This document shows positions 1-64,000 of a DNA stretch of 64,000 nt, piece after piece. The notes below the pieces were generated by a model. That model searched no databases and was not told the DNA's origin. It saw only the letters and a list, made by a program, of their open reading frames with translations. The stretch spans positions 38,287-102,286 of the forward strand of contig JADCLI010000018.1 of NCBI GenBank assembly GCA_016803235.1. The letters run 5' to 3'. Position 1 is the stretch's first letter; each line of letters begins with the position of its first letter. The DNA is from Pimelobacter simplex. Its GTDB lineage: Bacteria; Actinomycetota; Actinomycetes; Propionibacteriales; Nocardioidaceae. Position numbers and translations under genes: made by a program.

Positions 1-760
1 CGTCGCCGGCCCGGTGGGTACGACGCCGGGTCGCGCTCACCACCGCGACGACGGGTGCCAGCAGCAGCACCCGGGTCAGCTTGACCACGACCGCGAGGGC
101 GACCGCCGTCGCCCCGGCCGGGCCGGCGGCGGCGACGACCTGGCCGACCTCGTGCACGCTGGCGCCGGCCCAGATGCCGAGCTGGCGGTCGGAGAGGCCG
201 AGAGGCGCCTGCAGCAGGGGGATCGCGATCATTGCGAGGGTGCCGCACAGGGTGACCATGGTGATCGCGGCGGCGACGTCGTCCTCGTCGGCGTCGGCCG
301 TGCTCTCCATGCCGGCGATCGCCGAGGCGCCGCAGATCGAGAAGCCGGTCGCGATGAGCAGGCTTCGGGCCGGGCCGACCTGCATCCGCAGGCCGAGCCA
401 CCAGGTGAGGACCAGCGTGCTGACCAGGGTGAGCACGACCAGCGCGATGACGGGGACGCCGAGAGCACCGATCGCGGTCAGCGACAACGAGAACCCGAGC
501 AGCACGACGCCGACGCGGAGCAGCTTCCTGACCGCGATCCGCAGGCCCGGCTGGGCCACGATCGGGATCACGTCGAGGTTCGCGGCCACCGCACCGAGCA
601 GCACCGCCCAGGTCAGCACGCCCACGGAGGGGACGACGTGGTGCCCCGCGGCGGCGAGGCCCACGCCGGCACCCGTGAGCACGAGGCCCGGAAGCAGCAC
701 GGATCGCTGCGTGCGGTGGGCGCCCGGCGTCGTACGGACCGGAACGGTTCTCGTGGCCAT
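1..760 (-). CDS. YeiH/UPF0324 family putative sulfate exporter (partial, cut by left edge)
   Basis: Integral membrane protein of the YeiH (Cons_hypoth698) family, whose members are annotated as putative sulfate or small-anion exporters; the real substrate is not established. The visible product starts MATRTVPVRTTPGAHRTQRS and continues as alternating hydrophobic helices. It contains family-typical stretches such as VVLLGFSLSLTAIG, SICGASAIAGME and WAGASVHEVGQVVAAA. About 253 residues are present; family members are about 340, so the C-terminal third lies outside the window. The start codon is ATG at 758-760. It is divergent from a LysR gene 71 bp away, the usual arrangement for this transporter, so regulation by that LysR is likely. 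Confidence 0.85.
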   Translation of the reverse strand, partial: MATRTVPVRTTPGAHRTQRSVLLPGLVLTGAGVGLAAAGHHVVPSVGVLTWAVLLGAVAANLDVIPIVAQPGLRIAVRKLLRVGVVLLGFSLSLTAIGALGVPVIALVVLTLVSTLVLTWWLGLRMQVGPARSLLIATGFSICGASAIAGMESTADADEDDVAAAITMVTLCGTLAMIAIPLLQAPLGLSDRQLGIWAGASVHEVGQVVAAAGPAGATAVALAVVVKLTRVLLLAPVVAVVSATRRRTHRAGD

Positions 761-831
761 GTGCTCCACCCTCGTGGTGTGGGGCAGGCTTCGGTAGTGA
801 GCACCTCGGCATCACGTCATACGGAGAACGC

Positions 832-1806
832 ATGAGCACCCCCACCCGTCGCCCGGACCTCGACGACCTCGAGGTGCTCGCGCTCGTGGCGCGGACCGGC
901 AGCATCGGCCAGGCCGCCCAGGAGCTGCGGCTCTCGCAGCCGAGCGTGTCGCGGCGGATGCTCGCGCTCGAGCGCCGGCTCGGCGTCACGCTGCTGCACC
1001 GCACCAAGCAGGGCACGACGCTCACCCCGCACGGCATCCTCGTCGTCGACTGGGCGGGTGAGCTGCTCGGTGCCGCGGACCGGTTCGCCCGCTCGGTGGC
1101 GACCCTGCGGGCGGAGGGTGAGCTCGTCGTCCGCGCCGCGGTGTCGATGACGATCGCCGAGCACTACGCGCCGGCCTGGCTCGCCCGGCTGCACGCGGGT
1201 GCGCCCGACCTGCAGGTGTCGCTGAGCGTCGCCAACTCGACCGAGGTCGAGCGGCTGGTCCGCACGGGTGCCGCCGAGCTGGGCTTCGTGGAGGTCCCGA
1301 CCGCGCCGGAAGGGCTGCGCCACCAGCAGGTCGGCGCCGACCGGCTGGTGGTCGCAGTGGCGCCCGGCCACCCGTGGGCGGACCGTGCGGAGCGCGACGA
1401 GCCCGTTGGCGCCGCCGAGCTCGCGACCGGCGGCGTGCTCGTGCGGGAGGAGGGGTCCGGCACCCGGGTCACCCTCGAGGAGGCGTTGCGCCGTGAGGGT
1501 CACCACCTGGTGCCCGGCCTCGTGATGGCGTCCAACAACGGCCTCACCCACGCGGCGATCGCGGGCATGGGCCCGGTGGCGTTGTCGGAGCGCGCCCTCG
1601 AGGCCAACCTCAGGCTCGGCGAGCTGCGCGCCGTACCTCTCGACGGCGTCTTCCTGCTGCGACCGCTCACCGCGATCTGGCCGGCCGAGACCGCACTCTC
1701 GGACGCCGCCGCCCGCCTGCTCGCCGCTTCGGGGCCCACCGGCACCGCGCGGCCCGGCTACCCCGGCGACGGCGCCGCGGGACCCTCCAGCCGGCTACCG
1801 CGGTAG
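832..1806 (+). CDS. LysR family transcriptional regulator
   Basis: LysR-type DNA-binding regulator of 324 residues. The winged helix-turn-helix lies at about residues 8-68 (IGQAAQELRLSQPSVSRRML), followed by a periplasmic-binding-protein-like effector domain to about residue 300. The start ATG at 832 is preceded by GGAG with 5-nt spacing. It is transcribed away from the YeiH-type transporter gene, so that gene is the probable target. The roughly 20 C-terminal residues are low-complexity and outside the usual fold. The effector is unknown; sulfur compounds are a guess from family context only. Confidence 0.88.
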   Translation: MSTPTRRPDLDDLEVLALVARTGSIGQAAQELRLSQPSVSRRMLALERRLGVTLLHRTKQGTTLTPHGILVVDWAGELLGAADRFARSVATLRAEGELVVRAAVSMTIAEHYAPAWLARLHAGAPDLQVSLSVANSTEVERLVRTGAAELGFVEVPTAPEGLRHQQVGADRLVVAVAPGHPWADRAERDEPVGAAELATGGVLVREEGSGTRVTLEEALRREGHHLVPGLVMASNNGLTHAAIAGMGPVALSERALEANLRLGELRAVPLDGVFLLRPLTAIWPAETALSDAAARLLAASGPTGTARPGYPGDGAAGPSSRLPR

Positions 1807-1856
1807 ACCGACCTCGGCGAGCGCCAGCACCGAGAGATCCGGTTGCCGCAGGCTGG

Positions 1857-2708
1857 TCAGCTGATCAGCTCCACGTCGACCCGCCGGCTGGTCTGGACGG
1901 CGCCGAGCATGTTGGTCTGCACGAACACGGTGATGGTCTCGCCGGCTGCGACCTCGACCAGGAAGTCATGCCCGATGTGCTCGGGCGCGAGGATCGAGGG
2001 GCTGACCGTCCGGTTGGCGCGGCTGCCGGCGACCACCGGGTCGCCCGGCGACACCCCGCGGGTGGCGAAGGCGGTCAACGTGGTGGTCGCGAGCGGCAGC
2101 TGCACGTCGATGCCGTAGCGGACCCGGTAGATGCCGGCGCGCGTGAACGCCAGTCCGTTGCCACCCAGGAAGGCCGGCCCGGTGCCGAGCTTGGTGAAGG
2201 GCATGCCGCTGATGTCCTGCGGTGTGTTGATCACCAGGATCGGGATGGCGAGGGAGCCCGGCGCGCTGTGGTCGTAGTAGGTGTAGGCGCTGCCCTCGGT
2301 GCCGGCCGGTCCTGCGGGGCCGGCCGGACCCACCGGTCCTGCGGGGCCGACCGGGCCGGCCGGACCGATCGGACCCTGCGGCCCCGGTACGCCGGCGCCG
2401 CCCGGCTGCCCCGGCTGGCCGTTGGCCCCCGGAGCTCCGGGAGCCCCTGGGGCCCCGGCCGGCAGCTCGCCGGCGCGGAAGTCCTGCGCTCGCAGGCTGC
2501 CGTCGAGCACCTTGCCCGAGCCGACGGCGCCCTGGTCGATCTTCCCGCGGGTGACGGCGTGGTGCTGCAGGGCGGCGGTGTCGACCGAGTTCCGGTGCGC
2601 CACCACGGCCGCGTAGGAGCTGCCGGACACGGCGACGAGGAGGGCGAGGACGGCGAGCACGAGGGCGGCGGGACCGCTGCCCTTGAGGGGGATGCGCATC
2701 CCCCTCAA
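1857..2708 (-). CDS. Exported collagen-like repeat protein
   Basis: Protein of 283 residues with three parts. The N-terminus has a hydrophobic export or anchor segment (about residues 10-35, [21 protein letters not shown]) and a linker to about residue 83. The middle is a collagen-like tract of about 18 uninterrupted Gly-X-Y triplets (about residues 84-138), rich in GPA/GPV/GAP. The C-terminus is a beta-rich domain of about 140 residues resembling the globular heads of bacterial collagen-like proteins such as BclA or C1q/TNF-like folds. A trimeric surface or secreted protein is likely. Start is TTG at 2708 or ATG at 2699; both lie inside a 28-bp perfect palindrome. Ligand and role are unknown. 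Confidence 0.8.
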
Positions 2709-2709
2709 G
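2682..2709. repeat. 28-bp perfect palindrome over the start of the collagen-like gene
   Basis: Each arm reads CTTGAGGGGGATGC, joined without a loop. On the minus strand the palindrome contains the candidate TTG start, an AGGGGG run and the ATG of the collagen-like gene. It could act as a dyad operator or as an mRNA hairpin that hides the start region. Confidence 0.85.
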
Positions 2710-2778
2710 TTAGTGGTGATGGTTCGCCGAAGTCACCCGGTCCGCGGCAGGTTCACCCGCCGGGTCGCCCGGCGGAGG

Positions 2779-3681
2779 TCACCGGGCCAGCAGGCCCGCC
2801 ACCAGCTCGACCTGACGTGGGTCGTCGCTGGTCGGGATCAGCTGCACCTCGTCGGTGCCGATCGCCGCGAACCGGTCGAGCAGGACGCGCAGCTCGTCGA
2901 GCGTGCCTGCGAAGCCCGCGGTCGGTGCGAGCGCGTCGACGAGGGCCGGCGGCAGCCAGTTCATGTAGTGCCGCAGGTGCCGGTGGACCTGGGCCCGCGG
3001 GTCGGTCGAGATCTCCGCGAGCGCGAACCAGAACGACGTCGTCAGCCGCGGTGCCGGCCGCCCGCCCTCCGCCCACGCGGTCCGCGCGACGTCGAAGAGT
3101 GCCGCGGTCTCGTCGACGTCGGCGTTCAGCGTCATGCCGGCCAGGCCGTCGGCCCAACGCGCGGCGTGCCGGACGGTGCGGTGCCCGAGGGTGCCGACGA
3201 GCAGCTCGGGCCCTCCGGCCTGCGTCGGCCGGGGACCGACCGGACGGGTCGCGCCGGTCAGGTTCTCCCCGCTCCAGACCCGCCGCAGCACCCCGGCCCG
3301 CTCGGCCATCTCGGCCATGGTCCGGCTGCTCCAGTCGGCCGACACCGCGGCGTAGTCCTCCTCGCGCCCGCCCACGCCGAGGCCGACGCTCAGTCGACCG
3401 CCGCTGAGCTGGTCGCCGGTCGCCAGCGCCTTGGCGAGGAGCACCGGGTCGTGCAGCTGGGGTACGACCACCGTCGTACCGATCCGCACCCGGTGGGTCC
3501 ACGCCGCCACCGCGCCGAGCAGGGTGAGTGCGTCCGGGTTGTCGAAGGCGATCCGCTCGCCGAAGCACAGCGAGCTGTAGGGGCCGGCGTCGATCCGCTC
3601 GGACCAGTCGCGCAGCACGTCCGGCGCGATGTCCGGCTCCATCACGGGCAGGGTCATGCCGACGTCCATCGGGGAGCTCAC
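2779..3681 (-). CDS. LLM class (F420-dependent type) oxidoreductase
   Basis: Luciferase-like TIM-barrel oxidoreductase of 300 residues, the usual length. Actinobacterial members generally use coenzyme F420 or FMN. Typical stretches are HRVRIGTTVVVPQLHDPVL, DQLSGGRLSVGLGVGGREEDY and the terminal region with AIGTDEVQLIPTSDDP. The substrate is not identifiable. It follows the TetR gene by 5 bp on the same strand, so the two are probably co-transcribed and face the acyl-CoA dehydrogenase gene. Confidence 0.85.
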   Translation of the reverse strand: MSSPMDVGMTLPVMEPDIAPDVLRDWSERIDAGPYSSLCFGERIAFDNPDALTLLGAVAAWTHRVRIGTTVVVPQLHDPVLLAKALATGDQLSGGRLSVGLGVGGREEDYAAVSADWSSRTMAEMAERAGVLRRVWSGENLTGATRPVGPRPTQAGGPELLVGTLGHRTVRHAARWADGLAGMTLNADVDETAALFDVARTAWAEGGRPAPRLTTSFWFALAEISTDPRAQVHRHLRHYMNWLPPALVDALAPTAGFAGTLDELRVLLDRFAAIGTDEVQLIPTSDDPRQVELVAGLLAR

Positions 3682-3686
3682 GGGGC

Positions 3687-4280
3687 TCAGCCTCGCGCCC
3701 GCAGGCCGGTCGCGACCAGGTCGACCAGCGCCTGGTAGGCCTGGGCGTCGTCGAGCCCGGTCGCCGTGCCGATCCGGCCGTCGCCGATCGCGTCCATCAC
3801 CTCCGCGACCGCGGCGCCGACGAAGGTGGCGTTGACCTGGCGCAGGGTGCCGGCCTCGACGCCCTCGGTCACCAGTGCCTGGACGCGTGCCGCGGCCTGC
3901 GCGGTGTTGGCGCGGTAGACCTCGGCGCCGGGTGGGAAGCCGGCGAGGTCGGCGTAGAACCGTGGCGAGGCGGGGGCGAGCTCGTCCGCAACCGCGGTGA
4001 GGTACGTCGACAGCCGCTCCGCCGGGTCGTGGGTGGCCGCGACGCGCTCCTCGATCCGCTCGGCGGCGCGCCGGAAGAAGTGCCGCACGGTCGCGGTGAT
4101 CACCTGCTCCTTGCTGGGCGCGACGAGGTAGAGCGTGCTGCGCGAGCAGGACAGCCGCTGGGCCAGCTCGCCGATCCCGAACCCGGCGAAGCCCTCGGCG
4201 AGGAACAGGTCGACCAGCTCGTCGAGCAGCGCGTCACGGCGCTGGCGGGTGCGCGCCGGAAGGGTTCGCTGCTGCTGCAC
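3687..4280 (-). CDS. TetR/AcrR family transcriptional regulator
   Basis: TetR repressor of 197 residues. The N-terminal helix-turn-helix is at about residues 15-60 (ALLDELVDLFLAEGFAGFGIGELAQRLSCSRSTLYLVAPSKEQ in outline), followed by an all-helical ligand domain. It sits upstream of the LLM oxidoreductase gene and is divergent from the acyl-CoA dehydrogenase gene. An imperfect palindrome at 4317-4340 between them is its probable operator. The ligand is unknown; an acyl-CoA is plausible from context. Confidence 0.87.
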   Translation of the reverse strand: MQQQRTLPARTRQRRDALLDELVDLFLAEGFAGFGIGELAQRLSCSRSTLYLVAPSKEQVITATVRHFFRRAAERIEERVAATHDPAERLSTYLTAVADELAPASPRFYADLAGFPPGAEVYRANTAQAAARVQALVTEGVEAGTLRQVNATFVGAAVAEVMDAIGDGRIGTATGLDDAQAYQALVDLVATGLRARG

Positions 4281-4316
4281 GGTCGCAGGTTAGCAACGAA
4301 GGGGGTACCGTAGTCC

Positions 4317-4340
4317 GTACCAGAATCACGATTTCAGTAC
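4317..4340. promoter_or_regulatory. Candidate TetR operator
   Basis: Imperfect dyad with GTAC at both ends (GTACCAGAATC facing GATTTCAGTAC, 8 of 11 positions matched). It lies between the divergent TetR and acyl-CoA dehydrogenase genes and ends 17 bp before the dehydrogenase ATG, where a bound repressor would block transcription. Inferred from symmetry and position only. Confidence 0.5.
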
Positions 4341-4357
4341 TGATCACGGAGGAACCG

Positions 4358-5539
4358 ATGCCCGCACGTCGCCTGATGGCGTCCGAGGAGTACGCCGACC
4401 TGCTCCGCCTGGCCCGCCAGCTCGCCACCGACGAGCTGCTGCCGCGCGCCGCGGAGGCCGAGGCGACGGGCACCTTCCCGCGCGAGGTGTTCCGGCTGCT
4501 CGGGCAGGCCGGCTTCCTCGGCCTGCCGTACCCGGAGGAGGTCGGGGGCGGCGGGCTGCCCTACGAGGTCTACCTGCAGGTGCTCGAGGAGATCGGCTCG
4601 GTCTGGTCCAGCGTCGGCGTCGGCGTCTCGGTCCACGCGCTCAGTTGCTTCGGCCTGGCCACGGCCGGTAACGACGAGCAGCGGCGGGCCTGGCTGCCCG
4701 AGATGCTCGGCGGCGACCTGCTCGGCGCCTACTGCCTCTCCGAGGCGCACGCCGGCTCCGACCCGGCCGCGATGCGCACCCGGGCCCGCCTCGACGGCGA
4801 CGCCTACGTCATCAACGGCGCCAAGGCGTGGGTGACCCACGGCGGCAAGGCCGACTTCTACAAGGTCATGGCCCGCACCGGCGACGGCCGCGGTGACATC
4901 TCCTGCTTCCTCGTGCGCGCCGACACCCCCGGCCTGTCGGCCGACGCCCCCGAGGACAAGATGGGCCTGATGGGCTCGACCACCGCGACGGTGCGCTTCG
5001 AGGACGTCCGGGTGCCGGTCGAGCAGCGCCTCGGCGACGAGGGCCAGGGGCTCAGGATCGCCCTCGCCGGCCTCGACGCCGGCCGTCTCGGCATCGCCGC
5101 CGTCGCCACCGGCCTCGCCCAGGGGGCCCTCGACCGCGCCGTCGCCTACGCCCAGCAGCGCGAGGCCTTCGGCCAGCGGATCATCGACCACCAGGGGCTG
5201 GCCTTCGTGCTCGCCGACATGGAGGCCGCCGTCCAGTCGGCCCGCGCCACGGTGCTGCACGCGGCACGGCTCAAGGACCTCGGCCTGCCCTTCTCCCGCG
5301 AGGCGTCGATCGCCAAGCTGGTCGCCACCGACGCCGCCATGAAGGTCACGACCGACGCCGTCCAGGTGCTCGGCGGCGCCGGCTACACCAAGGACTTCCC
5401 GGTCGAGCGCTACATGCGCGAGGCCAAGGTGATGCAGATCTTCGAGGGCACCAACCAGATCCAGCGGATGGTCATCGGCCGTTCACTCGACCGCGAGGCC
5501 GGCGCGGGCGCGATCGTCTCCGTCGGCTCCATCAGCTGA
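4358..5539 (+). CDS. Acyl-CoA dehydrogenase
   Basis: FAD-dependent acyl-CoA dehydrogenase of 393 residues, catalysing alpha,beta-desaturation of acyl-CoA esters in the cytoplasm. Family signatures are clear: AYCLSEAHAGSDPAA and YVINGAKAWVTHGG in the middle domain, QVLGGAGYTKDFPVERYMREAKVMQIFEGTNQIQ at the C-terminus (the E of FEGT is the usual catalytic-base position), and the terminal RMVIGRSL. The start ATG has a GGAGG ribosome binding site 5 bp upstream. It is divergent from TetR. Its 3' end overlaps the convergent S51-like gene by 8 bp. Chain-length preference cannot be read from the sequence. Confidence 0.9.
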   Translation: MPARRLMASEEYADLLRLARQLATDELLPRAAEAEATGTFPREVFRLLGQAGFLGLPYPEEVGGGGLPYEVYLQVLEEIGSVWSSVGVGVSVHALSCFGLATAGNDEQRRAWLPEMLGGDLLGAYCLSEAHAGSDPAAMRTRARLDGDAYVINGAKAWVTHGGKADFYKVMARTGDGRGDISCFLVRADTPGLSADAPEDKMGLMGSTTATVRFEDVRVPVEQRLGDEGQGLRIALAGLDAGRLGIAAVATGLAQGALDRAVAYAQQREAFGQRIIDHQGLAFVLADMEAAVQSARATVLHAARLKDLGLPFSREASIAKLVATDAAMKVTTDAVQVLGGAGYTKDFPVERYMREAKVMQIFEGTNQIQRMVIGRSLDREAGAGAIVSVGSIS

Positions 5540-6191
5540 CGAGCACCCCGCCCTCGGCGGGCCGCACCTGCAGCGCCGACCCGGCGCCCACGACCTCGAC
5601 CACCCCGTCCCGTACGACGACCGCGGTGTGCTCGTCGATCGCCCGGGCCTGCGCGACCAGCCCGGCCCGGACCGCCGCGACCGCGCGGGGCAGGGTGCCC
5701 CACTGGGCGGCGTGGACGTCCACCGCGAAGTCCACCCGGCCCAGTCCGGCGACGACGGCCAGCTCGTCGAGGTCCTCGCCGGCGTCCTCCGGGGCGACCG
5801 GACGGCCGTCGTGCTGCCAGCCCCCGACGATCGCGCGCTCGGCGGCGATCGCCGCGCCGGCCGAGAAGCCGGCGTAGGGGAGGGCCGCCAGCGCGTCGCG
5901 CGCCGGCACCACGAGCTCGGCGTACAGCGGGGTGAGGCCGCCGGCGACGAACACCCCGGCCGCGCCGGACAGGTCGTCGCCGGTCAGGGGCCGTCCCTCG
6001 GACAGGACGACGGCCCGCACCGCTGCGGCGTCACCGAGCACGCCGCGCCAGCGGTCCAGGTCGACCCCGTCGCCTTCGTCGACGACGACGCAGGCCGCCT
6101 CGCCGCCCGCGAGCTCCGCCACGAACGGCGCGAGGAGTGCCCGCACCTGCGCCTCGTCCCGCCCACCACCGACCAGCACGCTCAGGCTCAT
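5532..6191 (-). CDS. Peptidase S51 / cyanophycinase-like protein (type 1 glutamine amidotransferase-like fold)
   Basis: Protein of 219 residues. It carries the S51 nucleophile elbow YAGFSAGAAI at about residues 107-116, preceded by GVFVAGGLTPLYAELV, which matches the substrate-loop region of alpha-aspartyl dipeptidase/cyanophycinase relatives. A later His (DVHAAQWG) is a candidate second catalytic residue. It probably hydrolyses a small peptide or isopeptide in the cytoplasm; the substrate is unknown. It lies back-to-back with the GntR gene, 32 bp away. Confidence 0.7.
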   Translation of the reverse strand: MSLSVLVGGGRDEAQVRALLAPFVAELAGGEAACVVVDEGDGVDLDRWRGVLGDAAAVRAVVLSEGRPLTGDDLSGAAGVFVAGGLTPLYAELVVPARDALAALPYAGFSAGAAIAAERAIVGGWQHDGRPVAPEDAGEDLDELAVVAGLGRVDFAVDVHAAQWGTLPRAVAAVRAGLVAQARAIDEHTAVVVRDGVVEVVGAGSALQVRPAEGGVLVS

Positions 6192-6223
6192 GCGCCCAGC
6201 ATGCCCTGCCCTAGGGTGGCGCC

Positions 6224-6943
6224 GTGAGTGGAACGGACCTGCCCGAGCCGGTCGAGCGACGGCTGCAGCGGCTCTGGGCCGACGCCGCCGAGCGGGGCGG
6301 GCCGATGCCGGGCGAGACGGTCCTCGCCTCGGAGCTGGAGGTCAGCCGGCCGGCCGTGCGCGAGGCCCTGGTCCGGCTCGAGGAGCGCGGCTTCATCCAC
6401 CGTCGCAAGGGCGCCGACACCACGGTCAACAGCTCGCTGCTCGGCATCCCGGCCCGCTTCGAGCAGCGCCTCGACAGCGCCGAGCTGATCGCCGCGATGG
6501 GCCGCACGCCGTCGGTCGAGGTCGTGTCCGCCGAGGTCGGCGAGGTGAGCCTCGACGAGGCCGACGCGTACGACGTCTCACCGCGCCGGACCGTGCTGCG
6601 CACCACCAAGGTCTGGTCCGCCGACGGGGAGCCGGTGCTGGTGGCGCGCGACGTCGTACCGATCCTGACCGGTGCGGACCCGGCCGCGCTGGATCCCGCG
6701 ACCCCGATGCCCGCCCTGGCCCGGGAGCTCGCCGGCGAGCAGGTCGGCTGGGAGCTGGTGTGGCCCGGTGCCGACGGCCTGTCGGCCGAGGACGCCGGGC
6801 TGACCGGCCGCCCCGAGGGTGAGGCGGCGATGACCCTCGAGGCGACCGGGATCGGTCGCACCGGCACGGTCTGCTACTGGACCCGTGAGGTGCACGTGCG
6901 TGGCGCGTTCCGCTACGCGATGGTGCGTCGCGCCGACTGGTAG
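6224..6943 (+). CDS. GntR family transcriptional regulator (HutC/UTRA type)
   Basis: Regulator of 239 residues. The winged HTH is at about residues 5-75 (GETVLASELEVSRPAVREALVRLEERGFI), followed by a UTRA-like effector domain (VSPRRTVLRTTKVWSADGEPVLVARDVVP). GTG at 6224 is chosen because it begins the conserved N-terminus and lies 32 bp from the divergent gene. It is convergent with the amidohydrolase/OsmC operon, whose promoter region carries two GntR-type dyads at 8676-8709. Control of that operon is plausible but unproven. Confidence 0.82.
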   Translation: MSGTDLPEPVERRLQRLWADAAERGGPMPGETVLASELEVSRPAVREALVRLEERGFIHRRKGADTTVNSSLLGIPARFEQRLDSAELIAAMGRTPSVEVVSAEVGEVSLDEADAYDVSPRRTVLRTTKVWSADGEPVLVARDVVPILTGADPAALDPATPMPALARELAGEQVGWELVWPGADGLSAEDAGLTGRPEGEAAMTLEATGIGRTGTVCYWTREVHVRGAFRYAMVRRADW

Positions 6944-6949
6944 CCGCGC

Positions 6950-8188
6950 TCAGCGGTGAAGACGGGTCGTGGTCTCCGACTCCGCGACCACGCGCCCCTC
7001 GCGGATCACCCAGCGTGGCCGGGCGTGCTCGGTCAGCACATCGCGCAGCCGTCCGTCGGCGTGCACGCACAGGTTGGCCGGTTTGCCCTCGGCGATCGAA
7101 TGGTCCGCGACGCCGAGCACCTCGGCCGCCCGCGTCGTGACCAGGTCCAGCAGCAGCCGCTGGTCCGCGGCGGTGAGGAAGCGCAGTGCGTGCGCGGCGA
7201 GGAAGGCGACCTCCAGCATGCTGTGCCGGCCGAACGGGTAGTACGCGTCCTCGATGTCGTCCTGCCCCAGGGCGACCGGGATGCCGTCCTCGAGGAACTC
7301 CCGCACCGGCAGGTGGAGCGGCCCGGTGTGCGGGTCGGACACGAAGCCCAGCCCGGCCGCGTGCGCGAGGTCCATCAGCCGCTGCAGCGTCGGCTGCGGG
7401 TACGTCGCCAGGGCGCGCGCGTGGCACGCGACCCCGCGCCCGCGCAGGTCGTGCTCGATCATCGACTCGGCGAGCAGCTGCGTGGTCCGGAGCGAGGGGT
7501 CGCCGGCGTCGTCGACGAGCATCGCCACCCGCTTGCCCTGCGCCGCGGCCAGCCGGCAGGCCCACTCGACGTGTGCCCTGGCGTCGGTGTCGGTCATCTC
7601 GATCCAGGGGATCCCGCCGACCACGTCGGCGCCCATCCGCAGCGCCTCCTCGCACAGCGCGGCCGCGCCCGGGTCGCGCAGCAATCCGTCCTGCGGGAAG
7701 GCCACCACCTGGACGTCGAGCAGGTCGCGGTACTCCTCGCGCACGGCCAGCACCGCCTCCATCCCCACCAGCCGCGCCGTGGCGTCGACGTCGACGAACG
7801 CCTGGACGTGCAGCACCCCGTGCGTGACGGCGGCGTCCAGGGCGCGCCGGATGTTGGGCTCGAGCCAGGCGCGGTCGTACTGCCGCTTCACCCGGCTCGC
7901 CTCGCGCACGATCGAGCGCAGCGCGGCGCCCATGCTCCCGGACGTGTAGGCCGCCAGTGCGCCGTCGCCCGCCCGGTCGAGCGTGTGCACCTTCTCCAGG
8001 TGCATGTGCCCGTTGACGAAGGACTCGGTCACCAGCCCGCCGCCGGCGTCGAGGGTGCGGCCGGCCGTCGCGCCGGCCGGCGCCTCGGGGCCGACGTGGG
8101 CGTAGTGGCCGTCGCGGATCCCCAGCGTGACGGGCGATCCGTCGGCCCGGCGGCCGTTCGTGACGAGCAGGTCGTACGGCGCGTTCAT
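6950..8188 (-). CDS. Amidohydrolase, cytosine deaminase (CodA)-like, with substituted metal site
   Basis: Amidohydrolase of 412 residues related to cytosine deaminase and N-isopropylammelide-type hydrolases. Matches to CodA include NGHMHLEK (the H-x-H metal motif), QDGLLRDPGAAALCEEALRM with GADVVGGIPWIE, ACHARALATY and GQDDIEDAYYPFGRHSMLEV (metal-binding Asp). The CodA HCDE block, which provides a metal-ligand His and the catalytic Glu, aligns with LVDD here. Chemistry may therefore differ, or the site may be degenerate. ATG at 8188 overlaps the OsmC gene by 4 bp, indicating translational coupling. The substrate is unknown. Confidence 0.75.
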   Translation of the reverse strand: MNAPYDLLVTNGRRADGSPVTLGIRDGHYAHVGPEAPAGATAGRTLDAGGGLVTESFVNGHMHLEKVHTLDRAGDGALAAYTSGSMGAALRSIVREASRVKRQYDRAWLEPNIRRALDAAVTHGVLHVQAFVDVDATARLVGMEAVLAVREEYRDLLDVQVVAFPQDGLLRDPGAAALCEEALRMGADVVGGIPWIEMTDTDARAHVEWACRLAAAQGKRVAMLVDDAGDPSLRTTQLLAESMIEHDLRGRGVACHARALATYPQPTLQRLMDLAHAAGLGFVSDPHTGPLHLPVREFLEDGIPVALGQDDIEDAYYPFGRHSMLEVAFLAAHALRFLTAADQRLLLDLVTTRAAEVLGVADHSIAEGKPANLCVHADGRLRDVLTEHARPRWVIREGRVVAESETTTRLHR

Positions 8189-8652
8189 GCCGCCACCTCG
8201 AAGGAGATCGACTCCTGCAGCGTCAGCGCGCGGCGCAGGGTGTTGCCGACCGGGCAGGTCTCGATGCCGTGCCGCAGGGCATCCTGCTGCGCGGCGGTGA
8301 GGTCGCCGTGCACGGTGACCTCCGCGATGATCCGCGAGATCCGCAGCTCCCGCTCGCCGGGGTCGAGCGGGCCCGAGGTCGGCCGGTTGATCCGCAGCGA
8401 GAGCCGGATCTCGGCCCGGTCGTAGTCGAAGCCCTGCTGCCGCGCGACCCCGCGCAGGGTGCCGGCCATGCAGCCGCCGAGAGCCGAGAGCACGAGGCCG
8501 AAGGGGTTGGGCGCCGTACCGCCGCCCTCGAACTCGCGCGGCTCGTCGATGACGACGGTGTGCTCGCCGCCGACGACGGCGAGCGAGGCGAAGTCGGTCA
8601 GGCTGTGCACGACGACGTCGCGGTTGGCCGACGCATGGGTCGATGCGGTCAC
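8185..8652 (-). CDS. OsmC family protein
   Basis: OsmC/Ohr-superfamily protein of 155 residues, a family of thiol-dependent peroxidases and related proteins. Both characteristic Cys are present, in GGCMAGTLRG and ETCPVGNTL. It is the first gene of a two-gene operon with the CodA-like amidohydrolase. A GntR-type operator pair lies 24-57 bp upstream. Pairing OsmC with an amidohydrolase suggests defence against, or processing of, a reactive catabolic product, but this is inference. Confidence 0.83.
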   Translation of the reverse strand: MTASTHASANRDVVVHSLTDFASLAVVGGEHTVVIDEPREFEGGGTAPNPFGLVLSALGGCMAGTLRGVARQQGFDYDRAEIRLSLRINRPTSGPLDPGERELRISRIIAEVTVHGDLTAAQQDALRHGIETCPVGNTLRRALTLQESISFEVAA

Positions 8653-8675
8653 GGGGTCCTCCCGGGCTCGATGAT

Positions 8676-8709
8676 CTGTCAGACAGGACGTTCCTCACCT
8701 GTCAGACAT
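8676..8709. promoter_or_regulatory. Tandem GntR-type operator dyads upstream of the osmC operon
   Basis: CTGTCAGACAG at 8676-8686 is a perfect odd-centred palindrome. A second copy, CTGTCAGACAT, lies at 8699-8709, 23 bp away (about two helical turns). TGTC-N-GACA dyads are typical of GntR regulators. The encoded GntR at 6224 is the obvious candidate. Confidence 0.6.
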
Positions 8710-8779
8710 GTGTCAAGAGTCGTGGGCGCACCGGCGGGCCGGCTCGTCAGGACTCGACGAGCCGGGCGGTGGGTTGGGG

Positions 8780-9316
8780 TCAGGACTTGCCGTCGACCGG
8801 TACGACGCCCGCGCGGTGCCGCTGCGCCAGCTCGCCGTAGTAGGCGGCGTTGGTCTCGACCCAGAAGTGCGCGCCCGTGCCCTCGATCGGCCGCTTCGTC
8901 TCGGCGGGCGCCCCGGCGGCGAGCACGCCCTCGGGGATCTTGGTGCCCGGCGTGACGACCGCGCCGGCCGCGACGAGCGAGCCCGCCCCGATCGTGGCGT
9001 GGTCGAGGACCGTGCTGCCGTTGCCGAGCAGGGACTTCTCGCCCATGGTGTCGCCGTGGAACACGCAGCCGTGGGCCACGGTCGCGTTGGGGCCGATGTC
9101 GATGACGACGTCGGGGGCGCCGTGGACGACCGAGTTGTCCTGGATGTTCGAGCCCTCGCGCACGATGATCGTGCAGATGTCGGCGCGGAGCACCGCGCCG
9201 TACCAGACGCTCGCGCCCTTCTCGACGCGCACGTCGCCGATCAGCGTCGCGGTGGGCGCGACGAACGCCTCGGGGTGGACCTGGGGCCGCCGGCCCTCGA
9301 ACTCGTAGAGGAACAC
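8780..9316 (-). CDS. Gamma carbonic anhydrase family protein
   Basis: Left-handed beta-helix hexapeptide-repeat protein of 178 residues, the family length. It contains GDVRVEKGASVWYGAVLRAD, NIQDNSVVHG and NATVAHGCVFHGDTMGEKSLLGNGSTVL. Three His in these turns match the gamma-carbonic-anhydrase zinc-ligand pattern. Many bacterial members are cytoplasmic trimers, and not all have measurable hydratase activity. It is 16 bp downstream of the HxlR gene on the same strand. Confidence 0.85.
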   Translation of the reverse strand: MFLYEFEGRRPQVHPEAFVAPTATLIGDVRVEKGASVWYGAVLRADICTIIVREGSNIQDNSVVHGAPDVVIDIGPNATVAHGCVFHGDTMGEKSLLGNGSTVLDHATIGAGSLVAAGAVVTPGTKIPEGVLAAGAPAETKRPIEGTGAHFWVETNAAYYGELAQRHRAGVVPVDGKS

Positions 9317-9332
9317 GGCCCCACCGTAGGGG

Positions 9333-9821
9333 TCAGGCTCCGGCGCCCCGCAGCCGGTGCTCGGCGTCGCGCCACGGCTTGACCCAGGTCATGTCCTCCG
9401 GGCGCAGCGGCTCGCCGCAGGCGCTGCAGGTCTCCGCCCGCGTGGTCTCCTGTCCGCAGGCCTCGTGACGCAGCACCATGTGCGCGCCGCCTGCGGGCAG
9501 CCGGGTGTGCTTCTCGCCCCACAGTGCGAGCTGCTGGAGCAGGGGCAGCAGGTCGGCGGCGGCCTCGGTGGCGACGTAGCGCTGCCGGGTGCGCCCGTCG
9601 CGGACGTAGTCGACGGTGTCGAGCAGGCCCGCCTCGCGCATCGCCTTCAGCCGCCGGCTGAGCACCGCCTCGGAGATGCCGAGGTTGTCGCGCAGCTGCT
9701 CGAACCGGCCGTTGCCGTGGAGCACGTCGCGCACGATCAGCAGCAGCCACGGGTCGCCCAGGACGTCGAGGGAGCGGCGGACGGGGCAGTGGTCCGCCGA
9801 CCAGTCGGAGCGCAGGGCCAT
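9333..9821 (-). CDS. HxlR family transcriptional regulator
   Basis: MarR-like winged-helix regulator of 162 residues with the HxlR signature CPVRRSLDVLGDPWLLLIVRDVL near the N-terminus and ISEAVLSRRLKAMREAGLL as recognition region. A C-terminal extension contains HEACGQETTRAETCSACGEPL, a possible metal-binding cysteine knuckle. ATG at 9821 is chosen because it gives the canonical family N-terminus. It is divergent from an MFS transporter 45 bp away, its probable target. Confidence 0.85.
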   Translation of the reverse strand: MALRSDWSADHCPVRRSLDVLGDPWLLLIVRDVLHGNGRFEQLRDNLGISEAVLSRRLKAMREAGLLDTVDYVRDGRTRQRYVATEAAADLLPLLQQLALWGEKHTRLPAGGAHMVLRHEACGQETTRAETCSACGEPLRPEDMTWVKPWRDAEHRLRGAGA

Positions 9822-9866
9822 GCGTGCTAGCGTACCGGTCTGACTTCGCTCAAGAAAGCCTGCTCG

Positions 9867-11204
9867 ATGACGATCTCCGCACCACCGGCCACCCGCCGCC
9901 GCCTCCACCCCGCCTGGGTGGTGGCCGCCGTCGCCTTCCTCGCGCTGATCGGCGCCGCCGGCTTCCGCGCGGCCCCGGGTGCGCTGATGGTGCCGCTGCA
10001 CGACGAGTTCGGCTGGTCGACGAGCGTCATGTCGCTCGCGGTGAGCATCAACCTGGTCCTGTTCGGTCTGACCGCGCCGTTCGCCGCGGCGCTGATGGAC
10101 CGCTTCGGCCTGCGCCGGGTGGTCGCCGCGGCGCTCTCGCTGGTCGCCCTCGGGGCCGGCGGCAGCGTGCTGATGACGGCGTCCTGGCAGCTGGTCGTCT
10201 GCTGGGGCGTGCTGATCGGCCTCGGCACCGGCTCGATGGCCCTCGTCTTCGCCGCCACCATCGCGAACCGCTGGTTCGAGCAGCGGCGCGGCCTGGTCAT
10301 GGGCATCCTCACCGCCGGCTCCGCGACCGGGCAGCTGGTCTTCCTGCCGATCGTCGCGGCGCTGGCCGAGGGCGCAGGCTGGCGCCCGGCGTCACTCGTC
10401 ATCGCGGGCGCGGCGCTGGCCGTCGTACCCGTGGTGTGGCTGGTCGTCCGCGACCACCCCGAGGACCGCGGCGTCGCGCCGTACGGTGCCGCTCCGGACT
10501 GGACGGCCCCGCCCCGCCCCGCCGGCGGCGCGACCCGGCGCGCCGTCGAGGGACTCACGTACGCCGCCCGCCACCGCGCGTTCTGGGCGCTCGCCGGCGC
10601 CTTCGCGATCTGCGGCGCGACCACCAACGGCCTGATCGGCATCCACTTCATCCCGTCGGCCCACGACCACGGGATGTCCGCAACCACCGCCGCCGGCCTG
10701 CTCGCGGTGGTCGGCGTCTTCGACATCGTCGGCACCATCGCGTCCGGCTGGCTCACCGACCGCTTCGACCCACGGGCGCTGCTCGTCGCCTACTACCTGT
10801 TCCGCGGCCTCGGCCTGCTCCTGCTGCCCAGCCTGCTGGCCGACGCCGTGCACCCGAGCATGGTGCTGTTCATCGTGGTCTACGGCCTCGACTGGGTCGC
10901 GACCGTCCCACCCACGGCCGCCCTGTGCCGCGAGGTGTTCGGCGAGCGCGGCACCATCGTCTTCGGCTGGGTCTTCGCCTCCCACCAGCTCGGCGCGGCC
11001 GTGGCGGCTCTCGGCGCCGGCGTGATCCGCGACCAGCTCGGCACCTACACCTGGGCCTGGTGGGGCGGCGCCGCTCTGTGTGCCCTCGCCGCCGTCCTCT
11101 CCGTGGTCGTCGTCACGGCGAGGGCACCGGTCGTCGAGGAGGCCATCGGCCAACCGTCCGTAGGTGGATCCGACTTGGCTGCGTCACGAGACGCCGCGAG
11201 GTGA
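9867..11204 (+). CDS. MFS transporter
   Basis: Major facilitator of 445 residues with about 12 predicted membrane helices. The motif-A region FAAALMDRFGLRRVVAAAL is in the first half, with a repeat-like SGWLTDRFDPRALLV in the second. The overall pattern resembles monocarboxylate/oxalate-formate-type MFS proteins, but the substrate is unknown. It starts at ATG 9867, divergent from HxlR. Its stop codon lies inside the long inverted repeat at 11181-11258. Confidence 0.85.
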   Translation: MTISAPPATRRRLHPAWVVAAVAFLALIGAAGFRAAPGALMVPLHDEFGWSTSVMSLAVSINLVLFGLTAPFAAALMDRFGLRRVVAAALSLVALGAGGSVLMTASWQLVVCWGVLIGLGTGSMALVFAATIANRWFEQRRGLVMGILTAGSATGQLVFLPIVAALAEGAGWRPASLVIAGAALAVVPVVWLVVRDHPEDRGVAPYGAAPDWTAPPRPAGGATRRAVEGLTYAARHRAFWALAGAFAICGATTNGLIGIHFIPSAHDHGMSATTAAGLLAVVGVFDIVGTIASGWLTDRFDPRALLVAYYLFRGLGLLLLPSLLADAVHPSMVLFIVVYGLDWVATVPPTAALCREVFGERGTIVFGWVFASHQLGAAVAALGAGVIRDQLGTYTWAWWGGAALCALAAVLSVVVVTARAPVVEEAIGQPSVGGSDLAASRDAAR

Positions 11205-11258
11205 TGCCGGAACTGCCCACGGACAGCTCCGGCATCACCTCACCTGGTCTCGTGACGC
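11181..11258. repeat. 78-bp nested inverted repeat over the MFS stop codon
   Basis: The outer arms GCGTCACGAGAC (11181-11192) and GTCTCGTGACGC (11247-11258) are perfect complements. An inner 13-bp perfect stem pairs AGGTGATGCCGGA (11199-11211) with TCCGGCATCACCT (11228-11240). The MFS stop TGA is within the inner arm. It may act as a terminator or mRNA-end stabiliser, or may be a dispersed palindromic repeat. Confidence 0.8.
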
Positions 11259-11320
11259 GCCGGGACCTCGCTTGCTTCGCGGCGCGAGCTCACCGGCGCT
11301 CCTCGACCTGCTGACGCCTT

Positions 11321-11346
11321 CAGCGCCTTCGCAAGCTCAGGCGCTG
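11321..11346 (-). terminator. Hairpin at the end of the acyl-CoA carboxylase operon
   Basis: An 8-bp perfect stem (CAGCGCCT with AGGCGCTG) around a 10-nt loop. The arms flank the alpha-subunit stop codon at 11337-11339. There is no U-tract; actinobacterial terminators often lack one. Confidence 0.5.
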
Positions 11347-13124
11347 GCGTCCACGATCTCGCAGACGACCTCGCCGTTGCCGATGGTGGCGCCGACCTCG
11401 GCCGACAGGCCGGTGATGGTGCCGGCCTTGTGGGCCTTGAGCGGCTGCTCCATCTTCATCGCCTCGAGCACGACGACGACGTCGCCCTCCTCGACCGCCT
11501 GGCCCTCCTCGACCGCGACCTTGACGATCGTGCCCTGCATCGGCGAGGCGACCGAGTCGCCCGACGCCGCGGCACCGGCCTTCTTGCCGCCGGCGCGCTT
11601 CGGCTTCTTGGCGCCACCGGCGGCAGCGCCGCCACCGAGACCGCCCAGGCCGGCCGGGAGGACGACCTCGATCCGCTTGCCGCCGACCTCGACGACGACC
11701 TTCTGCTTCTCGCCGGCCTCCTCCGCCTCGCCGGCCACGCCGCCGTACGGCGTGATCTGGTTGTCGAAGTCGGTCTCGATCCAGGTCGTGTAGACGTCGA
11801 AGGAGCCCTCGCCCGACGGGTTCGAGGCGCCGACCCACGCGGGGTCGTTGACGATGACCTCGTGGAAGGTGATCGCGGTCGGCATGCCGTCGACCTCGAA
11901 CTCCGCCAGCGCCCGGCGCGAGCGCTCGATCGCCTGGGTGCGGCTGGAGCCGGTGATGATCAGCTTGGCGATCAGCGAGTCGAAGGCGCCGGGAACGGTC
12001 TCGCCGACCTCGTAGCCGCCGTCGACCCGGACGCCCGGGCCCTGCGGCGGGTTCCAGGCGGTCAGCGTGCCGGGAGCCGGCATGAAGTTGTTGCCGCCGT
12101 CCTCGGCGTTGATGCGGTACTCGATCGAGTGGCCGCGGATCTCCGGGTCGCCGTAGCCGAGCTCCTCGCCCGCCGCGATGCGGAACATCTCGCGGACCAG
12201 GTCGATGCCGGTGACCTCCTCGGACACGCAGTGCTCGACCTGGAGCCGGGTGTTGACCTCGAGGAAGGAGATGGTGCCGTCCGCGGCGACGAGGAACTCG
12301 CAGGTGCCGGCGCCGACATAGTTGGCCTCGCGCAGGATCGCCTTCGACGACTCGTAGAGGCGCGCGTTCTGCTCGTCGGTGAGGAACGGGGCGGGCGCCT
12401 CCTCGACCAGCTTCTGGTGACGGCGCTGCAGCGAGCAGTCGCGGGTCGAGACGACCACGACGTTGCCGTGCGAGTCGGCCAGGCACTGGGTCTCGACGTG
12501 GCGCGGCTTGTCGAGGAACTTCTCGACCAGGCACTCGCCGCGACCGAACGCGCCGATCGCCTCGCGGGTCGCGGACTCGAACAGCTCGGGGATCTCCTCG
12601 AGGGTGCGGGCGACCTTGAGGCCGCGACCGCCACCGCCGAAGACCGCCTTGATGGCGACCGGGAGGCCGTGCTCCTTGGCGAACGCGACGATCTCGTCGG
12701 CCGACTCGACCGGGTCCTTGAGGCCGGGGGCCAGCGGGGCGCCGGCGGCGAGGGCGATCTGCTTCGCCTTCGCCTTGTCGCCCAGGCCGTCGATCGCCTC
12801 GGGGGAGGGGCCGATCCAGATCAGGCCCGCGTCGAGCACGGCCTGCGCGAACGCGGCGTTCTCGGCGAGGAAGCCGTAGCCCGGGTGGACCGAGTCGGCG
12901 CCCGACTGCTTCGCGACGTCGATGATCTTGGCGATGTCGAGGTACGTCTCCGCGGGGGTCGCGCCGCCCAGGGAGTAGGCCTCGTCGGCCAGGCGCACGA
13001 ACAGCGCGTTGGCGTCCGGCTCGGCGTACACAGCGACCGAACCGATACCCGCGTCCTTGGCGGCACGGATGACACGCACCGCGATCTCGCCGCGGTTGGC
13101 GATCAGGACCTTCTTCAACGACAT
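11337..13124 (-). CDS. Acyl-CoA carboxylase alpha subunit (biotin carboxylase + biotin carboxyl carrier)
   Basis: Biotin-dependent carboxylase alpha chain of 595 residues. The biotin carboxylase domain occupies about residues 1-450, starting [21 protein letters not shown]. The ATP-grasp region contains [19 protein letters not shown] and [20 protein letters not shown]. The BCCP domain is at the C-terminus with biotinylation motif [10 protein letters not shown]. It carboxylates biotin for transfer by the beta subunit to propionyl- or acetyl-CoA. Size and domains match actinobacterial AccA/PccA. ATG at 13124 has a GGAAGG ribosome binding site. It is the last gene of the beta-epsilon-alpha operon. 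Confidence 0.93.
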
Positions 13125-13140
13125 GGTGTGGCCTTCCAGT

Positions 13141-13398
13141 TCAGCGGGGCAGGGCGCTGGCGCGCCAGGCGCCGCGTCCGGGGTTCGGGTGGGAGCTGGC
13201 GGTACGACGCAGGCGGCGGGCCGGGTTGGTCCACTCCGAGCGTGGTGCCTCGGGCGCCGTGGCGCCACCGCCGAGGGCGGAGAGCACGGCGACGATCGCG
13301 GCGACCTCCTCCGGCGTGGTGCCCGGGGTGACGACGCGCAGCAGGGGCGCGGCGGGCGCCACGGTCTCCTGCTCGGTCACGGTCTCGACGGCGGTCAC
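13141..13398 (-). CDS. accE: Acyl-CoA carboxylase epsilon subunit
   Basis: Small protein of 85 residues matching the actinobacteria-specific epsilon subunit, which binds the beta hexamer and raises activity. Family features are [22 protein letters not shown] in the first half and a Trp/Arg-rich end ([10 protein letters not shown] ... [10 protein letters not shown]). It overlaps the beta-subunit stop by 4 bp and is followed 16 bp later by the alpha subunit, so all three are one operon. Confidence 0.9.
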
Positions 13399-14981
13399 AG
13401 CGGGATGTTCCCGTGCTTCTTGGGCGGCAGCACCTCGCGCTTGTTGCGCAGCAGGCGCAGCGCCTTGACCACCTCGGCGCGGGTGTCCGACGGCTTGATG
13501 ACGCCGTCGATGTAGCCGCGCTCGGCCGCGATGTACGGGTTGGCCAGCGTGGTCTCGTACTCGTCGATCAGCTCGGCGCGCTTCGCCTCGACGTCACCGC
13601 CCGCGGCCTCGAGCTCGGCGAGGGTACGGCGGTGCACGATGTTCGCCGCGCCCTGCGCGCCCATCACCGCGATCTGGCCGGTCGGCCACGACAGGTTGAT
13701 GTCGGCGCCGAGGTGCTTGGACCCCATGACGTCGTACGCGCCGCCGTAGGCCTTGCGGGTGATGATCGTGACCAGCGGGACGGTCGCCTCGGCGTAGGCG
13801 TAGATCAGCTTGGCGCCACGGCGGATGATGCCGAGGTGCTCCTGGTCGACGCCGGGCAGGAAGCCGGGGACGTCGACGAAGGTCAGCACCGGGATGTTGA
13901 AGGCGTCGCAGAACCGCACGAACCGGGCGGCCTTCTCGGACGCGTCGATGTCGAGCGTGCCGGCGAACTGCATCGGCTGGTTGGCGACGACTCCGACCGA
14001 GCGGCCCTCGACCCGGCCGTAGCCGACGATGATGTTGGGCGCGAACAGCGGCTGCACCTCGAGGAAGTCGCCGTCGTCGACGATCGTCGTGATGACGTCG
14101 TGCATGTCGTAGGGCTGGTTCGGGGAGTCGGGGATCAGCGTGTCGAGGGCGATGTCCTCGGCCGTCGGCTCGAGGTCGGCCGCCTCGTCGTAGGCCGGCG
14201 CCTCGTCGAGGTTGTTCTGCGGCAGGAAGGCCAGCAGCGCCTTGACGTACTCGAAGGCGTCCTCCTCGTCGGAGGCCATGTAGTGCGCGTTGCCCGACTT
14301 GGTGTTGTGGGCCCGGGCGCCGCCGAGGTCCTCCATCGAGACGTCCTCGCCGGTGACGGTCTTGATCACGTCGGGGCCGGTGATGAACATCGCCGAGGTC
14401 TGGTCGACCATGATCGTGAAGTCGGTGACCGCGGGGGAGTAGACGTGGCCGCCCGCGCAGTTGCCCATGATCATCGAGATCTGCGGGATGACGCCGGAGG
14501 CGTGCACGTTGCGCTTGAAGATCTCGCCGTACAGGCCGAGCGAGACGACGCCCTCCTGGATGCGGGCGCCGGCGCCCTCGTTGATGCCGATGATCGGGCA
14601 GCCGGACTTGATCGCGAGGTCCATGACCTTGGTGATCTTCTCGCCGTAGACCTCGCCGAGCGAGCCGCCGAAGACGGTGAAGTCCTGGGAGAACACGCAC
14701 ACCTGGCGACCGTCGACCGTGCCGTAGCCGGTGATGACGCCGTCGCCGTACGGGCGGGTCTTCTCGAGGCCGAAGGCCGTGGAGCGGTGGCGGGCGAACT
14801 CGTCGAGCTCGACGAAGGAGCCCTCGTCGAAGAGCAGCTCGATGCGCTCGCGGGCGGTCTTGCGTCCCTTGGCGTGCTGCTTCTCCTGCGCCTTGGCGGC
14901 GGGAGCGTGCACGGCCTCGTCGGTGCGGCGGTCGAGGTCCGCCAGCTTGCCCGCCGTCGTGTGCAGGTCGATCTCGGTCAT
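13395..14981 (-). CDS. pccB: Acyl-CoA carboxylase beta subunit, propionyl-CoA-type
   Basis: Carboxyltransferase of 528 residues that moves CO2 from biotin to acyl-CoA. Two crotonase-fold halves are visible: [21 protein letters not shown] and [19 protein letters not shown] in the N-half, and [24 protein letters not shown] and [19 protein letters not shown] in the C-half. Asp in GGAYDVM is the position linked to propionyl-CoA preference in actinobacterial PccB/AccD5; acetyl-CoA-preferring forms usually carry Ile. ATG at 14981 is chosen as the conserved start. It is the first gene of the operon and faces a TetR gene across a dyad operator. Confidence 0.9.
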
Positions 14982-14989
14982 GAAACTGA

Positions 14990-15006
14990 GTATCATCCAT
15001 TGATAC
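14990..15006. promoter_or_regulatory. Dyad operator between the carboxylase operon and its divergent TetR
   Basis: Perfect inverted repeat GTATCA-TCCAT-TGATAC, with weaker symmetry outward (ACTGA/TGGAGT). It lies 9 bp upstream of the beta-subunit ATG and 25 bp upstream of the TetR GTG. This is the expected site for an autoregulating TetR that also represses the carboxylase genes. Confidence 0.7.
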
Positions 15007-15030
15007 TGGAGTTCACAAGGGGGGTGGGGT

Positions 15031-15708
15031 GTGACGCAATCGCGTGAGGACGACCGGCGCGGCCGGACCGCTGCCGCGGCGATCGTCGACGCCGCCTTCC
15101 GGCTGTTCAACGAGTTCGGGTACGACGCCACCAGCGTCGACGACATCGCCGCCGCCGCGGGCGTGAGCCGCAGCTCCTTCTTCCGGCTCTTCGGGTCGAA
15201 GGAGATGGTGATCTTCCCCGACCACGACGCGATCCTCGCCGCGGTCGAGGAGCGGCTCGCCGCCTCCACCCAGAAGAGCGCCATCCTCGCGGTCTCCGAC
15301 GCCGTGCGGGTCGTGCTCTTCCACTACATCGCCGAAGGCCCGCTGGCCCGGCGCCGCTACCAGCTGACCTCCACCGTCCCGGCCCTGCGCGAGCGCGAGC
15401 TGATCAGTGGCTCGCGCTACCAGCAGCTGTTCCGGCAGTACATCAGCGCCTGGGGCGACGGCACCGAGGAGTCCGAGCGCCGGGGCGAGCTGATGGCGGC
15501 CGCCGTCGTCGCCGCCCACAACCGGGTGCTGCGCCGCTGGCTGCGCGAGGAGTGCGAGGACCCGCACGTGGAGATCGACGAGGCGATGGCACAGGTCAAC
15601 GCTCTCTTCGCACCGCCCGCGACCCCGCCGGCCGGGCCCGGGGCGATCGTCGTCGTCCGCACCGACCAGGACCTCGCGACGCTCGCGGAGCAGCTCCGGT
15701 CGCTCTGA
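15031..15708 (+). CDS. TetR family regulator, probable controller of the carboxylase operon
   Basis: TetR protein of 225 residues. The HTH is at about residues 15-60 ([42 protein letters not shown] in outline), followed by a helical ligand domain. The start is GTG at 15031, preceded by a G-rich stretch. Divergence from the beta-epsilon-alpha carboxylase operon and the intervening dyad suggest a role like AccR of Streptomyces, a TetR repressor that balances short-chain acyl-CoA pools. The correspondence is by context, not by alignment. Confidence 0.85.
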
Positions 15709-15755
15709 TCGGCCCGGACCGGCTGCCGCGACGCCGCCGGGGTACCGCTGCACCC

Positions 15756-16187
15756 ATGCCGAGCGTCGAGCGTGTCGTCACCGTGGCCCGTCCCCTCGAG
15801 AAGGTCTGGGACTACCTGACCGACTTCACCACCACCGAGGAGTGGGACCCGCCCACCGTCACGACGGTGCGCACGTCGGGCGACGGCGGCGTCGGTACGA
15901 CGTACCGCAACATCTCCACCTTCCTCGGGCACGACACCGAGGTGGAGTACCAGGTCGTCGCGTGCGTGCCGCACCAGCTGTTCGAGCTGACGGGGTGGGC
16001 CACGGGTGTCGACCTGCGCGACACCATCCGCTTCGAGGAGGCGGACGGAGAGACGACCGTGAGCTACCGCTCCACGATCACGCCGCACGGCGTCGGCAAG
16101 CTCGCCGCCCCGGTCGTCAAGGGCGGCCTCGAGCTGCTCGGCACGAGGGTCGCCGCGAAGCTCGAGGAGCGCCTGCTCCTCCTCTAG
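15756..16187 (+). CDS. SRPBCC (START/Bet v1-like) family protein
   Basis: Protein of 143 residues with the polyketide-cyclase-like SRPBCC pattern. It has ERVVTVARPLEKVWDYLTDFTTTEEWDPP at the N-terminus, a beta-rich centre and a long C-terminal helix (VGKLAAPVVKGGLELLGTRVAAKLEERLL). It likely binds a hydrophobic ligand. It lies 47 bp after the TetR gene and overlaps the convergent PAP2 gene by 4 bp. Confidence 0.75.
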   Translation: MPSVERVVTVARPLEKVWDYLTDFTTTEEWDPPTVTTVRTSGDGGVGTTYRNISTFLGHDTEVEYQVVACVPHQLFELTGWATGVDLRDTIRFEEADGETTVSYRSTITPHGVGKLAAPVVKGGLELLGTRVAAKLEERLLLL

Positions 16188-16786
16188 CCGATCTCAGGTC
16201 GTCGCGGGCCACCGGCGTCGACCACGGTCGCGAGCCCCGCGCCGACCGCGACGCCCAGTGCCGCGCCCGCCGCCACGTCCCCGGGCCAGTGCGCGCCCTG
16301 GTGCACCCGCACGTACGACGTCAGCACGGTGCCCAGCGCCCCGGCGGTGCCGAGCGTGCGCGATCCGGTGCCGCGCGCCAGGAGGTACGCCGCCGCTGCC
16401 GCGATCGCCGCGTGGCCCGACGGCTGGGCAGGACCCTCGGTCGGGGCGTCGTCGCGCAGCACGGTCGCGACGACGGCGACCGGCCGCGGCCGGCGGAGGA
16501 CCTTCTTCGTGGCGACCTCGGCACCCTTCTCCACCGGCAGCGCGACCAGGGCCGCGGCTGCCCACGCCCGGCGCCCCCGGGCGGCCAGCACGGCAGCGGT
16601 CGCCGGCAACGCCCAGGGTGTCCCGAGCTGCTGCGGCAGCCGCAGCCACCGCCGGTCCGGTGCATCGTTGACCGCCCGGAACGCCCGGGCCTCGACCCGC
16701 CGGGGCCGGTCCCGGTGCCGGCGGCAGAGCGCCATGTAGCCGCCCGCGGCCACGGCGGCCACCAGCGGGTCGGTGGGTCGTCCCAT
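16184..16786 (-). CDS. PAP2 family phosphatase, membrane-associated
   Basis: Phosphatidic-acid phosphatase type 2 protein of 200 residues. The three catalytic motifs are visible: KKVLRRPRP (K-x6-RP), PSGH, and RVHQGAHWPGD (R-x5-H-x3-D). Hydrophobic helices separate them. The substrate is probably a lipid or polyprenyl phosphate at the membrane. The start is the ATG at 16784-16786, giving a compact N-terminus without artificial extension. Confidence 0.82.
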   Translation of the reverse strand: MGRPTDPLVAAVAAGGYMALCRRHRDRPRRVEARAFRAVNDAPDRRWLRLPQQLGTPWALPATAAVLAARGRRAWAAAALVALPVEKGAEVATKKVLRRPRPVAVVATVLRDDAPTEGPAQPSGHAAIAAAAAYLLARGTGSRTLGTAGALGTVLTSYVRVHQGAHWPGDVAAGAALGVAVGAGLATVVDAGGPRRPEIG

Positions 16787-16973
16787 GCAGGTCGCTCCTC
16801 GTGCGCGGTCCGGTCCGGCTGCGGTACCCGGGTGCGGGCCGACGAGTCGCCACAGTGCAACAGCTCCGGTCGTGCGGAAACTCGGCCGCCGATCCTCTCG
16901 CCAAGCAGTGCTCCGGGAGGACAGGATGTGGCCCGGCGCACATCCGCGCCCTTCCTCTCGGAAAGGTTGATCC

Positions 16974-18509
16974 ATGCCTCAGCACAACCGGCGGTTCCGT
17001 ACCGCCGTTCTCACGGTCGCGACCGGCCTCACCCTGGCCGGCCTCTCCGTGACCGGGTCCGGCGCCAGCGCCGCTCCCGCGGCCGGCGACGAGCCCCCGT
17101 CGACCCCGGTGCCGATCAGCACCGCCGACGGATCCGTGTCGGCGTACCTCCTCAACGCGAAGCGGGCCAACCCGGGCCAGACCCGCCTGCTCGAGCGCGC
17201 GGTCGCCAGGGCGGGCGGCGTCGTCGTCCAGACCTGGCCGCAGATCGGGGTGGTCGTCGCCCACAGCGACAGGGCCTCCTTCCGCACGGACGTCAGGGCG
17301 TTCGCCGGCAACGCGCTCGAGTCGGTCGGCGCGACCCGCAGCGTGCCGGTGTCCGAGGGCACCCCGGCCGGCGTCCAGTCGCCGTGGGGGCCGGGCAAGG
17401 GTCAGGTCCGCAAGGCCCAGCAGTCGCCGCAGCGTGACGACACCGAGAGCACCACCACCGCCGCCGACCCGCGCGAGGCGGAGCAGTGGGACATGCAGGT
17501 GATCAAGGCCGACCAGGCGCACGCGATCACCGACGGCTCCCGTGACGTCGTCGTGGGTGTGCTCGACTCCGGCATCGACCCCGACCACCCGGACCTCGCC
17601 GCCAACATCGACGTCGCCGACTCGGTCAACTGCTCCGACGCCGGCCGCCCGGACACCTCCGCGACCGGCTGGTACCCGACCACCAGCGACCACGGCACCC
17701 ACGTCGCGGGCACCATCGGCGCCGCACGCAACGGCACCGGCATCGTCGGCGTCGCGCCCGGCGTGCGGATGGCGGCGGTCAAGGTCGTCAACGACGACGG
17801 GTTCATCTACCCGGAGTACGCCGTGTGCGGCTTCGTCTGGGCCGGCATGCACGGCATGGACGTGACCAACAACAGCTACTACGTCGACCCGTTCGAGTTC
17901 TACTGTGAGGACCAGCCCGACCAGTACGCCGCCAAGGAGGCCGTGCGCCGTGCGGTCGCCTGGTCGACCGACCAGGGCGTCGTCCACGCCGCGGCCGCGG
18001 GCAACTCGGCGCACGACCTGGCCGACAAGTCGTCCTTCCTCGACGAGGGCAGCCCCGACGACGGCACCCCGGTGACCCGCACGCTCAACAGCGGATGCCA
18101 GGACATCCCGACCGAGCTCGACGGCGTCGTCACCGTCTCGGCCAGCCACCGCGACGACATCGTGTCGTACTTCTCGAACCGTGGCCTGGGCATCATCGAC
18201 GTCGCCGCCCCGGGGCGGCGCATCCTGTCGACCGTCGTCGCCGACAACGGCTACGGTCTGAAGTCCGGTACGTCGATGGCCTCGCCGCACGTCGCCGGCG
18301 TCCTCGCCCTGATGAAGTCGGCCCACCCCGACCTCACGCCGGCCCAGATGATCGCCAAGCTGCGCGCCGACGCCGACGACCACGCCTGCACGGTCCAGGA
18401 GACGCCGCCGCTGCCGACGATCCCGTTCGGTGCGCCGTGCGTCGGCACCGACGCCGACAACAGCTACTACGGTGAGGGCATGGTCGACGCCCTCGACGCC
18501 GTCAGCTGA
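16974..18509 (+). CDS. Secreted subtilisin-like serine protease (S8)
   Basis: Exported protease of 511 residues. A signal peptide spans about residues 1-34 (hydrophobic VLTVATGLTLAGLSVTGSGA, then SAAPA). An I9-like propeptide follows to about residue 115. The catalytic domain has a complete triad: Asp in GVLDSGIDPDHPDL, His in DHGTHVAGTIG, Ser in GTSMASPHVAG, plus the oxyanion Asn in AAAGNSA. The start ATG has a GGAAAGG ribosome binding site. It is a single-gene unit ending at a strong hairpin. It is distinct from the ESX mycosin at 59748, which lacks the Ser. Confidence 0.9.
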   Translation: MPQHNRRFRTAVLTVATGLTLAGLSVTGSGASAAPAAGDEPPSTPVPISTADGSVSAYLLNAKRANPGQTRLLERAVARAGGVVVQTWPQIGVVVAHSDRASFRTDVRAFAGNALESVGATRSVPVSEGTPAGVQSPWGPGKGQVRKAQQSPQRDDTESTTTAADPREAEQWDMQVIKADQAHAITDGSRDVVVGVLDSGIDPDHPDLAANIDVADSVNCSDAGRPDTSATGWYPTTSDHGTHVAGTIGAARNGTGIVGVAPGVRMAAVKVVNDDGFIYPEYAVCGFVWAGMHGMDVTNNSYYVDPFEFYCEDQPDQYAAKEAVRRAVAWSTDQGVVHAAAAGNSAHDLADKSSFLDEGSPDDGTPVTRTLNSGCQDIPTELDGVVTVSASHRDDIVSYFSNRGLGIIDVAAPGRRILSTVVADNGYGLKSGTSMASPHVAGVLALMKSAHPDLTPAQMIAKLRADADDHACTVQETPPLPTIPFGAPCVGTDADNSYYGEGMVDALDAVS

Positions 18510-18518
18510 TCCCCGCCT

Positions 18519-18552
18519 CCGCTGGAGCTGGGCTCAGTCCCAGCTCCAGCGG
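18519..18552. terminator. Bidirectional terminator hairpin
   Basis: A 14-bp perfect stem (CCGCTGGAGCTGGG with CCCAGCTCCAGCGG) and a 6-nt loop between the convergent protease and XRE genes. The stop codon of the XRE gene lies in the loop and its last codons form one arm. Confidence 0.8.
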
Positions 18553-19397
18553 ATGCCGAGCGTCCCGGGGCCGAACGACGTGACCGTGCGGCTCACGCTG
18601 GTCCCGAAGGTCTCCAGCTCGACGACCTCCTCACGGCCGTCGACGATCGTGTAGTACTCGCAGTGCGTCGGCATGTCGTCGGGGTCGAAGCGGATCCACA
18701 GGCTGATCGATCGCATCTTGCGCACGGCCCAGTAGAAGTAGCTGTTGTCCTCGGGATCGGGCGTGCGGTAGACGACCTCCTGCTCGAGCAGGGTGGTCTC
18801 GCCGGGGCTCAGCGGCCGGTCCAGGACCATCTCGCCGACGACGATGCCGCGCTCCTCGTCGTGGACGATCTCGCCCAGCTGGAACCCGCCGAGCGAGGTC
18901 ACGCCGGGCGTCAGTGCGCCGGGGCGCACCCGCAGGATGAAGGCCCGACGGTCGGCGTTCACGTGGACCGACTCGACGACGACGATGTAGGTCATCCGGA
19001 CCGGTGAGCGGTCCGGGCCGATCACGTACTTCAGCGTCACCTCCCGGTCGACAAGCCGGTCGGAGGGGGAGAGGAAGCCGAGCTCGCCGAGGAGCACCTG
19101 GATCCGGTCGGCGTCGTCGCTCAGGTCGGAGAGCAGGTCGGGTGCGACCCGGCGCCGGCGTCCCTCGATCAGCGCCTCCAGGGCGCCCGGCTCCAGGCCC
19201 AGGATCTCCTCCACCTGGGTGAGCGCGTGCAGCGAGCGCTCCTGCTCGGGCTCGCGCCGCCCGGAGCGCCAGTAGCTCAGGGTCGCCAGGCTGACGCGGG
19301 CACCGCGCGCGCTGAGCACGCGGTGCAGCGCACTCAAGCTCATCGCCCGGTCCAAGAGCGCCTGGTCGAAGGCCAGGGAGAACGGGCCCCTCCGCAT
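18534..19397 (-). CDS. XRE-like helix-turn-helix protein with large C-terminal beta-rich domain
   Basis: Protein of 287 residues. The N-terminus has a Cro/C1-like HTH (about residues 15-75, LSALHRVLSARGARVSLATLSYWRSGRREP). A domain of about 200 residues follows that I do not recognise; it has acidic, beta-strand-like stretches (RMTYIVVVESVHVNADRRAFILRV, NSYFYWAVRKMRSISLWIRF). It is divergent from the small alarmone synthetase with 66 bp between starts, suggesting shared control. The ligand and target genes are unknown. Confidence 0.65.
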   Translation of the reverse strand: MRRGPFSLAFDQALLDRAMSLSALHRVLSARGARVSLATLSYWRSGRREPEQERSLHALTQVEEILGLEPGALEALIEGRRRRVAPDLLSDLSDDADRIQVLLGELGFLSPSDRLVDREVTLKYVIGPDRSPVRMTYIVVVESVHVNADRRAFILRVRPGALTPGVTSLGGFQLGEIVHDEERGIVVGEMVLDRPLSPGETTLLEQEVVYRTPDPEDNSYFYWAVRKMRSISLWIRFDPDDMPTHCEYYTIVDGREEVVELETFGTSVSRTVTSFGPGTLGIRWSWD

Positions 19398-19463
19398 GGG
19401 TGGACCCTAACGAATGACTCGAGCAGCGCGGGAGCCCTCCCGGGCGTGCGGCACACTCGACGC

Positions 19464-20093
19464 GTGAGCGTCATCGTCCCCGAGGAGCAGTCGGCCTTCC
19501 TGCGCGAACTGCGCCTGTTCCACCTGAACTACAAGTTCGGCCTCGACGAGATCCTGACCAAGATCAACATCCTGCGCGAGGAGCTGGCCTTCCGTGAGGG
19601 GGCCAACCCGATCGAGCACGTCAACTCGCGGATCAAGACCATCGACAGCCTGCGCGCGAAGGCCGAGCGGATCGGCTGCCCGCTCGAGCTCGATGCGATC
19701 GGCAAGCAGATCCGCGACATCGCCGGCGTCCGGATCGTGTGCAGCTTCATCGGCGACATCTACCGCGTGCTCGAGATGCTCACCTCGCAGCCCGACGTCA
19801 CCGTCCGCGAGGTCAAGGACTACGTCGCACTGCCCAAGCCCAACGGCTACCGCAGCGTGCACGCGATCGTCGAGATCCCCGTCTTCCTGTCCGACACGAC
19901 GCGCGCCGTGCCGATCGAGATCCAGATCCGCACGGTGGCGATGGACTTCTGGGCCAGCGTCGAGCACAAGATCTACTACAAGTACGCCAAGCACGTCCCG
20001 GCCGAGCTCCTCGAGGAGCTCTCCGCCGCCGCGCGGGTGGCCCACGAGCTCGACACCCGGATGGGAGAGCTGCACCGCATCGTGCACGGGTGA
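19464..20093 (+). CDS. Small alarmone synthetase (RelA/SpoT nucleotidyltransferase domain only)
   Basis: Cytoplasmic (p)ppGpp synthetase of 209 residues, the size of RelQ/RelP-type enzymes, with no HD hydrolase, TGS or ACT domain. It transfers pyrophosphate from ATP to GDP/GTP. Motifs include RIKTIDSLRAKAER, IRDIAGVRIVCSFIGDIYRV, PKPNGYRSVHAIVEI and PIEIQIRTVAMDFWASVEHKIYYK. The start is GTG at 19464, 66 bp from the divergent XRE gene. It probably acts under stress alongside a bifunctional Rel enzyme elsewhere. Confidence 0.88.
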   Translation: MSVIVPEEQSAFLRELRLFHLNYKFGLDEILTKINILREELAFREGANPIEHVNSRIKTIDSLRAKAERIGCPLELDAIGKQIRDIAGVRIVCSFIGDIYRVLEMLTSQPDVTVREVKDYVALPKPNGYRSVHAIVEIPVFLSDTTRAVPIEIQIRTVAMDFWASVEHKIYYKYAKHVPAELLEELSAAARVAHELDTRMGELHRIVHG

Positions 20094-20130
20094 CGTCCGG
20101 CTGGAAGACGTCGCACGAAGCCCGGAGCGG

Positions 20131-21429
20131 TCATCCCAGTGTCGCCGGCTCCGCCAGGTTCGTGTGGACGGTGAGCCAGTCGTCGGGTGTCTCGCGACGA
20201 AGCACCTCGCGAGCCTTCCCGTCCTCCACGAAGACGACCGGCGGGCGGCCGAGCAGGTTGTAGGCACTGGCCATCGAGTACCCGTACGCTCCGGTCACCG
20301 GAACGGCGAGCACGTCCCCGACCTGGATGTCGCGTGGCACAGCAGCATCGGGGATCAGGACGTCGCCGCTCTCGCAGTGCTTCCCCACCAGTCGGACCGA
20401 ACGGTCCCTCGGGACACCGGGACTGCGCGGCAGGAAGGCTTCGTACGACGCTCCGTAGAGTGCAGGGCGCAGGTTGTCCGCGAAGCCCCCGTCGACGGCT
20501 GCGTAGGTGCGGACACCGGGCACCTCCTTGAGCGTCCCGACGGTGTAGAGCGTCAGGCCGGCCTGGGCGGCCACCAGCCGTCCGGGCTCGACCTCGATCG
20601 GACGGTGCCATCCTGCCTCCGCTGCCGCCGCGCGCAGCAGCGCGGCCCATGCGTCGACGGAGGGGCCGGCGGGCATGCTGGCCGTGTAGGGGACCCCCAC
20701 GCCGCCGCCGAGCGAGAGTGTCTCGGCGTCGTGCTGGACCGCGAACCCTGCGGTGAGCGCTGCTCCCTGCCGCAGTGCCTCCACGTCGAAGATCTGGGAG
20801 CCGAGGTGCGCGTGCACGCCGAGCCAGCGCATCGCTGATGACCGGATCGCGCGGCGGACGGCCGCTGCAGCCTCGCCCGAACGGATCGAGAACCCGAACT
20901 TCGAGTCTTCCTCCGCCGTTCGGATCGCGCTCGTCGCGCCCGCGCTGACGCCCGGGGTGACCCTGATCATGACGGCCGGGACAGCGTGGCCCGATGCTGC
21001 CAGGAGCTCGATGCGGTCGAGCTCGTCGTGCGAGTCGACCACGATCGCCCGCACGCCGAGGTCCATGGCCCGGGCGAGCTCGGCCTGCGACTTGTTGTTC
21101 CCGTGGAGCACGATGCGGTCCGCTGCGATCCCGCTCCTGAGGGCAACGGCGAGCTCGCCTGCGCTGGCGACATCGATCCCGATCCCCTCGGAGGCGACCA
21201 CGGACACCATGGCGGGACAGGTGAACGCCTTGGACGCGTACGAGACGTGTTCGGCGCCGAAGGCCTGCGCCAGCTCCCGGCACCGCTCCTTGACGTGCGC
21301 GACGTCGTAGACGAACAGGGGGGTTCCGTACTGGTCCGCGAGGTCGAGGAGGGGAACGCCTCCGACGGTCATTCCGCGGTCGGACGCGTGGGCGGTGCTG
21401 GGGAGCAGACGTGGGGGGATGGCGAGCAT
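20131..21429 (-). CDS. Fold-III PLP amino acid decarboxylase, diaminopimelate decarboxylase-like
   Basis: Decarboxylase of 432 residues with the full LysA-type active site: PLP-lysine in YASKAFTCPAM, phosphate-side HAHLGSQI and EPGRLVAAQAG, and substrate/dimer motifs CESGDVL and GAYGYSMASAYN. LysA removes the carboxylate from the D-centre of meso-diaminopimelate; related enzymes decarboxylate D-ornithine or D-lysine. Here it sits in a transport/degradation cluster with a D-aminoacylase, so catabolism of a D-configured substrate is more likely than housekeeping lysine synthesis. ATG at 21429 has GGAGA about 9 nt upstream. It is divergent from the ABC transporter operon. Confidence 0.85.
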   Translation of the reverse strand: MLAIPPRLLPSTAHASDRGMTVGGVPLLDLADQYGTPLFVYDVAHVKERCRELAQAFGAEHVSYASKAFTCPAMVSVVASEGIGIDVASAGELAVALRSGIAADRIVLHGNNKSQAELARAMDLGVRAIVVDSHDELDRIELLAASGHAVPAVMIRVTPGVSAGATSAIRTAEEDSKFGFSIRSGEAAAAVRRAIRSSAMRWLGVHAHLGSQIFDVEALRQGAALTAGFAVQHDAETLSLGGGVGVPYTASMPAGPSVDAWAALLRAAAAEAGWHRPIEVEPGRLVAAQAGLTLYTVGTLKEVPGVRTYAAVDGGFADNLRPALYGASYEAFLPRSPGVPRDRSVRLVGKHCESGDVLIPDAAVPRDIQVGDVLAVPVTGAYGYSMASAYNLLGRPPVVFVEDGKAREVLRRETPDDWLTVHTNLAEPATLG

Positions 21430-21666
21430 GGCCAGATTCTCCGACGAACGGTGACGCGGTGGTCGGGTGCTGACGCTGACAGTTTTCGACGCTGACCCCC
21501 GGCAAGGCAGGCGGTGCCCCCGGGGTGCCGGCGCCGAGTGTGAATCACCTCGATGCTCACCATCGAATCCGTTGGTGCGCATGGACGGCGCTCGTGGCTG
21601 CTGCGACGCTGCAGCGAATCACATCCGCCGCCGGAGAGTCCGCCGGCCGAGACTCCGGAGGCCGCC
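21430..21666. promoter_or_regulatory. Divergent promoter region of the D-amino-acid cluster
   Basis: A 237-bp gap between the decarboxylase and binding-protein genes. It must hold both promoters. Two direct copies of GACGCTGAC near 21475-21500 are candidate regulator sites. No gene or stable RNA is apparent. Confidence 0.4.
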
Positions 21667-22575
21667 ATGGCACGCTCGATCAGCACGCGACGCATCAGCA
21701 GGGGCATCGTTTCGATGGTCGTGCTCACGACCCTGGCCACCACGGCGGCCTGCGGCCGCTCCACCGGCTCCGCCTCGCCCGATCCGGTCGACACCTCGTC
21801 CAACGGCGGCAAGTCCGCCAGGGACCTGCTGCCTGCGGACCTCAAGAAGAGCGGCGTGCTCAAGGTCGCGACGGCGGAGGGCTACCCGCCGATGGAGATG
21901 TACGCGGAGGGGAGCAGCACGGAGCTCATCGGCGTCGACCCGGAGCTGGGCGAGCTCATCGCCGAACAGCTGGGCCTGGAGTTCGAGATCACCAACGCCG
22001 CCTTCCCCGGCCTGATCCCGGGCCTGCAGTCCAACCAGTGGGACCTCGCGATGTCGTCGATGAGCGACACGGAGGAGCGGCGCCAGGCTGTCAACTTCGT
22101 CGACTACTTCAACGCCGGTGGCGCGATCATGGTCAACAAGGGCAACCCCGACGGCATCGAGGACATCGCCGATCTGTGCGGCAAGAAGATCGTGGGGGCG
22201 AAGGGTTCCTCGAACCTCGCGATCCTGACCGACTACAACGACAGCAAGTGCACGGACAAGATGTCGATCTCCGAGTCCGAGGACGCTCCGACCGGTCTTC
22301 TCCAGCTGGACACCGGCCGGTCGGTCGCGACCATGGTCGACTACCCGGTCGCCGTCTTGTTGGCCGAGGAGTCCGGAAAGTACGACGTCCTCGAGGGCCA
22401 GTACGGCGCGGGCCCGTGGGGAATCGCCATCGACAAGAAGGACACCGCCCTCACCCAGGCGGTCCAGGCGGCGCTGACGGAGCTCATCAGCAACGGCAAG
22501 TACCGGGAGCTGCTCGAGAAGTACGGCGTCGCCGGCTCCGCTGTGGAGACCGCGAAGATCAACGCGGGGAGCTGA
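21667..22575 (+). CDS. Polar amino acid ABC transporter substrate-binding lipoprotein
   Basis: Extracytoplasmic solute-binding protein of 302 residues, family 3 (amino acids). The N-terminus is a lipoprotein signal with Cys in TLATTAACGRS, so it is membrane-anchored outside the cell. The mature part has GVLKVATAEGYPPMEM, LIGVDPELGELIAEQLGLEFE and NQWDLAMSSMSDTEERRQAVNFVDYF, typical of the amino-acid-binding family. ATG at 21667 has GGAGG at 6-nt spacing. It is the first gene of a five-gene operon with permease, ATPase, D-aminoacylase and hydrolase. Confidence 0.9.
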   Translation: MARSISTRRISRGIVSMVVLTTLATTAACGRSTGSASPDPVDTSSNGGKSARDLLPADLKKSGVLKVATAEGYPPMEMYAEGSSTELIGVDPELGELIAEQLGLEFEITNAAFPGLIPGLQSNQWDLAMSSMSDTEERRQAVNFVDYFNAGGAIMVNKGNPDGIEDIADLCGKKIVGAKGSSNLAILTDYNDSKCTDKMSISESEDAPTGLLQLDTGRSVATMVDYPVAVLLAEESGKYDVLEGQYGAGPWGIAIDKKDTALTQAVQAALTELISNGKYRELLEKYGVAGSAVETAKINAGS

Positions 22576-22580
22576 CCGAC

Positions 22581-23537
22581 GTGACATCCGCGCACACCGC
22601 GGAGCAGCGCGACTCCGCGTTGCCCGAGGAGCCTCCCGTCCTCCCACTCGATCCCCACCGGCCGCTGGCGGTCGGACGCATCCTGGGCACGCTCTCCGCG
22701 ATCCTGGTCGCCGGATGGCTGGCGTATGCCGTCATCGTGAACCCCAACATCCACTGGGACGTGATCGTCGACCACCAGTTCGACGACCGGGTCCTCCACG
22801 GGCTGTGGGTGACGATCGAGCTGACCGTCCTCTCGATGGCGATCGGAGTGCCGATCGGCGTCGGCGTAGCGGTGATGCAGATGTCGGCGAACCCGCTCCT
22901 GCGGTCGCTGGCTGGGGCCTACACGTGGTTCTTCCGCGGCACTCCCGTCCTCGTCCAGCTGCTCTTCTGGTTCAACCTGGGGCTGCTGTTCCCTCGCCTC
23001 GAGCTCGGGGTCCCGTTCGGCGGACCGAAGCTCTTCAGCGTCGAGGCATCCGCGGTCATCACGCCCTTCGTCGCAGGGCTGCTGGGCCTGGCGATCAACG
23101 AAGGCGCCTACATGGCGCAGATCGTCCGCGCCGGCATCATGTCGGTCGACCACGGCCAGCGTGAGGCGGCCGAATCCCTGGGAATGTCGCGCAGGAAGGT
23201 CCTCACGCGGATCATCCTCCCGCAAGCCATGCGGATCATCATCCCGCCGACAGGCAACCAGTTCATCTCGATGCTGAAGACCACCTCGCTGGTCTCCGTC
23301 ATCGCGGGCGCCGACCTGCTCACCACCGTGAGCCGCATCTACCTGGGCAACTTCGAGGTCATCTCGATGCTGGTCGTCGCCTCCATCTGGTACCTCCTGC
23401 TCACGACGATCGCCTCCGTGGGGCAGCACTACATCGAGCGGCACTACTCACGGGGAGTGCACAGTCCACAACGACTGTCGCGCCGCGTCCGACACAACCT
23501 GACCGGCAATCCGGCGATGGGAGCCCACGATGCCTGA
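22581..23537 (+). CDS. Polar amino acid ABC transporter permease
   Basis: Inner-membrane permease of 318 residues of the His/Glu/Gln transporter family with about 5-6 helices. The cytoplasmic EAA loop reads [26 protein letters not shown] in outline, and the start of the core is [20 protein letters not shown]. The start is GTG at 22581 with GGGGAG about 9 nt upstream, just after the binding-protein stop. It overlaps the ATPase gene by 8 bp. A single permease gene implies a homodimeric membrane pore. Confidence 0.9.
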
Positions 23538-24306
23538 CCACCTCGTCCCGATGGTCGAAGCACGATCCGTCCGGAAGGCGTTCGGGCCTGTCGACGTCCT
23601 GCGTGGCGTCAACCTGTCCGTCGGCCGAGGTGAGGTCGTGTGCATCATCGGTCCGTCCGGGAGTGGCAAGACGACGCTGCTGCGGTGTCTGAACCGACTC
23701 GAGTCCATCGACTCCGGCCGAGTGCTCGTCGACGGACAGCTCGTGGGCTACCGCGAGGGCAGCAAGGGCCGCCTCGTCGAGAGCACGTACGACGAGCTGC
23801 GCCGTCAACGCCAGGCGATCGGCATGGTGTTCCAGCGCTTCCACCTCTTCCCGCACCGCACCGCCATCGAGAACGTGATGGAGGGGCCCAAGGTCGTGCT
23901 GGGCACCCCTGACAAGGAAGCACGAGCCCGCGGTTCGGAGTTGTTGGCCAAGGTGGGCCTGTCCGGGCGCGAGAACGCCTATCCGTCGCAGCTGTCGGGC
24001 GGTCAGCAACAGCGCGTCGCGATCGCGCGCGCCCTAGCGATGGATCCCAAGCTGATGCTGTTCGACGAGCCGACCAGCGCGCTCGATCCCGAGCTGGTCG
24101 GCGAGGTCCTCGGCGTGATGCGGGACTTGGCGTTGTCCGGCATGACCATGGTCGTCGTCACCCACGAGATGGACTTCGCCCGGGAGGTCGCGGACCGCGT
24201 CGTCTTCATGGACGGGGGCGTGATCGTGGAGGAGGGCTCCCCGTCGGACATCCTCAACGACCCCCAGCACCCCCGCACCCGGTCGTTCCTGTCGCGCGTC
24301 GCATGA
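23530..24306 (+). CDS. Polar amino acid ABC transporter ATP-binding protein
   Basis: ABC ATPase of 258 residues with Walker [10 protein letters not shown], signature LSGGQQQR, Walker B LMLFDEP and switch His in VVTHEM. It is close in pattern to GlnQ/HisP-type ATPases. It powers the permease just upstream and overlaps the next gene (D-aminoacylase) by 4 bp, so transport and hydrolysis are translationally coupled. Confidence 0.93.
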
Positions 24307-25937
24307 AGGCAAGCTCCTCCATCCTCATCCGCGGTGCGGAGGTCTACGACGGCAGCGGTGCCGAGCCCAGCCGGCTCGACGTCCTCGTCGTCGACGGTCG
24401 GATCCGCCTGGTGAGCGACCGCACGGCCGTGCCTTCCGGCGTGCCGACGCTCGACGGCGCCGGGCTCGCGCTGGCCCCCGGCTTCATCGACGTGCACACC
24501 CACTCCGACGCGCTCGCCCTGATGCCCGACGCGGATCCCGAGCTGTCGCTGGCACCCGTGCGCCAAGGGGTCACGGTCGAGATCGCGGGCAACTGCGGAA
24601 GCTCCCTGTTCCCGCCCGCGCAGCCCGGCACCGACGCGGTGGCGATGGAGTCGTTCATCCGGACGCTCTTCGGGGACGACGCCCACAGCGTCGAGGGCGC
24701 CGAGGACTTCGAACGCCTCCAGATGGGAGTCGACCGCAAGACCAACATCGTCAGCCTCGTCGGACACTCCACGCTCCGCGGTGCCGTCCTCGGCTTCGGC
24801 GACTGCCGTCCGACGCCGGCGCAGCTCGACCAGATGTGCTCCTTGCTCGGGGCCGCACTGCGCGCTGGCGCCGCGGGCCTGTCGTCCGGCCTCATCTACC
24901 CACCCGGAACCTTCGCCGACACCGACGAGCTCGTCGCCCTCGCACGGGTGGCGGCCGCGCATGGCCGCCCGTACGTGACCCACTTGCGTGACGAGATGAG
25001 CAACGTCGAGGCAGCCCTCGACGAGGCCATCGACGTCGCGCGGGCATCAGGGGTGGCGTTGCACGTCTCCCACCACAAGACAGCGGGCACCCAAGGGCAT
25101 GGGCGGACGGTCTCCACCCTCGCGACGATGGACGCGGCCCGGGCGTCGGGCGTCGACCTGACCTGCGACGTCTATCCCTACACGGCCAGCAGCACCCACC
25201 TGCACGCCATGTTCCCGCCCTGGGCGACGGCGGGGGGGATCCCCGCCCTCCTGGAGCGACTGAGATCGGGAGCAGAGGTGAGGGACGCCGTGCGCAGGTC
25301 CATCGCCGTGGGTGAGGAGGGCTGGGAGAACACCGTGGGCAATGGTGGTTGGGACCTCATCGAGGTCGCCACGGCGCCGGGGCGCAGCGAAGCGGAGGGC
25401 CGGTCGATCGCAGGGCTGGCGCAGGCAGCAGGAGTCGACCCGGTCGACTACGCCGCCGACCTGCTCCTCGCCGAGCAGGCCCAGGTCACCATCATCAGCC
25501 GGTCCATGGCCGAGGACGACGTACGGCGGGTGCTCAGTCATCCTGGGACCATGATCGGGTCGGACGGGGTTCCCCACAGCGGGCGACCGCACCCGCGCTG
25601 GGCGGGATCGTTCGCCCGCGTGCTCGGCAGGTACAGCCGCGACGCCGGCCTGCTCACCCTTGCGGATGCGGTGTCGCGGATGACCGCTCTGCCGGCGCGT
25701 CGGTTCGGACTGCGCGGGCGCGGTGTCATTGCCGAGGGTGCCCATGCCGATCTCGTCCTGTTCGACCCGGCAGAGGTCCTCGACCGCGCGACCTTCGCGA
25801 CGCCTCTCGACGCCCCTCGCGGCATCCACCACGTCTTCGTGAACGGACAAAGGGTGATCGCCGACGGCTCGCCGACCGGCGCCTCCCCGGGGCGCCCACT
25901 GCGGGTCCAGCACGAGCCCGTGGGAACGCCCGGATGA
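24303..25937 (+). CDS. N-acyl-D-amino-acid deacylase (D-aminoacylase)
   Basis: Amidohydrolase of 544 residues matching D-aminoacylase. The metal motif is DVHTHSD. Cys in EIAGNCGSS is the family metal-ligand Cys. [17 protein letters not shown] and THLRDEMSN follow, then HVSHHKTAG and the substrate Asp in [17 protein letters not shown]. It hydrolyses N-acyl-D-amino acids to D-amino acid and a carboxylate. No signal peptide, so it acts in the cytoplasm on imported substrate. Position between the ABC ATPase and the beta-lactamase-fold hydrolase, with 4-bp overlaps on both sides, indicates one pathway. Confidence 0.9.
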
Positions 25938-26737
25938 GCGTGGGGATGTCCGGAGCGGGCCTCGAGGTCTCCTCCGCCTGGGTCGCCCTCGGCGCCGGCA
26001 GGCAGGTGCCCGAGGTGTCGGGGCCGGGCAGCGTCGGGCCGGTCGCGAGCACGGGGAAGGTCGCCGTGCTCGCCGCCCTGGCCACGGCCTTCGACCGGGG
26101 AGAGCTGGATCCGACCGAGTCGCTGCCCGTGCCGCACACCCACCGCGTGGGTGGGACCGGACTGCTGCAGGCCATGTCCGTGTCGAGCCTGAGCCTGACC
26201 GACCTCGCGATCCTCACCGCGGGCGTCAGCGACAACGTCGCCACCAACATGATCATCCGGCGTCTCGGGATCGCGGCCGTCGGCGAGCACCTCGCCCGCT
26301 GCGGCGTCCCGGACGTCGCCGTGCTCGACGTCGTCCGCGACCACAGGGACGCCACGTGCCCCCCTGCCTTCGCGGTCGGGACGGCGGAAGGGCTGTGCCG
26401 GATGATGGCGTCGCTGGGAGCCGGGTCCGGGATCACGCCGCAGGCGCGTTCGGTCCTGCTGGGGTGGATGCGCCACAACCAGGACCGGGCATGGGTGCCC
26501 GACGCCTTCGCGGCCGCGCCCCCAGGGCTCGAGGTGATCAACAAGACGGGAACCGACACCGGTGTGCTCGCCGACGTCGGTCTCGTCCTCGGCGGCGTCG
26601 TGGACCTCGCCTACGCGGTCGTCGCTCGATGGAGCCGCGATGACGGCGTCAACCACGCGCGGGCCGGATCGGCGTTCCGGGAGCTCGGCGCCGACCTCCT
26701 CGCGCTCGCCACGGGGGTGGCTCGTCCCGGTCGGTGA
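25934..26737 (+). CDS. Cytoplasmic beta-lactamase-fold serine hydrolase
   Basis: Serine hydrolase of 267 residues of the class A beta-lactamase/transpeptidase fold. The SxxK motif is in ASTGKVAVL (about residue 40), SDN in GVSDNVATNMI, and KTG in INKTGTDTGV. No signal peptide is present, unlike true beta-lactamases, which act outside the membrane. The 4-bp overlap with the D-aminoacylase gene suggests it cleaves an imported D-amino-acid peptide, amide or lactam in the cytoplasm. An omega-loop Glu could not be confidently placed. Confidence 0.75.
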   Translation: MSVGMSGAGLEVSSAWVALGAGRQVPEVSGPGSVGPVASTGKVAVLAALATAFDRGELDPTESLPVPHTHRVGGTGLLQAMSVSSLSLTDLAILTAGVSDNVATNMIIRRLGIAAVGEHLARCGVPDVAVLDVVRDHRDATCPPAFAVGTAEGLCRMMASLGAGSGITPQARSVLLGWMRHNQDRAWVPDAFAAAPPGLEVINKTGTDTGVLADVGLVLGGVVDLAYAVVARWSRDDGVNHARAGSAFRELGADLLALATGVARPGR

Positions 26738-26747
26738 CGCACTGTCG

Positions 26748-27692
26748 TCATTCGCCGGTCGAGGTACCCGTCCGGCCGTTCAGCTCCGCTTGGACCGTGG
26801 CGGCTGCCGACTCGAGTGCCCGGCCGAACTCGGGCACGAGGGGGTTGGGGTTGCCCGGGCGGGTGACCATGCTGATGCGCCGCACGACGTTGGCGCCGTC
26901 GATCTGGGCCAGGGCCAGGCCGGGCTCGAGGTTTCGCGGAATGCCGAGCACCGGAACCAGCGCAACGCCGAGGCCGGCTCGGACGAGCCCGAGGATCACG
27001 TCGTAGTGATCGGTCCGGCAACGCACCTCGGGCACGAACCCCGCGTCGCGGCACAGCTTCTCCAGCACGGGAGGCGTCGGGGGGATGCCGTGGGTGGCGA
27101 TCCACGGTACGTCCGCGAGGTCGCTGAGCGCGACGGTGCCGCGCTGCGCCTTCGGGTGCCGGGCAGGCATGACGACGCGCTGGGGGTCCGACAGCAAGCC
27201 GGTGACCTCCAGGTTCGGCGGGACCGGGTAGGGCATGACCGAGTGGTCGAAGACGACCGCCACGTCCAGCGAGCCCTGCTCCAGGAGCGGCAGCAGCTCG
27301 TGGGTCTGGCCCGGAAGCAGTCCCAGCTCCGCCTGCGGATGGGCCGCGACGAACCGGGACAGTGCCAGTGGCACCATCCGGATCCCGCCCGAGGAGAAGA
27401 AGCCGATCCGGAGACGGCCGGCGCGCCCCTGCCCCAGTGCGGTCACCTCCTCCTGGGCCTCACGCATCAGCGACGCGATCGACTCCGCGTGCTCCGCCAT
27501 GCGACGTCCCGCGTCCGTCAGGCGCAGGCTCCGTGGTCCGCGTTCGACCAGCGCGACACCGATCTCCTTCTCGAACCGGGAGAGCTGATGGGAGACCGCG
27601 GAGGGGGTGAGGTGCAGAGCCTCGGCAGCGCCGGCGATCGAACCGTGCACGGCGATCTGCGCGATCACAGCGAGTCTGGCCGACGAAAGCAC
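26748..27692 (-). CDS. LysR family transcriptional regulator
   Basis: LysR regulator of 314 residues. The HTH is at about residues 5-62 (VHGSIAGAAEALHLTPSAVSHQLSRFEKEIG in outline), followed by the effector-binding domain (RLRIGFFSSGGIRMVPLALSRFVAAHP). It is convergent with and 10 bp from the end of the D-amino-acid operon, so it probably controls that cluster. The target promoter would be the 21430-21666 gap, where GACGCTGAC occurs twice. Confidence 0.85.
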   Translation of the reverse strand: MLSSARLAVIAQIAVHGSIAGAAEALHLTPSAVSHQLSRFEKEIGVALVERGPRSLRLTDAGRRMAEHAESIASLMREAQEEVTALGQGRAGRLRIGFFSSGGIRMVPLALSRFVAAHPQAELGLLPGQTHELLPLLEQGSLDVAVVFDHSVMPYPVPPNLEVTGLLSDPQRVVMPARHPKAQRGTVALSDLADVPWIATHGIPPTPPVLEKLCRDAGFVPEVRCRTDHYDVILGLVRAGLGVALVPVLGIPRNLEPGLALAQIDGANVVRRISMVTRPGNPNPLVPEFGRALESAAATVQAELNGRTGTSTGE

Positions 27693-27776
27693 GGCCTCAG
27701 GCTAGTGGAAGCGGAAATCCTTGCGAGCTGGTGCGTCCGGGCGCCGACTCGCGCCGCGGACGGCAGGACGGTGAAC

Positions 27777-27790
27777 TAGAACAGGTTCTA
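27777..27790. promoter_or_regulatory. KstR-type operator (perfect TNNAACNNGTTNNA)
   Basis: TAGAACAGGTTCTA fits the 14-bp consensus of the steroid regulator KstR at every fixed position and is a perfect palindrome apart from its two central bases. It ends 43 bp upstream of the SDR ATG at 27834 and lies within the gap to the LysR gene. Confidence 0.65.
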
Positions 27791-27833
27791 CAGTGATCCC
27801 CGGCGCCTTCGCCACCGATCACCAGGAGGACCC

Positions 27834-28571
27834 ATGACCGACCAGCCCGTTTCCCGCGCCCAGCGCTTCACCGGCCGCCGGGTCATCGTCACCGGCGCTG
27901 CCGGTGGTCTCGGGCGGGTCGTCGCCGAGCTGTTCCGGGCCGAGGGTGCGACCGTCGTCGCGACCGACGTCGTGGCCGCCGACGGCGTCGTCGCCTGCGA
28001 CCTGTCCGACGACGCCGCCCGCGACGCCTTCGTGGCCGGTGCCCTCGCCGACCTCGGGGGGCTGGATGTGCTGTGCAATGTCGCCGGGATCCAGAAGTTC
28101 GCGGAGGTCGGCACGATCACCGCCGACCTGCTGCGCAAGCACTTCGACGTCAACGCCCTCGCGCCGCTCATGCTCGCCAAGGCGTGCGCCGACGCCTTGG
28201 TGGAGAGCACGGGCAACGTCGTCTCGGTCGCGTCCATCTCCGCGGTGATGGGCCAGCCCTACAACGCGCCCTACTGCTCCTCGAAGGCCGCGCTGCTGCT
28301 CGGCATGCGCGCGCTCGCCGTCGAGCTCGGCACCAAGGGGGTGCGGGTCAACTGCGTGTCACCGGGCGGCATCGCGACGCCGATGGTCGAGGCGGCTGCC
28401 GCCGGACTGCCCGCCGACGCCAACTGGGACCTGGTCGCCCGCAGCACCTCGGTCATCCCCGGGTTCATGCCGCCCTCCGACGTCGCCGAGGCACTGCTCT
28501 ACCTCGCCTCCGACGCCGCGGCGTCGGTCACCGGGGCCAACCTGGTCGTCGACCGCGGTGTCGTCTGGTGA
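27834..28571 (+). CDS. SDR family oxidoreductase 1
   Basis: Short-chain dehydrogenase of 245 residues. The cofactor motif is TGAAGGLG near residue 21. LCNVAGIQ is the NAG-type motif. The catalytic Ser is in VASISAVMG and the Y-x3-K in YCSSK, with a classical C-terminus (VTGANLVVDRGVVW). It oxidises or reduces a hydroxyl/keto group with NAD(P). A KstR-type operator upstream points to steroid or related ring catabolism. A GTGA overlap with SDR 2 indicates an operon. Confidence 0.88.
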   Translation: MTDQPVSRAQRFTGRRVIVTGAAGGLGRVVAELFRAEGATVVATDVVAADGVVACDLSDDAARDAFVAGALADLGGLDVLCNVAGIQKFAEVGTITADLLRKHFDVNALAPLMLAKACADALVESTGNVVSVASISAVMGQPYNAPYCSSKAALLLGMRALAVELGTKGVRVNCVSPGGIATPMVEAAAAGLPADANWDLVARSTSVIPGFMPPSDVAEALLYLASDAAASVTGANLVVDRGVVW

Positions 28572-29377
28572 GCGCCGCGGCTCCTCGGCGCGCGATCGTC
28601 ACCGGCGCCGGGCCGCGCTCGATCGGCCGGGCCGTCGCCGACGCGCTCATCGCCGACGGCTGGGAGGTCACGGTCACCCGCCGCGACACCCTGGACCTCG
28701 CCGACCGGGCCTCGGTCGCGGCCTTCGCGACGTCGTACGCCGGGCAGGCCGACCGCCTCGACCTGCTGGTCAACAGCGCGGGCATCCACCTCGACCTCGG
28801 GTCGCGGTGGAAGGAGCCCCAGCTGCTCGACGGGCACGAGGTCCACTGGCGCACCAACTACCTCGGCACCGTCGACCTGACGACGGCGCTGCTGCCGCTG
28901 CTCCTCGCCGGTGCGGGCGGCACCGTGGTGCACGTCGTCTCGCAGCTCCACGACCGCGGCACCACCGACCAGCTGCTCGGCCGGCCGGTCGCCTACGACT
29001 CGTGGGCGTCGTACGGCACCTCGAAGCTGGGGCTGGTCCACCACGCCGCCCTCCTCGCCGAGCGGTACGGCGAGCAGGGGCTGCGCGCCCTGTCCGTGCA
29101 CCCCGGCGCGGTGTCGACGAACATCGCCGCCCGCGGCCTCGAGACCCGGCCGCTGCTGCGCCGGCTGCGCAACCTCGCCCTGCCCCTCGAGCGTCGCACC
29201 CTGATGACGCCCGAGGAGTCCGCCGCCCACCTCGTCCGGATCGCCACCGACCCCTCTGCGGAGCCGGGGTACTACCGCAAGTCCCGCCGGCTCGACCCGG
29301 CTCCGGCCGCAGCCGACGTGGAGGCGCGGGCCCAGCTCGCCGCGCGGACCGAGGAATGGCTGGCCACTCCGCAATGA
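28568..29377 (+). CDS. SDR family oxidoreductase 2
   Basis: Short-chain dehydrogenase of 269 residues, more divergent than its neighbour. The cofactor motif is TGAGPRSIGRA, with LVNSAGIHLDLG, VVHVVSQLHDRG for the Ser region and YGTSK for the catalytic Tyr/Lys. The C-terminal part resembles the extended retinol-dehydrogenase-like SDRs (ALSVHPGAVSTNIAARGL). The start is GTG at 28568 overlapping the SDR 1 stop. It is likely co-regulated through the KstR-type box. Confidence 0.83.
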   Translation: MSAAAPRRAIVTGAGPRSIGRAVADALIADGWEVTVTRRDTLDLADRASVAAFATSYAGQADRLDLLVNSAGIHLDLGSRWKEPQLLDGHEVHWRTNYLGTVDLTTALLPLLLAGAGGTVVHVVSQLHDRGTTDQLLGRPVAYDSWASYGTSKLGLVHHAALLAERYGEQGLRALSVHPGAVSTNIAARGLETRPLLRRLRNLALPLERRTLMTPEESAAHLVRIATDPSAEPGYYRKSRRLDPAPAAADVEARAQLAARTEEWLATPQ

Positions 29378-29417
29378 GGGCGTCGGCCGGGAGCGCAGCT
29401 GCCCCGGCTCCAGGCCG

Positions 29418-30179
29418 TCACTCGTCGTCGCTCAGCTCCTCCTCGAGCTCCCGCAGGGCACGCTCGGCCAGGCTGTCACCTCCGGCAGCGGCGAGCCGGT
29501 AGTGCTCGAGTGCGCCCTCGATGTCTCCGCGGTCGTCGAGCAGGACCGCGAGGTTGTGGTGGGCGTGCGCGTCGCCGAGCCCTGCCCCGGCCCGGTACGC
29601 CGCCTCGGCCGCGACCGGGTCGCCGACGACGTCGGCGTACAGATTGCCGAGGGGGAGCATGCTCTCGACCTCGCCGAGCAGCATCCCGCGCTCCAGCACC
29701 GCCCGGCCCTCCTCGACGCGCCCGGACCGGATCAGCAACTGGGCCAGGTCTGCGCGCGCCGAGGAGAACAGCTCGGCGCCGGCGCGCAGATCGCCCTCGA
29801 GCGCCGGGTCCCACGACGTGCACCACCGCCAGCACGCCACCACCGCCGCAGCGGTCGCATCGCCGGACGCGGCGGCTCGCTCGGCCGTCGCCAGCGCCTC
29901 GTCGCGTCGATCCAGCTCGCGCAGGACGAACGCGATCTGCAGCGCCGCGTCCTCGTCGCCGGCCGCGTCGGCCTGCTCGAACGCGTCCAGTGCCTCTGGC
30001 CACCGCCCGAGGTCGCCGAGCGCGATTCCCAGGTTGTAGGCCCCGATGGCGGAGCCGAGCTCGGCGGCCATCCGGAAGCAGTCCACCGCGGCCTCGAGCA
30101 GGCCCATCTCCGCCAGCTCGCACCCGGCCTCGACCAGTGCCTCCTCGTCGGCGGGATCGATGCCGTCGGCAGGGGACAT
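29418..30179 (-). CDS. TPR/Sel1-like repeat protein
   Basis: Helical-repeat protein of 253 residues composed of tandem TPR or Sel1-like units, for example GSAIGAYNLGIALGDLGRWPEALDAF and DAHAHHNLAVLLDDRGDIEGALEHY in outline. There is no signal peptide or enzymatic motif. It is probably a cytoplasmic scaffold. It sits convergent to the SDR pair and downstream of an LLM oxidoreductase on the same strand. Confidence 0.75.
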   Translation of the reverse strand: MSPADGIDPADEEALVEAGCELAEMGLLEAAVDCFRMAAELGSAIGAYNLGIALGDLGRWPEALDAFEQADAAGDEDAALQIAFVLRELDRRDEALATAERAAASGDATAAAVVACWRWCTSWDPALEGDLRAGAELFSSARADLAQLLIRSGRVEEGRAVLERGMLLGEVESMLPLGNLYADVVGDPVAAEAAYRAGAGLGDAHAHHNLAVLLDDRGDIEGALEHYRLAAAGGDSLAERALRELEEELSDDE

Positions 30180-30188
30180 GCCCGGAAT

Positions 30189-31037
30189 CTAGCCCCGCAG
30201 CTCCGCCAGCGCGTGCAGCTGCTCGACGTAGTGCGCGGCCGAGTCGGCCGCGATCCGCACCGAGGCGGCCGTCGCACCGACCTCCTCCAGCACGCCGAGC
30301 GCGTCGACCGCGGCAGCGGCGGCTCCGGACGGGTCCAGCGCGATGTCCGGCGTGAGCACGACCTCGAAGCCCGCCGGTACGTCGGCCCGCGCCAGCATCC
30401 CCGCCAGCTCGTCCGGCGCCAGCCCGAACGGCACCCAGCCGTCGGCCAGCTCGACGGCGCGGCGCAGCGAGCGGGCCGTGCGGCCGCCGATCCAGAACGG
30501 CACGTGCGGCTGGACCGCATGGGGGGACACGACCACGTCGGAGAAGGAGAAGTGGGGCCCGTCGTACGACGGCGTCCGGCTCGACAGCGCGGCGCGGAGC
30601 GCCCGCAGCGAGTCGTCGGCGAGAGCGCCCCGCCCCTCGAACTGCGCGCCCAGCAGGGCGAACTCCTCCTCCAACGAGCCGACGCCGAGACCGAGGACGA
30701 GGCGGCCACCGCTGACCAGGTCGAGGGTGCCGTAGCGCTTCGCGATGGCGAGCGGGTGGTGGTAGCCGAGGACGAGCACCTGGGTGGCGAGCCGGATCCG
30801 TGAGGTGCGGGCGGCGAGGTAGCCGAAGGTCGCGAGCGGGTCCCAGTAGGTGCCGCCGCGCTGAGCCGCGATGTCGGCCGGCACCATCACGTGCTCGCTG
30901 CAGGTGAGGAAGTCGTAGCCGAGGGTGTCCGCGACCTCGGCGACCGCACCGAGCTGGGCGATGCCGGCGTCGGCCTCCCACGGGGAGAACGCCCCCGGCA
31001 GCTGCACCACCACGGGGCTGTTGATGCCGATCCTCAC
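30189..31037 (-). CDS. LLM class F420-type oxidoreductase
   Basis: Luciferase-like oxidoreductase of 282 residues. Family stretches include YDFLTCSEHVMVP, RIRLATQVLVLGYHHPLAIAKRYGTLD, GRLVLGLGVGSLEEEF and PFWIGGRTARSLRRAVELADGW. Such proteins usually bind F420; the substrate is unknown. The start is GTG at 31037 with AGAGG upstream. It shares a KstR2-type operator with the divergent gene at 31128, so a role in late steroid-ring catabolism is possible. Confidence 0.82.
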   Translation of the reverse strand: MRIGINSPVVVQLPGAFSPWEADAGIAQLGAVAEVADTLGYDFLTCSEHVMVPADIAAQRGGTYWDPLATFGYLAARTSRIRLATQVLVLGYHHPLAIAKRYGTLDLVSGGRLVLGLGVGSLEEEFALLGAQFEGRGALADDSLRALRAALSSRTPSYDGPHFSFSDVVVSPHAVQPHVPFWIGGRTARSLRRAVELADGWVPFGLAPDELAGMLARADVPAGFEVVLTPDIALDPSGAAAAAVDALGVLEEVGATAASVRIAADSAAHYVEQLHALAELRG

Positions 31038-31073
31038 GTCACGCCTCTTTCCCGGTCCGCGCTCATCTGGTAG

Positions 31074-31087
31074 ACCAAGTGCTTGCT
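31074..31087. promoter_or_regulatory. KstR2-type operator (perfect AnCAAGnnCTTGnT)
   Basis: ACCAAGTGCTTGCT matches the published 14-bp KstR2 consensus at all fixed positions. KstR2 represses genes for degrading the C/D rings and propionate side chain of steroids. The site lies between the divergent LLM oxidoreductase (start 31037) and the EthD-like gene (start 31128). Confidence 0.6.
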
Positions 31088-31127
31088 TGGTTCTCTGAAC
31101 ACTACCCCCATCGCGCAGGAGCCCGCC

Positions 31128-31919
31128 GTGACCAGCCCGCTCAATGACAGCCCCCTCGTCTTCTTCTCCTTCGTCACCCTCGAGGGCGCCGGGCCCGAGG
31201 AGCACCGCGCCTACAACGAGTGGCACCAGCTCGACCACCGCCCCGAGAACCTCGCCCTCCCCGGAGTGGCCTGGGGCGACCGCTGGGCGCGGCCCACGGA
31301 CTACCGCGGCGGCGCGGCGATCGCCGAGCACGAGGCGACCGACTACATCGCGATGTACTGGTTCAACGACCCGGTCGAGCGCTCGCTCCAGGAGTGGTCC
31401 GACCTGGGCGAGGACTCGTTCCAGTGGGGCCGAGGGCCGCTCATCCCGGGCGTGCGTCGCAGGCTGCTGTCGTTCTACCGCCCCGTCAAGGGGTACGCCG
31501 CCCCGTCGGCGCTGGTGTCCCCCGAGGTGATCCCCTACCGCCCCAACCGGGGACTCCACCTCACCCTGTCGCGGCACGCCGAGCCCCACAGCGGCGCCAC
31601 CCACGAGCACTACACCTGGCAGGACCGCAGCCTGATCCCCGCGCTGCTCGACCTCGACGGCGTCGCCGGCGCGTGGACCTTCTCCTTCGCCCGCCACCAG
31701 GCGCACCCGTCGCTCCCGCTGGCCACCGAGACGCCCGACGCCCCGGGGTCACTGCGGATCCGGCTCGTCTACCTCGACCAGGACCCGCTGCCGACGACCG
31801 AGGCGATCGACAAGACCACCGCGGAGCTGCAGGCCCAGCTCAGCGAGCAGGCCGTCGCGTCCGAGGAGGTCCTGCTCAGCACCCCGCTGCGCACGATCGT
31901 CCCGTGGCAGGACTGGTGA
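31128..31919 (+). CDS. Unrecognised protein, possibly EthD/Dabb-like
   Basis: Protein of 263 residues. The N-terminal half has FVTLEGAGPEEHRAYNEWHQLDHRPENLALPGV, which resembles dimeric alpha-beta-barrel (EthD-like) proteins with the pattern YNxWHxxDHxPE. A second copy may follow (HEHYTWQDRSLIPALLDLDGV), so an internal duplication is possible. GTG at 31128 is chosen for its AGGAG at 6-nt spacing; an upstream TTG would put the KstR2-type site inside the gene. Function is unknown; degradation of a hydrophobic substrate is likely from context. Confidence 0.6.
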   Translation: MTSPLNDSPLVFFSFVTLEGAGPEEHRAYNEWHQLDHRPENLALPGVAWGDRWARPTDYRGGAAIAEHEATDYIAMYWFNDPVERSLQEWSDLGEDSFQWGRGPLIPGVRRRLLSFYRPVKGYAAPSALVSPEVIPYRPNRGLHLTLSRHAEPHSGATHEHYTWQDRSLIPALLDLDGVAGAWTFSFARHQAHPSLPLATETPDAPGSLRIRLVYLDQDPLPTTEAIDKTTAELQAQLSEQAVASEEVLLSTPLRTIVPWQDW

Positions 31920-31953
31920 GCGGGGCCAGCTGAGCGGGATCGGCTGAGCGGGA

Positions 31954-34776
31954 TCAGCTGAGGCCGCGCGCCAGCAGCTCGGCGAGGTGCACCGGCTCGG
32001 CGTCGGGGGCCAGCTCGTCGAGCTGCGTGCGGCAGGAGAACCCGTCGGCCAGTACCACGCGACCGGCCTCGCCGGCGGACGACCGGACCGCGGGCAGCAG
32101 GTTCGCCTCGGCGACCGCGACCGACACCTCGTAGTGCCCCTGCTCGACGCCGAAGTTGCCCGCCATGCCGCAGCACCCGGGCACGGCCTCGACCGTCGCC
32201 CCGGCCCGCTCCAGGAGGGCCTGGTCGGTCGACCAGCCCATCACCGCGTGGTGGTGGCAGTGCGGCTGCGCGACGATGCGCACACCGGCGAGCGAGGGCG
32301 GGGTCCAGCCCGGCGTCCGCGACAACAGCTCCGCCAGGGTGGTGGTCGCCGAGGCCACGGCCGCCGCGTCCGGGCCCGGTACCAGCTCACGCAGCTCGTG
32401 GCGCAGCACCGCGGTGCACGACGGCTCCAGCCCGACGATCGGCACGCCGGCCCTGGCGTCGTCCGCGAGCGCGTCCACCATCCCGCCGAGCCGGCGGGCG
32501 GCGCCGTCGAGCTGACCGGTGCTGATCCACGGCAGCCCGCAGCACTCCTGCTGCCGGGTGATCCGCGGGTCGTAGCCCGCGTCGCGCAGCACCGCGACCG
32601 CCGCATCGGCGACCCGAGGCGCGAAGTGGTTGGTGAACGAGTCGACGAAGAGCACGACCGGCGTACCCGTCCCGACGGAACCCCCGAACGTACGGCGGAA
32701 GGTCCGTCGCGCGAACGCCGGCATCCGCCGCCGCGTGTCGACGCCGGCGGCCTTGAGCGCGACCTTGCGCAGCGGCGCGAGGTCCATCGACCTGTTCGCG
32801 AAGCGCGGCATCGCGGAGCCGACCTTCGCCCACCGCGGCAGCCAGCCGACCGAGTAGTGCGAGCGCGGGCGCAGCTTGCGCTTGTAGGTCTGGTGCAGCA
32901 CCTCGGCCTTGTACGACGCCATGTCGGTGCCGGTCGGGCAGTCGGACGCGCAGCCCTTGCACGACAGGCACAGGTCGAGCGCCTCGTGCACCTCCGGCGA
33001 GCCCCAGGTCGTCGTGCTGTCGCCGTTGACGATCTCCTGCAGCAGCCGCGCACGGCCCCGGGTGGAGTGGATCTCCTCGCGCGTCGCCTGGTACGACGGG
33101 CACATCACGCCACCCGAGGCGCTGTTGTCGGCGCGGCACTTGCCCACGCCGGTGCAGCGGTGCACGGCCTGGCCGAAGTCGCCGCCGTCGGAGGAGTAGG
33201 CGAGCGCGAGCCCCTTGGTCAGCCGCGCCGAGGCGGAGTAGCGCAGGTCGGCCGCGCTGGAGGCGGGCTCGACGAGGATCCCCGGGTTGAGCAGCCGGGT
33301 GGGGTCGAAGACGTCCTTCACCGCCGCCATCAGCGACAGCGCGGCGGGGGAGTACATCCGCGGCAGCAGGTCGCTGCGCGCCCGACCGTCGCCGTGCTCC
33401 CCGGACAGTGAGCCGCCGAGCGAGGTCACCAGGTCGGCCGCGTCCTCGAGGAACGCGTGGAACCGGTCGGCCCCGTCGGGGCGGTCGAACGGGAAGTCCA
33501 TCCGCACGTGCAGGCAGCCCTCGCCGAAGTGGCCGAACGGCATGGCGGTCAGCTCGTGCTGCGCGAGCAGCTCCTCGAACGAGGTCAAGTAAGTGCCCAG
33601 CCGCTCGGGCGGCACGGCGGCGTCCTCCCAGCCGGCCCAGGCGGGCTTGCCCGAGGGTGCGCGCCCGGCGAGCCCTGCTCCGTCGGCGCGGATCTTCCAG
33701 AGCCGGTCGGCCGTCCTCGGGTCGTCGACGACGAGTGCCGAGACGCCGAGCCCGGCGGCGGCCAGCAGGTCCGCCCGGCGTCGTACGTCGTCGGGGTCGG
33801 TGCCCGACAGCTCGACGAACATCCAGGCGTCACCGGCGGGCAGCGGCGGCACCGCGTGCTCGCCGCGGCGCTCGCGGATCACCTCGACGATGCGCCGGTC
33901 CAAGCCCTCGCAGGCGGACGGCTCGAAGGCCAGCACCTCCGGTGTCGCGAAGCCGGCGGTCGGGAAGTCGGCGAAGCCGAGCACGACCATGATCGCGGCC
34001 TTCGGCGCCCGGACCAGGCGGACCGTCGCCTCGGTGAGGACGGCGAGCGTGCCCTCGGAGCCGACCAGGGTGCGAGTCAGGTCGAAGCCGCGCTCGGGTG
34101 CGAGGTGGTCGAGCGCGATGCCCGAGACATGGCGCCCGAAGGTGCCGAACTCGGTCCGCACGGTCGCCAGGTCGCCCGCGACGACCTTCCGCAGCCGGTC
34201 GAGCACGTCGGATCCCGCCGCCTCCGCGACCGGCGCGCCGGAGGCGTCGTACCCCGTCGTCAGCACCGACCCGTCGGCGAGCAGTGCGCGCACCGCACGG
34301 ACGTTGTGCGACGTCCGGCCGTACGCCAGCGACCGCGCCCCGCACGCGTCGTTGCCGATCATCCCGCCGATGGTGCAGCGGGTGCTGGTCGACGGGTCCG
34401 GCCCGAACCTGAGCCCGTGCGGCGCCGCCGCCTTCTGCAGCACCGCCTGGACCACGCCCGGCTGGACCACTGCGGTCGCGGCGTCGCCGTCGATCGAGAC
34501 GACCTGGTTCATGTGCCGGCTGAAGTCGACGACCACGCCGGGCCCGATCGCGTTGCCCGCCACCGACGTACCCGCTCCGCGGGCGGTGACCGTCAGCCCC
34601 TCCGCTCGCGCCGCCGCCAGCACCGCGGCCACCTCGTCGGCCGAGCGCGGGAACGCGACGGCGACGGGCGGGACCCGGTAGAGCGAGGCGTCGGAGGAGT
34701 ACGCGCCCAGGACCGCGGCGTCGTCGCTGACGTCGCCCGCTCCGTGGCGCTGGAGCTGCTGAGCGATGCCGGACAC
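31954..34776 (-). CDS. FAD-linked oxidase fused to Fe-S/CCG heterodisulfide-reductase-like domain
   Basis: Fusion of 940 residues resembling the YdiJ/D-2-hydroxyacid dehydrogenase type. An FAD-binding PCMH domain is at about residues 35-210 (TARGAGTSVAGNAIGPGVVVDFSRHM, IGGMIGNDACGARSLAYGRTSHN). The FAD-oxidase C-domain runs to about 500. Two Fe-S cysteine sets follow (CTGVGKCRADNSASGGVMCP and CLSCKGCASDCPTG), then two CCG motifs (QECCGLPW and GCCGMAGNFG). It oxidises a 2-hydroxyacid and passes electrons through Fe-S centres. It is divergent from the LLM/crotonase pair. Confidence 0.87.
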   Translation of the reverse strand: MSGIAQQLQRHGAGDVSDDAAVLGAYSSDASLYRVPPVAVAFPRSADEVAAVLAAARAEGLTVTARGAGTSVAGNAIGPGVVVDFSRHMNQVVSIDGDAATAVVQPGVVQAVLQKAAAPHGLRFGPDPSTSTRCTIGGMIGNDACGARSLAYGRTSHNVRAVRALLADGSVLTTGYDASGAPVAEAAGSDVLDRLRKVVAGDLATVRTEFGTFGRHVSGIALDHLAPERGFDLTRTLVGSEGTLAVLTEATVRLVRAPKAAIMVVLGFADFPTAGFATPEVLAFEPSACEGLDRRIVEVIRERRGEHAVPPLPAGDAWMFVELSGTDPDDVRRRADLLAAAGLGVSALVVDDPRTADRLWKIRADGAGLAGRAPSGKPAWAGWEDAAVPPERLGTYLTSFEELLAQHELTAMPFGHFGEGCLHVRMDFPFDRPDGADRFHAFLEDAADLVTSLGGSLSGEHGDGRARSDLLPRMYSPAALSLMAAVKDVFDPTRLLNPGILVEPASSAADLRYSASARLTKGLALAYSSDGGDFGQAVHRCTGVGKCRADNSASGGVMCPSYQATREEIHSTRGRARLLQEIVNGDSTTTWGSPEVHEALDLCLSCKGCASDCPTGTDMASYKAEVLHQTYKRKLRPRSHYSVGWLPRWAKVGSAMPRFANRSMDLAPLRKVALKAAGVDTRRRMPAFARRTFRRTFGGSVGTGTPVVLFVDSFTNHFAPRVADAAVAVLRDAGYDPRITRQQECCGLPWISTGQLDGAARRLGGMVDALADDARAGVPIVGLEPSCTAVLRHELRELVPGPDAAAVASATTTLAELLSRTPGWTPPSLAGVRIVAQPHCHHHAVMGWSTDQALLERAGATVEAVPGCCGMAGNFGVEQGHYEVSVAVAEANLLPAVRSSAGEAGRVVLADGFSCRTQLDELAPDAEPVHLAELLARGLS

Positions 34777-34855
34777 GGACTGAAATCTAGTGGGTGCGCC
34801 CGGCGGCTACGCTCCCGTCCCAGGTCACGATCGTCACGACAACCCAGGGGGCGCC

Positions 34856-35911
34856 ATGCGGCTCGGCATGATCATCGACTACTCCGGCGGCTTCGCCGAG
34901 ACCGTGGAGCTGCTCCAGGAGTACGAGCGCAACGGCCTCGACCTGGTCGCGATGCCGGAGGCGTACTCCTTCGACGCGGTCAGCCAGCTCGGCTACATCG
35001 CCGCGAAGACCGAGCGGCTCGAGCTGATGTCGGCGATCTTCCAGATCTACACGCGCACCCCGTCGCTCACCGCGATGACTGCCGCCGGCCTCGACTTCGT
35101 CTCCGACGGCCGGTTCACGCTCGGCCTCGGCGCGAGCGGCCCGCAGGTGATCGAGGGCTTCCACGGCGTGAAGTACGACGCCCCGCTGGGTCGCACCCGC
35201 GAGGTGATCGAGATCTGCCGGCAGGTGTGGAAGCGCCAGCCGGTCGAGTTCGCGGGCAAGCACTACGACGTCCCGCTCACCAAGGAGAAGGGCGGCTCGG
35301 GCCTGGGGAAGCCGCTCAAGATCATCAACCACCCGGTCCGCAGCGAGATCCCGATCTCGGTCGCCGCGCTCGGACCGAAGAACGTCGCCCTCGTCGCCGA
35401 GCTCGCCAACGGTTGGCAGCCGCTGTTCTTCCACCCCGGCAAGCGCGACCTCGCCTGGGGAGAGCCGCTGGCGGAGGGATTCGCGAAGCGTGATCCCGCA
35501 CTCGGCGAGCTCGACATCCAGCTCCAGATCGCCTTCCACCTCGGCGAGCCGTCGCCGGAGGCGGTGCAGGCGATCCGCAACCAGCTGGCCCTGTACGTCG
35601 GCGGGATGGGCGCGCGCGACAAGAACTTCTACAACCAGCTGGCCTGCCGCTACGGCTACGAGGCCGAGGCCAAGGAGATCCAGGACCTCTACCTCTCGGG
35701 TGCGAAGGCGGAGGCCGCGGCCGCCGTACCCCAGGAGCTGGTGGACGCCGTCACCCTGCTCGGCGACGAGGACGCGATCCGCCGGCAGGTGGCGGAGTTC
35801 CACGGCGCGGGGGTCCGGACCTTCCTGCTGAACCCGCTCGCCGAGAGCGACGAGGAGAAGGTCGCGCAGGTGCGCCGGCTCTCCGAGATCGTCAAGGAGG
35901 TCGCCCCGTGA
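34856..35911 (+). CDS. LLM class F420-dependent oxidoreductase
   Basis: Luciferase-like oxidoreductase of 351 residues, in the longer actinobacterial F420 subgroup. It contains LDLVAMPEAYSFDAVSQLGYIAAKTERLELMSAI, FVSDGRFTLGLGASGPQVIEG, and a C-terminal KNFYNQLACRYGYEAEAKEIQDLYLSG typical of that group (outlines). ATG at 34856 has AGGGGG upstream. The stop overlaps the crotonase gene by 4 bp, so the two act in one pathway, probably acyl-CoA or ring degradation. Confidence 0.87.
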   Translation: MRLGMIIDYSGGFAETVELLQEYERNGLDLVAMPEAYSFDAVSQLGYIAAKTERLELMSAIFQIYTRTPSLTAMTAAGLDFVSDGRFTLGLGASGPQVIEGFHGVKYDAPLGRTREVIEICRQVWKRQPVEFAGKHYDVPLTKEKGGSGLGKPLKIINHPVRSEIPISVAALGPKNVALVAELANGWQPLFFHPGKRDLAWGEPLAEGFAKRDPALGELDIQLQIAFHLGEPSPEAVQAIRNQLALYVGGMGARDKNFYNQLACRYGYEAEAKEIQDLYLSGAKAEAAAAVPQELVDAVTLLGDEDAIRRQVAEFHGAGVRTFLLNPLAESDEEKVAQVRRLSEIVKEVAP

Positions 35912-36723
35912 CCGAGCGCCGGTTCACCGTCACCCGCGACGGTGCGGTCGCCACCGTCGGCCTCGCCGGTCCGGGCGGCAAGGCGGTCATGGACGAGGCC
36001 TTCTTCGCGGAGCTGGCCGCGACCTTCACCGAGCTCGACGCCGACGACGAGGTCCGCGCCGTCGTCCTGGCCGGTGCGGGCGACCACTTCTCCTACGGCC
36101 TCGACCTGGCCGCAGCCGCCGGCACCTTCGCGCCGTTGCGCCAGGCCACCCACGCCGGCGCCCGGCAGGAGCTGATGGCGTTGATCCGCCGCTGGCAGGC
36201 GGCGCTCGACACCGTCGCGAACCTCCGCAAGCCCACCGTCGCCGCCGTCACCGGCTGGTGCATCGGCGGTGGTGTCGACCTCGCCGTCGCCTGCGACGTC
36301 CGGATCGCCTCGGCCGACGCGGTGTTCAGCGTGCGCGAGGCCAAGGTCGGGATCGTCGCCGACCTCGGCAGCCTGCAGCGCCTGGTCGGCGTCATCGGCG
36401 ACGGCCACCTGCGCGAGCTCGCCCTCACCGGCGACGACGTGGACGCCGCCCGTGCGGCCCAGATCGGCCTGGTCAACCACGTCCACGCCACCCCCGACGA
36501 GGCGCGGACGGCGGCCGCCGGGATCGCGGCCCGCATGGCCGCCAACTCGCCGCTGGTCCTGCGCGGCATCAAGGACGTCCTCGACACCGAGCGCGGCCCG
36601 CGGGTCGAGGCCGGCCTGCGCTACACCGCGGTGTGGAACTCGGCCTTCCTGCTCAGCGACGACCTCGACGAGGCGATGCTGGCGTTCCTCGAGCGGCGCC
36701 CGCCGGAGTTCACCGGCCGCTGA
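35908..36723 (+). CDS. Enoyl-CoA hydratase/isomerase, dienoyl-CoA-isomerase-like
   Basis: Crotonase-fold protein of 271 residues. The oxyanion-hole loops are AGAGDHFSYGLDL and GWCIGGGVDLAVACDVRIAS. REAKVGIVADLGSLQRLVGVIG retains the Glu and Asp spaced as in delta3,5-delta2,4-dienoyl-CoA isomerases (ECH1: EVDVGLAADVGTLQRL). Isomerisation of a dienoyl-CoA is therefore more likely than simple hydration. It is translationally coupled to the LLM gene and overlaps the convergent DUF4031 gene by 14 bp. Confidence 0.85.
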   Translation: MTERRFTVTRDGAVATVGLAGPGGKAVMDEAFFAELAATFTELDADDEVRAVVLAGAGDHFSYGLDLAAAAGTFAPLRQATHAGARQELMALIRRWQAALDTVANLRKPTVAAVTGWCIGGGVDLAVACDVRIASADAVFSVREAKVGIVADLGSLQRLVGVIGDGHLRELALTGDDVDAARAAQIGLVNHVHATPDEARTAAAGIAARMAANSPLVLRGIKDVLDTERGPRVEAGLRYTAVWNSAFLLSDDLDEAMLAFLERRPPEFTGR

Positions 36724-37009
36724 CGGCCGCGCGCTTCGCCCGCGTGATCGCGGCGACGGCCCGCCCGTAGGTGATCGGCACGGCGCCCAGTGCCAGAGCC
36801 CGCTGCCGGGTCGGCTCGGTGACGTCGAAGTGCTCCCGCGCGGTGCCCGGGTTCTGGATCCAGCGCGCCTCGATGCCGAGCCGCTCGGCGAACGCCAGCA
36901 GCTCGCGACGGCCCGCCTCGCCCGGCAGGTCGGAGAGCAGGTGCGACCACACGCCGTCGACGGGACCGACCACGGCCTCCAGCTGCATGTCGTCGACGTA
37001 CACGGTCAC
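36710..37009 (-). CDS. DUF4031 domain protein
   Basis: Small cytoplasmic protein of 99 residues matching DUF4031: MTVYVDDMQLEAVVG start, WSHLLSD, LLAFAERLGIEARWIQNP and HFDVTEPTRQRALALGAVPITYG. Function of the family is unknown. It is divergent from the Ser/Thr kinase gene, 53 bp away. Confidence 0.8.
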   Translation of the reverse strand: MTVYVDDMQLEAVVGPVDGVWSHLLSDLPGEAGRRELLAFAERLGIEARWIQNPGTAREHFDVTEPTRQRALALGAVPITYGRAVAAITRAKRAAVSGR

Positions 37010-37062
37010 GGGGGCCAGCCTCCCATTTGCCCGGTCGGCGGGCGTGACGCAGGATCGGGGCC

Positions 37063-38811
37063 ATGGGCGGCTCGGAGCCTCGCACGGGGGACTGGTTGGG
37101 CAGGTACCGGCTCGAGGAGGTCCTCGGCCGGGGCGGGATGGGCACCGTCTGGCGTGCCCATGACCCCCAGCTCGAGCGCGACGTCGCCCTCAAGGTGATC
37201 AACCCCGTCCTCGGGCAGGATGACGAGTTCCGCGAGCGGTTCCGCCGCGAGGCCGTCGTCCTCTCGCGGATGGACAGCGCCCACGTGGTCGCGGTCTTCG
37301 ACCACGGCGAGCAGGACGGCGCGCCGTACCTGGTGACCCAGCTCGTCCGCGGCGGCGACCTGAGCGCGGTGCTGCGCTCGCGCGGAGCCCTCGAGCCGTC
37401 GTACGCCGTCGACCTGGCCTGCCAGGTCCTCGAGGGCCTCGCCGACGCCCACGCGATCGGGGTGGTGCATCGCGACGTGAAGCCGTCCAACGTGCTGCTG
37501 CGCGACGACGGATCGACCGCCTACCTGTGTGACTTCGGCATCGCCACCTCGCCCGGCGCCGAGCTCACCCGGACCGGCGTGCTGGTCGGCTCGGCGGCGT
37601 ACATGGCCCCCGAGCGGCACTCCGGCGACACCGGAGCGGCCGGGGTCGCGGGCGACGTGTACTCCGCCGGCTGCCTGCTGTGGACGATGCTGACCGGCAC
37701 CCCGCCGTACGTCGGCAGCGATGCCGAGGTCGCGATGGGACACCTGCGCGGACCGCTCCCGCAGGTGCCCGGGCGTGGCCCGTTCCTCGATGGTCTCAAC
37801 GCCGTCCTGCGCCGCGCACTCGCGAAGGACCCGCGGCGCCGCTACCCGTCGGCGAGGGCGATGCTCGGCGACCTGGCCGCCCTGCGCGCGACGGCACCGG
37901 AGGGCCTCGCGCTGCCCGACGTCACCGCCGTCCGGCAGCCTCTCGACGCACCGGCCCGGGGAGCACTGCGGCGCCGCCTGGTCGCGACCACCCTGGTGCT
38001 GGCCCTCGTCGGGCTGGCGGTGTACGTCGGCTCCCTGCTCGGCGGCGTCGACATGTCGCCGTCCGTGCTGACCGCCGACGACCCCTCGAGGTCGACCGGT
38101 GCGCCCTCCACGGTCGAGACGCCGCCCGTCCCGCCGCCGTCACCGACCCGCACGCCCCGGCCGAGGAAGGCGTCCAGCACCCCCGAGCCGGTCGACCCCG
38201 GACCGGTCGACCCCGGACCGGTCGACCCCGGACCGGTGGACGAGCCGGCGTCACCGACGAAGCCGACGAGGAAGCCGAAGCCCACGTCGACCCCGAGCCC
38301 CACCCCGCTGCCGACACCCACCTTCCGCTGCTGGACCGGAGCAGAGGTGGTCGCCGGCGCCGAGTGCGCCCTGCCCACCGGCTGGGCCGGTGCCCAGTGG
38401 GTGTTCCCGGGCGTCGCGTCCGCGCCGGCCTGCAAGCCCTGGTCACTGAAGGCGAGCGGGTACGTCGAGGGCTGGCACTGCGCCGCGAGGACGCCGGACG
38501 GCACCTATCGGCACCTGACGGTCACGCGCTGGTCCGCCGCCGGCGCGGCCACCCGCTACTACTACGGCGCGTACAACCCCGACAAGAACCGGGTCAACCA
38601 GCCCTGGGCCGGCCGCGACCTCGTCTACGGCAAGCGGCTCGGCGGCTTCATCGGCAAGGCCGTCTACCACTCCGACCGCGTGTACACGCACTCCGGCACC
38701 AACGCCTGGGTGTTCTCGGCCTGGGCCAACACGAGCGCCAAGGTGCAGTCGATGTTCGACTACGTGACGTTCCGCAAACCCACGCAGTTCCGGGGCGTCC
38801 CCCTGAGATGA
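37063..38811 (+). CDS. Transmembrane Ser/Thr protein kinase (PknB-like) with secreted C-terminal domain
   Basis: Receptor-type Hanks kinase of 582 residues. The kinase domain is at about residues 11-275: GRGGMGTVWRAHD, ALKVI (Lys), HRDVKPSNV (catalytic loop), DFGIATS and YMAPERH. A Pro/Ala linker and one membrane helix follow (about 308-328, VATTLVLALVGLAVYVGSLL). An extracellular Pro/Thr-rich stalk carries three DPGPV repeats. The last 165 residues form a Cys-containing domain (RCWTGAEV, GWHCAART) with no PASTA repeats. It ends at a bidirectional terminator facing the NlpC/P60 gene. Confidence 0.9.
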   Translation: MGGSEPRTGDWLGRYRLEEVLGRGGMGTVWRAHDPQLERDVALKVINPVLGQDDEFRERFRREAVVLSRMDSAHVVAVFDHGEQDGAPYLVTQLVRGGDLSAVLRSRGALEPSYAVDLACQVLEGLADAHAIGVVHRDVKPSNVLLRDDGSTAYLCDFGIATSPGAELTRTGVLVGSAAYMAPERHSGDTGAAGVAGDVYSAGCLLWTMLTGTPPYVGSDAEVAMGHLRGPLPQVPGRGPFLDGLNAVLRRALAKDPRRRYPSARAMLGDLAALRATAPEGLALPDVTAVRQPLDAPARGALRRRLVATTLVLALVGLAVYVGSLLGGVDMSPSVLTADDPSRSTGAPSTVETPPVPPPSPTRTPRPRKASSTPEPVDPGPVDPGPVDPGPVDEPASPTKPTRKPKPTSTPSPTPLPTPTFRCWTGAEVVAGAECALPTGWAGAQWVFPGVASAPACKPWSLKASGYVEGWHCAARTPDGTYRHLTVTRWSAAGAATRYYYGAYNPDKNRVNQPWAGRDLVYGKRLGGFIGKAVYHSDRVYTHSGTNAWVFSAWANTSAKVQSMFDYVTFRKPTQFRGVPLR

Positions 38812-38814
38812 CCC

Positions 38815-38849
38815 GACCGCCGGTCCCCCTCATACGGAGACCGGCGGTC
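38815..38849. terminator. Bidirectional terminator between kinase and NlpC/P60 genes
   Basis: An 11-bp perfect stem (GACCGCCGGTC with GACCGGCGGTC) and a 13-nt loop in the 52-bp convergent gap. Confidence 0.75.
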
Positions 38850-38863
38850 GATGGATCAAGTGG

Positions 38864-39418
38864 TCAGCGGACCCGGCCGTAGAAGACCGAGCCGGTCCAG
38901 ATCGGGTCACGGCGGACCGGGACACCGGGCCGCGAGGCGTGCCACAGCGTGCGGTTCCCGGCGTAGATGCCGACGTGGTAGACCCGGCCGCCGCTGGTGA
39001 AGAACACCAGGTCGCCGACCTGGGGGTTGCGGATGCGCTGGGTGGCCCCGGCCTGCGCACCCGACGTGCGCGGCAGGTTCTCACCCACGTGGCGGTACAC
39101 CCACTGCACCAGGCCAGAGCAGTCGAAGGCGTTCGGGCCGGCGGCGCCGTACGCGTAGGGCTTGCCGGCGCGCGAGCGGACCGTGTCCATGACCCGGTCG
39201 ATGCGCTTCTTGGCCTTCTTCTTTGCCTTCTTCGCCTTGTCCTCGGCGGACACGTGGGAGTGGTCGGCGGCCTCGTCCTTGGCGATCTCGGCAGCGGGGA
39301 CGAGCGAGGAGCCGCCGCCGTCGGCCTGGGCCGCCGGCGCGGGCGAGAACAGGCTCGCCGAGGCGAGCACGGGTACGACGAGCAGGCGCGCGGCAACGCG
39401 CGACGTGATGGTGGACAT
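38864..39418 (-). CDS. Secreted NlpC/P60 peptidoglycan endopeptidase
   Basis: Exported cell-wall hydrolase of 184 residues. A signal peptide spans about residues 1-33 (RLLVVPVLASASLFSPAPAAQA), followed by a Lys-rich helical linker (EDKAKKAKKKAKKRIDR) and the NlpC/P60 domain from about residue 78. The catalytic Cys is in NAFDCSGLVQWVY, His in YHVGIYAG and the third residue in LWHASRPG. It cuts peptide cross-links in peptidoglycan. A probable c-di-AMP riboswitch lies in the 5' leader, as for many actinobacterial NlpC/P60 and Rpf genes. Confidence 0.9.
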   Translation of the reverse strand: MSTITSRVAARLLVVPVLASASLFSPAPAAQADGGGSSLVPAAEIAKDEAADHSHVSAEDKAKKAKKKAKKRIDRVMDTVRSRAGKPYAYGAAGPNAFDCSGLVQWVYRHVGENLPRTSGAQAGATQRIRNPQVGDLVFFTSGGRVYHVGIYAGNRTLWHASRPGVPVRRDPIWTGSVFYGRVR

Positions 39419-39427
39419 CAGAGGAAC

Positions 39428-39600
39428 TCCGCAGCGGCGCCTGCGAGAGATGACCTGTCGGGCTTGGGCTGCTGGTGCCCAGGGACGTGCGTCCCTTCGC
39501 CCCGAGCCGGATCACTCCGGCGGACTGCCTGGGTCTCCCGTGTCCGCGCTTACTTCATCGTGCTCGATGTCTCCCCACCGTCGAGCGCGGACCTCGGCGC
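39428..39600 (-). promoter_or_regulatory. Probable ydaO/yuaA (c-di-AMP) riboswitch
   Basis: The leader of the NlpC/P60 gene contains, in order on the minus strand, GGGAGACCCAGGC, CCGGAGTGATCCGG, and near its end CCCGACAGGTCATC followed by TCTCGCAGGCG. These match the conserved GGGGGACCCA and CCCGACAGCTAACCTCG(C)AGGCG blocks of the ydaO class. The class normally turns genes off when c-di-AMP is high and often precedes cell-wall hydrolases in actinobacteria. Boundaries are approximate. The rest of the 329-bp gap up to 39747 shows nothing clear. Confidence 0.7.
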
Positions 39601-39747
39601 GACGCGGGCGGCCTCCCCGGGTCGGGAAGGTCTCGTCGTCCAGTGCACCCCGTCCGCAAGGGGGAGCGCAGTGCTCGTCATCACATTCAGGGGGTGGCGA
39701 TCCTCACCCCGCGATGGCGTAACGCTCACCGTGGTCGGGACTGCCGA

Positions 39748-40419
39748 TCAGCCCGGGAAGTGCGGATCGGCCAGCAGGTACTGGGCGAGCCGGCCCTCCC
39801 GGCCGCGGTGCGGGCGCACCGGCTCGGGCACCATCCGGCCCTCGGCGGTGTCCCAGAACCGGTCGACCAGCAGTGCGCACCGGCGGGCCAGGCGACCGGT
39901 CAGGCCGTGGTGGGGAAGGTACGGGTGCGGCCGGGTCGGCACCCGCTTCTCGGTGCGGTAGAGCTGCTCGGCGAGGTCGCTGCGCAGGTGCTCGTCGGTG
40001 ACGGCGGCCAGACGGTCGACCAGTTCGAGCTCGAGGGTGCGCAGGGCGGCCAGCTCGCGCTCGATCTCCTCCCAGATGCCGGCCCAGGGCCGTCGTACGA
40101 CGAACGTCGAGCCGTAGAGCTTGGCCTTGAGCTGGCTGAGCGCGATCTCGAGGCGCTTGCTCTGCAGGGCGAGCGCGTGGGCGTGCTGCTGGCCCTGGTC
40201 GAGATGACGGCGGGCCGCAGGGGCGAGCACGGCGTTCGCGGCCGCGACGTGGCGGCTGGTGCTGGCGAGGAACGGGTCGGCCGCGCTGAGGGCGGCGCGG
40301 GGCCGGCCCGAGGTGGGCCGCGACGTCTCGGCGCTGCGCAACCGGGCCTGCAGCACGGCGTGGGTCTGCGTGACGGTGTCGGCGAGGACGTCGGCGCCGG
40401 TGGACGGGCTCTCGTTCAT
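39748..40419 (-). CDS. Hypothetical helical protein
   Basis: Protein of 223 residues that I do not recognise. It is mostly alpha-helical with long charged helices (ALQSKRLEIALSQLKAKLYG, WEEIERELAALRTLELELVDRLAAV) and no signal peptide or membrane helix. The C-terminus is His/Arg/Pro-rich (RPHPYLPHHGLTGRLARR). GGAGGTGGAG precedes the ATG closely. It lies downstream of the GAPDH terminator and is probably independently expressed. Confidence 0.65.
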   Translation of the reverse strand: MNESPSTGADVLADTVTQTHAVLQARLRSAETSRPTSGRPRAALSAADPFLASTSRHVAAANAVLAPAARRHLDQGQQHAHALALQSKRLEIALSQLKAKLYGSTFVVRRPWAGIWEEIERELAALRTLELELVDRLAAVTDEHLRSDLAEQLYRTEKRVPTRPHPYLPHHGLTGRLARRCALLVDRFWDTAEGRMVPEPVRPHRGREGRLAQYLLADPHFPG

Positions 40420-40457
40420 GGCTCCACCTCCGAGTGTGAACCCCCCTCAAATGCAGT

Positions 40458-40502
40458 GTGCGCCGGTCCCGACCCCCGTGCAAGGGGCCGGGACCGGCGC
40501 AC
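40458..40502 (-). terminator. Strong terminator after the GAPDH gene
   Basis: A 14-bp perfect outer stem (GTGCGCCGGTCCCG with CGGGACCGGCGCAC) plus inner CCCC/GGGG pairing, just downstream of the GAPDH stop at 40532 and before the helical-protein gene. Confidence 0.8.
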
Positions 40503-40531
40503 GCACCGGCCCGAAGAGCCGGATGAGAGCG

Positions 40532-41971
40532 TCAGGCGCGCGGCAGCGTCGTGTACTCGACGCCGCAGATGTACTGCACCGTGCGCAGCACCTGGCAGGA
40601 GTAGCCGAACTCGTTGTCGTACCAGACGTAGAGGATGGCCGAGTCGCCGTCGACGATCGAGGCGCCGCCGTCGACGATCGAGGCCGCGCGGGCGCCGATG
40701 AAGTCGGTGGACACGGCGTCGGAGGCGGTCGTGTAGTCGAGGTTGCGCGCCAGCGGCCCGACCAGCGATGCCTTGCGCAGGTGGTCGTTGACCTCCTCCC
40801 GGGTGGTCTCGCGCTTGAGCTGCAGGCTCAGGATCGCGATCGAGACGTCCGGCGTGGGGACCCGGATGGAGTTGCCGGTGATCCGGGCCTGCAGGTCCGG
40901 CAGGACCTTCGCGACGGCGGACGCGGCGCCGGTCTCGGTGATGACCAGGTTGAGCGGTGCGGAGCGACCGCGGCGGTCGGCCTTGTGGTAGTTGTCGAGC
41001 AGGTTTTGGTCGTTGGTGAACGAGTGCACCGTCTCGACGTGGCCGCGCACGATGCCGAACTCGTCCTCCATCGCCTTGAGCGGCGGGACGATCGCGTTGG
41101 TCGTGCAGGACGCGCAGGAGAGCACCTTCTCGTCGAGGTCGACGTCGAGGTGGTTGACGCCGTGCACGATGTTCGGGACGTCGCCCTTGCCCGGCGCGGT
41201 CAGCAGGACCTTCGCGATGCCGGGACGCAGGTGCCCGGACAGGCCCTCGCGGTCGCGCCAGATGCCGGTGTTGTCGATCAGGATGGCGTCGTTGATGCCG
41301 TACTCGGTGTAGTCGACCTCCGCGGGGGAGTTCGAGTAGATCACCTGGATCACGTTGCCGTTGGCGATGATCTGGTTCTTCTCCTCGTCGACCGTGATCG
41401 ACCCGTTGAAGGCACCGTGGATCGAGTCGCGGCGCAGCAGCGAGGCGCGCTTCTTGAGGTCGTCGCCCTTGCCCTTGCGGACGACGACGGCCCGCAGCCG
41501 CAGGCCGTTGCCGGACCCGGACTTCTCAACGAGCAGGCGCGCGACGAGGCGGCCGATGCGGCCGAAGCCGTAGAGGACGACGTCCTGCGAGGACGGCGCG
41601 GGGAGCTTGTTGTCACCGGTGGCCTCGGCGAGCGCGGCGGCGGTGAAGTCGGCGACCGACTGTCCGTCACCGGCGGCGCGGTGGGCCCGGATCAGCAGCG
41701 CGAGGTCGACCTTGGCGGCGCCCAGGTCGAGCGCGGCGATCGCCTCGAGGAAGGGGAAGGTGTCCTTGACCGACAGCTCGACGCCGTCGATCTGGCGGGC
41801 GTAGCGGTGCGTCTTGAGGATGTCGATGACCGACTTGTTCACCAGCGAGCGGCTGTGGAGCAGGATCGTGACGTCCTTCTCGCGGTGCAGCTTGCCGACG
41901 ATCGGGATCATCGCCTCGGCGAGCTCCTCGTGGTGCTTCCAGCGAGTGAACTTCTCTTCGGTGGTGCTCAA
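40532..41971 (-). CDS. gap: Glyceraldehyde-3-phosphate dehydrogenase, long form
   Basis: GAPDH of 479 residues, about 140 longer than classical GapA because of an N-terminal helical extension (residues 1-125). The NAD(P) site is VVLYGFGRIGRLVARLL and the catalytic Cys is in SCASCTTNAIVPPL, followed by the usual SVHxF-like VETVHSFTNDQNLLDNYH. The C-terminal part carries a short tandem duplication (SIVDGGASIVDGD) encoded by a repeated 17-bp stretch at about 40650-40690. It interconverts glyceraldehyde-3-phosphate and 1,3-bisphosphoglycerate. This long class occurs in actinobacteria and proteobacteria beside the classical form. Confidence 0.9.
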   Translation of the reverse strand: MSTTEEKFTRWKHHEELAEAMIPIVGKLHREKDVTILLHSRSLVNKSVIDILKTHRYARQIDGVELSVKDTFPFLEAIAALDLGAAKVDLALLIRAHRAAGDGQSVADFTAAALAEATGDNKLPAPSSQDVVLYGFGRIGRLVARLLVEKSGSGNGLRLRAVVVRKGKGDDLKKRASLLRRDSIHGAFNGSITVDEEKNQIIANGNVIQVIYSNSPAEVDYTEYGINDAILIDNTGIWRDREGLSGHLRPGIAKVLLTAPGKGDVPNIVHGVNHLDVDLDEKVLSCASCTTNAIVPPLKAMEDEFGIVRGHVETVHSFTNDQNLLDNYHKADRRGRSAPLNLVITETGAASAVAKVLPDLQARITGNSIRVPTPDVSIAILSLQLKRETTREEVNDHLRKASLVGPLARNLDYTTASDAVSTDFIGARAASIVDGGASIVDGDSAILYVWYDNEFGYSCQVLRTVQYICGVEYTTLPRA

Positions 41972-42013
41972 CGCTTCCCCTCTTAGCAGGTCGACAAAGC
42001 CGCTTGATGGTAG

Positions 42014-42029
42014 GCCCCCTCACGGGGGC
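42014..42029 (-). terminator. Short GC hairpin between VOC and GAPDH genes
   Basis: GCCCCC-TCAC-GGGGGC. It would end transcription of the VOC gene before the GAPDH gene on the same strand. Confidence 0.45.
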
Positions 42030-42067
42030 GACGGCTAATCGGGCCGCTCGGTGGGACGCGTGCAGTC

Positions 42068-42115
42068 GGTCACAGCACGGGGTCACAGCCGGGGTCACAG
42101 CCGGGGTCACAGCAC
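42068..42115. repeat. Four 12-bp tandem repeats at the 3' end of the VOC gene
   Basis: Period-12 unit GGGTCACAGCCG, four copies with changes in the first and last. The last copy includes the VOC stop codon (42107-42109). It may be a slippage product. Confidence 0.8.
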
Positions 42116-42604
42116 CTTGGTGCCGTACATCTCTCCGAGCGGGTCGGCCAGCAGCTCCAGGCGCTCGCCGTCGGGGCCGGGGAAGTACAGGGAGACCCTC
42201 GACTCCAGGTGGTACTCGACGCCGGCGTCGTCGAGCTTGGCCCGCAGGTAGTCCCACTTCTCCCGCGTCACCGAGATGGCGAGGTGGTGGTGCCCGCCGA
42301 GCACCTCGGCGTACGGCCCGAGGTCGAGGCCGGGCAGGGTGAAGAAGGCCAGCAGGTTGCCCGCGCCCACGTCGAAGAAGAAGTGGTCGGAGCCGGCGTA
42401 GTCGCGGTTCTCGAAGATCTCCGTCAGTGGGAACTCCAGCAGCCCCTGGTAGAAGTCGATCGTCCGGCGGACGTCGGACGACAGCAGGGCGGCGTGGTGG
42501 ATCCCGCGGGCGCTGCTCTCCGGGCGCTCGCCCTCGGGAGCGAGGTACTCCTTCTTGATCCGCTCGCGGTCCCGGGTGATCGCGTCGAGGTCGATGGTTG
42601 CCAT
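42107..42604 (-). CDS. VOC (glyoxalase/bleomycin-resistance/dioxygenase) family protein
   Basis: Metalloprotein of 165 residues with a paired betaalphabetabetabeta fold. Candidate metal ligands are His in ARGIHHAALLS, His in GGHHHLAIS and Glu in GERLELLAD. The function may be lyase or dioxygenase-like on an aromatic or electrophilic substrate. It is divergent from a MarR regulator with a 59-bp shared promoter, the common pattern for substrate-induced detoxification genes. GGAGGAGA precedes the start. Confidence 0.8.
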   Translation of the reverse strand: MATIDLDAITRDRERIKKEYLAPEGERPESSARGIHHAALLSSDVRRTIDFYQGLLEFPLTEIFENRDYAGSDHFFFDVGAGNLLAFFTLPGLDLGPYAEVLGGHHHLAISVTREKWDYLRAKLDDAGVEYHLESRVSLYFPGPDGERLELLADPLGEMYGTKVL

Positions 42605-42663
42605 GTCAACTACTCTCCTCCGAGGTCGTGGATATGTCAACATTCGCCGCTAGAATGACACCG
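42605..42663. promoter_or_regulatory. Divergent VOC/MarR promoter with repeated ATGTCAAC
   Basis: ATGTCAAC occurs at about 42603-42610 and 42633-42640. The second copy contains the dyad ATGT-TG-ACAT on the minus strand and a TTGACA -35-like hexamer for the VOC gene. TAGAAT at 42650-42655 is a -10-like element placed so that the marR mRNA would be almost leaderless. MarR binding here is inferred. Confidence 0.45.
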
Positions 42664-43131
42664 ATGAGTACGACGACGCGATGGCTCGATGCCGAGGAGA
42701 CCCAGGCCTGGCGCGCCTGGGTGGACCTCAACAACCGGCTCTTCGCGCGCCTCAACCGCGAGCTGCAGGCCGCCAGCGGCTTGTCCATCTCCGACTACGA
42801 GATCCTCGTCGCGCTCACCGACGACGACGTGCCCGAGCGCTCGCTGCGGATGTACGAGCTCGGCGAGCGCCTGCAGTGGGAGAAGAGCAGGGTCTCCAAG
42901 CAGGTCTCCCGGATGGAGGCCCGCGGCCTCGTCGTGCGCCGCCACTGCGCCGACGACCGGCGCGGCGCCTTCGTCGACCTGACCGACGCCGGCCAGGCCG
43001 CCATCGACGCCGCCGCCCCCGGCCACGTCGCACTCGTGCGTGAGCTGTTCTTCGACGGGCTCAGCGGCGACCAGGTGCGCAGCCTGGGCCGCTTCGCCAC
43101 CACCGTCCTCGACCGGCTCGCGGAGGACTGA
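42664..43131 (+). CDS. MarR family transcriptional regulator
   Basis: Winged-helix regulator of 155 residues: SISDYEILVALTDDD, MYELGERLQWEKSRVSKQVSRMEARGLVVRRHCADDRRGAFVDLTDAG, the classic MarR DNA-binding block and wing. No strong ribosome binding site precedes ATG 42664, and a TAGAAT box sits 9 bp upstream, so a leaderless mRNA is likely. It probably represses the divergent VOC gene and itself. Confidence 0.87.
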   Translation: MSTTTRWLDAEETQAWRAWVDLNNRLFARLNRELQAASGLSISDYEILVALTDDDVPERSLRMYELGERLQWEKSRVSKQVSRMEARGLVVRRHCADDRRGAFVDLTDAGQAAIDAAAPGHVALVRELFFDGLSGDQVRSLGRFATTVLDRLAED

Positions 43132-43148
43132 GTCCGGCGGCGCCGCTC

Positions 43149-43346
43149 CTTGTAACTAAGGGTTACAGAGCGAATTCGCATGCAACAGCGCCGTGGTAGT
43201 GGCAACAGCGCCGAGGCAGATGCAGCTGGGCACCATCGTCGCTGCTGCGCTACATCCGGCGCGGGTCATGGCGTTCCACCCGGGCGTTGTTGTCACTACC
43301 CGGGTGTTGTGGCACCACTTTTCGCGACGTAACACTTAGTTACAAG
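43149..43346. mobile_element. 198-bp MITE-like element with 18-bp terminal inverted repeats
   Basis: The left end (43149-43166) begins CTTGTAACTAAG and the right end (43329-43346) finishes CTTAGTTACAAG; the 18-bp ends match with one mismatch. Subterminal GTAGTGGCAACAGCGCC and its diverged complement add imperfect symmetry. No reading frame is inside. The right end covers the stop codon of the flavoprotein gene, so insertion may have set that protein's C-terminus. A target duplication could not be identified. Confidence 0.6.
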
Positions 43347-44889
43347 TGTCGGCGGCCTGCATGTCCTCCACCGCCAGCGACGCGAACGTCATCGCCGCGC
43401 CCAGCGGTGCGCCCGGCCCGGGATAGGCGGAGCCGAACACCGACGCGGTGGAGTTGCTGGCGGCGTACAGGCCGGGGATCGGGCGGTCGTCGGTGTCGAG
43501 GACGCGCCCGCGGGCGTCGGTGACCAGGCCGCCCTTGGTGCCGAGGTCGGACAGCACGAAGCGCGCCGCGGTGAACGGGCCCTTGTCGACGGGGACGAGG
43601 ACGGCCGACGGCCCGCCGCCGCCGGCGAAGAAGGTGTCGTACTCGTCCTCGCCGCGACCGAAGTCCTCGTCCTTCCCGGCGGCCGCGAACGCGTTGTAGC
43701 GCTCGACGGTCGCGACCAGGGTGTCGGCGTCGAGCCCGGTCGCGGCCGCGATCCCCTCGAGGGTGTCCGCCTCGACCCACGTGCCGGCGGCGAGGTGCGC
43801 GGCGCGGTCGCCCTCGGGCATCGCGATCGCCGGCAGCCGGCCGTCCTCGCGGGAGTCGAAGACGAACCACGACGGCGTGCGGTCGGCCGACGCGGCCATG
43901 ACCCGGCCGAACCTGTCGTAGGGCAGGCACTCGTTGCCGTAGCGCCGCCCGGAGGCGTCGACCATGACGCCGCCCCGGAAGCCGAGCGTGAACGCGCCGC
44001 TCCCGTCGGGCTGCTGCAGGCCCGGGCAGAACCATCCCTCGCCGGACCAGTCGGTCGCCGCCCCGATCTCCGCGGCCGCGTCGATCACCTCGCCGGTGTT
44101 GGTGCCGCGTGGGGCCATCGTCCAGGCAGCGTCGCCCGGCGTCCCGTGGGCGGTACGACGCTCCGGGCTGCCCTCGTAGCCGCCGGCCGCGACCAGGATC
44201 CCACGCCGCGCGCGGACCTCCCCGGGGCCTGCCGGTCCGTCGTACCGGACCGTGGCGGCGCGTCCGTCCGCGTCCCGCCCGAAGCCGGTGACCTGGTGCC
44301 CGGTGGCGATGGTGCCGCCGTCGCGCACGGTCATCGCGGCGAGCCGGCCGATCAGCGCCTGGCCGCCCGACAGCGTGGACCGGCCCGGCCGGCCCGCCCG
44401 GTCGCGCTCGACCGGCGGCCGGATCAGGGCGGTGACGGCGGGGTCGAGCTCCTCGCGGCGGATGCTCGTCGGCTGGATGGAGCGTCCCATCGGGACCCGC
44501 CCGGGTGCGTCGTAGTACTCCGAGAACGGGATCCACTCGAAGTCCATGAGCGGGTCCGCCTCGAGCCGGGCGACCAGCCGCGGCGCCTGGGCGAGCAGCG
44601 CCTCGACCCGCTCCTCGTCGGGGGACTCGAGGATCGCGCCGAGATAGGCACGGGCGCCCTCGGTCGAGTCGGGAAGCCCGGCACGCTGCTGCACGTCGGA
44701 GCCCGGCAGCCAGCACGCGCCGCCGGAGTACGCCGACGTGCCACCCACCAGGGGCGTCCGCTCGAGCACCAGCGTGCTGAGCCCGGCGGCGGCCGCGAGC
44801 GCGGCCCCGGTGAGGGCGCCGCCACCCGACCCGACAACCACGACGTCGTACTCCCGCTGCAGGGCGTCCGCCCCGGCCAAGCCGCTCAT
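43336..44889 (-). CDS. FAD-dependent 3-ketosteroid dehydrogenase-like flavoprotein
   Basis: Flavoprotein of 517 residues of the fumarate-reductase/3-ketosteroid-delta1-dehydrogenase (KstD) family. The FAD motif is VVVVGSGGGALTGAALAAAAGL, with TSAYSGGACWLPG, a Tyr-rich substrate segment FSEYYDAPGRVPMGRSI, and C-terminal DLGTKGGLVTDARGRVL and SVFGSAYPGPGAPLGAAMTF. It would introduce a double bond into a steroid or similar ketone. A near-match KstR box lies 9 bp upstream of the ATG. The last codons lie in the MITE-like repeat. Confidence 0.82.
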   Translation of the reverse strand: MSGLAGADALQREYDVVVVGSGGGALTGAALAAAAGLSTLVLERTPLVGGTSAYSGGACWLPGSDVQQRAGLPDSTEGARAYLGAILESPDEERVEALLAQAPRLVARLEADPLMDFEWIPFSEYYDAPGRVPMGRSIQPTSIRREELDPAVTALIRPPVERDRAGRPGRSTLSGGQALIGRLAAMTVRDGGTIATGHQVTGFGRDADGRAATVRYDGPAGPGEVRARRGILVAAGGYEGSPERRTAHGTPGDAAWTMAPRGTNTGEVIDAAAEIGAATDWSGEGWFCPGLQQPDGSGAFTLGFRGGVMVDASGRRYGNECLPYDRFGRVMAASADRTPSWFVFDSREDGRLPAIAMPEGDRAAHLAAGTWVEADTLEGIAAATGLDADTLVATVERYNAFAAAGKDEDFGRGEDEYDTFFAGGGGPSAVLVPVDKGPFTAARFVLSDLGTKGGLVTDARGRVLDTDDRPIPGLYAASNSTASVFGSAYPGPGAPLGAAMTFASLAVEDMQAADTCN

Positions 44890-44897
44890 GGTGAGAC

Positions 44898-44911
44898 GAT
44901 AACGTGTTCTA
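44898..44911. promoter_or_regulatory. Near-match KstR-type operator
   Basis: GATAACGTGTTCTA matches TNNAACNNGTTNNA except for the first base (G for T). It lies immediately upstream of the KstD-like gene start (44889), where a repressor would block transcription. Confidence 0.5.
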
Positions 44912-45319
44912 GTTCGCTCGCGGGGTGAGGCGGGGCCGGGCGCTGAGGGGCCAGGCGAGCGCCGCGCCGAGCAGGCCGCCGAGCCCGTTGTGCCCGACGT
45001 CGGCCAGGGTCGGCACCCGGGTCGGCAGGAACTGCTGCTGCGCCAGCTCGATGCATGCCGACGCGAGCACGGTCAGGGCCGCGGCGAGCAGCGGCCGGCC
45101 GAGCAAGATGGCGAGCAGGAAGCCCGCCGGGACGAACAGGGCGACGTTCGCCAGCGCCTCGGTCTCGGTCCAGTCCAGCCGGCCGTCGCTCGCGCGCCAC
45201 GCCGCCGACCCGGCCAGGTCGAACGCCCACCGTCCCGCCGAGGGGTCGGCGAGGGTGAGGCGGGCGATGACGACGGAGTAGCAGGCGAGCAGGACGGCGG
45301 CGACAGGACGGCGGATCAT
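44909..45319 (-). CDS. VanZ-like membrane protein
   Basis: Membrane protein of 136 residues with about four helices and VanZ-like features: NVALFVPAGFLLAIL, ASACIELAQQQFLPTRVPTLADVGHNGLGGLLGA. The family includes a teicoplanin-resistance protein, but most members are uncharacterised. It has no obvious operon partner. Its end abuts the operator of the flavoprotein gene. Confidence 0.82.
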   Translation of the reverse strand: MIRRPVAAVLLACYSVVIARLTLADPSAGRWAFDLAGSAAWRASDGRLDWTETEALANVALFVPAGFLLAILLGRPLLAAALTVLASACIELAQQQFLPTRVPTLADVGHNGLGGLLGAALAWPLSARPRLTPRAN

Positions 45320-45410
45320 GCTCTCGACGCTAGGTCGGCCCGAGGGGGTCCGAGATCCCCCTCGGGTGCCGACCTGCGGTACTCCGGTCCCGTCCGCTGG
45401 TCGTCCGGGT

Positions 45411-45533
45411 TCAGCCCTGGCGCGCCTTCATCCGCGGGTTCTGCTTGTTGATCACGTAGACCCGGCCCCGCCGGCGTACCACCTGGGCGCCGGGCTGCTT
45501 CTTCAGTGACCGGATCGAGCTGCGCACCTTCAC
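45411..45533 (-). CDS. rpmJ: 50S ribosomal protein L36, zinc-free paralogue
   Basis: Protein of 40 residues ([20 protein letters not shown] start, ending [11 protein letters not shown]). It lacks the Cys/His zinc ribbon of ordinary L36, matching the alternative zinc-independent form. The start is GTG at 45533, overlapping the L32 stop by 4 bp. It is the last gene of the Zur-controlled minus-strand operon and would replace the zinc form in starved cells. Confidence 0.92.
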
Positions 45534-45718
45534 GGCTTCGTCCTCCGTCCCGTTGCGGGGTCGACCAGGCCGTCCATGACGGCACCGACGAGCCGCCGCG
45601 GCACCCGGTGTGTGCGGCCGTCGATCGTGACCGGCACGAGGTCAGGGGCCGTCGCCCGCCACTGGGAGCGGCGGTGCCGGGTCCGGCTGCGCGACGTACG
45701 ACGCTTCGGAACCGCCAT
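45530..45718 (-). CDS. rpmF: 50S ribosomal protein L32, zinc-free paralogue
   Basis: Protein of 62 residues beginning [20 protein letters not shown], the L32 N-terminus. The usual C-terminal CxxC pairs are absent. It lies 1 bp after the CobW-like gene and overlaps rpmJ by 4 bp, so it is part of the zinc-starvation operon. Confidence 0.9.
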
Positions 45719-45719
45719 C

Positions 45720-46784
45720 TCAGGCCGCCTCCCGGATCGGTCCCAGCCAGGGCTCGAAGCCGTCCTCTCCCGCCGGCCACGTGGCCGGCTCGCCGGGGGC
45801 CAGGAGGAGCTCGTCGAAGGCCGGGCGCAGGTGCGGGGGTGCAACGCCGACGCCCGCGAGCACGATGCGGGTGAAGGGGCGACGCCCGCCCCACGACCCG
45901 TGGTCGCCGATGCTCAGCTGCCCGCCGGCGCCGTCCCACTCCAGGGCGCGGCCGGGGCGGCTCGGCAGCCAGAAGCAGCCTCGCGAGCGGTGCGCGCCCC
46001 CGCCGAGCCGCTCCAGCGACTCCAGCAGCCGGTCCGGATGGAAGGGCTGGAGGGACTGGAGGTCGACGCGCCAGACTCCCTCGGTGCGCACCTCCCGCAG
46101 GGCGTCCGTGCGGACCGGGCTGGTCCAGGCGCCGGTGCGGTCGTGGTGGTGCAGGCGCCCGGTCAGGACGTCGCCGCCCAGCCCGTGGACGCCCTCGAGG
46201 ACGGCCGCGTCCGGGCGCGCCAGAGCGCGCACCAGTCCCCGGGCCACCGGGTCGACCTGGTCGTCGAAGGCCACCACGTCGGCGTGCTCGACCATCGCGG
46301 ACAGCACCTCCCCGACGCCGCGGCGGTCGTCGTGGGCGCAGTGGTGGCCACGGTCGGCGAGCAGGTCGTCCCCGAGCAGGTCGCGCACGGGCGCTCGCGC
46401 GCCGACGGCGGTGACGACGGCGGAGACGCGCAGGAACCGTGCGAGCCGGGTGTCCCACGTCAGGGCGGCGCACAGGTGGGCGGCCTCGGCGCCGACCGGT
46501 AGGTGGGCCAGGATGCTCTGCCACCGACCATCACGGGCGAGGCGCTCGAGGGTGGGGAGGATGTCCTCGCGGATCGCGCAGCTGACGCACGCGTGCTCGA
46601 GCAATGTCTCGTGCATCTCGATGATGCCGCTCAGGTCGCTCACGGTGCGGGTCAGCACGCCGCGCTCGACGTCGATGCTGTGCCGGCAGGCGACCGCGCC
46701 GGGCAGGTCGAACTGCAGTCCGACCATCGTGGCGGCCATCGCGTCCGGGTCGACCCCGCCGAGCAGGACGACCGGCACCCTCAT
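45720..46784 (-). CDS. COG0523/CobW-like protein lacking the P-loop, Mrf-like
   Basis: Protein of 354 residues related to CobW/COG0523 metal GTPases but without a GxxGxGKT loop; the N-terminus reads [20 protein letters not shown]. The metal motif region is [16 protein letters not shown] (CxxC rather than GGCLCC). A C-terminal CobW_C-like domain is present ([29 protein letters not shown]). Location inside the zinc-free ribosomal protein operon matches mycobacterial Mrf, which recruits the hibernation factor Mpy to zinc-free ribosomes. The correspondence is inferred from context and domain pattern. Confidence 0.75.
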
Positions 46785-47041
46785 CGCGCCGCGCTCCGGC
46801 CGTACCGGCGCTCGAACGCCTCGACCCGGCCCTCCGTGTCGAGCACGCGGCCCTGCCCCGTCCAGAACGGGTGGCTGTGCACGCTGACGTCGACGTCGAC
46901 GACCGGGTACGACGCCCCGTCCACCTCGACCGTGCGCCCGGCGGCCTGGTCGACCAGCGTCGAGCGGGTGAGCACCAGGTCGCCGGTCGCGCGGTCGCGG
47001 AAGACGACGGGTCCGTAGGCGGGGTGGATGCCCTGTTTCAT
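46781..47041 (-). CDS. rpmE2: 50S ribosomal protein L31 type B, zinc-free
   Basis: L31 type B of 86 residues (MKQGIHPAYGPVVFRDRATG start; VDVDVSVHSHPFWTGQGRVLDTEGRVEAFERRYG in outline). It lacks the CxxC of zinc-binding L31. It is first in the minus-strand operon, with the Zur box 22 bp upstream, and overlaps the Mrf-like gene by 4 bp. Confidence 0.93.
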   Translation of the reverse strand: MKQGIHPAYGPVVFRDRATGDLVLTRSTLVDQAAGRTVEVDGASYPVVDVDVSVHSHPFWTGQGRVLDTEGRVEAFERRYGRSAAR

Positions 47042-47062
47042 CGCTTGCTCCTTGATTTAGAA

Positions 47063-47077
47063 TGAGAATCGTTCTCA
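47063..47077. promoter_or_regulatory. Zur box shared by two ribosomal-protein operons
   Basis: TGAGAATCGTTCTCA is a perfect odd-centred palindrome matching actinobacterial Zur sites (TGANAATCGTTNTCA type). It lies between rpmE2 (start 47041) and rpmB (start 47101), so one zinc-loaded Zur dimer pair could silence both directions. Confidence 0.88.
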
Positions 47078-47100
47078 ATCATAGATCAGGAGGTGAACCG

Positions 47101-47337
47101 ATGCCACAGGTGTGCCAGGTGACCGGTGCGCGGCCCGCGTTCGGGAACCACGTCTCGCACTCGCACCGCAGGACCAGGCGTCGCTTCGACGTCAACATCC
47201 AGCGCAAGCGCTACTGGGTCCCGTCGCTCGGACGGACCATCACGCTCCGGGTCTCGGCCCGCGGCATCAAGACCATCGACCAACGGGGGATCGAGGCCGT
47301 CGTGGCCGACCTCCGCGCCCGAGGAGAGAGGCTCTGA
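47101..47337 (+). CDS. rpmB: 50S ribosomal protein L28, zinc-free paralogue
   Basis: L28 of 78 residues with the signature [20 protein letters not shown]. Only one Cys remains in the N-terminal knuckle (CQVTG in place of CxxC), so zinc is not bound. It has a near-perfect AGGAGGTGA ribosome binding site. It is the first gene of the plus-strand Zur operon. Confidence 0.93.
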
Positions 47338-47338
47338 C

Positions 47339-47509
47339 ATGGCCAGGAAGGCATCCGACGTACGACCGGTCGTGAAGCTGCGCTCGACCGGCGACAGCGG
47401 CTACACCTACGTCACCCGGAAGAACCGCCGCAACGACCCCGACCGGCTGCGGCTGCGCAAGTACGACCCCGTCCTGCGCCGCCACGTCGAGTTCCGCGAG
47501 GAGCGCTGA
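47339..47509 (+). CDS. rpmG: 50S ribosomal protein L33, zinc-free paralogue
   Basis: L33 of 56 residues: [20 protein letters not shown] start, [33 protein letters not shown] end. The CxxC pairs of the zinc form are missing. The gene starts 1 bp after the rpmB stop and its stop overlaps rpsN. Confidence 0.93.
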
Positions 47510-47814
47510 TGGCGTCGCGCGCGAAGGTCGCCGCCGAGGCACGGCGCCGCGCCACCGTCGCCCGGTACGCCGGCCGCCGCGCCGCGCTCAAGGAGCAGGC
47601 CCGGCGCGCGGCGCCGGGGTCTGCCGAGCTCGCCGCGGCCCTCCGGGCCCTGGCCCGGCTGCCGCGCGACGCGTCGCCCGTCCGGCTTCGCAACCGCGAC
47701 CAGGTCGACGGCCGCCCGCGTGGTCACCTGCGAAAGGCCGGCCTCTCGCGGATCCGGTTCCGCGAGCTCGCCCACCGCGGCGAGCTGCCCGGGATCACGA
47801 AGTCGAGCTGGTGA
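47509..47814 (+). CDS. rpsN: 30S ribosomal protein S14, zinc-free long form
   Basis: S14 of 101 residues, the long form without the CxxC motifs of the 61-residue zinc type. Recognisable segments are [41 protein letters not shown] (outline). It ends the plus-strand Zur operon; no zinc-free S18 gene follows, unlike the mycobacterial operon. Confidence 0.93.
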
Positions 47815-47826
47815 GCCCGGCGCCGG

Positions 47827-48861
47827 TCAGCGGCTGAGGCGCCGCAGCCGGTCGAGTCGCCGCAGGCCGTCCCGGTCGGCGCCCTCCGAGGGCGCCGCCG
47901 GGGCGAGGGCCGCCTCGAGCCGGAGCCGGGCCGCGTCGGCGTCGAGGCCGATCCCGATCGCGACCAGCTCGCTGTGCTCCGGGGCCGGTCGCAGCCCGTC
48001 GACGTGGACCTGGCCGCCGACCACGTGCACGACGTACCCCTTCGGGCCGTGGGCGGTCCCGACCGCGACCGTCCCCTTGACCCGGTACGCACCCGCCGGC
48101 GGGTCGAGGAGGAGGTCGGCGACCGCACCCGGCGCGACCGCGCCGGCCACCCGGGCGGAGGCCGACGCGGCGTGGGGGCCATGGTCGTGCCCGTCGGCGG
48201 CCGCGCGCTCGGCGCGAAGCAGGGAGGCCAGGGGCAGCTGGTCCGGCGGGTCCTCGGCCATCGCGACGTCGTGGACGAGGGCGGGGTCGATCCGGCCGCG
48301 AGAGGTGCGGACGAGGTGCGCGGCCGGGTTCACCTCCCGCACCCGCGCCTCGATCGCCGCGAGTGTGGCGTCCCGTTCCGGGCCGGGCAGCAGGTCGGTC
48401 TTGTTGAGCACCACCAAGGTGGCGACCGAGAACCGCGCGGGTGGCATCCCGCCGTCGTCGACGGTGCCGAAGTACTCCACCGCGTCCACCACGTCGACGA
48501 CGCCGCCCGGCCGTACCCGCGGCGCCCGGCTGTGCCGGATCATCTGTGCGAGGGCGCCCGGCTCGGCCAGCCCGCTCGCCTCGACGACGATCGCGTCGAG
48601 GGCCAGTCGCGGGTGGGTCAGCTTCTCGAGCGCGGCGTCCAGCCCGGACACGTCCTCGAGGCAGCACAGGCAGCCGCCGGCGATCGACACCGGCTCGTCG
48701 ACCTGCCCGGTCACCAGGCCGGCGTCGACGTTGATGGCACCGAAGTCGTTGACGATCACGCCGATCCGCGCGCCCGGCTGCCGCAGCAGCCGGTTCAGCA
48801 GGGTGGTCTTCCCGGCCCCGAGGTGCCCGGTCAGGGCGGTCACGGGTACGGCGGCGCTCAC
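47827..48861 (-). CDS. COG0523 (CobW/ZnuG-type) GTPase, probable zinc metallochaperone
   Basis: GTPase of 344 residues with intact P-loop GHLGAGKTTLLNR, the metal motif GGCLCC, VEASGLAEPG and guanine motif NKTDLL. A His-rich stretch (ADGHDHGPHAA) precedes the CobW_C domain. It is expected to deliver zinc to essential enzymes under starvation. GTG at 48861 is preferred over the ATG at 48882 because the Zur box at 48877-48891 would overlap the longer start. It is divergent from yibE/F-like and convergent with rpsN. Confidence 0.88.
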   Translation of the reverse strand: MSAAVPVTALTGHLGAGKTTLLNRLLRQPGARIGVIVNDFGAINVDAGLVTGQVDEPVSIAGGCLCCLEDVSGLDAALEKLTHPRLALDAIVVEASGLAEPGALAQMIRHSRAPRVRPGGVVDVVDAVEYFGTVDDGGMPPARFSVATLVVLNKTDLLPGPERDATLAAIEARVREVNPAAHLVRTSRGRIDPALVHDVAMAEDPPDQLPLASLLRAERAAADGHDHGPHAASASARVAGAVAPGAVADLLLDPPAGAYRVKGTVAVGTAHGPKGYVVHVVGGQVHVDGLRPAPEHSELVAIGIGLDADAARLRLEAALAPAAPSEGADRDGLRRLDRLRRLSR

Positions 48862-48876
48862 CCGCACCAGCCTAGT

Positions 48877-48891
48877 TGACAACGATTCTCA
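48877..48891. promoter_or_regulatory. Second Zur box, between COG0523 GTPase and YibE/F genes
   Basis: TGACAACGATTCTCA, the reverse of TGAGAATCGTTGTCA, matches the Zur dyad with one asymmetric position. It is placed to control both the GTPase (start 48861) and the divergent YibE/F gene (start 48923). Confidence 0.8.
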
Positions 48892-48922
48892 TCTGGTGGG
48901 GGGCCGTGGCAGGGTGTGCGCC

Positions 48923-50203
48923 GTGAGCAGTCACCGTCGCCAGAAGCCCTCCCACGGCCACGGACACGGTCATGGCCACGGACACGGGGCCGCGGACCTG
49001 GACGGCCGGATCAGCATCGGTACGACGGCCCGCAACCTGCTGCTGGCCGGGCTCGCTCTCGCGCTGGTCGCGACGCTGGCCGGCCTGGTGGTCTGGTGGC
49101 CCCCCGGCGACGCCGCCCGGCGCAGCGCCGAGGCGGGCGGGCCGGCCGCGCAGTTCGCCGCGCCCGGGGTGACCTTCCCGTCGGCCGAGGTGGTGTCCGT
49201 CGCCGAGCGCTGCCCGAGCGCCAACGGCTTCCCCGATGGGTCCGGCTGCTCCACGCTGACCGTCCGCGTCGACGGGGAGGCCGTCCGGCTGGACGTGCCG
49301 CCCGAGGTCGTCGAGTCCGGGCTCGTCCCCGGCGACCACGTCGAGCTGCTGCGCACGCCGGCGCCCGAGGACGCCGCCGACCAGAGCCCGTCGTACTCCT
49401 ACTTCGCCACCGAGCGCCACGGCACCCTGATCTGGCTCGCGGTGTTCTTCGTGGTCGTCGTGCTCGCGGTCGCCCGGCTGCGCGGGCTGCTCGGCCTGGT
49501 CGGGCTGGCCTTCGGCGGCGCGGTGGTGTGGTGGTGGCTGCTGCCGGCGCTGCTCGACGGCGCCCCGGGCGTGGGCGTCGCGCTCACCAGTGCCTCGGCG
49601 ATCATGTTCGTCGTCCTCTACACGACCCACGGCTTCTCGTTGCGCACCAGCACCGCCCTCGCCGGCACCCTGCTCGGGATCGTGCTGACGGCGGGCATCG
49701 GCGTGATCGCGATCGGCGACGCCCGGCTGACGGGGATCAGCGACGAGGGCGGCGCGATCCTGGCCAGCTTCGGCGCCCTCGACTTCCAGGCGCTGCTGGG
49801 CTGCGCGCTCGTGATCGCGGGGCTCGGTGTGCTCAACGACGTGACCATCACCCAGGCGTCCGCGGTCTGGGAGCTGCGTGCTGCCACCCCGCAGGCCTCA
49901 CGGACGGCCGTCTTCGCCAGCGCCATGCGGATCGGGCGCGACCACATCGCCTCGACGATCTACACCATCGTCTTCGCCTACGTCGGCACCGCGCTCATCC
50001 TGCTGATGCTGCTGCGCGTCTACGACCGTCCGCTGCTCGAGCTGATCTCGACCGAGCAGCTCGCCGAGGAGGTCGTGCGCACCCTGGTCACCTCGATCGG
50101 CCTGGTCCTCGCGGTCCCCGTCACCACTGCGGTCGCCGCGCTGATCGCCGCACCGCGCCCGGCCGGGGAGGGGTCCGTGCAGGAATCACCGGTCGACCGG
50201 TGA
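48923..50203 (+). CDS. YibE/F family membrane protein with N-terminal His-Gly tract
   Basis: Membrane protein of 426 residues of the YibE/F-like family (function unknown). The N-terminus has a HGHGHGHGHGHG tract at about residues 11-22, a likely metal-binding tail. One helix follows, then an extracytoplasmic domain with one Cys pair (ERCPSANG, GSGCSTLTV), and a C-terminal block of about seven helices (TLIWLAVFFVVVVLAVARL, LLGIVLTAGIGVIAIGD, TITQASAVWELR). It is controlled by the shared Zur box, so a zinc transport or storage role is suggested. Its stop lies in a palindrome. Confidence 0.82.
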   Translation: MSSHRRQKPSHGHGHGHGHGHGAADLDGRISIGTTARNLLLAGLALALVATLAGLVVWWPPGDAARRSAEAGGPAAQFAAPGVTFPSAEVVSVAERCPSANGFPDGSGCSTLTVRVDGEAVRLDVPPEVVESGLVPGDHVELLRTPAPEDAADQSPSYSYFATERHGTLIWLAVFFVVVVLAVARLRGLLGLVGLAFGGAVVWWWLLPALLDGAPGVGVALTSASAIMFVVLYTTHGFSLRTSTALAGTLLGIVLTAGIGVIAIGDARLTGISDEGGAILASFGALDFQALLGCALVIAGLGVLNDVTITQASAVWELRAATPQASRTAVFASAMRIGRDHIASTIYTIVFAYVGTALILLMLLRVYDRPLLELISTEQLAEEVVRTLVTSIGLVLAVPVTTAVAALIAAPRPAGEGSVQESPVDR

Positions 50204-50285
50204 TTCCGGCACTTGTCGGGCGTTGCAACGCCCGACAAGTGCCAGTTCTGCGCGTCAACTGACAGTTTCGCCGGTCGACCGGCGA
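50182..50285. repeat. Palindrome island between yibE/F and eccC
   Basis: Four palindromes in 104 bp. There is a 26-bp perfect one (50182-50207, arm GGAATCACCGGTC), which contains the yibE/F stop. A 36-bp perfect one (50208-50243, arm GGCACTTGTCGGGCGTTG) follows without a gap. Then come AACTGACAGTT (50257-50267) and TCGCCGGTCGACCGGCGA (50268-50285). The first and last share the core CCGGTCGACCGG followed by GATTCC. Likely bidirectional termination, possibly a dispersed repeat family. Confidence 0.85.
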
Positions 50286-50300
50286 TTCCGACACGCCAGC

Positions 50301-53300
50301 TCACAGCGACGGATCGGTCCACGCCAGCTGGACGACCTCGGCCCCACGGTCGCGGGTGAGCATCCGGCCGCGCCCCGGCTGGGCCGGGCCCGGCCGGAGG
50401 TTGCCGATGAGCGCACCCTCGTCGCGGCTTCCGGCCAGCAGGATGCCGGGCATCGCGAGGTCGCGCATGGACTGGATGACCGGTTCGTAGAGCGCCCGCG
50501 ACGCACCGCCCGAACGACGGGCGACCGCGATGTGCAGGCCGACGTCGCGGGCCTGGGCCATCAACGGCTGCAGCAGCGCCACGGGCGAGCTCTGCTGGGT
50601 GGCGACGAGGTCGTAGTCGTCGACCACGACGAACACCTCGGCACCGCTCCACCAGGACCGGTTGCGCAGCTGCTCGGGCGTCACGTCCGGTCCAGGGATC
50701 CGGTTCTGCAGGTAGGTCGCCAGGTCGTTGATCGCCGGCTGCGCCTGGGTCGCGGACGTGAGGTAGTTGAGCAGGTACTCCTCGGGCACCTCGCCCAGCA
50801 GCGAGCGCCGGTAGTCGACGAGGAGGATCTGGGCCTCGGCCGGGGTCCGGGTGCGCATGATCTCCTGGCAGTAGGTGCGCAGCAGGTTGGTCTTGCCGGA
50901 CTTGCCGTCACCGAAGAGCAGCAGGTGCGGCTCGGTGTCGACGTCGAGCGGGACCGGCGCCAGCTCCTTCTCGTTGATGGCGAGCAGCAGCTGCCGCTGC
51001 GGCGGGGTGCCGGCCTGGGCTCGGACCTCGTCGAGCGTGATCCGGTCGGGCAGCAGCCGCAGCTTGGGTCCCGCGGGCCCGCGCCAGGCGCTCGCGACCG
51101 CGTGGATCATCGCGTCGACGCCGTCGCCGAGCGTCTCGGTCGCGTCGTCGCCGTCGATGCGGGGGAGCGCTCCCAGGAAGTGCAGCTTGCCCGGCACCAG
51201 GCCGCGGCCCGGCCGGTTGCCCGGCACCAGGGCGGCGACCTTGCGGTCGATCTCGGAGTCGATCGGGTCACCGAGGCGCAGCTCGAGCCGGGTGCCGACG
51301 AGGTCGCGCATCGCGGCGCGGAAGTCGGGCCAGCGGGTCGCGCCGGTGACGATGTGGAGGCCGAAGGTGAGGCCGCGCCCGGCGAGCTGCTGGATCTCCA
51401 GCTCGAGGTCGTCGAAGTCCGAGCGCAGCGTGCCCCAGCCGTCGATGACGAGGAAGACATCGCCGTACCCGTCGTCGGCTCGGCCCTGGGCACGCCGGCT
51501 GCGGTAGGTCTCGATCGAGTCGATGCCCTGGCTGCGGAAGTAGCGCTCGCGGCGGTCGACGATGCCCTTGACCTCGGCGACGATGCGACGCACCACCTCA
51601 GGCTCGGAGCGGGTGCCGACACCGGACACGTGCGGCAGCGCGGTCATCGGCGCGAAGGTGCCGCCGCCGAAGTCGAGCACGTAGAACTGCGTCTCCAGCG
51701 GCGTCGTGGTGAGCGACAGGCTGGTCACGATCGTGCGCAGCACCGTGCTCTTGCCGCTGCGCGGGCCGCCGACGACGGCGACGTGGCCCGCGGCACCACT
51801 GAGGCTGATCGTCAGCGTGTCGCGGCGCTGCTCGCGCGGGCGGTCGACCGTGCCGAGCGGGATGGTCAGGTTGCCGACGCCGCGCCACTGCATCGACACC
51901 AGCCCGAGCTCGGGGTGCGGCGCGAGGTCGGGCATCAGCCGGTCGAGCGTGTCGGGCCGGTCCAGCGGCGGCAGCCACACCTGGTGGGCCGCCGGGCCGC
52001 GCCCGTCCATCCGGGCGACCGCGACGTCGAGCAGTGACGCACTGCCCTCGGGCACGACGACCGGTGCGTCGGTCTCCTCGCGCTCGGGCTCGTCGAAGGT
52101 CTGCACCTCCGAGATCGTGAACGGCAGGATGCCGCGGACCTTGCCGCCGCTGTCGCGCACGACTCGCCGCCGGCCGGTCTCCGGCGGCCCCGAGACGTAG
52201 GCGGCCTTGAACCGGGTCATCGTGGTCGGGTCGGGCTTGAGGTAGCCGAGGCCGGGCACGGCGGGCAGCTCGTAGGCGTCCGGCACGCCGAGCACCGCGC
52301 GCGACTCCTGGGCGCTGAACGTGCGCAGGCCGATCCGGTACGACAGGTGCGACTCGAGACCGCGCAGCCGGCCCTCCTCCAGGCGCTGCGAGGCGAGCAG
52401 CAGGTGGAGGCCGAGCGAGCGGCCGAGCCGGCCGATCGCGACGAAGAGGTCGATGAACTCCGGCTTGGCCGACAGCATCTCCGAGAACTCGTCGACGACG
52501 AGGAACAGCGACGGCAGCGGGGCGAGGTGCGCGGTGGCCGGATCGCCCGACGTACGGGCCTTCTCGTAGTCGCGGATGGACGCGAAGTTGCCGGCCTCGC
52601 GGAGCAGCTCCTGGCGGCGCACCATCTCTCCGGACAGGGCGTCCTGCATGCGGTCGACGAGGGTCAGCTCCTGGGCGAGGTTGGTGATGACCGCCGAGAC
52701 GTGGGGCATCTCGGCCATGCCGGCGAAGGTCGCGCCACCCTTGAAGTCGACGAGCACCATGTTGAGCTGCTCGGGCGAGTGGGTCATCGCCAGGCCGAGG
52801 ACCAGGGTGCGCAGGAACTCCGACTTGCCGGACCCGGTGGCCCCGATGACCAGGCCGTGCGGGCCCATGCCCTGCTGGGCGGACTCCTTGATGTCGAGGT
52901 GGACCGGTCCGGCGCCGTCACCGACGCCGATCGGGACCCGCAGCCGGTCGCGGGCCGGACGCGGCCGCCAGGCCGTGCCGGGGTCGAAGCGGTGGACGTC
53001 GCCCAGGCCGAGCAGGTCCATGAAGTCGGTCGGCGCCGCGAGGTCGGTCGCCTCCTCGCCGACGGCGGCGCCGGCGCTCGGGGTGAACAGCGGCGTCAGG
53101 CGCCGGGCGAGCGCCTCCGCGGTGGCCGCGCCGCACTGGTCGCCCTTCGCGCGCACCGGCTCGGTGCGCAGGCGTACGGCGACGATCGGCACCGCGTCCG
53201 GCGTCGACCCGGCCGCGCCCGCCCCGGCGTGCGGCTCGATCTCGAGGCGCAGCGCCGTCGGGCTGTCGAGCTCGCCCCAGCGGGCGGGCAGGTCGATCAC

Positions 53301-54458
53301 CGTCACCCCGTGCAGGCCGTCGGACGGGACCAGGTGGTTGCCGGGTGGCAGCTCGGCGCCGTCGGTGACCAGGATGATGTGGGGGATCGCCGGCCGCTCG
53401 TCGGCACCGAAGCGCGGGCGCTCGGTCAGGTCGGGCGGCAGCATCGTGGCCAGGTCGCTCAGCGACGTCGTGACCATCCGGGCCGGGCCGACCGCGTCGT
53501 TCTGGTGCTGGCTGTGGGCGTGCGGCAGCCACTTCACCCAGTCCCAATGGGCCAGGGTCGCCTCGGTGGCGAGCACCGCCACCTGGAGGTTCTCGGGCGA
53601 CTGGAAGGCGGCGGAGGAGCAGAGCAGCGCCCGGGCCAAGGCGCGAGCCTCCTCCTCGTCGCCGCAGACCTCGATCCGGTCGAAGGCCCGCAGGTCGATC
53701 GACGCGGGCAGGTCGGGCTGCAGCCGGTGGACCACGAGCAGGCGGTGCAGCGCGGACGCCGAGGCGGGGTCGACCTCGTCGATCGGCGCCGCCTCCGGCG
53801 GAAGGAGCTCGAGGGCGAGCGGCTGCGCGCACACGCCGTACCGGACCTGGAGGAAGGCGGGGTCGGCCGACGACCGTTCCCACACGCGGGTCCGGTCCTC
53901 GGCCAGCGACGGCAGGGCGGTCGGCGTGGGGTGCAGCCAGGTCAGGGCCCGGCGCTGCTGGTCGGCGGCGTCGCGCGCGACCTTGCGGACGGTGGCGAGG
54001 TAGCGCAGGTACTCCGTGCGGGAGCCGGTCACCTGCTGCTGACGCTGCTTCCGCTGCCGGTCGATCTGGACGATGATGAAGCCGAGGGTGGCGAAGAGGA
54101 ACATGCCGGCCGCGATGAACCGCAGCGAGGAGTTGCCGCTCGAGCCACCGAGGCCCGCGACGAGGACGATCGAGCCGAGGCTGCCGAGCATCGGGATGGC
54201 GTTCATGGCCACGCCCGCGGCACCCTCGCTGGGCTGGAGCTGGGGCGGCGGCTGGAGCTGCAGCTGACCACCCGGCAGCTCGGGCCGCTCACCGCGGCTG
54301 CCGCGCTGGGTCAGGCTGCCAGGTGCGGCGGCGGGTGCGGCGGCGGGTGCGGCGATGCGTCGGCCCGGAGGGCCACCGGGGCCGCCGGGGTGCCCGGGAA
54401 CCGGACCACCGGCACGGTGCGTGCCCGGTCCGCTGCCTGGAGTGATGCCCACCGTCAC
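50301..54458 (-). CDS. eccC: Type VII secretion ATPase EccC (fused EccCa-EccCb)
   Basis: FtsK/SpoIIIE-type motor of 1385 residues that recognises WXG100 substrates and drives ESX export. Two membrane helices lie at about residues 90-135 (MLGSLGSIVLVAGLGG, LRFIAAGMFLFATLGFIIV). Three ATPase domains follow: Walker A GATGSGKSEF (about 538, Walker B LFLVVDEFSE), GGPRSGKSTV (about 895, Walker B LVIDGWG) and GDGKSGKTN (about 1180, Walker B VVVDDYD). Only the first has the canonical Asp-Glu, as in other EccC proteins. The N-terminal 75 residues are Pro/Gly/Ala-rich. The start is GTG at 54458, divergent from the rest of the locus. Confidence 0.93.
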   Translation of the reverse strand: MTVGITPGSGPGTHRAGGPVPGHPGGPGGPPGRRIAAPAAAPAAAPGSLTQRGSRGERPELPGGQLQLQPPPQLQPSEGAAGVAMNAIPMLGSLGSIVLVAGLGGSSGNSSLRFIAAGMFLFATLGFIIVQIDRQRKQRQQQVTGSRTEYLRYLATVRKVARDAADQQRRALTWLHPTPTALPSLAEDRTRVWERSSADPAFLQVRYGVCAQPLALELLPPEAAPIDEVDPASASALHRLLVVHRLQPDLPASIDLRAFDRIEVCGDEEEARALARALLCSSAAFQSPENLQVAVLATEATLAHWDWVKWLPHAHSQHQNDAVGPARMVTTSLSDLATMLPPDLTERPRFGADERPAIPHIILVTDGAELPPGNHLVPSDGLHGVTVIDLPARWGELDSPTALRLEIEPHAGAGAAGSTPDAVPIVAVRLRTEPVRAKGDQCGAATAEALARRLTPLFTPSAGAAVGEEATDLAAPTDFMDLLGLGDVHRFDPGTAWRPRPARDRLRVPIGVGDGAGPVHLDIKESAQQGMGPHGLVIGATGSGKSEFLRTLVLGLAMTHSPEQLNMVLVDFKGGATFAGMAEMPHVSAVITNLAQELTLVDRMQDALSGEMVRRQELLREAGNFASIRDYEKARTSGDPATAHLAPLPSLFLVVDEFSEMLSAKPEFIDLFVAIGRLGRSLGLHLLLASQRLEEGRLRGLESHLSYRIGLRTFSAQESRAVLGVPDAYELPAVPGLGYLKPDPTTMTRFKAAYVSGPPETGRRRVVRDSGGKVRGILPFTISEVQTFDEPEREETDAPVVVPEGSASLLDVAVARMDGRGPAAHQVWLPPLDRPDTLDRLMPDLAPHPELGLVSMQWRGVGNLTIPLGTVDRPREQRRDTLTISLSGAAGHVAVVGGPRSGKSTVLRTIVTSLSLTTTPLETQFYVLDFGGGTFAPMTALPHVSGVGTRSEPEVVRRIVAEVKGIVDRRERYFRSQGIDSIETYRSRRAQGRADDGYGDVFLVIDGWGTLRSDFDDLELEIQQLAGRGLTFGLHIVTGATRWPDFRAAMRDLVGTRLELRLGDPIDSEIDRKVAALVPGNRPGRGLVPGKLHFLGALPRIDGDDATETLGDGVDAMIHAVASAWRGPAGPKLRLLPDRITLDEVRAQAGTPPQRQLLLAINEKELAPVPLDVDTEPHLLLFGDGKSGKTNLLRTYCQEIMRTRTPAEAQILLVDYRRSLLGEVPEEYLLNYLTSATQAQPAINDLATYLQNRIPGPDVTPEQLRNRSWWSGAEVFVVVDDYDLVATQQSSPVALLQPLMAQARDVGLHIAVARRSGGASRALYEPVIQSMRDLAMPGILLAGSRDEGALIGNLRPGPAQPGRGRMLTRDRGAEVVQLAWTDPSL

Positions 54459-54627
54459 GCTGCCGTCCCCTGTCGTCGATGCCCGGTCATGCGACGCGCC
54501 TGATGATAGGACCCGGGTCCGTCAGGGTAAGTGGCCGCAGGACACACACAGGGGGAAGGACTACCCTGCCAGCCGGGCCGTGAACCACGGTCCGGCACCA
54601 CGAACTCAGCTCGGGAGGCGACCACTG

Positions 54628-56025
54628 GTGAACGGGACGTCCCGCACCCCGGCTCCGGGGACGGTCACCGCGGTGACGGTGCACGGTCCTCGCGGCGTGC
54701 TCGACCTGACGGTGCCCGTCGACGCCACGCTCGAGGACGTGTCGCGCACCTACTCCGCCGAGGCCGGCCTGCCCGTCGTGCTGCCGCTCGTCAGCCGCTC
54801 CGGTGAGCCGCTCCAGCTGGCTGCCGTCGTCGGCGACGTCGGCCTGGTGGCGGGCTCGGTCGTCGTCGCCGTCGACCCGTCGTCCCGGCCGGCGCCGCCG
54901 CGCAGCCGGTTCCGCTCCGGGGACGGCGGCGAGTCCGCCCTCGTCGCGGGCCCGGCCTCGGCCGCCTGGTTCGCGCTCGCCGTGGGCTTCGCCGCGGTCG
55001 CGGCGTGGTGTGCGTCCCGGCTGCCCTCGGATGAGCGCTGGCCGGTCGTCGCGGTGCTGTTCGCCGCGGCCCTCGTCGGCTGCCTGCCGATCGGGGTGCT
55101 GCGCGTCCAGCGGGTGCTGGCCGCGCCGGCCTTCGCCGCGGCTGCGGGCTTCGCGCTGGTCTGGGACCCGGTGCCCGAGCGACTGCCCACCGTCTGCGGC
55201 GTCGCCGCCCTCTGCGCCGCGGTGACGGCCGGGACCGGCCGGGCGCTGGCCGATCCCGACAGCGCCGCCGCCGACGGGCTGCGGGTCTGGGTCGCCGTCG
55301 GTGCCGGCTGGTTCGCCGTCGCCGGCCTCGGCGTCCTCACCGGAGTGGCCCCCCAGGTCGTGTGGGCCGTGCTCTTCCTCCTGGCCGTGCTGGCGGCGCG
55401 CTTCGTCCCCGAGATGGTGGTCGACGTCCCGGACCAGTACCTCCTCGACCTCGAACGGCTCGCCGTCACCGCGTGGTCGGCCCGCGAACGGCCGACCGGC
55501 CGGCGTGGCCGGATCGTCGTGCCCGAGCAGGCCGTGCGTGTCGTCGCCGACCGCGGCGCGCGGGCGGTCACGGCCGCCGCCACCGCCGTCCTGGTGGTCG
55601 TGGTCGTCTCGACCCCCCTGCTCCTGGCCAGCGCCGACCTGCCCCTGGACCGTACCGGCGCGCAGTGCCTGGTGGGCTTCGGCGGCGCCGCCCTGCTCCT
55701 CGCGGCCCGCAGCTACCGCCACGTGGCTGCCTGTCGCCTGCTGCGCCTGGCCGGCGTGATCGCCCTGGCCGTGCTCGCCGCCGTCCTCCTCGGGCTGGCG
55801 CCCGGTGGCCGCGACGCGGTCGCCGCACCCGCCGCGGTGGCTGCGGTCGCGGTGGCGATCGCCGGCGTCCTCGTGCTGGCCGCCGTGTACGTCGGCCGCG
55901 GCTGGCGCTCGGCGTGGTGGTCGCGCCGGGCCGAGATCGCCGAGGCGATGTGCGGCGCGTTCGCGGTCGGCTCGCTGGTCGTCGCCGTCGGCTTCTTCCG
56001 CCATCTGTGGGAAGTCACGGGTTGA
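54628..56025 (+). CDS. eccD: EccD-like type VII secretion membrane protein 1
   Basis: Protein of 465 residues. The N-terminal ubiquitin-like (YukD) domain is at about residues 1-90 (VTAVTVHGPRGVLDLTVPVDATLEDVSR). About 10-11 hydrophobic helices follow, with a cytoplasmic loop (YLLDLERLAVTAWSARERPTGRRGR). This is the EccD plan, the channel-forming component of ESX. The start is GTG at 54628 with GGGAGG upstream. A second EccD-like gene follows the WXG100 pair, so the locus has two. Confidence 0.82.
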   Translation: MNGTSRTPAPGTVTAVTVHGPRGVLDLTVPVDATLEDVSRTYSAEAGLPVVLPLVSRSGEPLQLAAVVGDVGLVAGSVVVAVDPSSRPAPPRSRFRSGDGGESALVAGPASAAWFALAVGFAAVAAWCASRLPSDERWPVVAVLFAAALVGCLPIGVLRVQRVLAAPAFAAAAGFALVWDPVPERLPTVCGVAALCAAVTAGTGRALADPDSAAADGLRVWVAVGAGWFAVAGLGVLTGVAPQVVWAVLFLLAVLAARFVPEMVVDVPDQYLLDLERLAVTAWSARERPTGRRGRIVVPEQAVRVVADRGARAVTAAATAVLVVVVVSTPLLLASADLPLDRTGAQCLVGFGGAALLLAARSYRHVAACRLLRLAGVIALAVLAAVLLGLAPGGRDAVAAPAAVAAVAVAIAGVLVLAAVYVGRGWRSAWWSRRAEIAEAMCGAFAVGSLVVAVGFFRHLWEVTG

Positions 56026-56158
56026 TGTTTAGCCCCTCGCGAGGCGGGGGTAGCACCTGACGCGTCGGCTCTTTGGCAGTGCTCGGGAGCCAGATCGATG
56101 GAACCGCAATGCAGGGGCGGGTTGATGCCGCCCGCCAACCAGCAACCAAGGAGCAGAC

Positions 56159-56482
56159 ATGGCAGGCACTGAGTTCGGACACGGAGAAGGCGCTCTCAAG
56201 GCGGTCGCCGACCTCGTGGCCACCACCAAGCAGGACCTCGCGAAGATGTCGGGCAAGATGGCCGACCAGCTCGAGGACATGAACCGCGCGTGGGTCGGTG
56301 GCGGTGGTCTCGCCTTCGCGAACGTCAAGCAGGCGTGGATCGAGAAGCACCAGGTCGTCACGGCCGCGCTCGACCAGTTCGAGTCCTCGCTCATCGAGAC
56401 CGAGAAGGACAACGTCGGCACCGACGACTCGGCGAGCACCAACCTCGCCGGCTTCCTCAACAAGCTCGACGCCCAGTCCTGA
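56159..56482 (+). CDS. WXG100 family protein 1 (ESX substrate)
   Basis: Protein of 107 residues, helix-turn-helix hairpin type, with WVG in NRAWVGGGGLAFANV at about residues 43-57. It is probably one half of an EsxA/EsxB-like heterodimer exported by this ESX. Ribosome binding site GGAGC precedes ATG 56159. A C-terminal YxxxD/E signal is not obvious; the tail reads NLAGFLNKLDAQS. Confidence 0.85.
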   Translation: MAGTEFGHGEGALKAVADLVATTKQDLAKMSGKMADQLEDMNRAWVGGGGLAFANVKQAWIEKHQVVTAALDQFESSLIETEKDNVGTDDSASTNLAGFLNKLDAQS

Positions 56483-56516
56483 CCACCCCACACCCACGAC
56501 TTTCCAGGAGACAACC

Positions 56517-56840
56517 ATGACCGGACCTGACTTCGGCGCCCTCGACGGGCTGCGCGTCAACCACGGCAAGCTCGACGAGGCGGCCGCGGCGATGTACCAG
56601 ACCGCCGTCGACATGAACGCCCGTCTCGACCAGCTCGAGCACGACGCCCGCAAGTACATCCTGACCTGGTCGGAGACCAGCTCCCAGCGTCAGTCCTGGG
56701 ACCAGGCCAAGCAGGCCTGGGACTGGGCGATGAAGGAGCTGCTCGACCTGCTCGACGGCGTCTCGAAGACGACCTACCAGTCGAACGCCGACTACATCCA
56801 GGCCGACAAGCGCGGCGCCGGCCGGTTCGGGCCTCGCTGA
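56517..56840 (+). CDS. WXG100 family protein 2 (ESX substrate)
   Basis: Protein of 107 residues with the same helical length. The turn reads LTWSETSSQRQSW (W-S-E instead of W-x-G). The C-terminus has YQSNADYIQADKRG, containing YIQAD, a match to the YxxxD/E export signal recognised by EccC. AGGAG precedes the ATG. It lies 34 bp after WXG100 protein 1; the pair likely forms a heterodimer with this one carrying the signal. Confidence 0.85.
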   Translation: MTGPDFGALDGLRVNHGKLDEAAAAMYQTAVDMNARLDQLEHDARKYILTWSETSSQRQSWDQAKQAWDWAMKELLDLLDGVSKTTYQSNADYIQADKRGAGRFGPR

Positions 56841-56865
56841 CCCGCGACCGGTCACACGCAGGTAC

Positions 56866-56896
56866 GGAGGGGTCGACCCCGGTGGTCGATCCCTCC
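56866..56896 (+). terminator. Hairpin after the WXG100 pair
   Basis: An 11-bp stem with one G-U pair (GGAGGGGTCGA with TCGATCCCTCC) and a 9-nt loop. It may partially terminate so that WXG100 transcripts exceed those of downstream ESX genes. A TAGGAT box at about 56923 could restart transcription. Confidence 0.55.
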
Positions 56897-56957
56897 GTTG
56901 CTGTCTCCAGCGGAGGGGCTTCTAGGATCGAGCCTCAGTCTCGGGAAGGGTGAGCAG

Positions 56958-58340
56958 ATGACACAGGCGCCGCGCACGAGCGCAGCGGTCGCGTCCGGAC
57001 TGGTCCGGGTGACCGTCACGTCCGGGACCCGGCGGGTCGACCTGGTGCTCCCCGGAGCGGTCCCCGTGGCCGAGCTGCTGCCCGAGCTGGCCCGCAGCGT
57101 CGGGCTCCTCGACCCGGCCACCGTCCACGGCGGCTACCGGGTCGGCACCTCCGAGGGCCGCCGGCTCGCGCTCGACACCGGCCTGACCCTGCAGGGCATC
57201 GAGGACGGCGGCCTGCTCACCGTGACCGCCGGGATCGACGACCCGGCGCCGCGGGTCTACGACGACGTGGTCGAGGCGATGACCGACGTGGTCGAGCACG
57301 ACCTCGAGCCCTGGCACCCGGCCGCCGGGCGGCGCACGGCGCTCGTCGCGGCCGGCCTCTTCCTCGTCCTCGGCGCCGGTGCGCTGCTGGTGCAGCGCGG
57401 CTCCGACATCGCCGCCGCCGCGACGGCGCTGGTCGCGGCGGCGCTCTGCGCCGGCGCGATCGTGCTGTCGCGGGCGCAGGGCGAGCACGAGGCCGGGGTC
57501 GGCGTGGCCTGGCTGGGAGCCGGGTACGCCGCCGTCGCGGGCGTCATGCTCGTGCCCGACGGCGAGGTGTGGTTCGCCGATCCGCTCGCCGCGGCCGGTG
57601 CCGGTGCGCTGCTCGCCGGGGTGGTGTGCCTGATCGGCCTGGGCCAGGGACGGACCCTCGCCTTCCCGCCGCTGGTCGTCGGCGCGCTGGCGGTCGGCGT
57701 CGGCATCTACGTCCGCTCCACGCCCGACGGCTTCGCTCCCGCCCCGCTGCTCACGACGGTGCTGGCGTTCGTCGTCCTGGCCGGCAGCGTGTTCCCGTGG
57801 CTGGCGCTCGGCGCGACCACCACCCGGGTCGACCAGCTCTACTCGCCCGCCGACATCACGGCAGACCCCGACGACATCGAGCGCGACCGGGTCGCCGCCG
57901 ACGCCCGGGTCGCCCACGAGATCCTGCTCGCGATCAGCGGCACCGTCGGCCTGCTCCTCGTGCTGGTCGCGCCGCTGGCCGTCAGCCTCGGCGTCACCGG
58001 CACCCTGCTGGCGGTCGACGCGTGCCTGATCGTGGTGCTGCGCACCCGTCAGTACCGCACCGGCAGCGAGGTGCTGCTCGGCCTCGGCTCCGGTGTCGCC
58101 GGGATCGCTGCGACCGCGGTCGCCGTGCTCGCCCTCCACGCCGACTGGCGCCCGACCCTGGCCGTCGTCCTGGCCGTCGTCGGCGCGGTGCTCCTCGTCG
58201 CCACCCTGAGCCCGGCCGCCCCCTCGGTGCGCCGCGGTCGGCTCGGCGACGTGCTCGAGTCCGTCGCGCTGCTGACCCTGCTCCCGCTCCTCGTCGTCGC
58301 GACCGGTCTCTTCGACCAGGTCCGCGACTGGATCGGCTGA
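56958..58340 (+). CDS. eccD: EccD-like type VII secretion membrane protein 2
   Basis: Protein of 460 residues. The N-terminal ubiquitin-like domain spans about residues 1-95 (SGLVRVTVTSGTRRVDLVLPGAVPVAELLPEL). About 11 helices follow, with the EccD cytoplasmic loop (YSPADITADPDDIERDRVAADARVAHEILLAI). ATG at 56958 follows a GGGAAGGG sequence. Its length and plan equal EccD-like 1. ESX membrane complexes contain two EccD copies per protomer, so the two genes may form a heterodimer. Confidence 0.85.
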   Translation: MTQAPRTSAAVASGLVRVTVTSGTRRVDLVLPGAVPVAELLPELARSVGLLDPATVHGGYRVGTSEGRRLALDTGLTLQGIEDGGLLTVTAGIDDPAPRVYDDVVEAMTDVVEHDLEPWHPAAGRRTALVAAGLFLVLGAGALLVQRGSDIAAAATALVAAALCAGAIVLSRAQGEHEAGVGVAWLGAGYAAVAGVMLVPDGEVWFADPLAAAGAGALLAGVVCLIGLGQGRTLAFPPLVVGALAVGVGIYVRSTPDGFAPAPLLTTVLAFVVLAGSVFPWLALGATTTRVDQLYSPADITADPDDIERDRVAADARVAHEILLAISGTVGLLLVLVAPLAVSLGVTGTLLAVDACLIVVLRTRQYRTGSEVLLGLGSGVAGIAATAVAVLALHADWRPTLAVVLAVVGAVLLVATLSPAAPSVRRGRLGDVLESVALLTLLPLLVVATGLFDQVRDWIG

Positions 58341-58350
58341 GTGACCGTCG

Positions 58351-59757
58351 ATGGCCACCAAGAAGGACCTCGTCGAGGCCTACTCGTTCAGCCGCCGTCG
58401 CCTGGTCACGGCCTTCGTGTCGGGCGCACCCGGGGGCCGTGAGGTCGAGCCCGCCCGCCCCGGCCGGATGATCGTCGGCGGCATCGCGCTCGCCGTCCTG
58501 CTCATCGCCGGCGCGGCGATCGCCGGTGCGCTGTCCGACCGGGCCGAGGTCGACTGGAAGGAGCCCGGCCTGGTCGCCGACGACCGCGGCGCGCTCTACG
58601 TGATCCTCGACGAGGACGCGGTGCCCGGGCAGCCCCGCGTGCGACCGGTCATCAACGTCACCTCCGCCCAGCTGATCCTCGGCGCGGACGTCGAGGCGCG
58701 CAAGGTGCCGGACGAGGAGATCGCCGGGGTCCGCAAGGGGCAGTCGATCGGCATCCTCGACGCCCCGGCCACCGTCCCCGGCGTCGGCCAGCTCGTCGAG
58801 TCGGGCTGGACCTCGTGCACCGGCGCCGGGCTCGGGATGCAGACCTCGGTCGCCGAGCGCCCTGCGGTCACCCGGGTGCCGACCGAGGGCTTCGTGGTGA
58901 AGTCCGACGCCGACGGCAAGTCCTACCTCATCGCGGAGGCGGAGGTGCCGGGCCTGCCCCGTCGCGCGTACCGCTACCAGATCCCCGCGGACAACGACCC
59001 GCTCTACATCGAGCTCGGGATCTCGCCGAACGACGAGATCACGGTCCCCGACGCCTGGCTCGAGCTGTTCCCCCCGGGGGCCCCGCTCGACGTCGACGGC
59101 CTCGGCATCGAGGGCGGTGGGCAGCCGATCACGCCGCCGGGCTACGGTTCCGCGCGCGTTGGGGACTGGGTGGTGACGTCGGACAAGACCTACGCCGTGA
59201 CCCCCAAGGGCTTCCTCGAGCTGTCCCCGTTCGCCGCCGCGGTGCTGCGCAACACGTCGTTCGGCAAGCAGAAGCCGACCGAGATCGCCTACGTGCCCGG
59301 TGCTCCGTTCAACGTGGCCCCACCGGCCGAGGACGCCCGTCAGCTCTGGCCCGAGCAGGTGCTCGACGGGTCGCTCGACTCCACCGACCAGGCCTGTGCC
59401 CAGCTCGTCACCGCGAAGGGCGAGCCGCCGGCCGCCCTCCTGGCGACCGCCCCGCAGGGCGACGCCAGCGCCGAGGGCGTGTCCGCCGGCGACCGCGAGG
59501 TCACGGTCGCGTCCGGCCGCGGCGCCGTGGTGCGCTCCGCGGACTGGATCACCAGCGACGGCGGCACCAGCCACCTCATCGACGACCGTGGCTACAGCTA
59601 CCAGGTCGCCAGCGCCTTCGACCTCGAGCAGCTGGGCTACGCGAAGGTCCCCCTCGTCGTGATCCCCGACGTGTGGAACAAGCTGTTCGAGATCGGCCCC
59701 GAGCTCTCCCAGGACGCCGCGCTGTGCCCGCCGTCCAAGGACCGGTCGTGCGGCTAG
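58351..59757 (+). CDS. eccB: Type VII secretion protein EccB
   Basis: EccB of 468 residues. A short cytoplasmic N-terminus begins MATKKDLVEAYSFSRRRLVTA, the family start. One membrane helix lies at about residues 42-62 (VGGIALAVLLIAGAAIAGAL). A large extracytoplasmic domain follows with the Cys pair (SCTGAG, DQACAQLV) and the C-terminal CPPSKDRSCG. It is part of the ESX core complex with EccC and EccD. It lies 10 bp after eccD-like 2 and overlaps the mycosin gene by 10 bp. Confidence 0.93.
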   Translation: MATKKDLVEAYSFSRRRLVTAFVSGAPGGREVEPARPGRMIVGGIALAVLLIAGAAIAGALSDRAEVDWKEPGLVADDRGALYVILDEDAVPGQPRVRPVINVTSAQLILGADVEARKVPDEEIAGVRKGQSIGILDAPATVPGVGQLVESGWTSCTGAGLGMQTSVAERPAVTRVPTEGFVVKSDADGKSYLIAEAEVPGLPRRAYRYQIPADNDPLYIELGISPNDEITVPDAWLELFPPGAPLDVDGLGIEGGGQPITPPGYGSARVGDWVVTSDKTYAVTPKGFLELSPFAAAVLRNTSFGKQKPTEIAYVPGAPFNVAPPAEDARQLWPEQVLDGSLDSTDQACAQLVTAKGEPPAALLATAPQGDASAEGVSAGDREVTVASGRGAVVRSADWITSDGGTSHLIDDRGYSYQVASAFDLEQLGYAKVPLVVIPDVWNKLFEIGPELSQDAALCPPSKDRSCG

Positions 59758-60992
59758 GACCTGCCCTCGGACGCCCCGCGGCGCGCGGTGCGGCAGCGGC
59801 GCTCGCCGGCACGCTCGCCGGGCTGGCGCTGACGTCCCCTGCCACGGCGGCGACGGCCGCGGCTCCGGTCGGCCCGTCCTGTCTCGAGGTCGACACCTCG
59901 GCCACCGACCAGCTCCAGGTGAAGGGCGACAACACCGCGAACCTCTCCCTCCACGTCGCCGAGGCCCAGGCGCTCGTCGCGAAGGCCGGTCGTCAGCCGG
60001 GCCGGGGCGTGAAGGTCGTGGTCGTCGACAGCGGCACCGGTGCCTTCAGGGGAGCCGGTACGACGGATCTCCCGAGCGGCCACGGTGTCGCGGTGGCGGG
60101 GATCATCGCGGGACCGAACCAGCCGGATCCGGAGATCAGCGTCGGCATCGCACCGTCGGCCGACGTCCTCGACGTCAGGTTCTACGACACTCCCGACGGC
60201 GCGCAGGACGGGGAGAGGGTCCCCACGGCCGCCGAGCTCACCAAGGCGCTCTCCGCGCTCGCCGACCAGCGGGCCGGGGGCACCCTCGGTGGCAGGGTGG
60301 TCGTCGTCGTACCCGCACAGGTGCCGCACTCCCCCCAGCTCGAGGCCCAGGTGGACCGGCTGGTCGGCTCCGGCGTCCTGCTCGTCGCCGCGTCGGGCGA
60401 CCGCCCGGGCAGCGACGGCGCCTTCCCCGACGGCTACGACGGCGAGCCCAGGAAGGGCGAGGACGTCGCCGACCTGGTCTGGCCGGCCGCGCACCCGGGC
60501 GTCGTCGCCGTCGGGGTGTCGACCCCCGGCAGCGCCGGCACGGTGCTGCGCAGCTCCGCCATCGACCTCGCCGCGCCGGGCGCCGACGCCGTGTCGCGCG
60601 GCCGCAACGGCGGCTGGTGCGTGGTCGCCCCGGCGTCGACGGCCTGGGCCGCCGCCCAGGTGGCCGGCGTCGCCGCCCTGGTCTGGACCATGCACCCCGA
60701 CGAGGACGCCGCCCGGCTGCGGACCCGGCTCGAGCAGACCGCCAGCGGCAACGGCGGACCGTCGAGCCCGATCACCGGGTACGGCGTGGTCCAGCCGGTC
60801 GAGGCGATCCAGCGCGACGTCGCCGAGATGGGGGCCGAGCGCAAGCAGAAGGTCGAGCCTGCCCGCCCTCCGCGCGCCGAGGCCGACGTCCTGGCCGGCG
60901 CCCGCCAGGACGCCGTGTGGTGGGGGCTGGGCGGCGGAGCGGCGCTCGTCGTCCTCCTCCTGCTGCGGCCCCTCCTGTCCCGGCGCCGCTGA
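59748..60992 (+). CDS. mycP: Mycosin (MycP-like S8 protein) with substituted catalytic serine
   Basis: Membrane-anchored subtilase-fold protein of 414 residues, the normal mycosin length and position in ESX loci. A signal peptide spans about residues 1-34 and a C-terminal helix is followed by basic residues (AALVVLLLLRPLLSRRR). Asp (VVVVDSGTG) and His (SGHGVAVAG) of the triad remain. The GTSxAAPxVAG block reads STAWAAAQVAG, giving Ala at the Ser position, and the AAGN oxyanion block reads ASGD. It is probably a structural, non-proteolytic mycosin. The start is GTG at 59748, overlapping eccB. Confidence 0.88.
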   Translation: MRLGPALGRPAARGAAAALAGTLAGLALTSPATAATAAAPVGPSCLEVDTSATDQLQVKGDNTANLSLHVAEAQALVAKAGRQPGRGVKVVVVDSGTGAFRGAGTTDLPSGHGVAVAGIIAGPNQPDPEISVGIAPSADVLDVRFYDTPDGAQDGERVPTAAELTKALSALADQRAGGTLGGRVVVVVPAQVPHSPQLEAQVDRLVGSGVLLVAASGDRPGSDGAFPDGYDGEPRKGEDVADLVWPAAHPGVVAVGVSTPGSAGTVLRSSAIDLAAPGADAVSRGRNGGWCVVAPASTAWAAAQVAGVAALVWTMHPDEDAARLRTRLEQTASGNGGPSSPITGYGVVQPVEAIQRDVAEMGAERKQKVEPARPPRAEADVLAGARQDAVWWGLGGGAALVVLLLLRPLLSRRR

Positions 60993-61003
60993 CGACTCGA
61001 CGA

Positions 61004-61024
61004 GCGGGCGGTGGCGCCGCCCGC
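61004..61024 (+). terminator. Terminator of the ESX operon
   Basis: An 8-bp GC stem (GCGGGCGG with CCGCCCGC) and a 5-nt loop, 11 bp after the mycosin stop. Confidence 0.55.
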
Positions 61025-61091
61025 GTGGGCCGCTCGTGCGCGAAATGCCGAACGGCGCCGACCTGGGTCGACGCCGTCCGGTGCTGCTGGC

Positions 61092-61176
61092 GGAGCTGGG
61101 GGGATTCGAACCCCCGAGGGCTGTTAACCCAACCCGCTTTCCAAGCGAGCGCCATAGGCCACTAGGCGACAGCTCC
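61092..61176 (-). tRNA. tRNA-Ser (GGA anticodon)
   Basis: An 85-nt class II tRNA. The acceptor pairs GGAGCTG with CAGCTCC. The anticodon loop TTGGAAA gives GGA. A long variable arm is present, and the T-arm reads GGGGGTTCGAATCCCCC. CCA is not encoded. Confidence 0.96.
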
Positions 61177-61259
61177 GTGGGAGAGATTACCGGCAGATGG
61201 ACGGCGAGGTGGAATCGGGACTCCACCCCGGGACCGACCGGCCGACGTACCATCGGTGC

Positions 61260-61481
61260 ATGACCGCGCGGGGCGACGACCCGGAGCCGTGGGCTCCGGC
61301 CGACCACCTGCCCGCCGACGCGCAGCGGATGGGCCTCAACCGGCTGGTGCCCGACGGCGCGCTGCTCGAGCTCGCGGGATCCCTCGACAGCTCGAAGCGC
61401 TCGCACCGGGTGGTCGCCTGGGTGCTGCTGGTCGCGATGGTCGCGCCGGTCGTGCTGACCGTCCTCAACATCCTGCGCTGA
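61260..61481 (+). CDS. Small single-pass membrane protein
   Basis: Hypothetical protein of 73 residues with an acidic N-terminal half (MTARGDDPEPWAPADHLPAD) and one C-terminal helix (VVAWVLLVAMVAPVVLTVL). A TACCAT -10-like box lies just upstream of the ATG, so the mRNA may be leaderless. It has no recognised domain. Confidence 0.6.
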   Translation: MTARGDDPEPWAPADHLPADAQRMGLNRLVPDGALLELAGSLDSSKRSHRVVAWVLLVAMVAPVVLTVLNILR

Positions 61482-61557
61482 GCCCGGTCCGGCATCGCGA
61501 CGCTGCTGTGACGCTGATGTGAGGCCCGGCGGACCCATCCACTAAGGTGGTCGGCAA

Positions 61558-61641
61558 CCCCCCACGTGGCGGTACCTCACCCAACTCCCCCAGGGCCGGA
61601 AGGCAGCAAGGGTAAGTGAGCTCTATCGGGTACGTGGGGGG
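61558..61641 (+). ncRNA. ffs: Signal recognition particle RNA, small bacterial type (4.5S)
   Basis: The ends pair as CCCCCCACGT with ACGTGGGGGG. The apical domain contains the hallmark GGCCGGAAGGCAGCAAGGG, the Ffh-binding and tetraloop region. Location just upstream of dnaX and near tRNA-Ser is the usual actinobacterial arrangement. The exact 5' and 3' ends may extend a few bases. Confidence 0.95.
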
Positions 61642-61657
61642 CCTCTGCTTCGTGGGC

Positions 61658-62725
61658 TCAGGCCTTGCGGGCGACGTAGAAGTAGTTGAACGGGTCGGTC
61701 CGGACCTCGCGGACGTCGACGTCGACCAGGCCCGCCTCCTCGAGCATCCGGACGGCGGTCTGCCGGCCCCACACCGTGCCGAGCCCGGCGCCGCCGTGGG
61801 CCAGCGACACGGTCATGCAGTGCATCAGGCTGATCGTGTAGAGGTAGGTGAGCCACGGCAGCCCGACGTTGTTCTCGACGCCCGACTGGGCCTTGATGTC
61901 GACCATCAGGAAGGTGCCGCCGGGGCGCAGCGCGGCGGCGATGCCCGCCAGCACCCGGTCGGGGAAGGCCTGGTCGTGGATCGCGTCGAAGGCGGTCACG
62001 ACGTCGTACGCCGCGTGCTCGCCGAGCTCCGCCACGTCGCGGACCTCGAAGCTCGCGTTGGCCAGGCCCCAGGCGGCGGCCTCGGCGCGGGCCGCCTCGA
62101 CCGCCTCCTCGCCGAGGTCGTAGCCGACGAACCGGCTGGCCGGGTAGGCGCGGGCGAGCAGGTTCACGGCATGCCCGGAGCCGCAGCCGACGTCGGCCAG
62201 GTCGATGCCGGCGCTCAGCCGCTCGTGGAGGTCCGGGACGCTCGGCACCACCACGTCGAGCAGGCCGGCGTCGTGGACCGCCGCGGCGTCGGCGGCCATC
62301 AGCTCGTGGAACCGCGGGAAGCGGTCGTAGTCCAGCCCGCCCCCGTGGCGGAACCTCTCCCGCAGCTCGGGCTCGACGCCGGCGAGCATGGTCAGCATCT
62401 TCATGCTCCGCGCGAGGTTCACCGGACCGTCCGCGGGGGTGAGGCATGCCGCGCGCTCACGGGAGAGGGAGTAGCGGCCGGTCGCGGCGTCGTACGTCGC
62501 GACGTCCCCGGCGACGATGCCGTCCAGCCACTCCCGCAGGTACCGCTCGTCGACGCCCGCCGCGGCTGCCAGCGTGGCCGGGCCCGCGGGGCCGGTCCGG
62601 GCCAGGACGTCGAGCAGCCCGAGCTCGTCGCCGATGCCCAGGAGCAGGCCGAGGGCGGCGTCCTCGCGCACCCGGACCATCCGCTTCTGGAAGGCCCTGG
62701 CCTCGTCCCGGTCGATCGTCGTCAT
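61658..62725 (-). CDS. SAM-dependent methyltransferase with N-terminal winged helix
   Basis: Class I methyltransferase of 355 residues. The N-terminus (about residues 20-90, ALGLLLGIGDELGLLDVLARTGPAGPATLAAAAGVDERYLREWL in outline) is the dimerisation/winged-helix part of small-molecule methyltransferases. SAM motif I is DVGCGSGHAVNLLA at about 175, with DAIHDQAFPDRVLAGIAAALRPGG later. The substrate is unknown. It is inserted between ffs and dnaX, opposite in strand. Confidence 0.87.
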   Translation of the reverse strand: MTTIDRDEARAFQKRMVRVREDAALGLLLGIGDELGLLDVLARTGPAGPATLAAAAGVDERYLREWLDGIVAGDVATYDAATGRYSLSRERAACLTPADGPVNLARSMKMLTMLAGVEPELRERFRHGGGLDYDRFPRFHELMAADAAAVHDAGLLDVVVPSVPDLHERLSAGIDLADVGCGSGHAVNLLARAYPASRFVGYDLGEEAVEAARAEAAAWGLANASFEVRDVAELGEHAAYDVVTAFDAIHDQAFPDRVLAGIAAALRPGGTFLMVDIKAQSGVENNVGLPWLTYLYTISLMHCMTVSLAHGGAGLGTVWGRQTAVRMLEEAGLVDVDVREVRTDPFNYFYVARKA

Positions 62726-62789
62726 CGCTGCTCGTCCTCTCCCTCGGGGGCGCCCGGAGGTGTCGGGCCCAGCGACTAGGGTGGCACCC

Positions 62790-64000
62790 GTGGACTCCCC
62801 GCTCGCGCTCTACCGCCGCTACCGGCCCGAGACCTTCGCCGAGGTCATCGGTCAGGAGCACGTCACCGAGCCGCTGCGGGCCGCCCTGGCCGCCAACCGG
62901 GTCAACCACGCCTACCTCTTCTCCGGCCCGCGCGGGTGCGGCAAGACCACGAGCGCCCGGATCCTGGCGCGGGCGCTCAACTGCGAGAAGGCCCCGATCT
63001 CCGACCCGTGCGGCGAGTGCGAGAGCTGCCGCGACCTGGCCCGCAACGGCCCGGGCTCGATCGACGTGATCGAGATCGACGCGGCCTCCCACGGTGGCGT
63101 CGACGACGCGCGCGACCTGCGCGAGAAGGCGTTCTTCGCGCCGGTGAAGAGCCGCTACAAGGTCTACATCATCGACGAGGCGCACATGGTCACCACGCAG
63201 GGCTTCAACGCCCTGCTCAAGCTGGTCGAGGAGCCCCCGCCCCACCTGCGGTTCATCTTCGCCACGACCGAGCCCGAGAAGGTCATCCCGACGATCCGCT
63301 CGCGCACCCACCACTACCCGTTCCGGCTGATCCCGCCGCGGCTCCTCACGTCGTACCTCACCGAGCTGTGCGACCGCGAGGGCGTCTCCATCGAGCCGGC
63401 CGCGCTGCCGCTCGTCGTCCGCGCCGGTGCGGGCTCCGCGCGCGACACCCTGTCCGTGCTCGACCAGCTGCTCGGCGGCGCCGGGCCGCAGGGCGTCACC
63501 TACGACCTGGCCAGCGGGCTCCTCGGCTACACCCCCGACACGCTGCTCGACGACGTCGTCTCCGCGTTCGCGGCCGGCGACGGCTCGGCGGTCTTCGGCG
63601 TGGTCGACAAGGTGATCGAGACCGGGCAGGACCCGCGCCGGTTCACCGAGGACCTGCTGCGCCGGCTGCGCGACCTCGTCATCATCTCCGCGGTCCCCGA
63701 CGCCGCCGCGTCCGGCCTGCTCGACCTGTCTGGCGACCAGGCCGACCGCCTCGTCGCCCAGGCGGCCGCGTTCGGCCGTGCCGAGCTGACCCGTGCCGCC
63801 GACCTGGTCGCCGCCGGCCTCACCGACATGCGCGGCGCGACCGCGCCCCGGTTGCTGCTCGAGCTGATCTGCGCCCGGATCCTGCTCCCCGCCGCCGACC
63901 ACACCACCGACGGGGTGCTCGCCCGTCTCGACCGGCTCGAGCGCCGCGCCTCGATCAGCGGTACGACGTCCGCGGAGTCCGCGCCCGCCCCGGCGCCGGC
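62790..64000 (+). CDS. dnaX: DNA polymerase III subunits gamma and tau (5' part, cut by right edge)
   Basis: Clamp-loader ATPase. The visible N-terminus of about 403 residues starts LALYRRYRPETFAEVIGQEHV, with Walker A GPRGCGKTTS, a four-Cys zinc module (NCEKAPISDPCGECESC), Walker B VYIIDEAHM and sensor SRTHHY. GTG at 62790 is used because the conserved N-terminus begins immediately after it. The gene continues past the window; the last residues enter an Ala/Pro-rich linker. It is an essential replication component. Confidence 0.96.
   Translation, partial: MDSPLALYRRYRPETFAEVIGQEHVTEPLRAALAANRVNHAYLFSGPRGCGKTTSARILARALNCEKAPISDPCGECESCRDLARNGPGSIDVIEIDAASHGGVDDARDLREKAFFAPVKSRYKVYIIDEAHMVTTQGFNALLKLVEEPPPHLRFIFATTEPEKVIPTIRSRTHHYPFRLIPPRLLTSYLTELCDREGVSIEPAALPLVVRAGAGSARDTLSVLDQLLGGAGPQGVTYDLASGLLGYTPDTLLDDVVSAFAAGDGSAVFGVVDKVIETGQDPRRFTEDLLRRLRDLVIISAVPDAAASGLLDLSGDQADRLVAQAAAFGRAELTRAADLVAAGLTDMRGATAPRLLLELICARILLPAADHTTDGVLARLDRLERRASISGTTSAESAPAPAP

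What the first reader, a model, noticed from the sequence alone, without database searches (positions are those of the whole stretch)
59748..60992. ESX mycosin that has lost its catalytic serine and oxyanion asparagine
The S8 serine block GTSxAAPxVAG reads STAWAAAQVAG, putting Ala at the Ser position. The AAGN block reads ASGD. Asp and His are kept, as are the signal peptide and C-terminal anchor. In mycobacteria MycP is needed for ESX complex stability independently of its protease activity. A naturally inactive mycosin in an otherwise intact locus would be a clean example of the structural role alone. The locus also still carries two plausible WXG100 substrates.
Basis: partly seen in the sequence, partly recalled or inferred. 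Interest (0 to 1): 0.8.

Follow-up and report, generated by a model that had tools for sequence, protein, structure and literature searches.

The report
Repeatedly evolved protease-dead ESX mycosin
A soil bacterium's protein-secretion machine carries a protease part whose cutting site has been lost, and relatives show that this happened several times in the same genus while the rest of the machine was kept, so the part probably now serves as a structural cap rather than as a cutter.

Summary
In the mycosin at 59748-60992, Ala299 stands at the subtilisin serine and Asp218 at the oxyanion asparagine; Asp94 and His112 remain. The gene ends an ESX-4-like locus, and a search of this genome found no other mycosin with the C-terminal part. 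Of the window plus 140 fetched Nocardioides loci, 138 rows were usable and 41 lack the serine, the window included. The window belongs to a 23-member clade: Asp218 in 23, serine missing in 22, but Ala itself not fixed. A separate EccB+EccC tree also shows nine state changes, and an AU test on 43 rows rejects a single origin. Losses go with Ser189 to Pro (34/41 versus 1/97), Asp218 (38/41 versus 6/97) and Ser297 (39/41 versus 16/97). All 34 serine-less loci of at least 17 kb keep EccB, EccC and EccD. dN/dS is 0.11-0.18 in serine-less sets, 0.11-0.16 in intact sets. So neither decay nor sequencing error. Best reading: a pseudoprotease kept for a cap/stabilising role with a filled-in active site. 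That role is inferred from mycobacterial work, not tested here. New variant of a known kind.

The parts
59748..60992 (+). Pseudo-mycosin: signal-like N-terminus, subtilisin-fold domain (about 57-356), C-terminal membrane helix (383-411)
60027..60029 (+). Asp94, catalytic-Asp position, kept (GAC)
   Evidence: D in 23 of 23 of the clade
60081..60083 (+). His112, catalytic-His position, kept (CAC)
   Evidence: H in 22 of 23 of the clade
60312..60314 (+). Pro189 replacing the substrate-strand Ser of the VNxSL motif
   Evidence: Pro in 34 of 41 Ser299-less rows, 1 of 97 Ser299-keeping rows
60399..60401 (+). Asp218 at the oxyanion-hole Asn position (GAC)
60636..60638 (+). Ser297, at the Gly position of GTS, residue just before the central helix
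   Evidence: Ser in 39 of 41 Ser299-less rows, 16 of 97 others
60642..60644 (+). Ala299 at the catalytic Ser position (GCC)
58351..59757 (+). EccB
   Evidence: TIGR03919 166 bits (cut-off 154); PF05108
56898..58340 (+). EccD
   Evidence: TIGR03920 101.8 bits (cut-off 94.95); PF19053, PF08817
56298..56840 (+). WXG100-family protein 2 (domain in the C-terminal half of this ORF; motif reads WSE)
   Evidence: PF06013 29.2 bits (cut-off 27.3); translation
56159..56482 (+). WXG100-family protein 1 (WVG)
   Evidence: TIGR03930 26.4 bits (below cut-off 44.85); PF06013 28.6 bits (cut-off 27.3)
54715..56025 (+). Second, weakly EccD-like membrane protein (start uncertain)
   Evidence: PF19053 16.2 bits, E 0.005, below cut-off 30; tblastn match in 34 of 34 serine-less full loci
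50301..54458 (-). EccC ATPase (EccCa+EccCb fused)
   Evidence: TIGR03924 929 bits, TIGR03925 868 bits

Best explanation
It is a mycosin homologue that is a pseudoprotease. Shown by sequence: the nucleophile is gone, the oxyanion Asn is Asp and the substrate-edge strand is rewritten (VNxSL to V[V/L]xP). Shown: the fold, cysteines, membrane anchor, operon place and partner genes are kept under purifying selection, and similar losses occurred several times in the genus. Inferred: the protein now only caps and stabilises the EccB/EccC/EccD membrane complex, as the trimeric MycP5 cap does in ESX-5, and serine-less versions tend to take the same repairs (Asp218 and Ser297 next to the start of the central helix, Pro189 in the former substrate strand). 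These fill in and stabilise a site no longer needed.
For: Register and fold. Clade of 23 (SH-aLRT 100): Asp218 23/23, no Ser299 22/23. In this genome one EccC passes the cut-off and no other S8 protein matches the mycosin profile beyond position 298 of 353. Serine-less loci of at least 17 kb: EccB, EccC, EccD, EccD-like 34/34, WXG100s 33/34 and 34/34; intact ones for comparison 67/67, 66/67, 67/67, 67/67, 65/67, 62/67. dN/dS in six partly overlapping serine-less sets 0.135, 0.167, 0.160, 0.107, 0.127, 0.182; in three intact sets 0.110, 0.120, 0.163. EccB+EccC tree: 9 changes of the Ser state. AU test with 21 dead and 22 intact rows, eight signature columns left out, rejects one clade (p 1.35e-52). 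In 9 independent pairs on well-supported branches, P189 and D218 each go with Ser loss in about 5.7 and never against (sign test median p 0.031, range 0.031-0.0625). Published: protease-dead MycP1 and MycP5 still support secretion and mycosin stabilises the complex (PMC5082899 passages; PMC5156307, part 1 of 2); a MycP5 trimer caps the EccB5 chamber (PMC8131196 section 7).
Against: No experiment. Asp94 and His112 are kept in 23 and 22 of 23, which simple relaxation would not predict over such divergence; other dead lineages mostly lost His (17 of 19 rows) and often Asp (9 of 19). L043 in the same clade has Ser299, with P189, D218 and S297. Seven of 41 serine-less rows lack Pro189. The co-variation test is small (eight features tried, three at median p 0.031, no correction). 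Two serine-less sets (0.167, 0.182) have a somewhat higher dN/dS than the two large intact sets (0.110, 0.120). The Trp that MycP1/MycP3 carry in 'ALTW', perhaps the counterpart of MycP5 Trp523 at the EccB interface (my inference), is mostly Arg in Nocardioides, intact or not, so the MycP5 cap geometry may not carry over in detail.
Confidence: 0.8

Rival explanations
1. Relocated or altered chemistry: Ser297, with Asp94 and His112 kept and Asp218 in the oxyanion place, forms a new active site, so the protein is still a hydrolase of an unusual kind.
For: Ser297 is in 23 of 23 of the clade and in 39 of 41 Ser299-less rows; Asp94 23/23 and His112 22/23 are kept in this clade. Asp in the oxyanion place is used by S53 peptidases (stated in PMC6411800, passage).
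Against: Ser297 is nearly as frequent where His112 is lost (16 of 18) as where it is kept (23 of 23), and Asp94 is lost too in 9 of the 19 other serine-less rows, so it does not travel with a usable triad. It is the residue just before the helix in the model, a place where Ser is common for capping (recalled). The substrate strand has Pro189.
Confidence: 0.07
2. Decay: the gene is on its way to loss and the substitutions mean nothing.
For: The Ser299 position drifts (Ala, His, Glu, Asp); 48 of 196 genomes of the genus have no match to this protein.
Against: dN/dS 0.107-0.182 in serine-less sets; full frame; serine-less loci complete for EccB/EccC/EccD in 34 of 34; clade-wide D218, P189, S297; same changes in separate lineages.
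Confidence: 0.03
3. Kept as a substrate-binding gate or checkpoint rather than as inert scaffold: the dead site still holds a secreted partner or its own N-terminus in the lumen of the cap and times secretion.
For: In ESX-5 the MycP5 active sites face the lumen; Asp94 and His112 stay in the clade; in mycobacteria the protease-dead MycP1 alters secretion level.
Against: The substrate strand motif VNxSL is rewritten to V[V/L]xP in all 23, and blocking the MycP1 groove did not harm secretion (passage).
Confidence: 0.1

Closest known systems
MycP1/MycP3/MycP5 (mycosins of mycobacterial ESX-1/3/5)
   Same: Homologous subtilisin domain, part of an ESX locus, membrane anchor, role independent of proteolysis reported for MycP1 and MycP5
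   Different: MycP1 and MycP3 read GTS and Asn where this reads STA and Asp; the VNxSL strand is VVVVP, and the protein scores far under the NCBIfam mycosin cut-off
Intact Nocardioides ESX mycosins (83 of 141 rows with Asp, His, Asn, Ser; e.g. N. halotolerans, L107/L198)
   Same: Same locus type, cysteines 45 and 291, Trp391 and RP at the membrane anchor
   Different: Keep all four catalytic-site residues, Ser189 in 76 of 83 and Ala297 in 70 of 83
Subtilisin-family pseudoproteases CspC/CspA of Clostridioides difficile
   Same: Subtilisin-like proteins called pseudoproteases that do a non-proteolytic job (abstract starts listed)
   Different: Spore germination proteins, unrelated operon, not part of a secretion complex (recalled)

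Membership tests
T7SS mycosin (as a homologous ESX component) | Subtilisin-fold ectodomain | tested here: met
T7SS mycosin (as a homologous ESX component) | Encoded with EccB, EccC, EccD and WXG100 genes | tested here: met
T7SS mycosin (as a homologous ESX component) | C-terminal transmembrane anchor | tested here: met
   helix 383-411, low confidence (block pLDDT 46-69); hydrophobic run printed
T7SS mycosin (as a homologous ESX component) | NCBIfam TIGR03921 equivalog cut-off (278.75 bits) | tested here: not met
   125.3 bits; but 0 of 120 Nocardioidaceae genomes pass it, intact mycosins included
Active S8 serine peptidase | Catalytic Ser in GTS | tested here: not met
   Ala299
Active S8 serine peptidase | Oxyanion-hole Asn | tested here: not met
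   Asp218; not decisive alone
Active S8 serine peptidase | Catalytic Asp and His | tested here: met
   Asp94, His112
Active S8 serine peptidase | Proteolytic activity | not testable with these tools
   needs protein
ESX-4-type T7SS | EccB, EccC, EccD, MycP and WXG100 genes without EccA (and often without EccE) | tested here: inconclusive
   the listed genes are present (gene content of ESX-4 as in passages of PMC11217815 and PMC4791881); EccA, EccE and PE/PPE genes were not searched for

The most novel reading that the evidence does not exclude
Within one bacterial genus the T7SS cap protease has been turned into a pseudoprotease about seven to ten times, with a recurrent set of changes (P189, D218, S297, no Ser299), and the remodelled site has gained a new non-proteolytic function (binding, gating, or a rearranged Asp94-His112-Ser297 chemistry) instead of merely being filled in.
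Probability: 0.15. Interest if true: 0.8.

Novelty: new variant of a known kind. Interest (0 to 1): 0.62.

Why it matters
Why mycosins are needed although their cutting is dispensable is an open point in type VII secretion. Natural, repeatedly evolved serine-less mycosins in complete loci give a ready set of paired soil species, with and without the site. They allow the cap role and the cutting role to be compared, and the co-varying residues point to what the domain needs once cutting is gone.

Tried and rejected
Sequencing error or recent mutation: rejected, as the loss is shared by 22 of 23 clade members. Ser297 as the true nucleophile through misalignment: rejected, because the alignments run gap-free through the helix and agree with the model. 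A second, active mycosin compensating: not found in this genome. Among the 22 other genomes of the clade, G081 (profile 2-352), G148 (2-340, a stop inside) and less fully G192 (4-323) have another S8 frame matching much of the mycosin profile; these were not read further. Four (G139, G123, G195, G042) have a second, weaker EccC-like gene below the cut-off, and G148's main EccC match is split over two frames.

A single origin of all serine-less mycosins: the AU test on all 138 rows did not finish. A smaller one, with 21 of the 41 dead rows and 22 Ser-keeping rows chosen by me after seeing the tree, rejects one clade (p 1.35e-52); L043 and the long rows L081, L092, L096, L100, L170 were not in it. 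On the mycosin tree only 4 independent pairs lie on well-supported branches, too few for a test. Naive Fisher values ignore kinship and are not used as evidence. On the EccB+EccC tree, S297, A306, loss of N187, loss of D94 and loss of A297 do not reach median p 0.05.

An AlphaFold2 model of an intact relative (L198) had mean pLDDT 62 and was not used. No model coordinates could be read, so no side-chain distances were measured. The first alignment had reverse-strand loci in the wrong frame and was discarded; the first dN/dS run included upstream sequence and was replaced. A class-wide survey of catalytic residues was not done: one search gave a table but no loci, and a table only. Literature: searches (20 of 267 listed; 15 of 64; 20 of 42; 0 found; 15 of 91; 10 of 35; 7 of 7) listed no paper whose title or abstract start reports natural protease-dead mycosins. 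That is not proof of absence: only open-licence PMC texts are held, lists were capped, and of the listed papers I opened six in part (PMC5156307, PMC11217815, PMC8131196, PMC4791881, PMC6411800, PMC5082899).

Full report
What is there. The ORF at 59748-60992 (+) encodes 414 residues and starts inside the last 10 bases of EccB. It ends a run EccD-like 54715-56025, WXG100 56159-56482, WXG100 in 56298-56840, EccD 56898-58340, EccB 58351-59757, mycosin, with EccC 50301-54458 on the other strand. It scores 125.3 bits against the NCBIfam mycosin model, below the 278.75 cut-off, and 58.8 bits against Pfam Peptidase_S8. The low mycosin score is not special to the dead form: 0 of 120 Nocardioidaceae genomes pass that cut-off.

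Survey. 148 of 196 genomes of the genus match the protein, the window's own included. I fetched loci for 140 of the 147 others (seven lower-scoring matches were not fetched). With the window that is 141 rows: 83 keep Asp, His, Asn and Ser; 16 keep Ser with another change or gap; 42 lack Ser. Three fragment rows (L123, L135, L138) were dropped, leaving 138 rows, 41 without Ser (the window included) and 97 with it. The window's protein lies in a 23-row clade (SH-aLRT 100): Asp218 in 23, Asp94 in 23, His112 in 22, Ser299 in one (L043), otherwise Ala 10, His 8, Glu 2, Asp 2. The other 19 serine-less rows have mostly also lost His (17) and often Asp (9).

Recurrence. The Ser state changes 9 times by parsimony on the mycosin tree (138 rows, columns 94, 112, 218 and 299 left out) and 9 times on an EccB+EccC FastTree tree (123 rows, 39 serine-less). 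There dead mycosins sit beside intact ones on well-supported branches, for instance L060/L059/L065/L085 beside L098/L101/L078/L083, and L075 beside L070. Parsimony there allows regains; my reading of the tree is seven to ten losses. An AU test with 21 dead and 22 Ser-keeping rows, signature columns left out, rejects a single dead clade; the test on all rows did not finish. L043 is best read as a regain of Ser in a dead background, since it has Pro189, Asp218 and Ser297.

Co-variation. Ser189 of the VNxSL strand, which in subtilisin lines the substrate (recalled), is Pro in 34 of 41 serine-less rows and 1 of 97 others (L043); Asp218 is in 38 of 41 and 6 of 97; Ser297 in 39 of 41 and 16 of 97. 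On the EccB+EccC tree, nine independent pairs on supported branches differ in Ser299; Pro189 and Asp218 each go the same way in about 5.7 and never the other way (median p 0.031, range 0.031-0.0625), loss of His112 in 5.6 (median p 0.031), Ser297 in 4.8 against 0.4 (p 0.125, not significant) (eight features tried, no correction). Ser297 is nearly as common in serine-less rows without His112 (16 of 18) as in those with it (23 of 23), which speaks against a moved nucleophile and for a structural part at the helix start.

Selection and locus. dN/dS (one ratio per set) is 0.135, 0.167, 0.160, 0.107, 0.127 and 0.182 in six serine-less sets and 0.110, 0.120 and 0.163 in three intact sets. The third serine-less set contains the first two, and the first holds L043; distances are large, so values are rough. 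Among fetched loci of at least 17 kb, 34 of 34 serine-less ones hold EccB, EccC, EccD and the EccD-like gene by tblastn, 33 and 34 of 34 the two WXG100 genes. Cys45, Cys291 and Trp391 are kept in all 125 rows compared (23 clade, 83 intact, 19 other serine-less), and the RP of the anchor with exceptions only in intact rows (R in 82 and P in 81 of 83). This genome has one EccC over the cut-off and no other S8 protein matching the mycosin profile beyond position 298 of 353.

Outside the genus. Nine of the 29 rows examined are anchored mycosins from other Nocardioidaceae genera; all nine keep Ser and four have Asp in the oxyanion place. The other 20 rows are Nocardioides mycosins or other S8 proteins. 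So Asn to Asp alone is compatible with a kept serine and may come first. A class-wide check was not made.

Mechanism. In M. marinum and M. tuberculosis MycP1 is needed for ESX-1 and its serine is not; protease-dead MycP1 even secretes more; MycP5 in M. marinum behaves similarly without the increase (PMC5156307, part 1 of 2 read; PMC5082899, passages). In the ESX-5 structure a MycP5 trimer caps the EccB5 chamber with its sites facing the lumen (PMC8131196, section 7, and passages). By homology and operon place I infer that the window's protein is such a cap without the cutting site. The recurrent Asp218/Ser297/Pro189 changes I read as repair of a site that no longer has to bind substrate; this step is inference. 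The retention of Asp94 and His112 in this clade is the main fact that this does not explain.

Noticed in passing
L164, L166, L169, L172, L173, L175, L176: A distinct lineage of seven short mycosins that keep Ser but have no Asn at the oxyanion place; one (L172) also has Arg for His. Their EccB/EccC branch is long too.
   Followed up: partly
L043 (G014, N. carbamazepini): Within the dead clade, one mycosin has Ser299 (TCC; GCC in its sister L041) with P189, D218 and S297 unchanged: an apparent regain of the nucleophile.
   Followed up: partly
L201, L202, L204, L212: Mycosins of other Nocardioidaceae genera with Asp for the oxyanion Asn but Ser and His kept.
   Followed up: no
window 56298-56840: The second WXG100 protein reads WSE at the turn instead of WxG.
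   Followed up: no
window 54715-56025: A second EccD-like membrane protein, weak to Pfam EccD, matched by tblastn in 34 of 34 serine-less and 67 of 67 intact loci of at least 17 kb.
   Followed up: partly
L057 (G148): The EccC match is split over two frames (profile 19-481 and 480-672) at the locus of a serine-less mycosin.
   Followed up: no
L045, L069, L100, L168, L169: The EccC frame as aligned holds one stop sign in each of these five loci, serine-less and intact alike.
   Followed up: no
window 61088-61176: tRNA-Ser (gga) on the minus strand just downstream of the mycosin.
   Followed up: no
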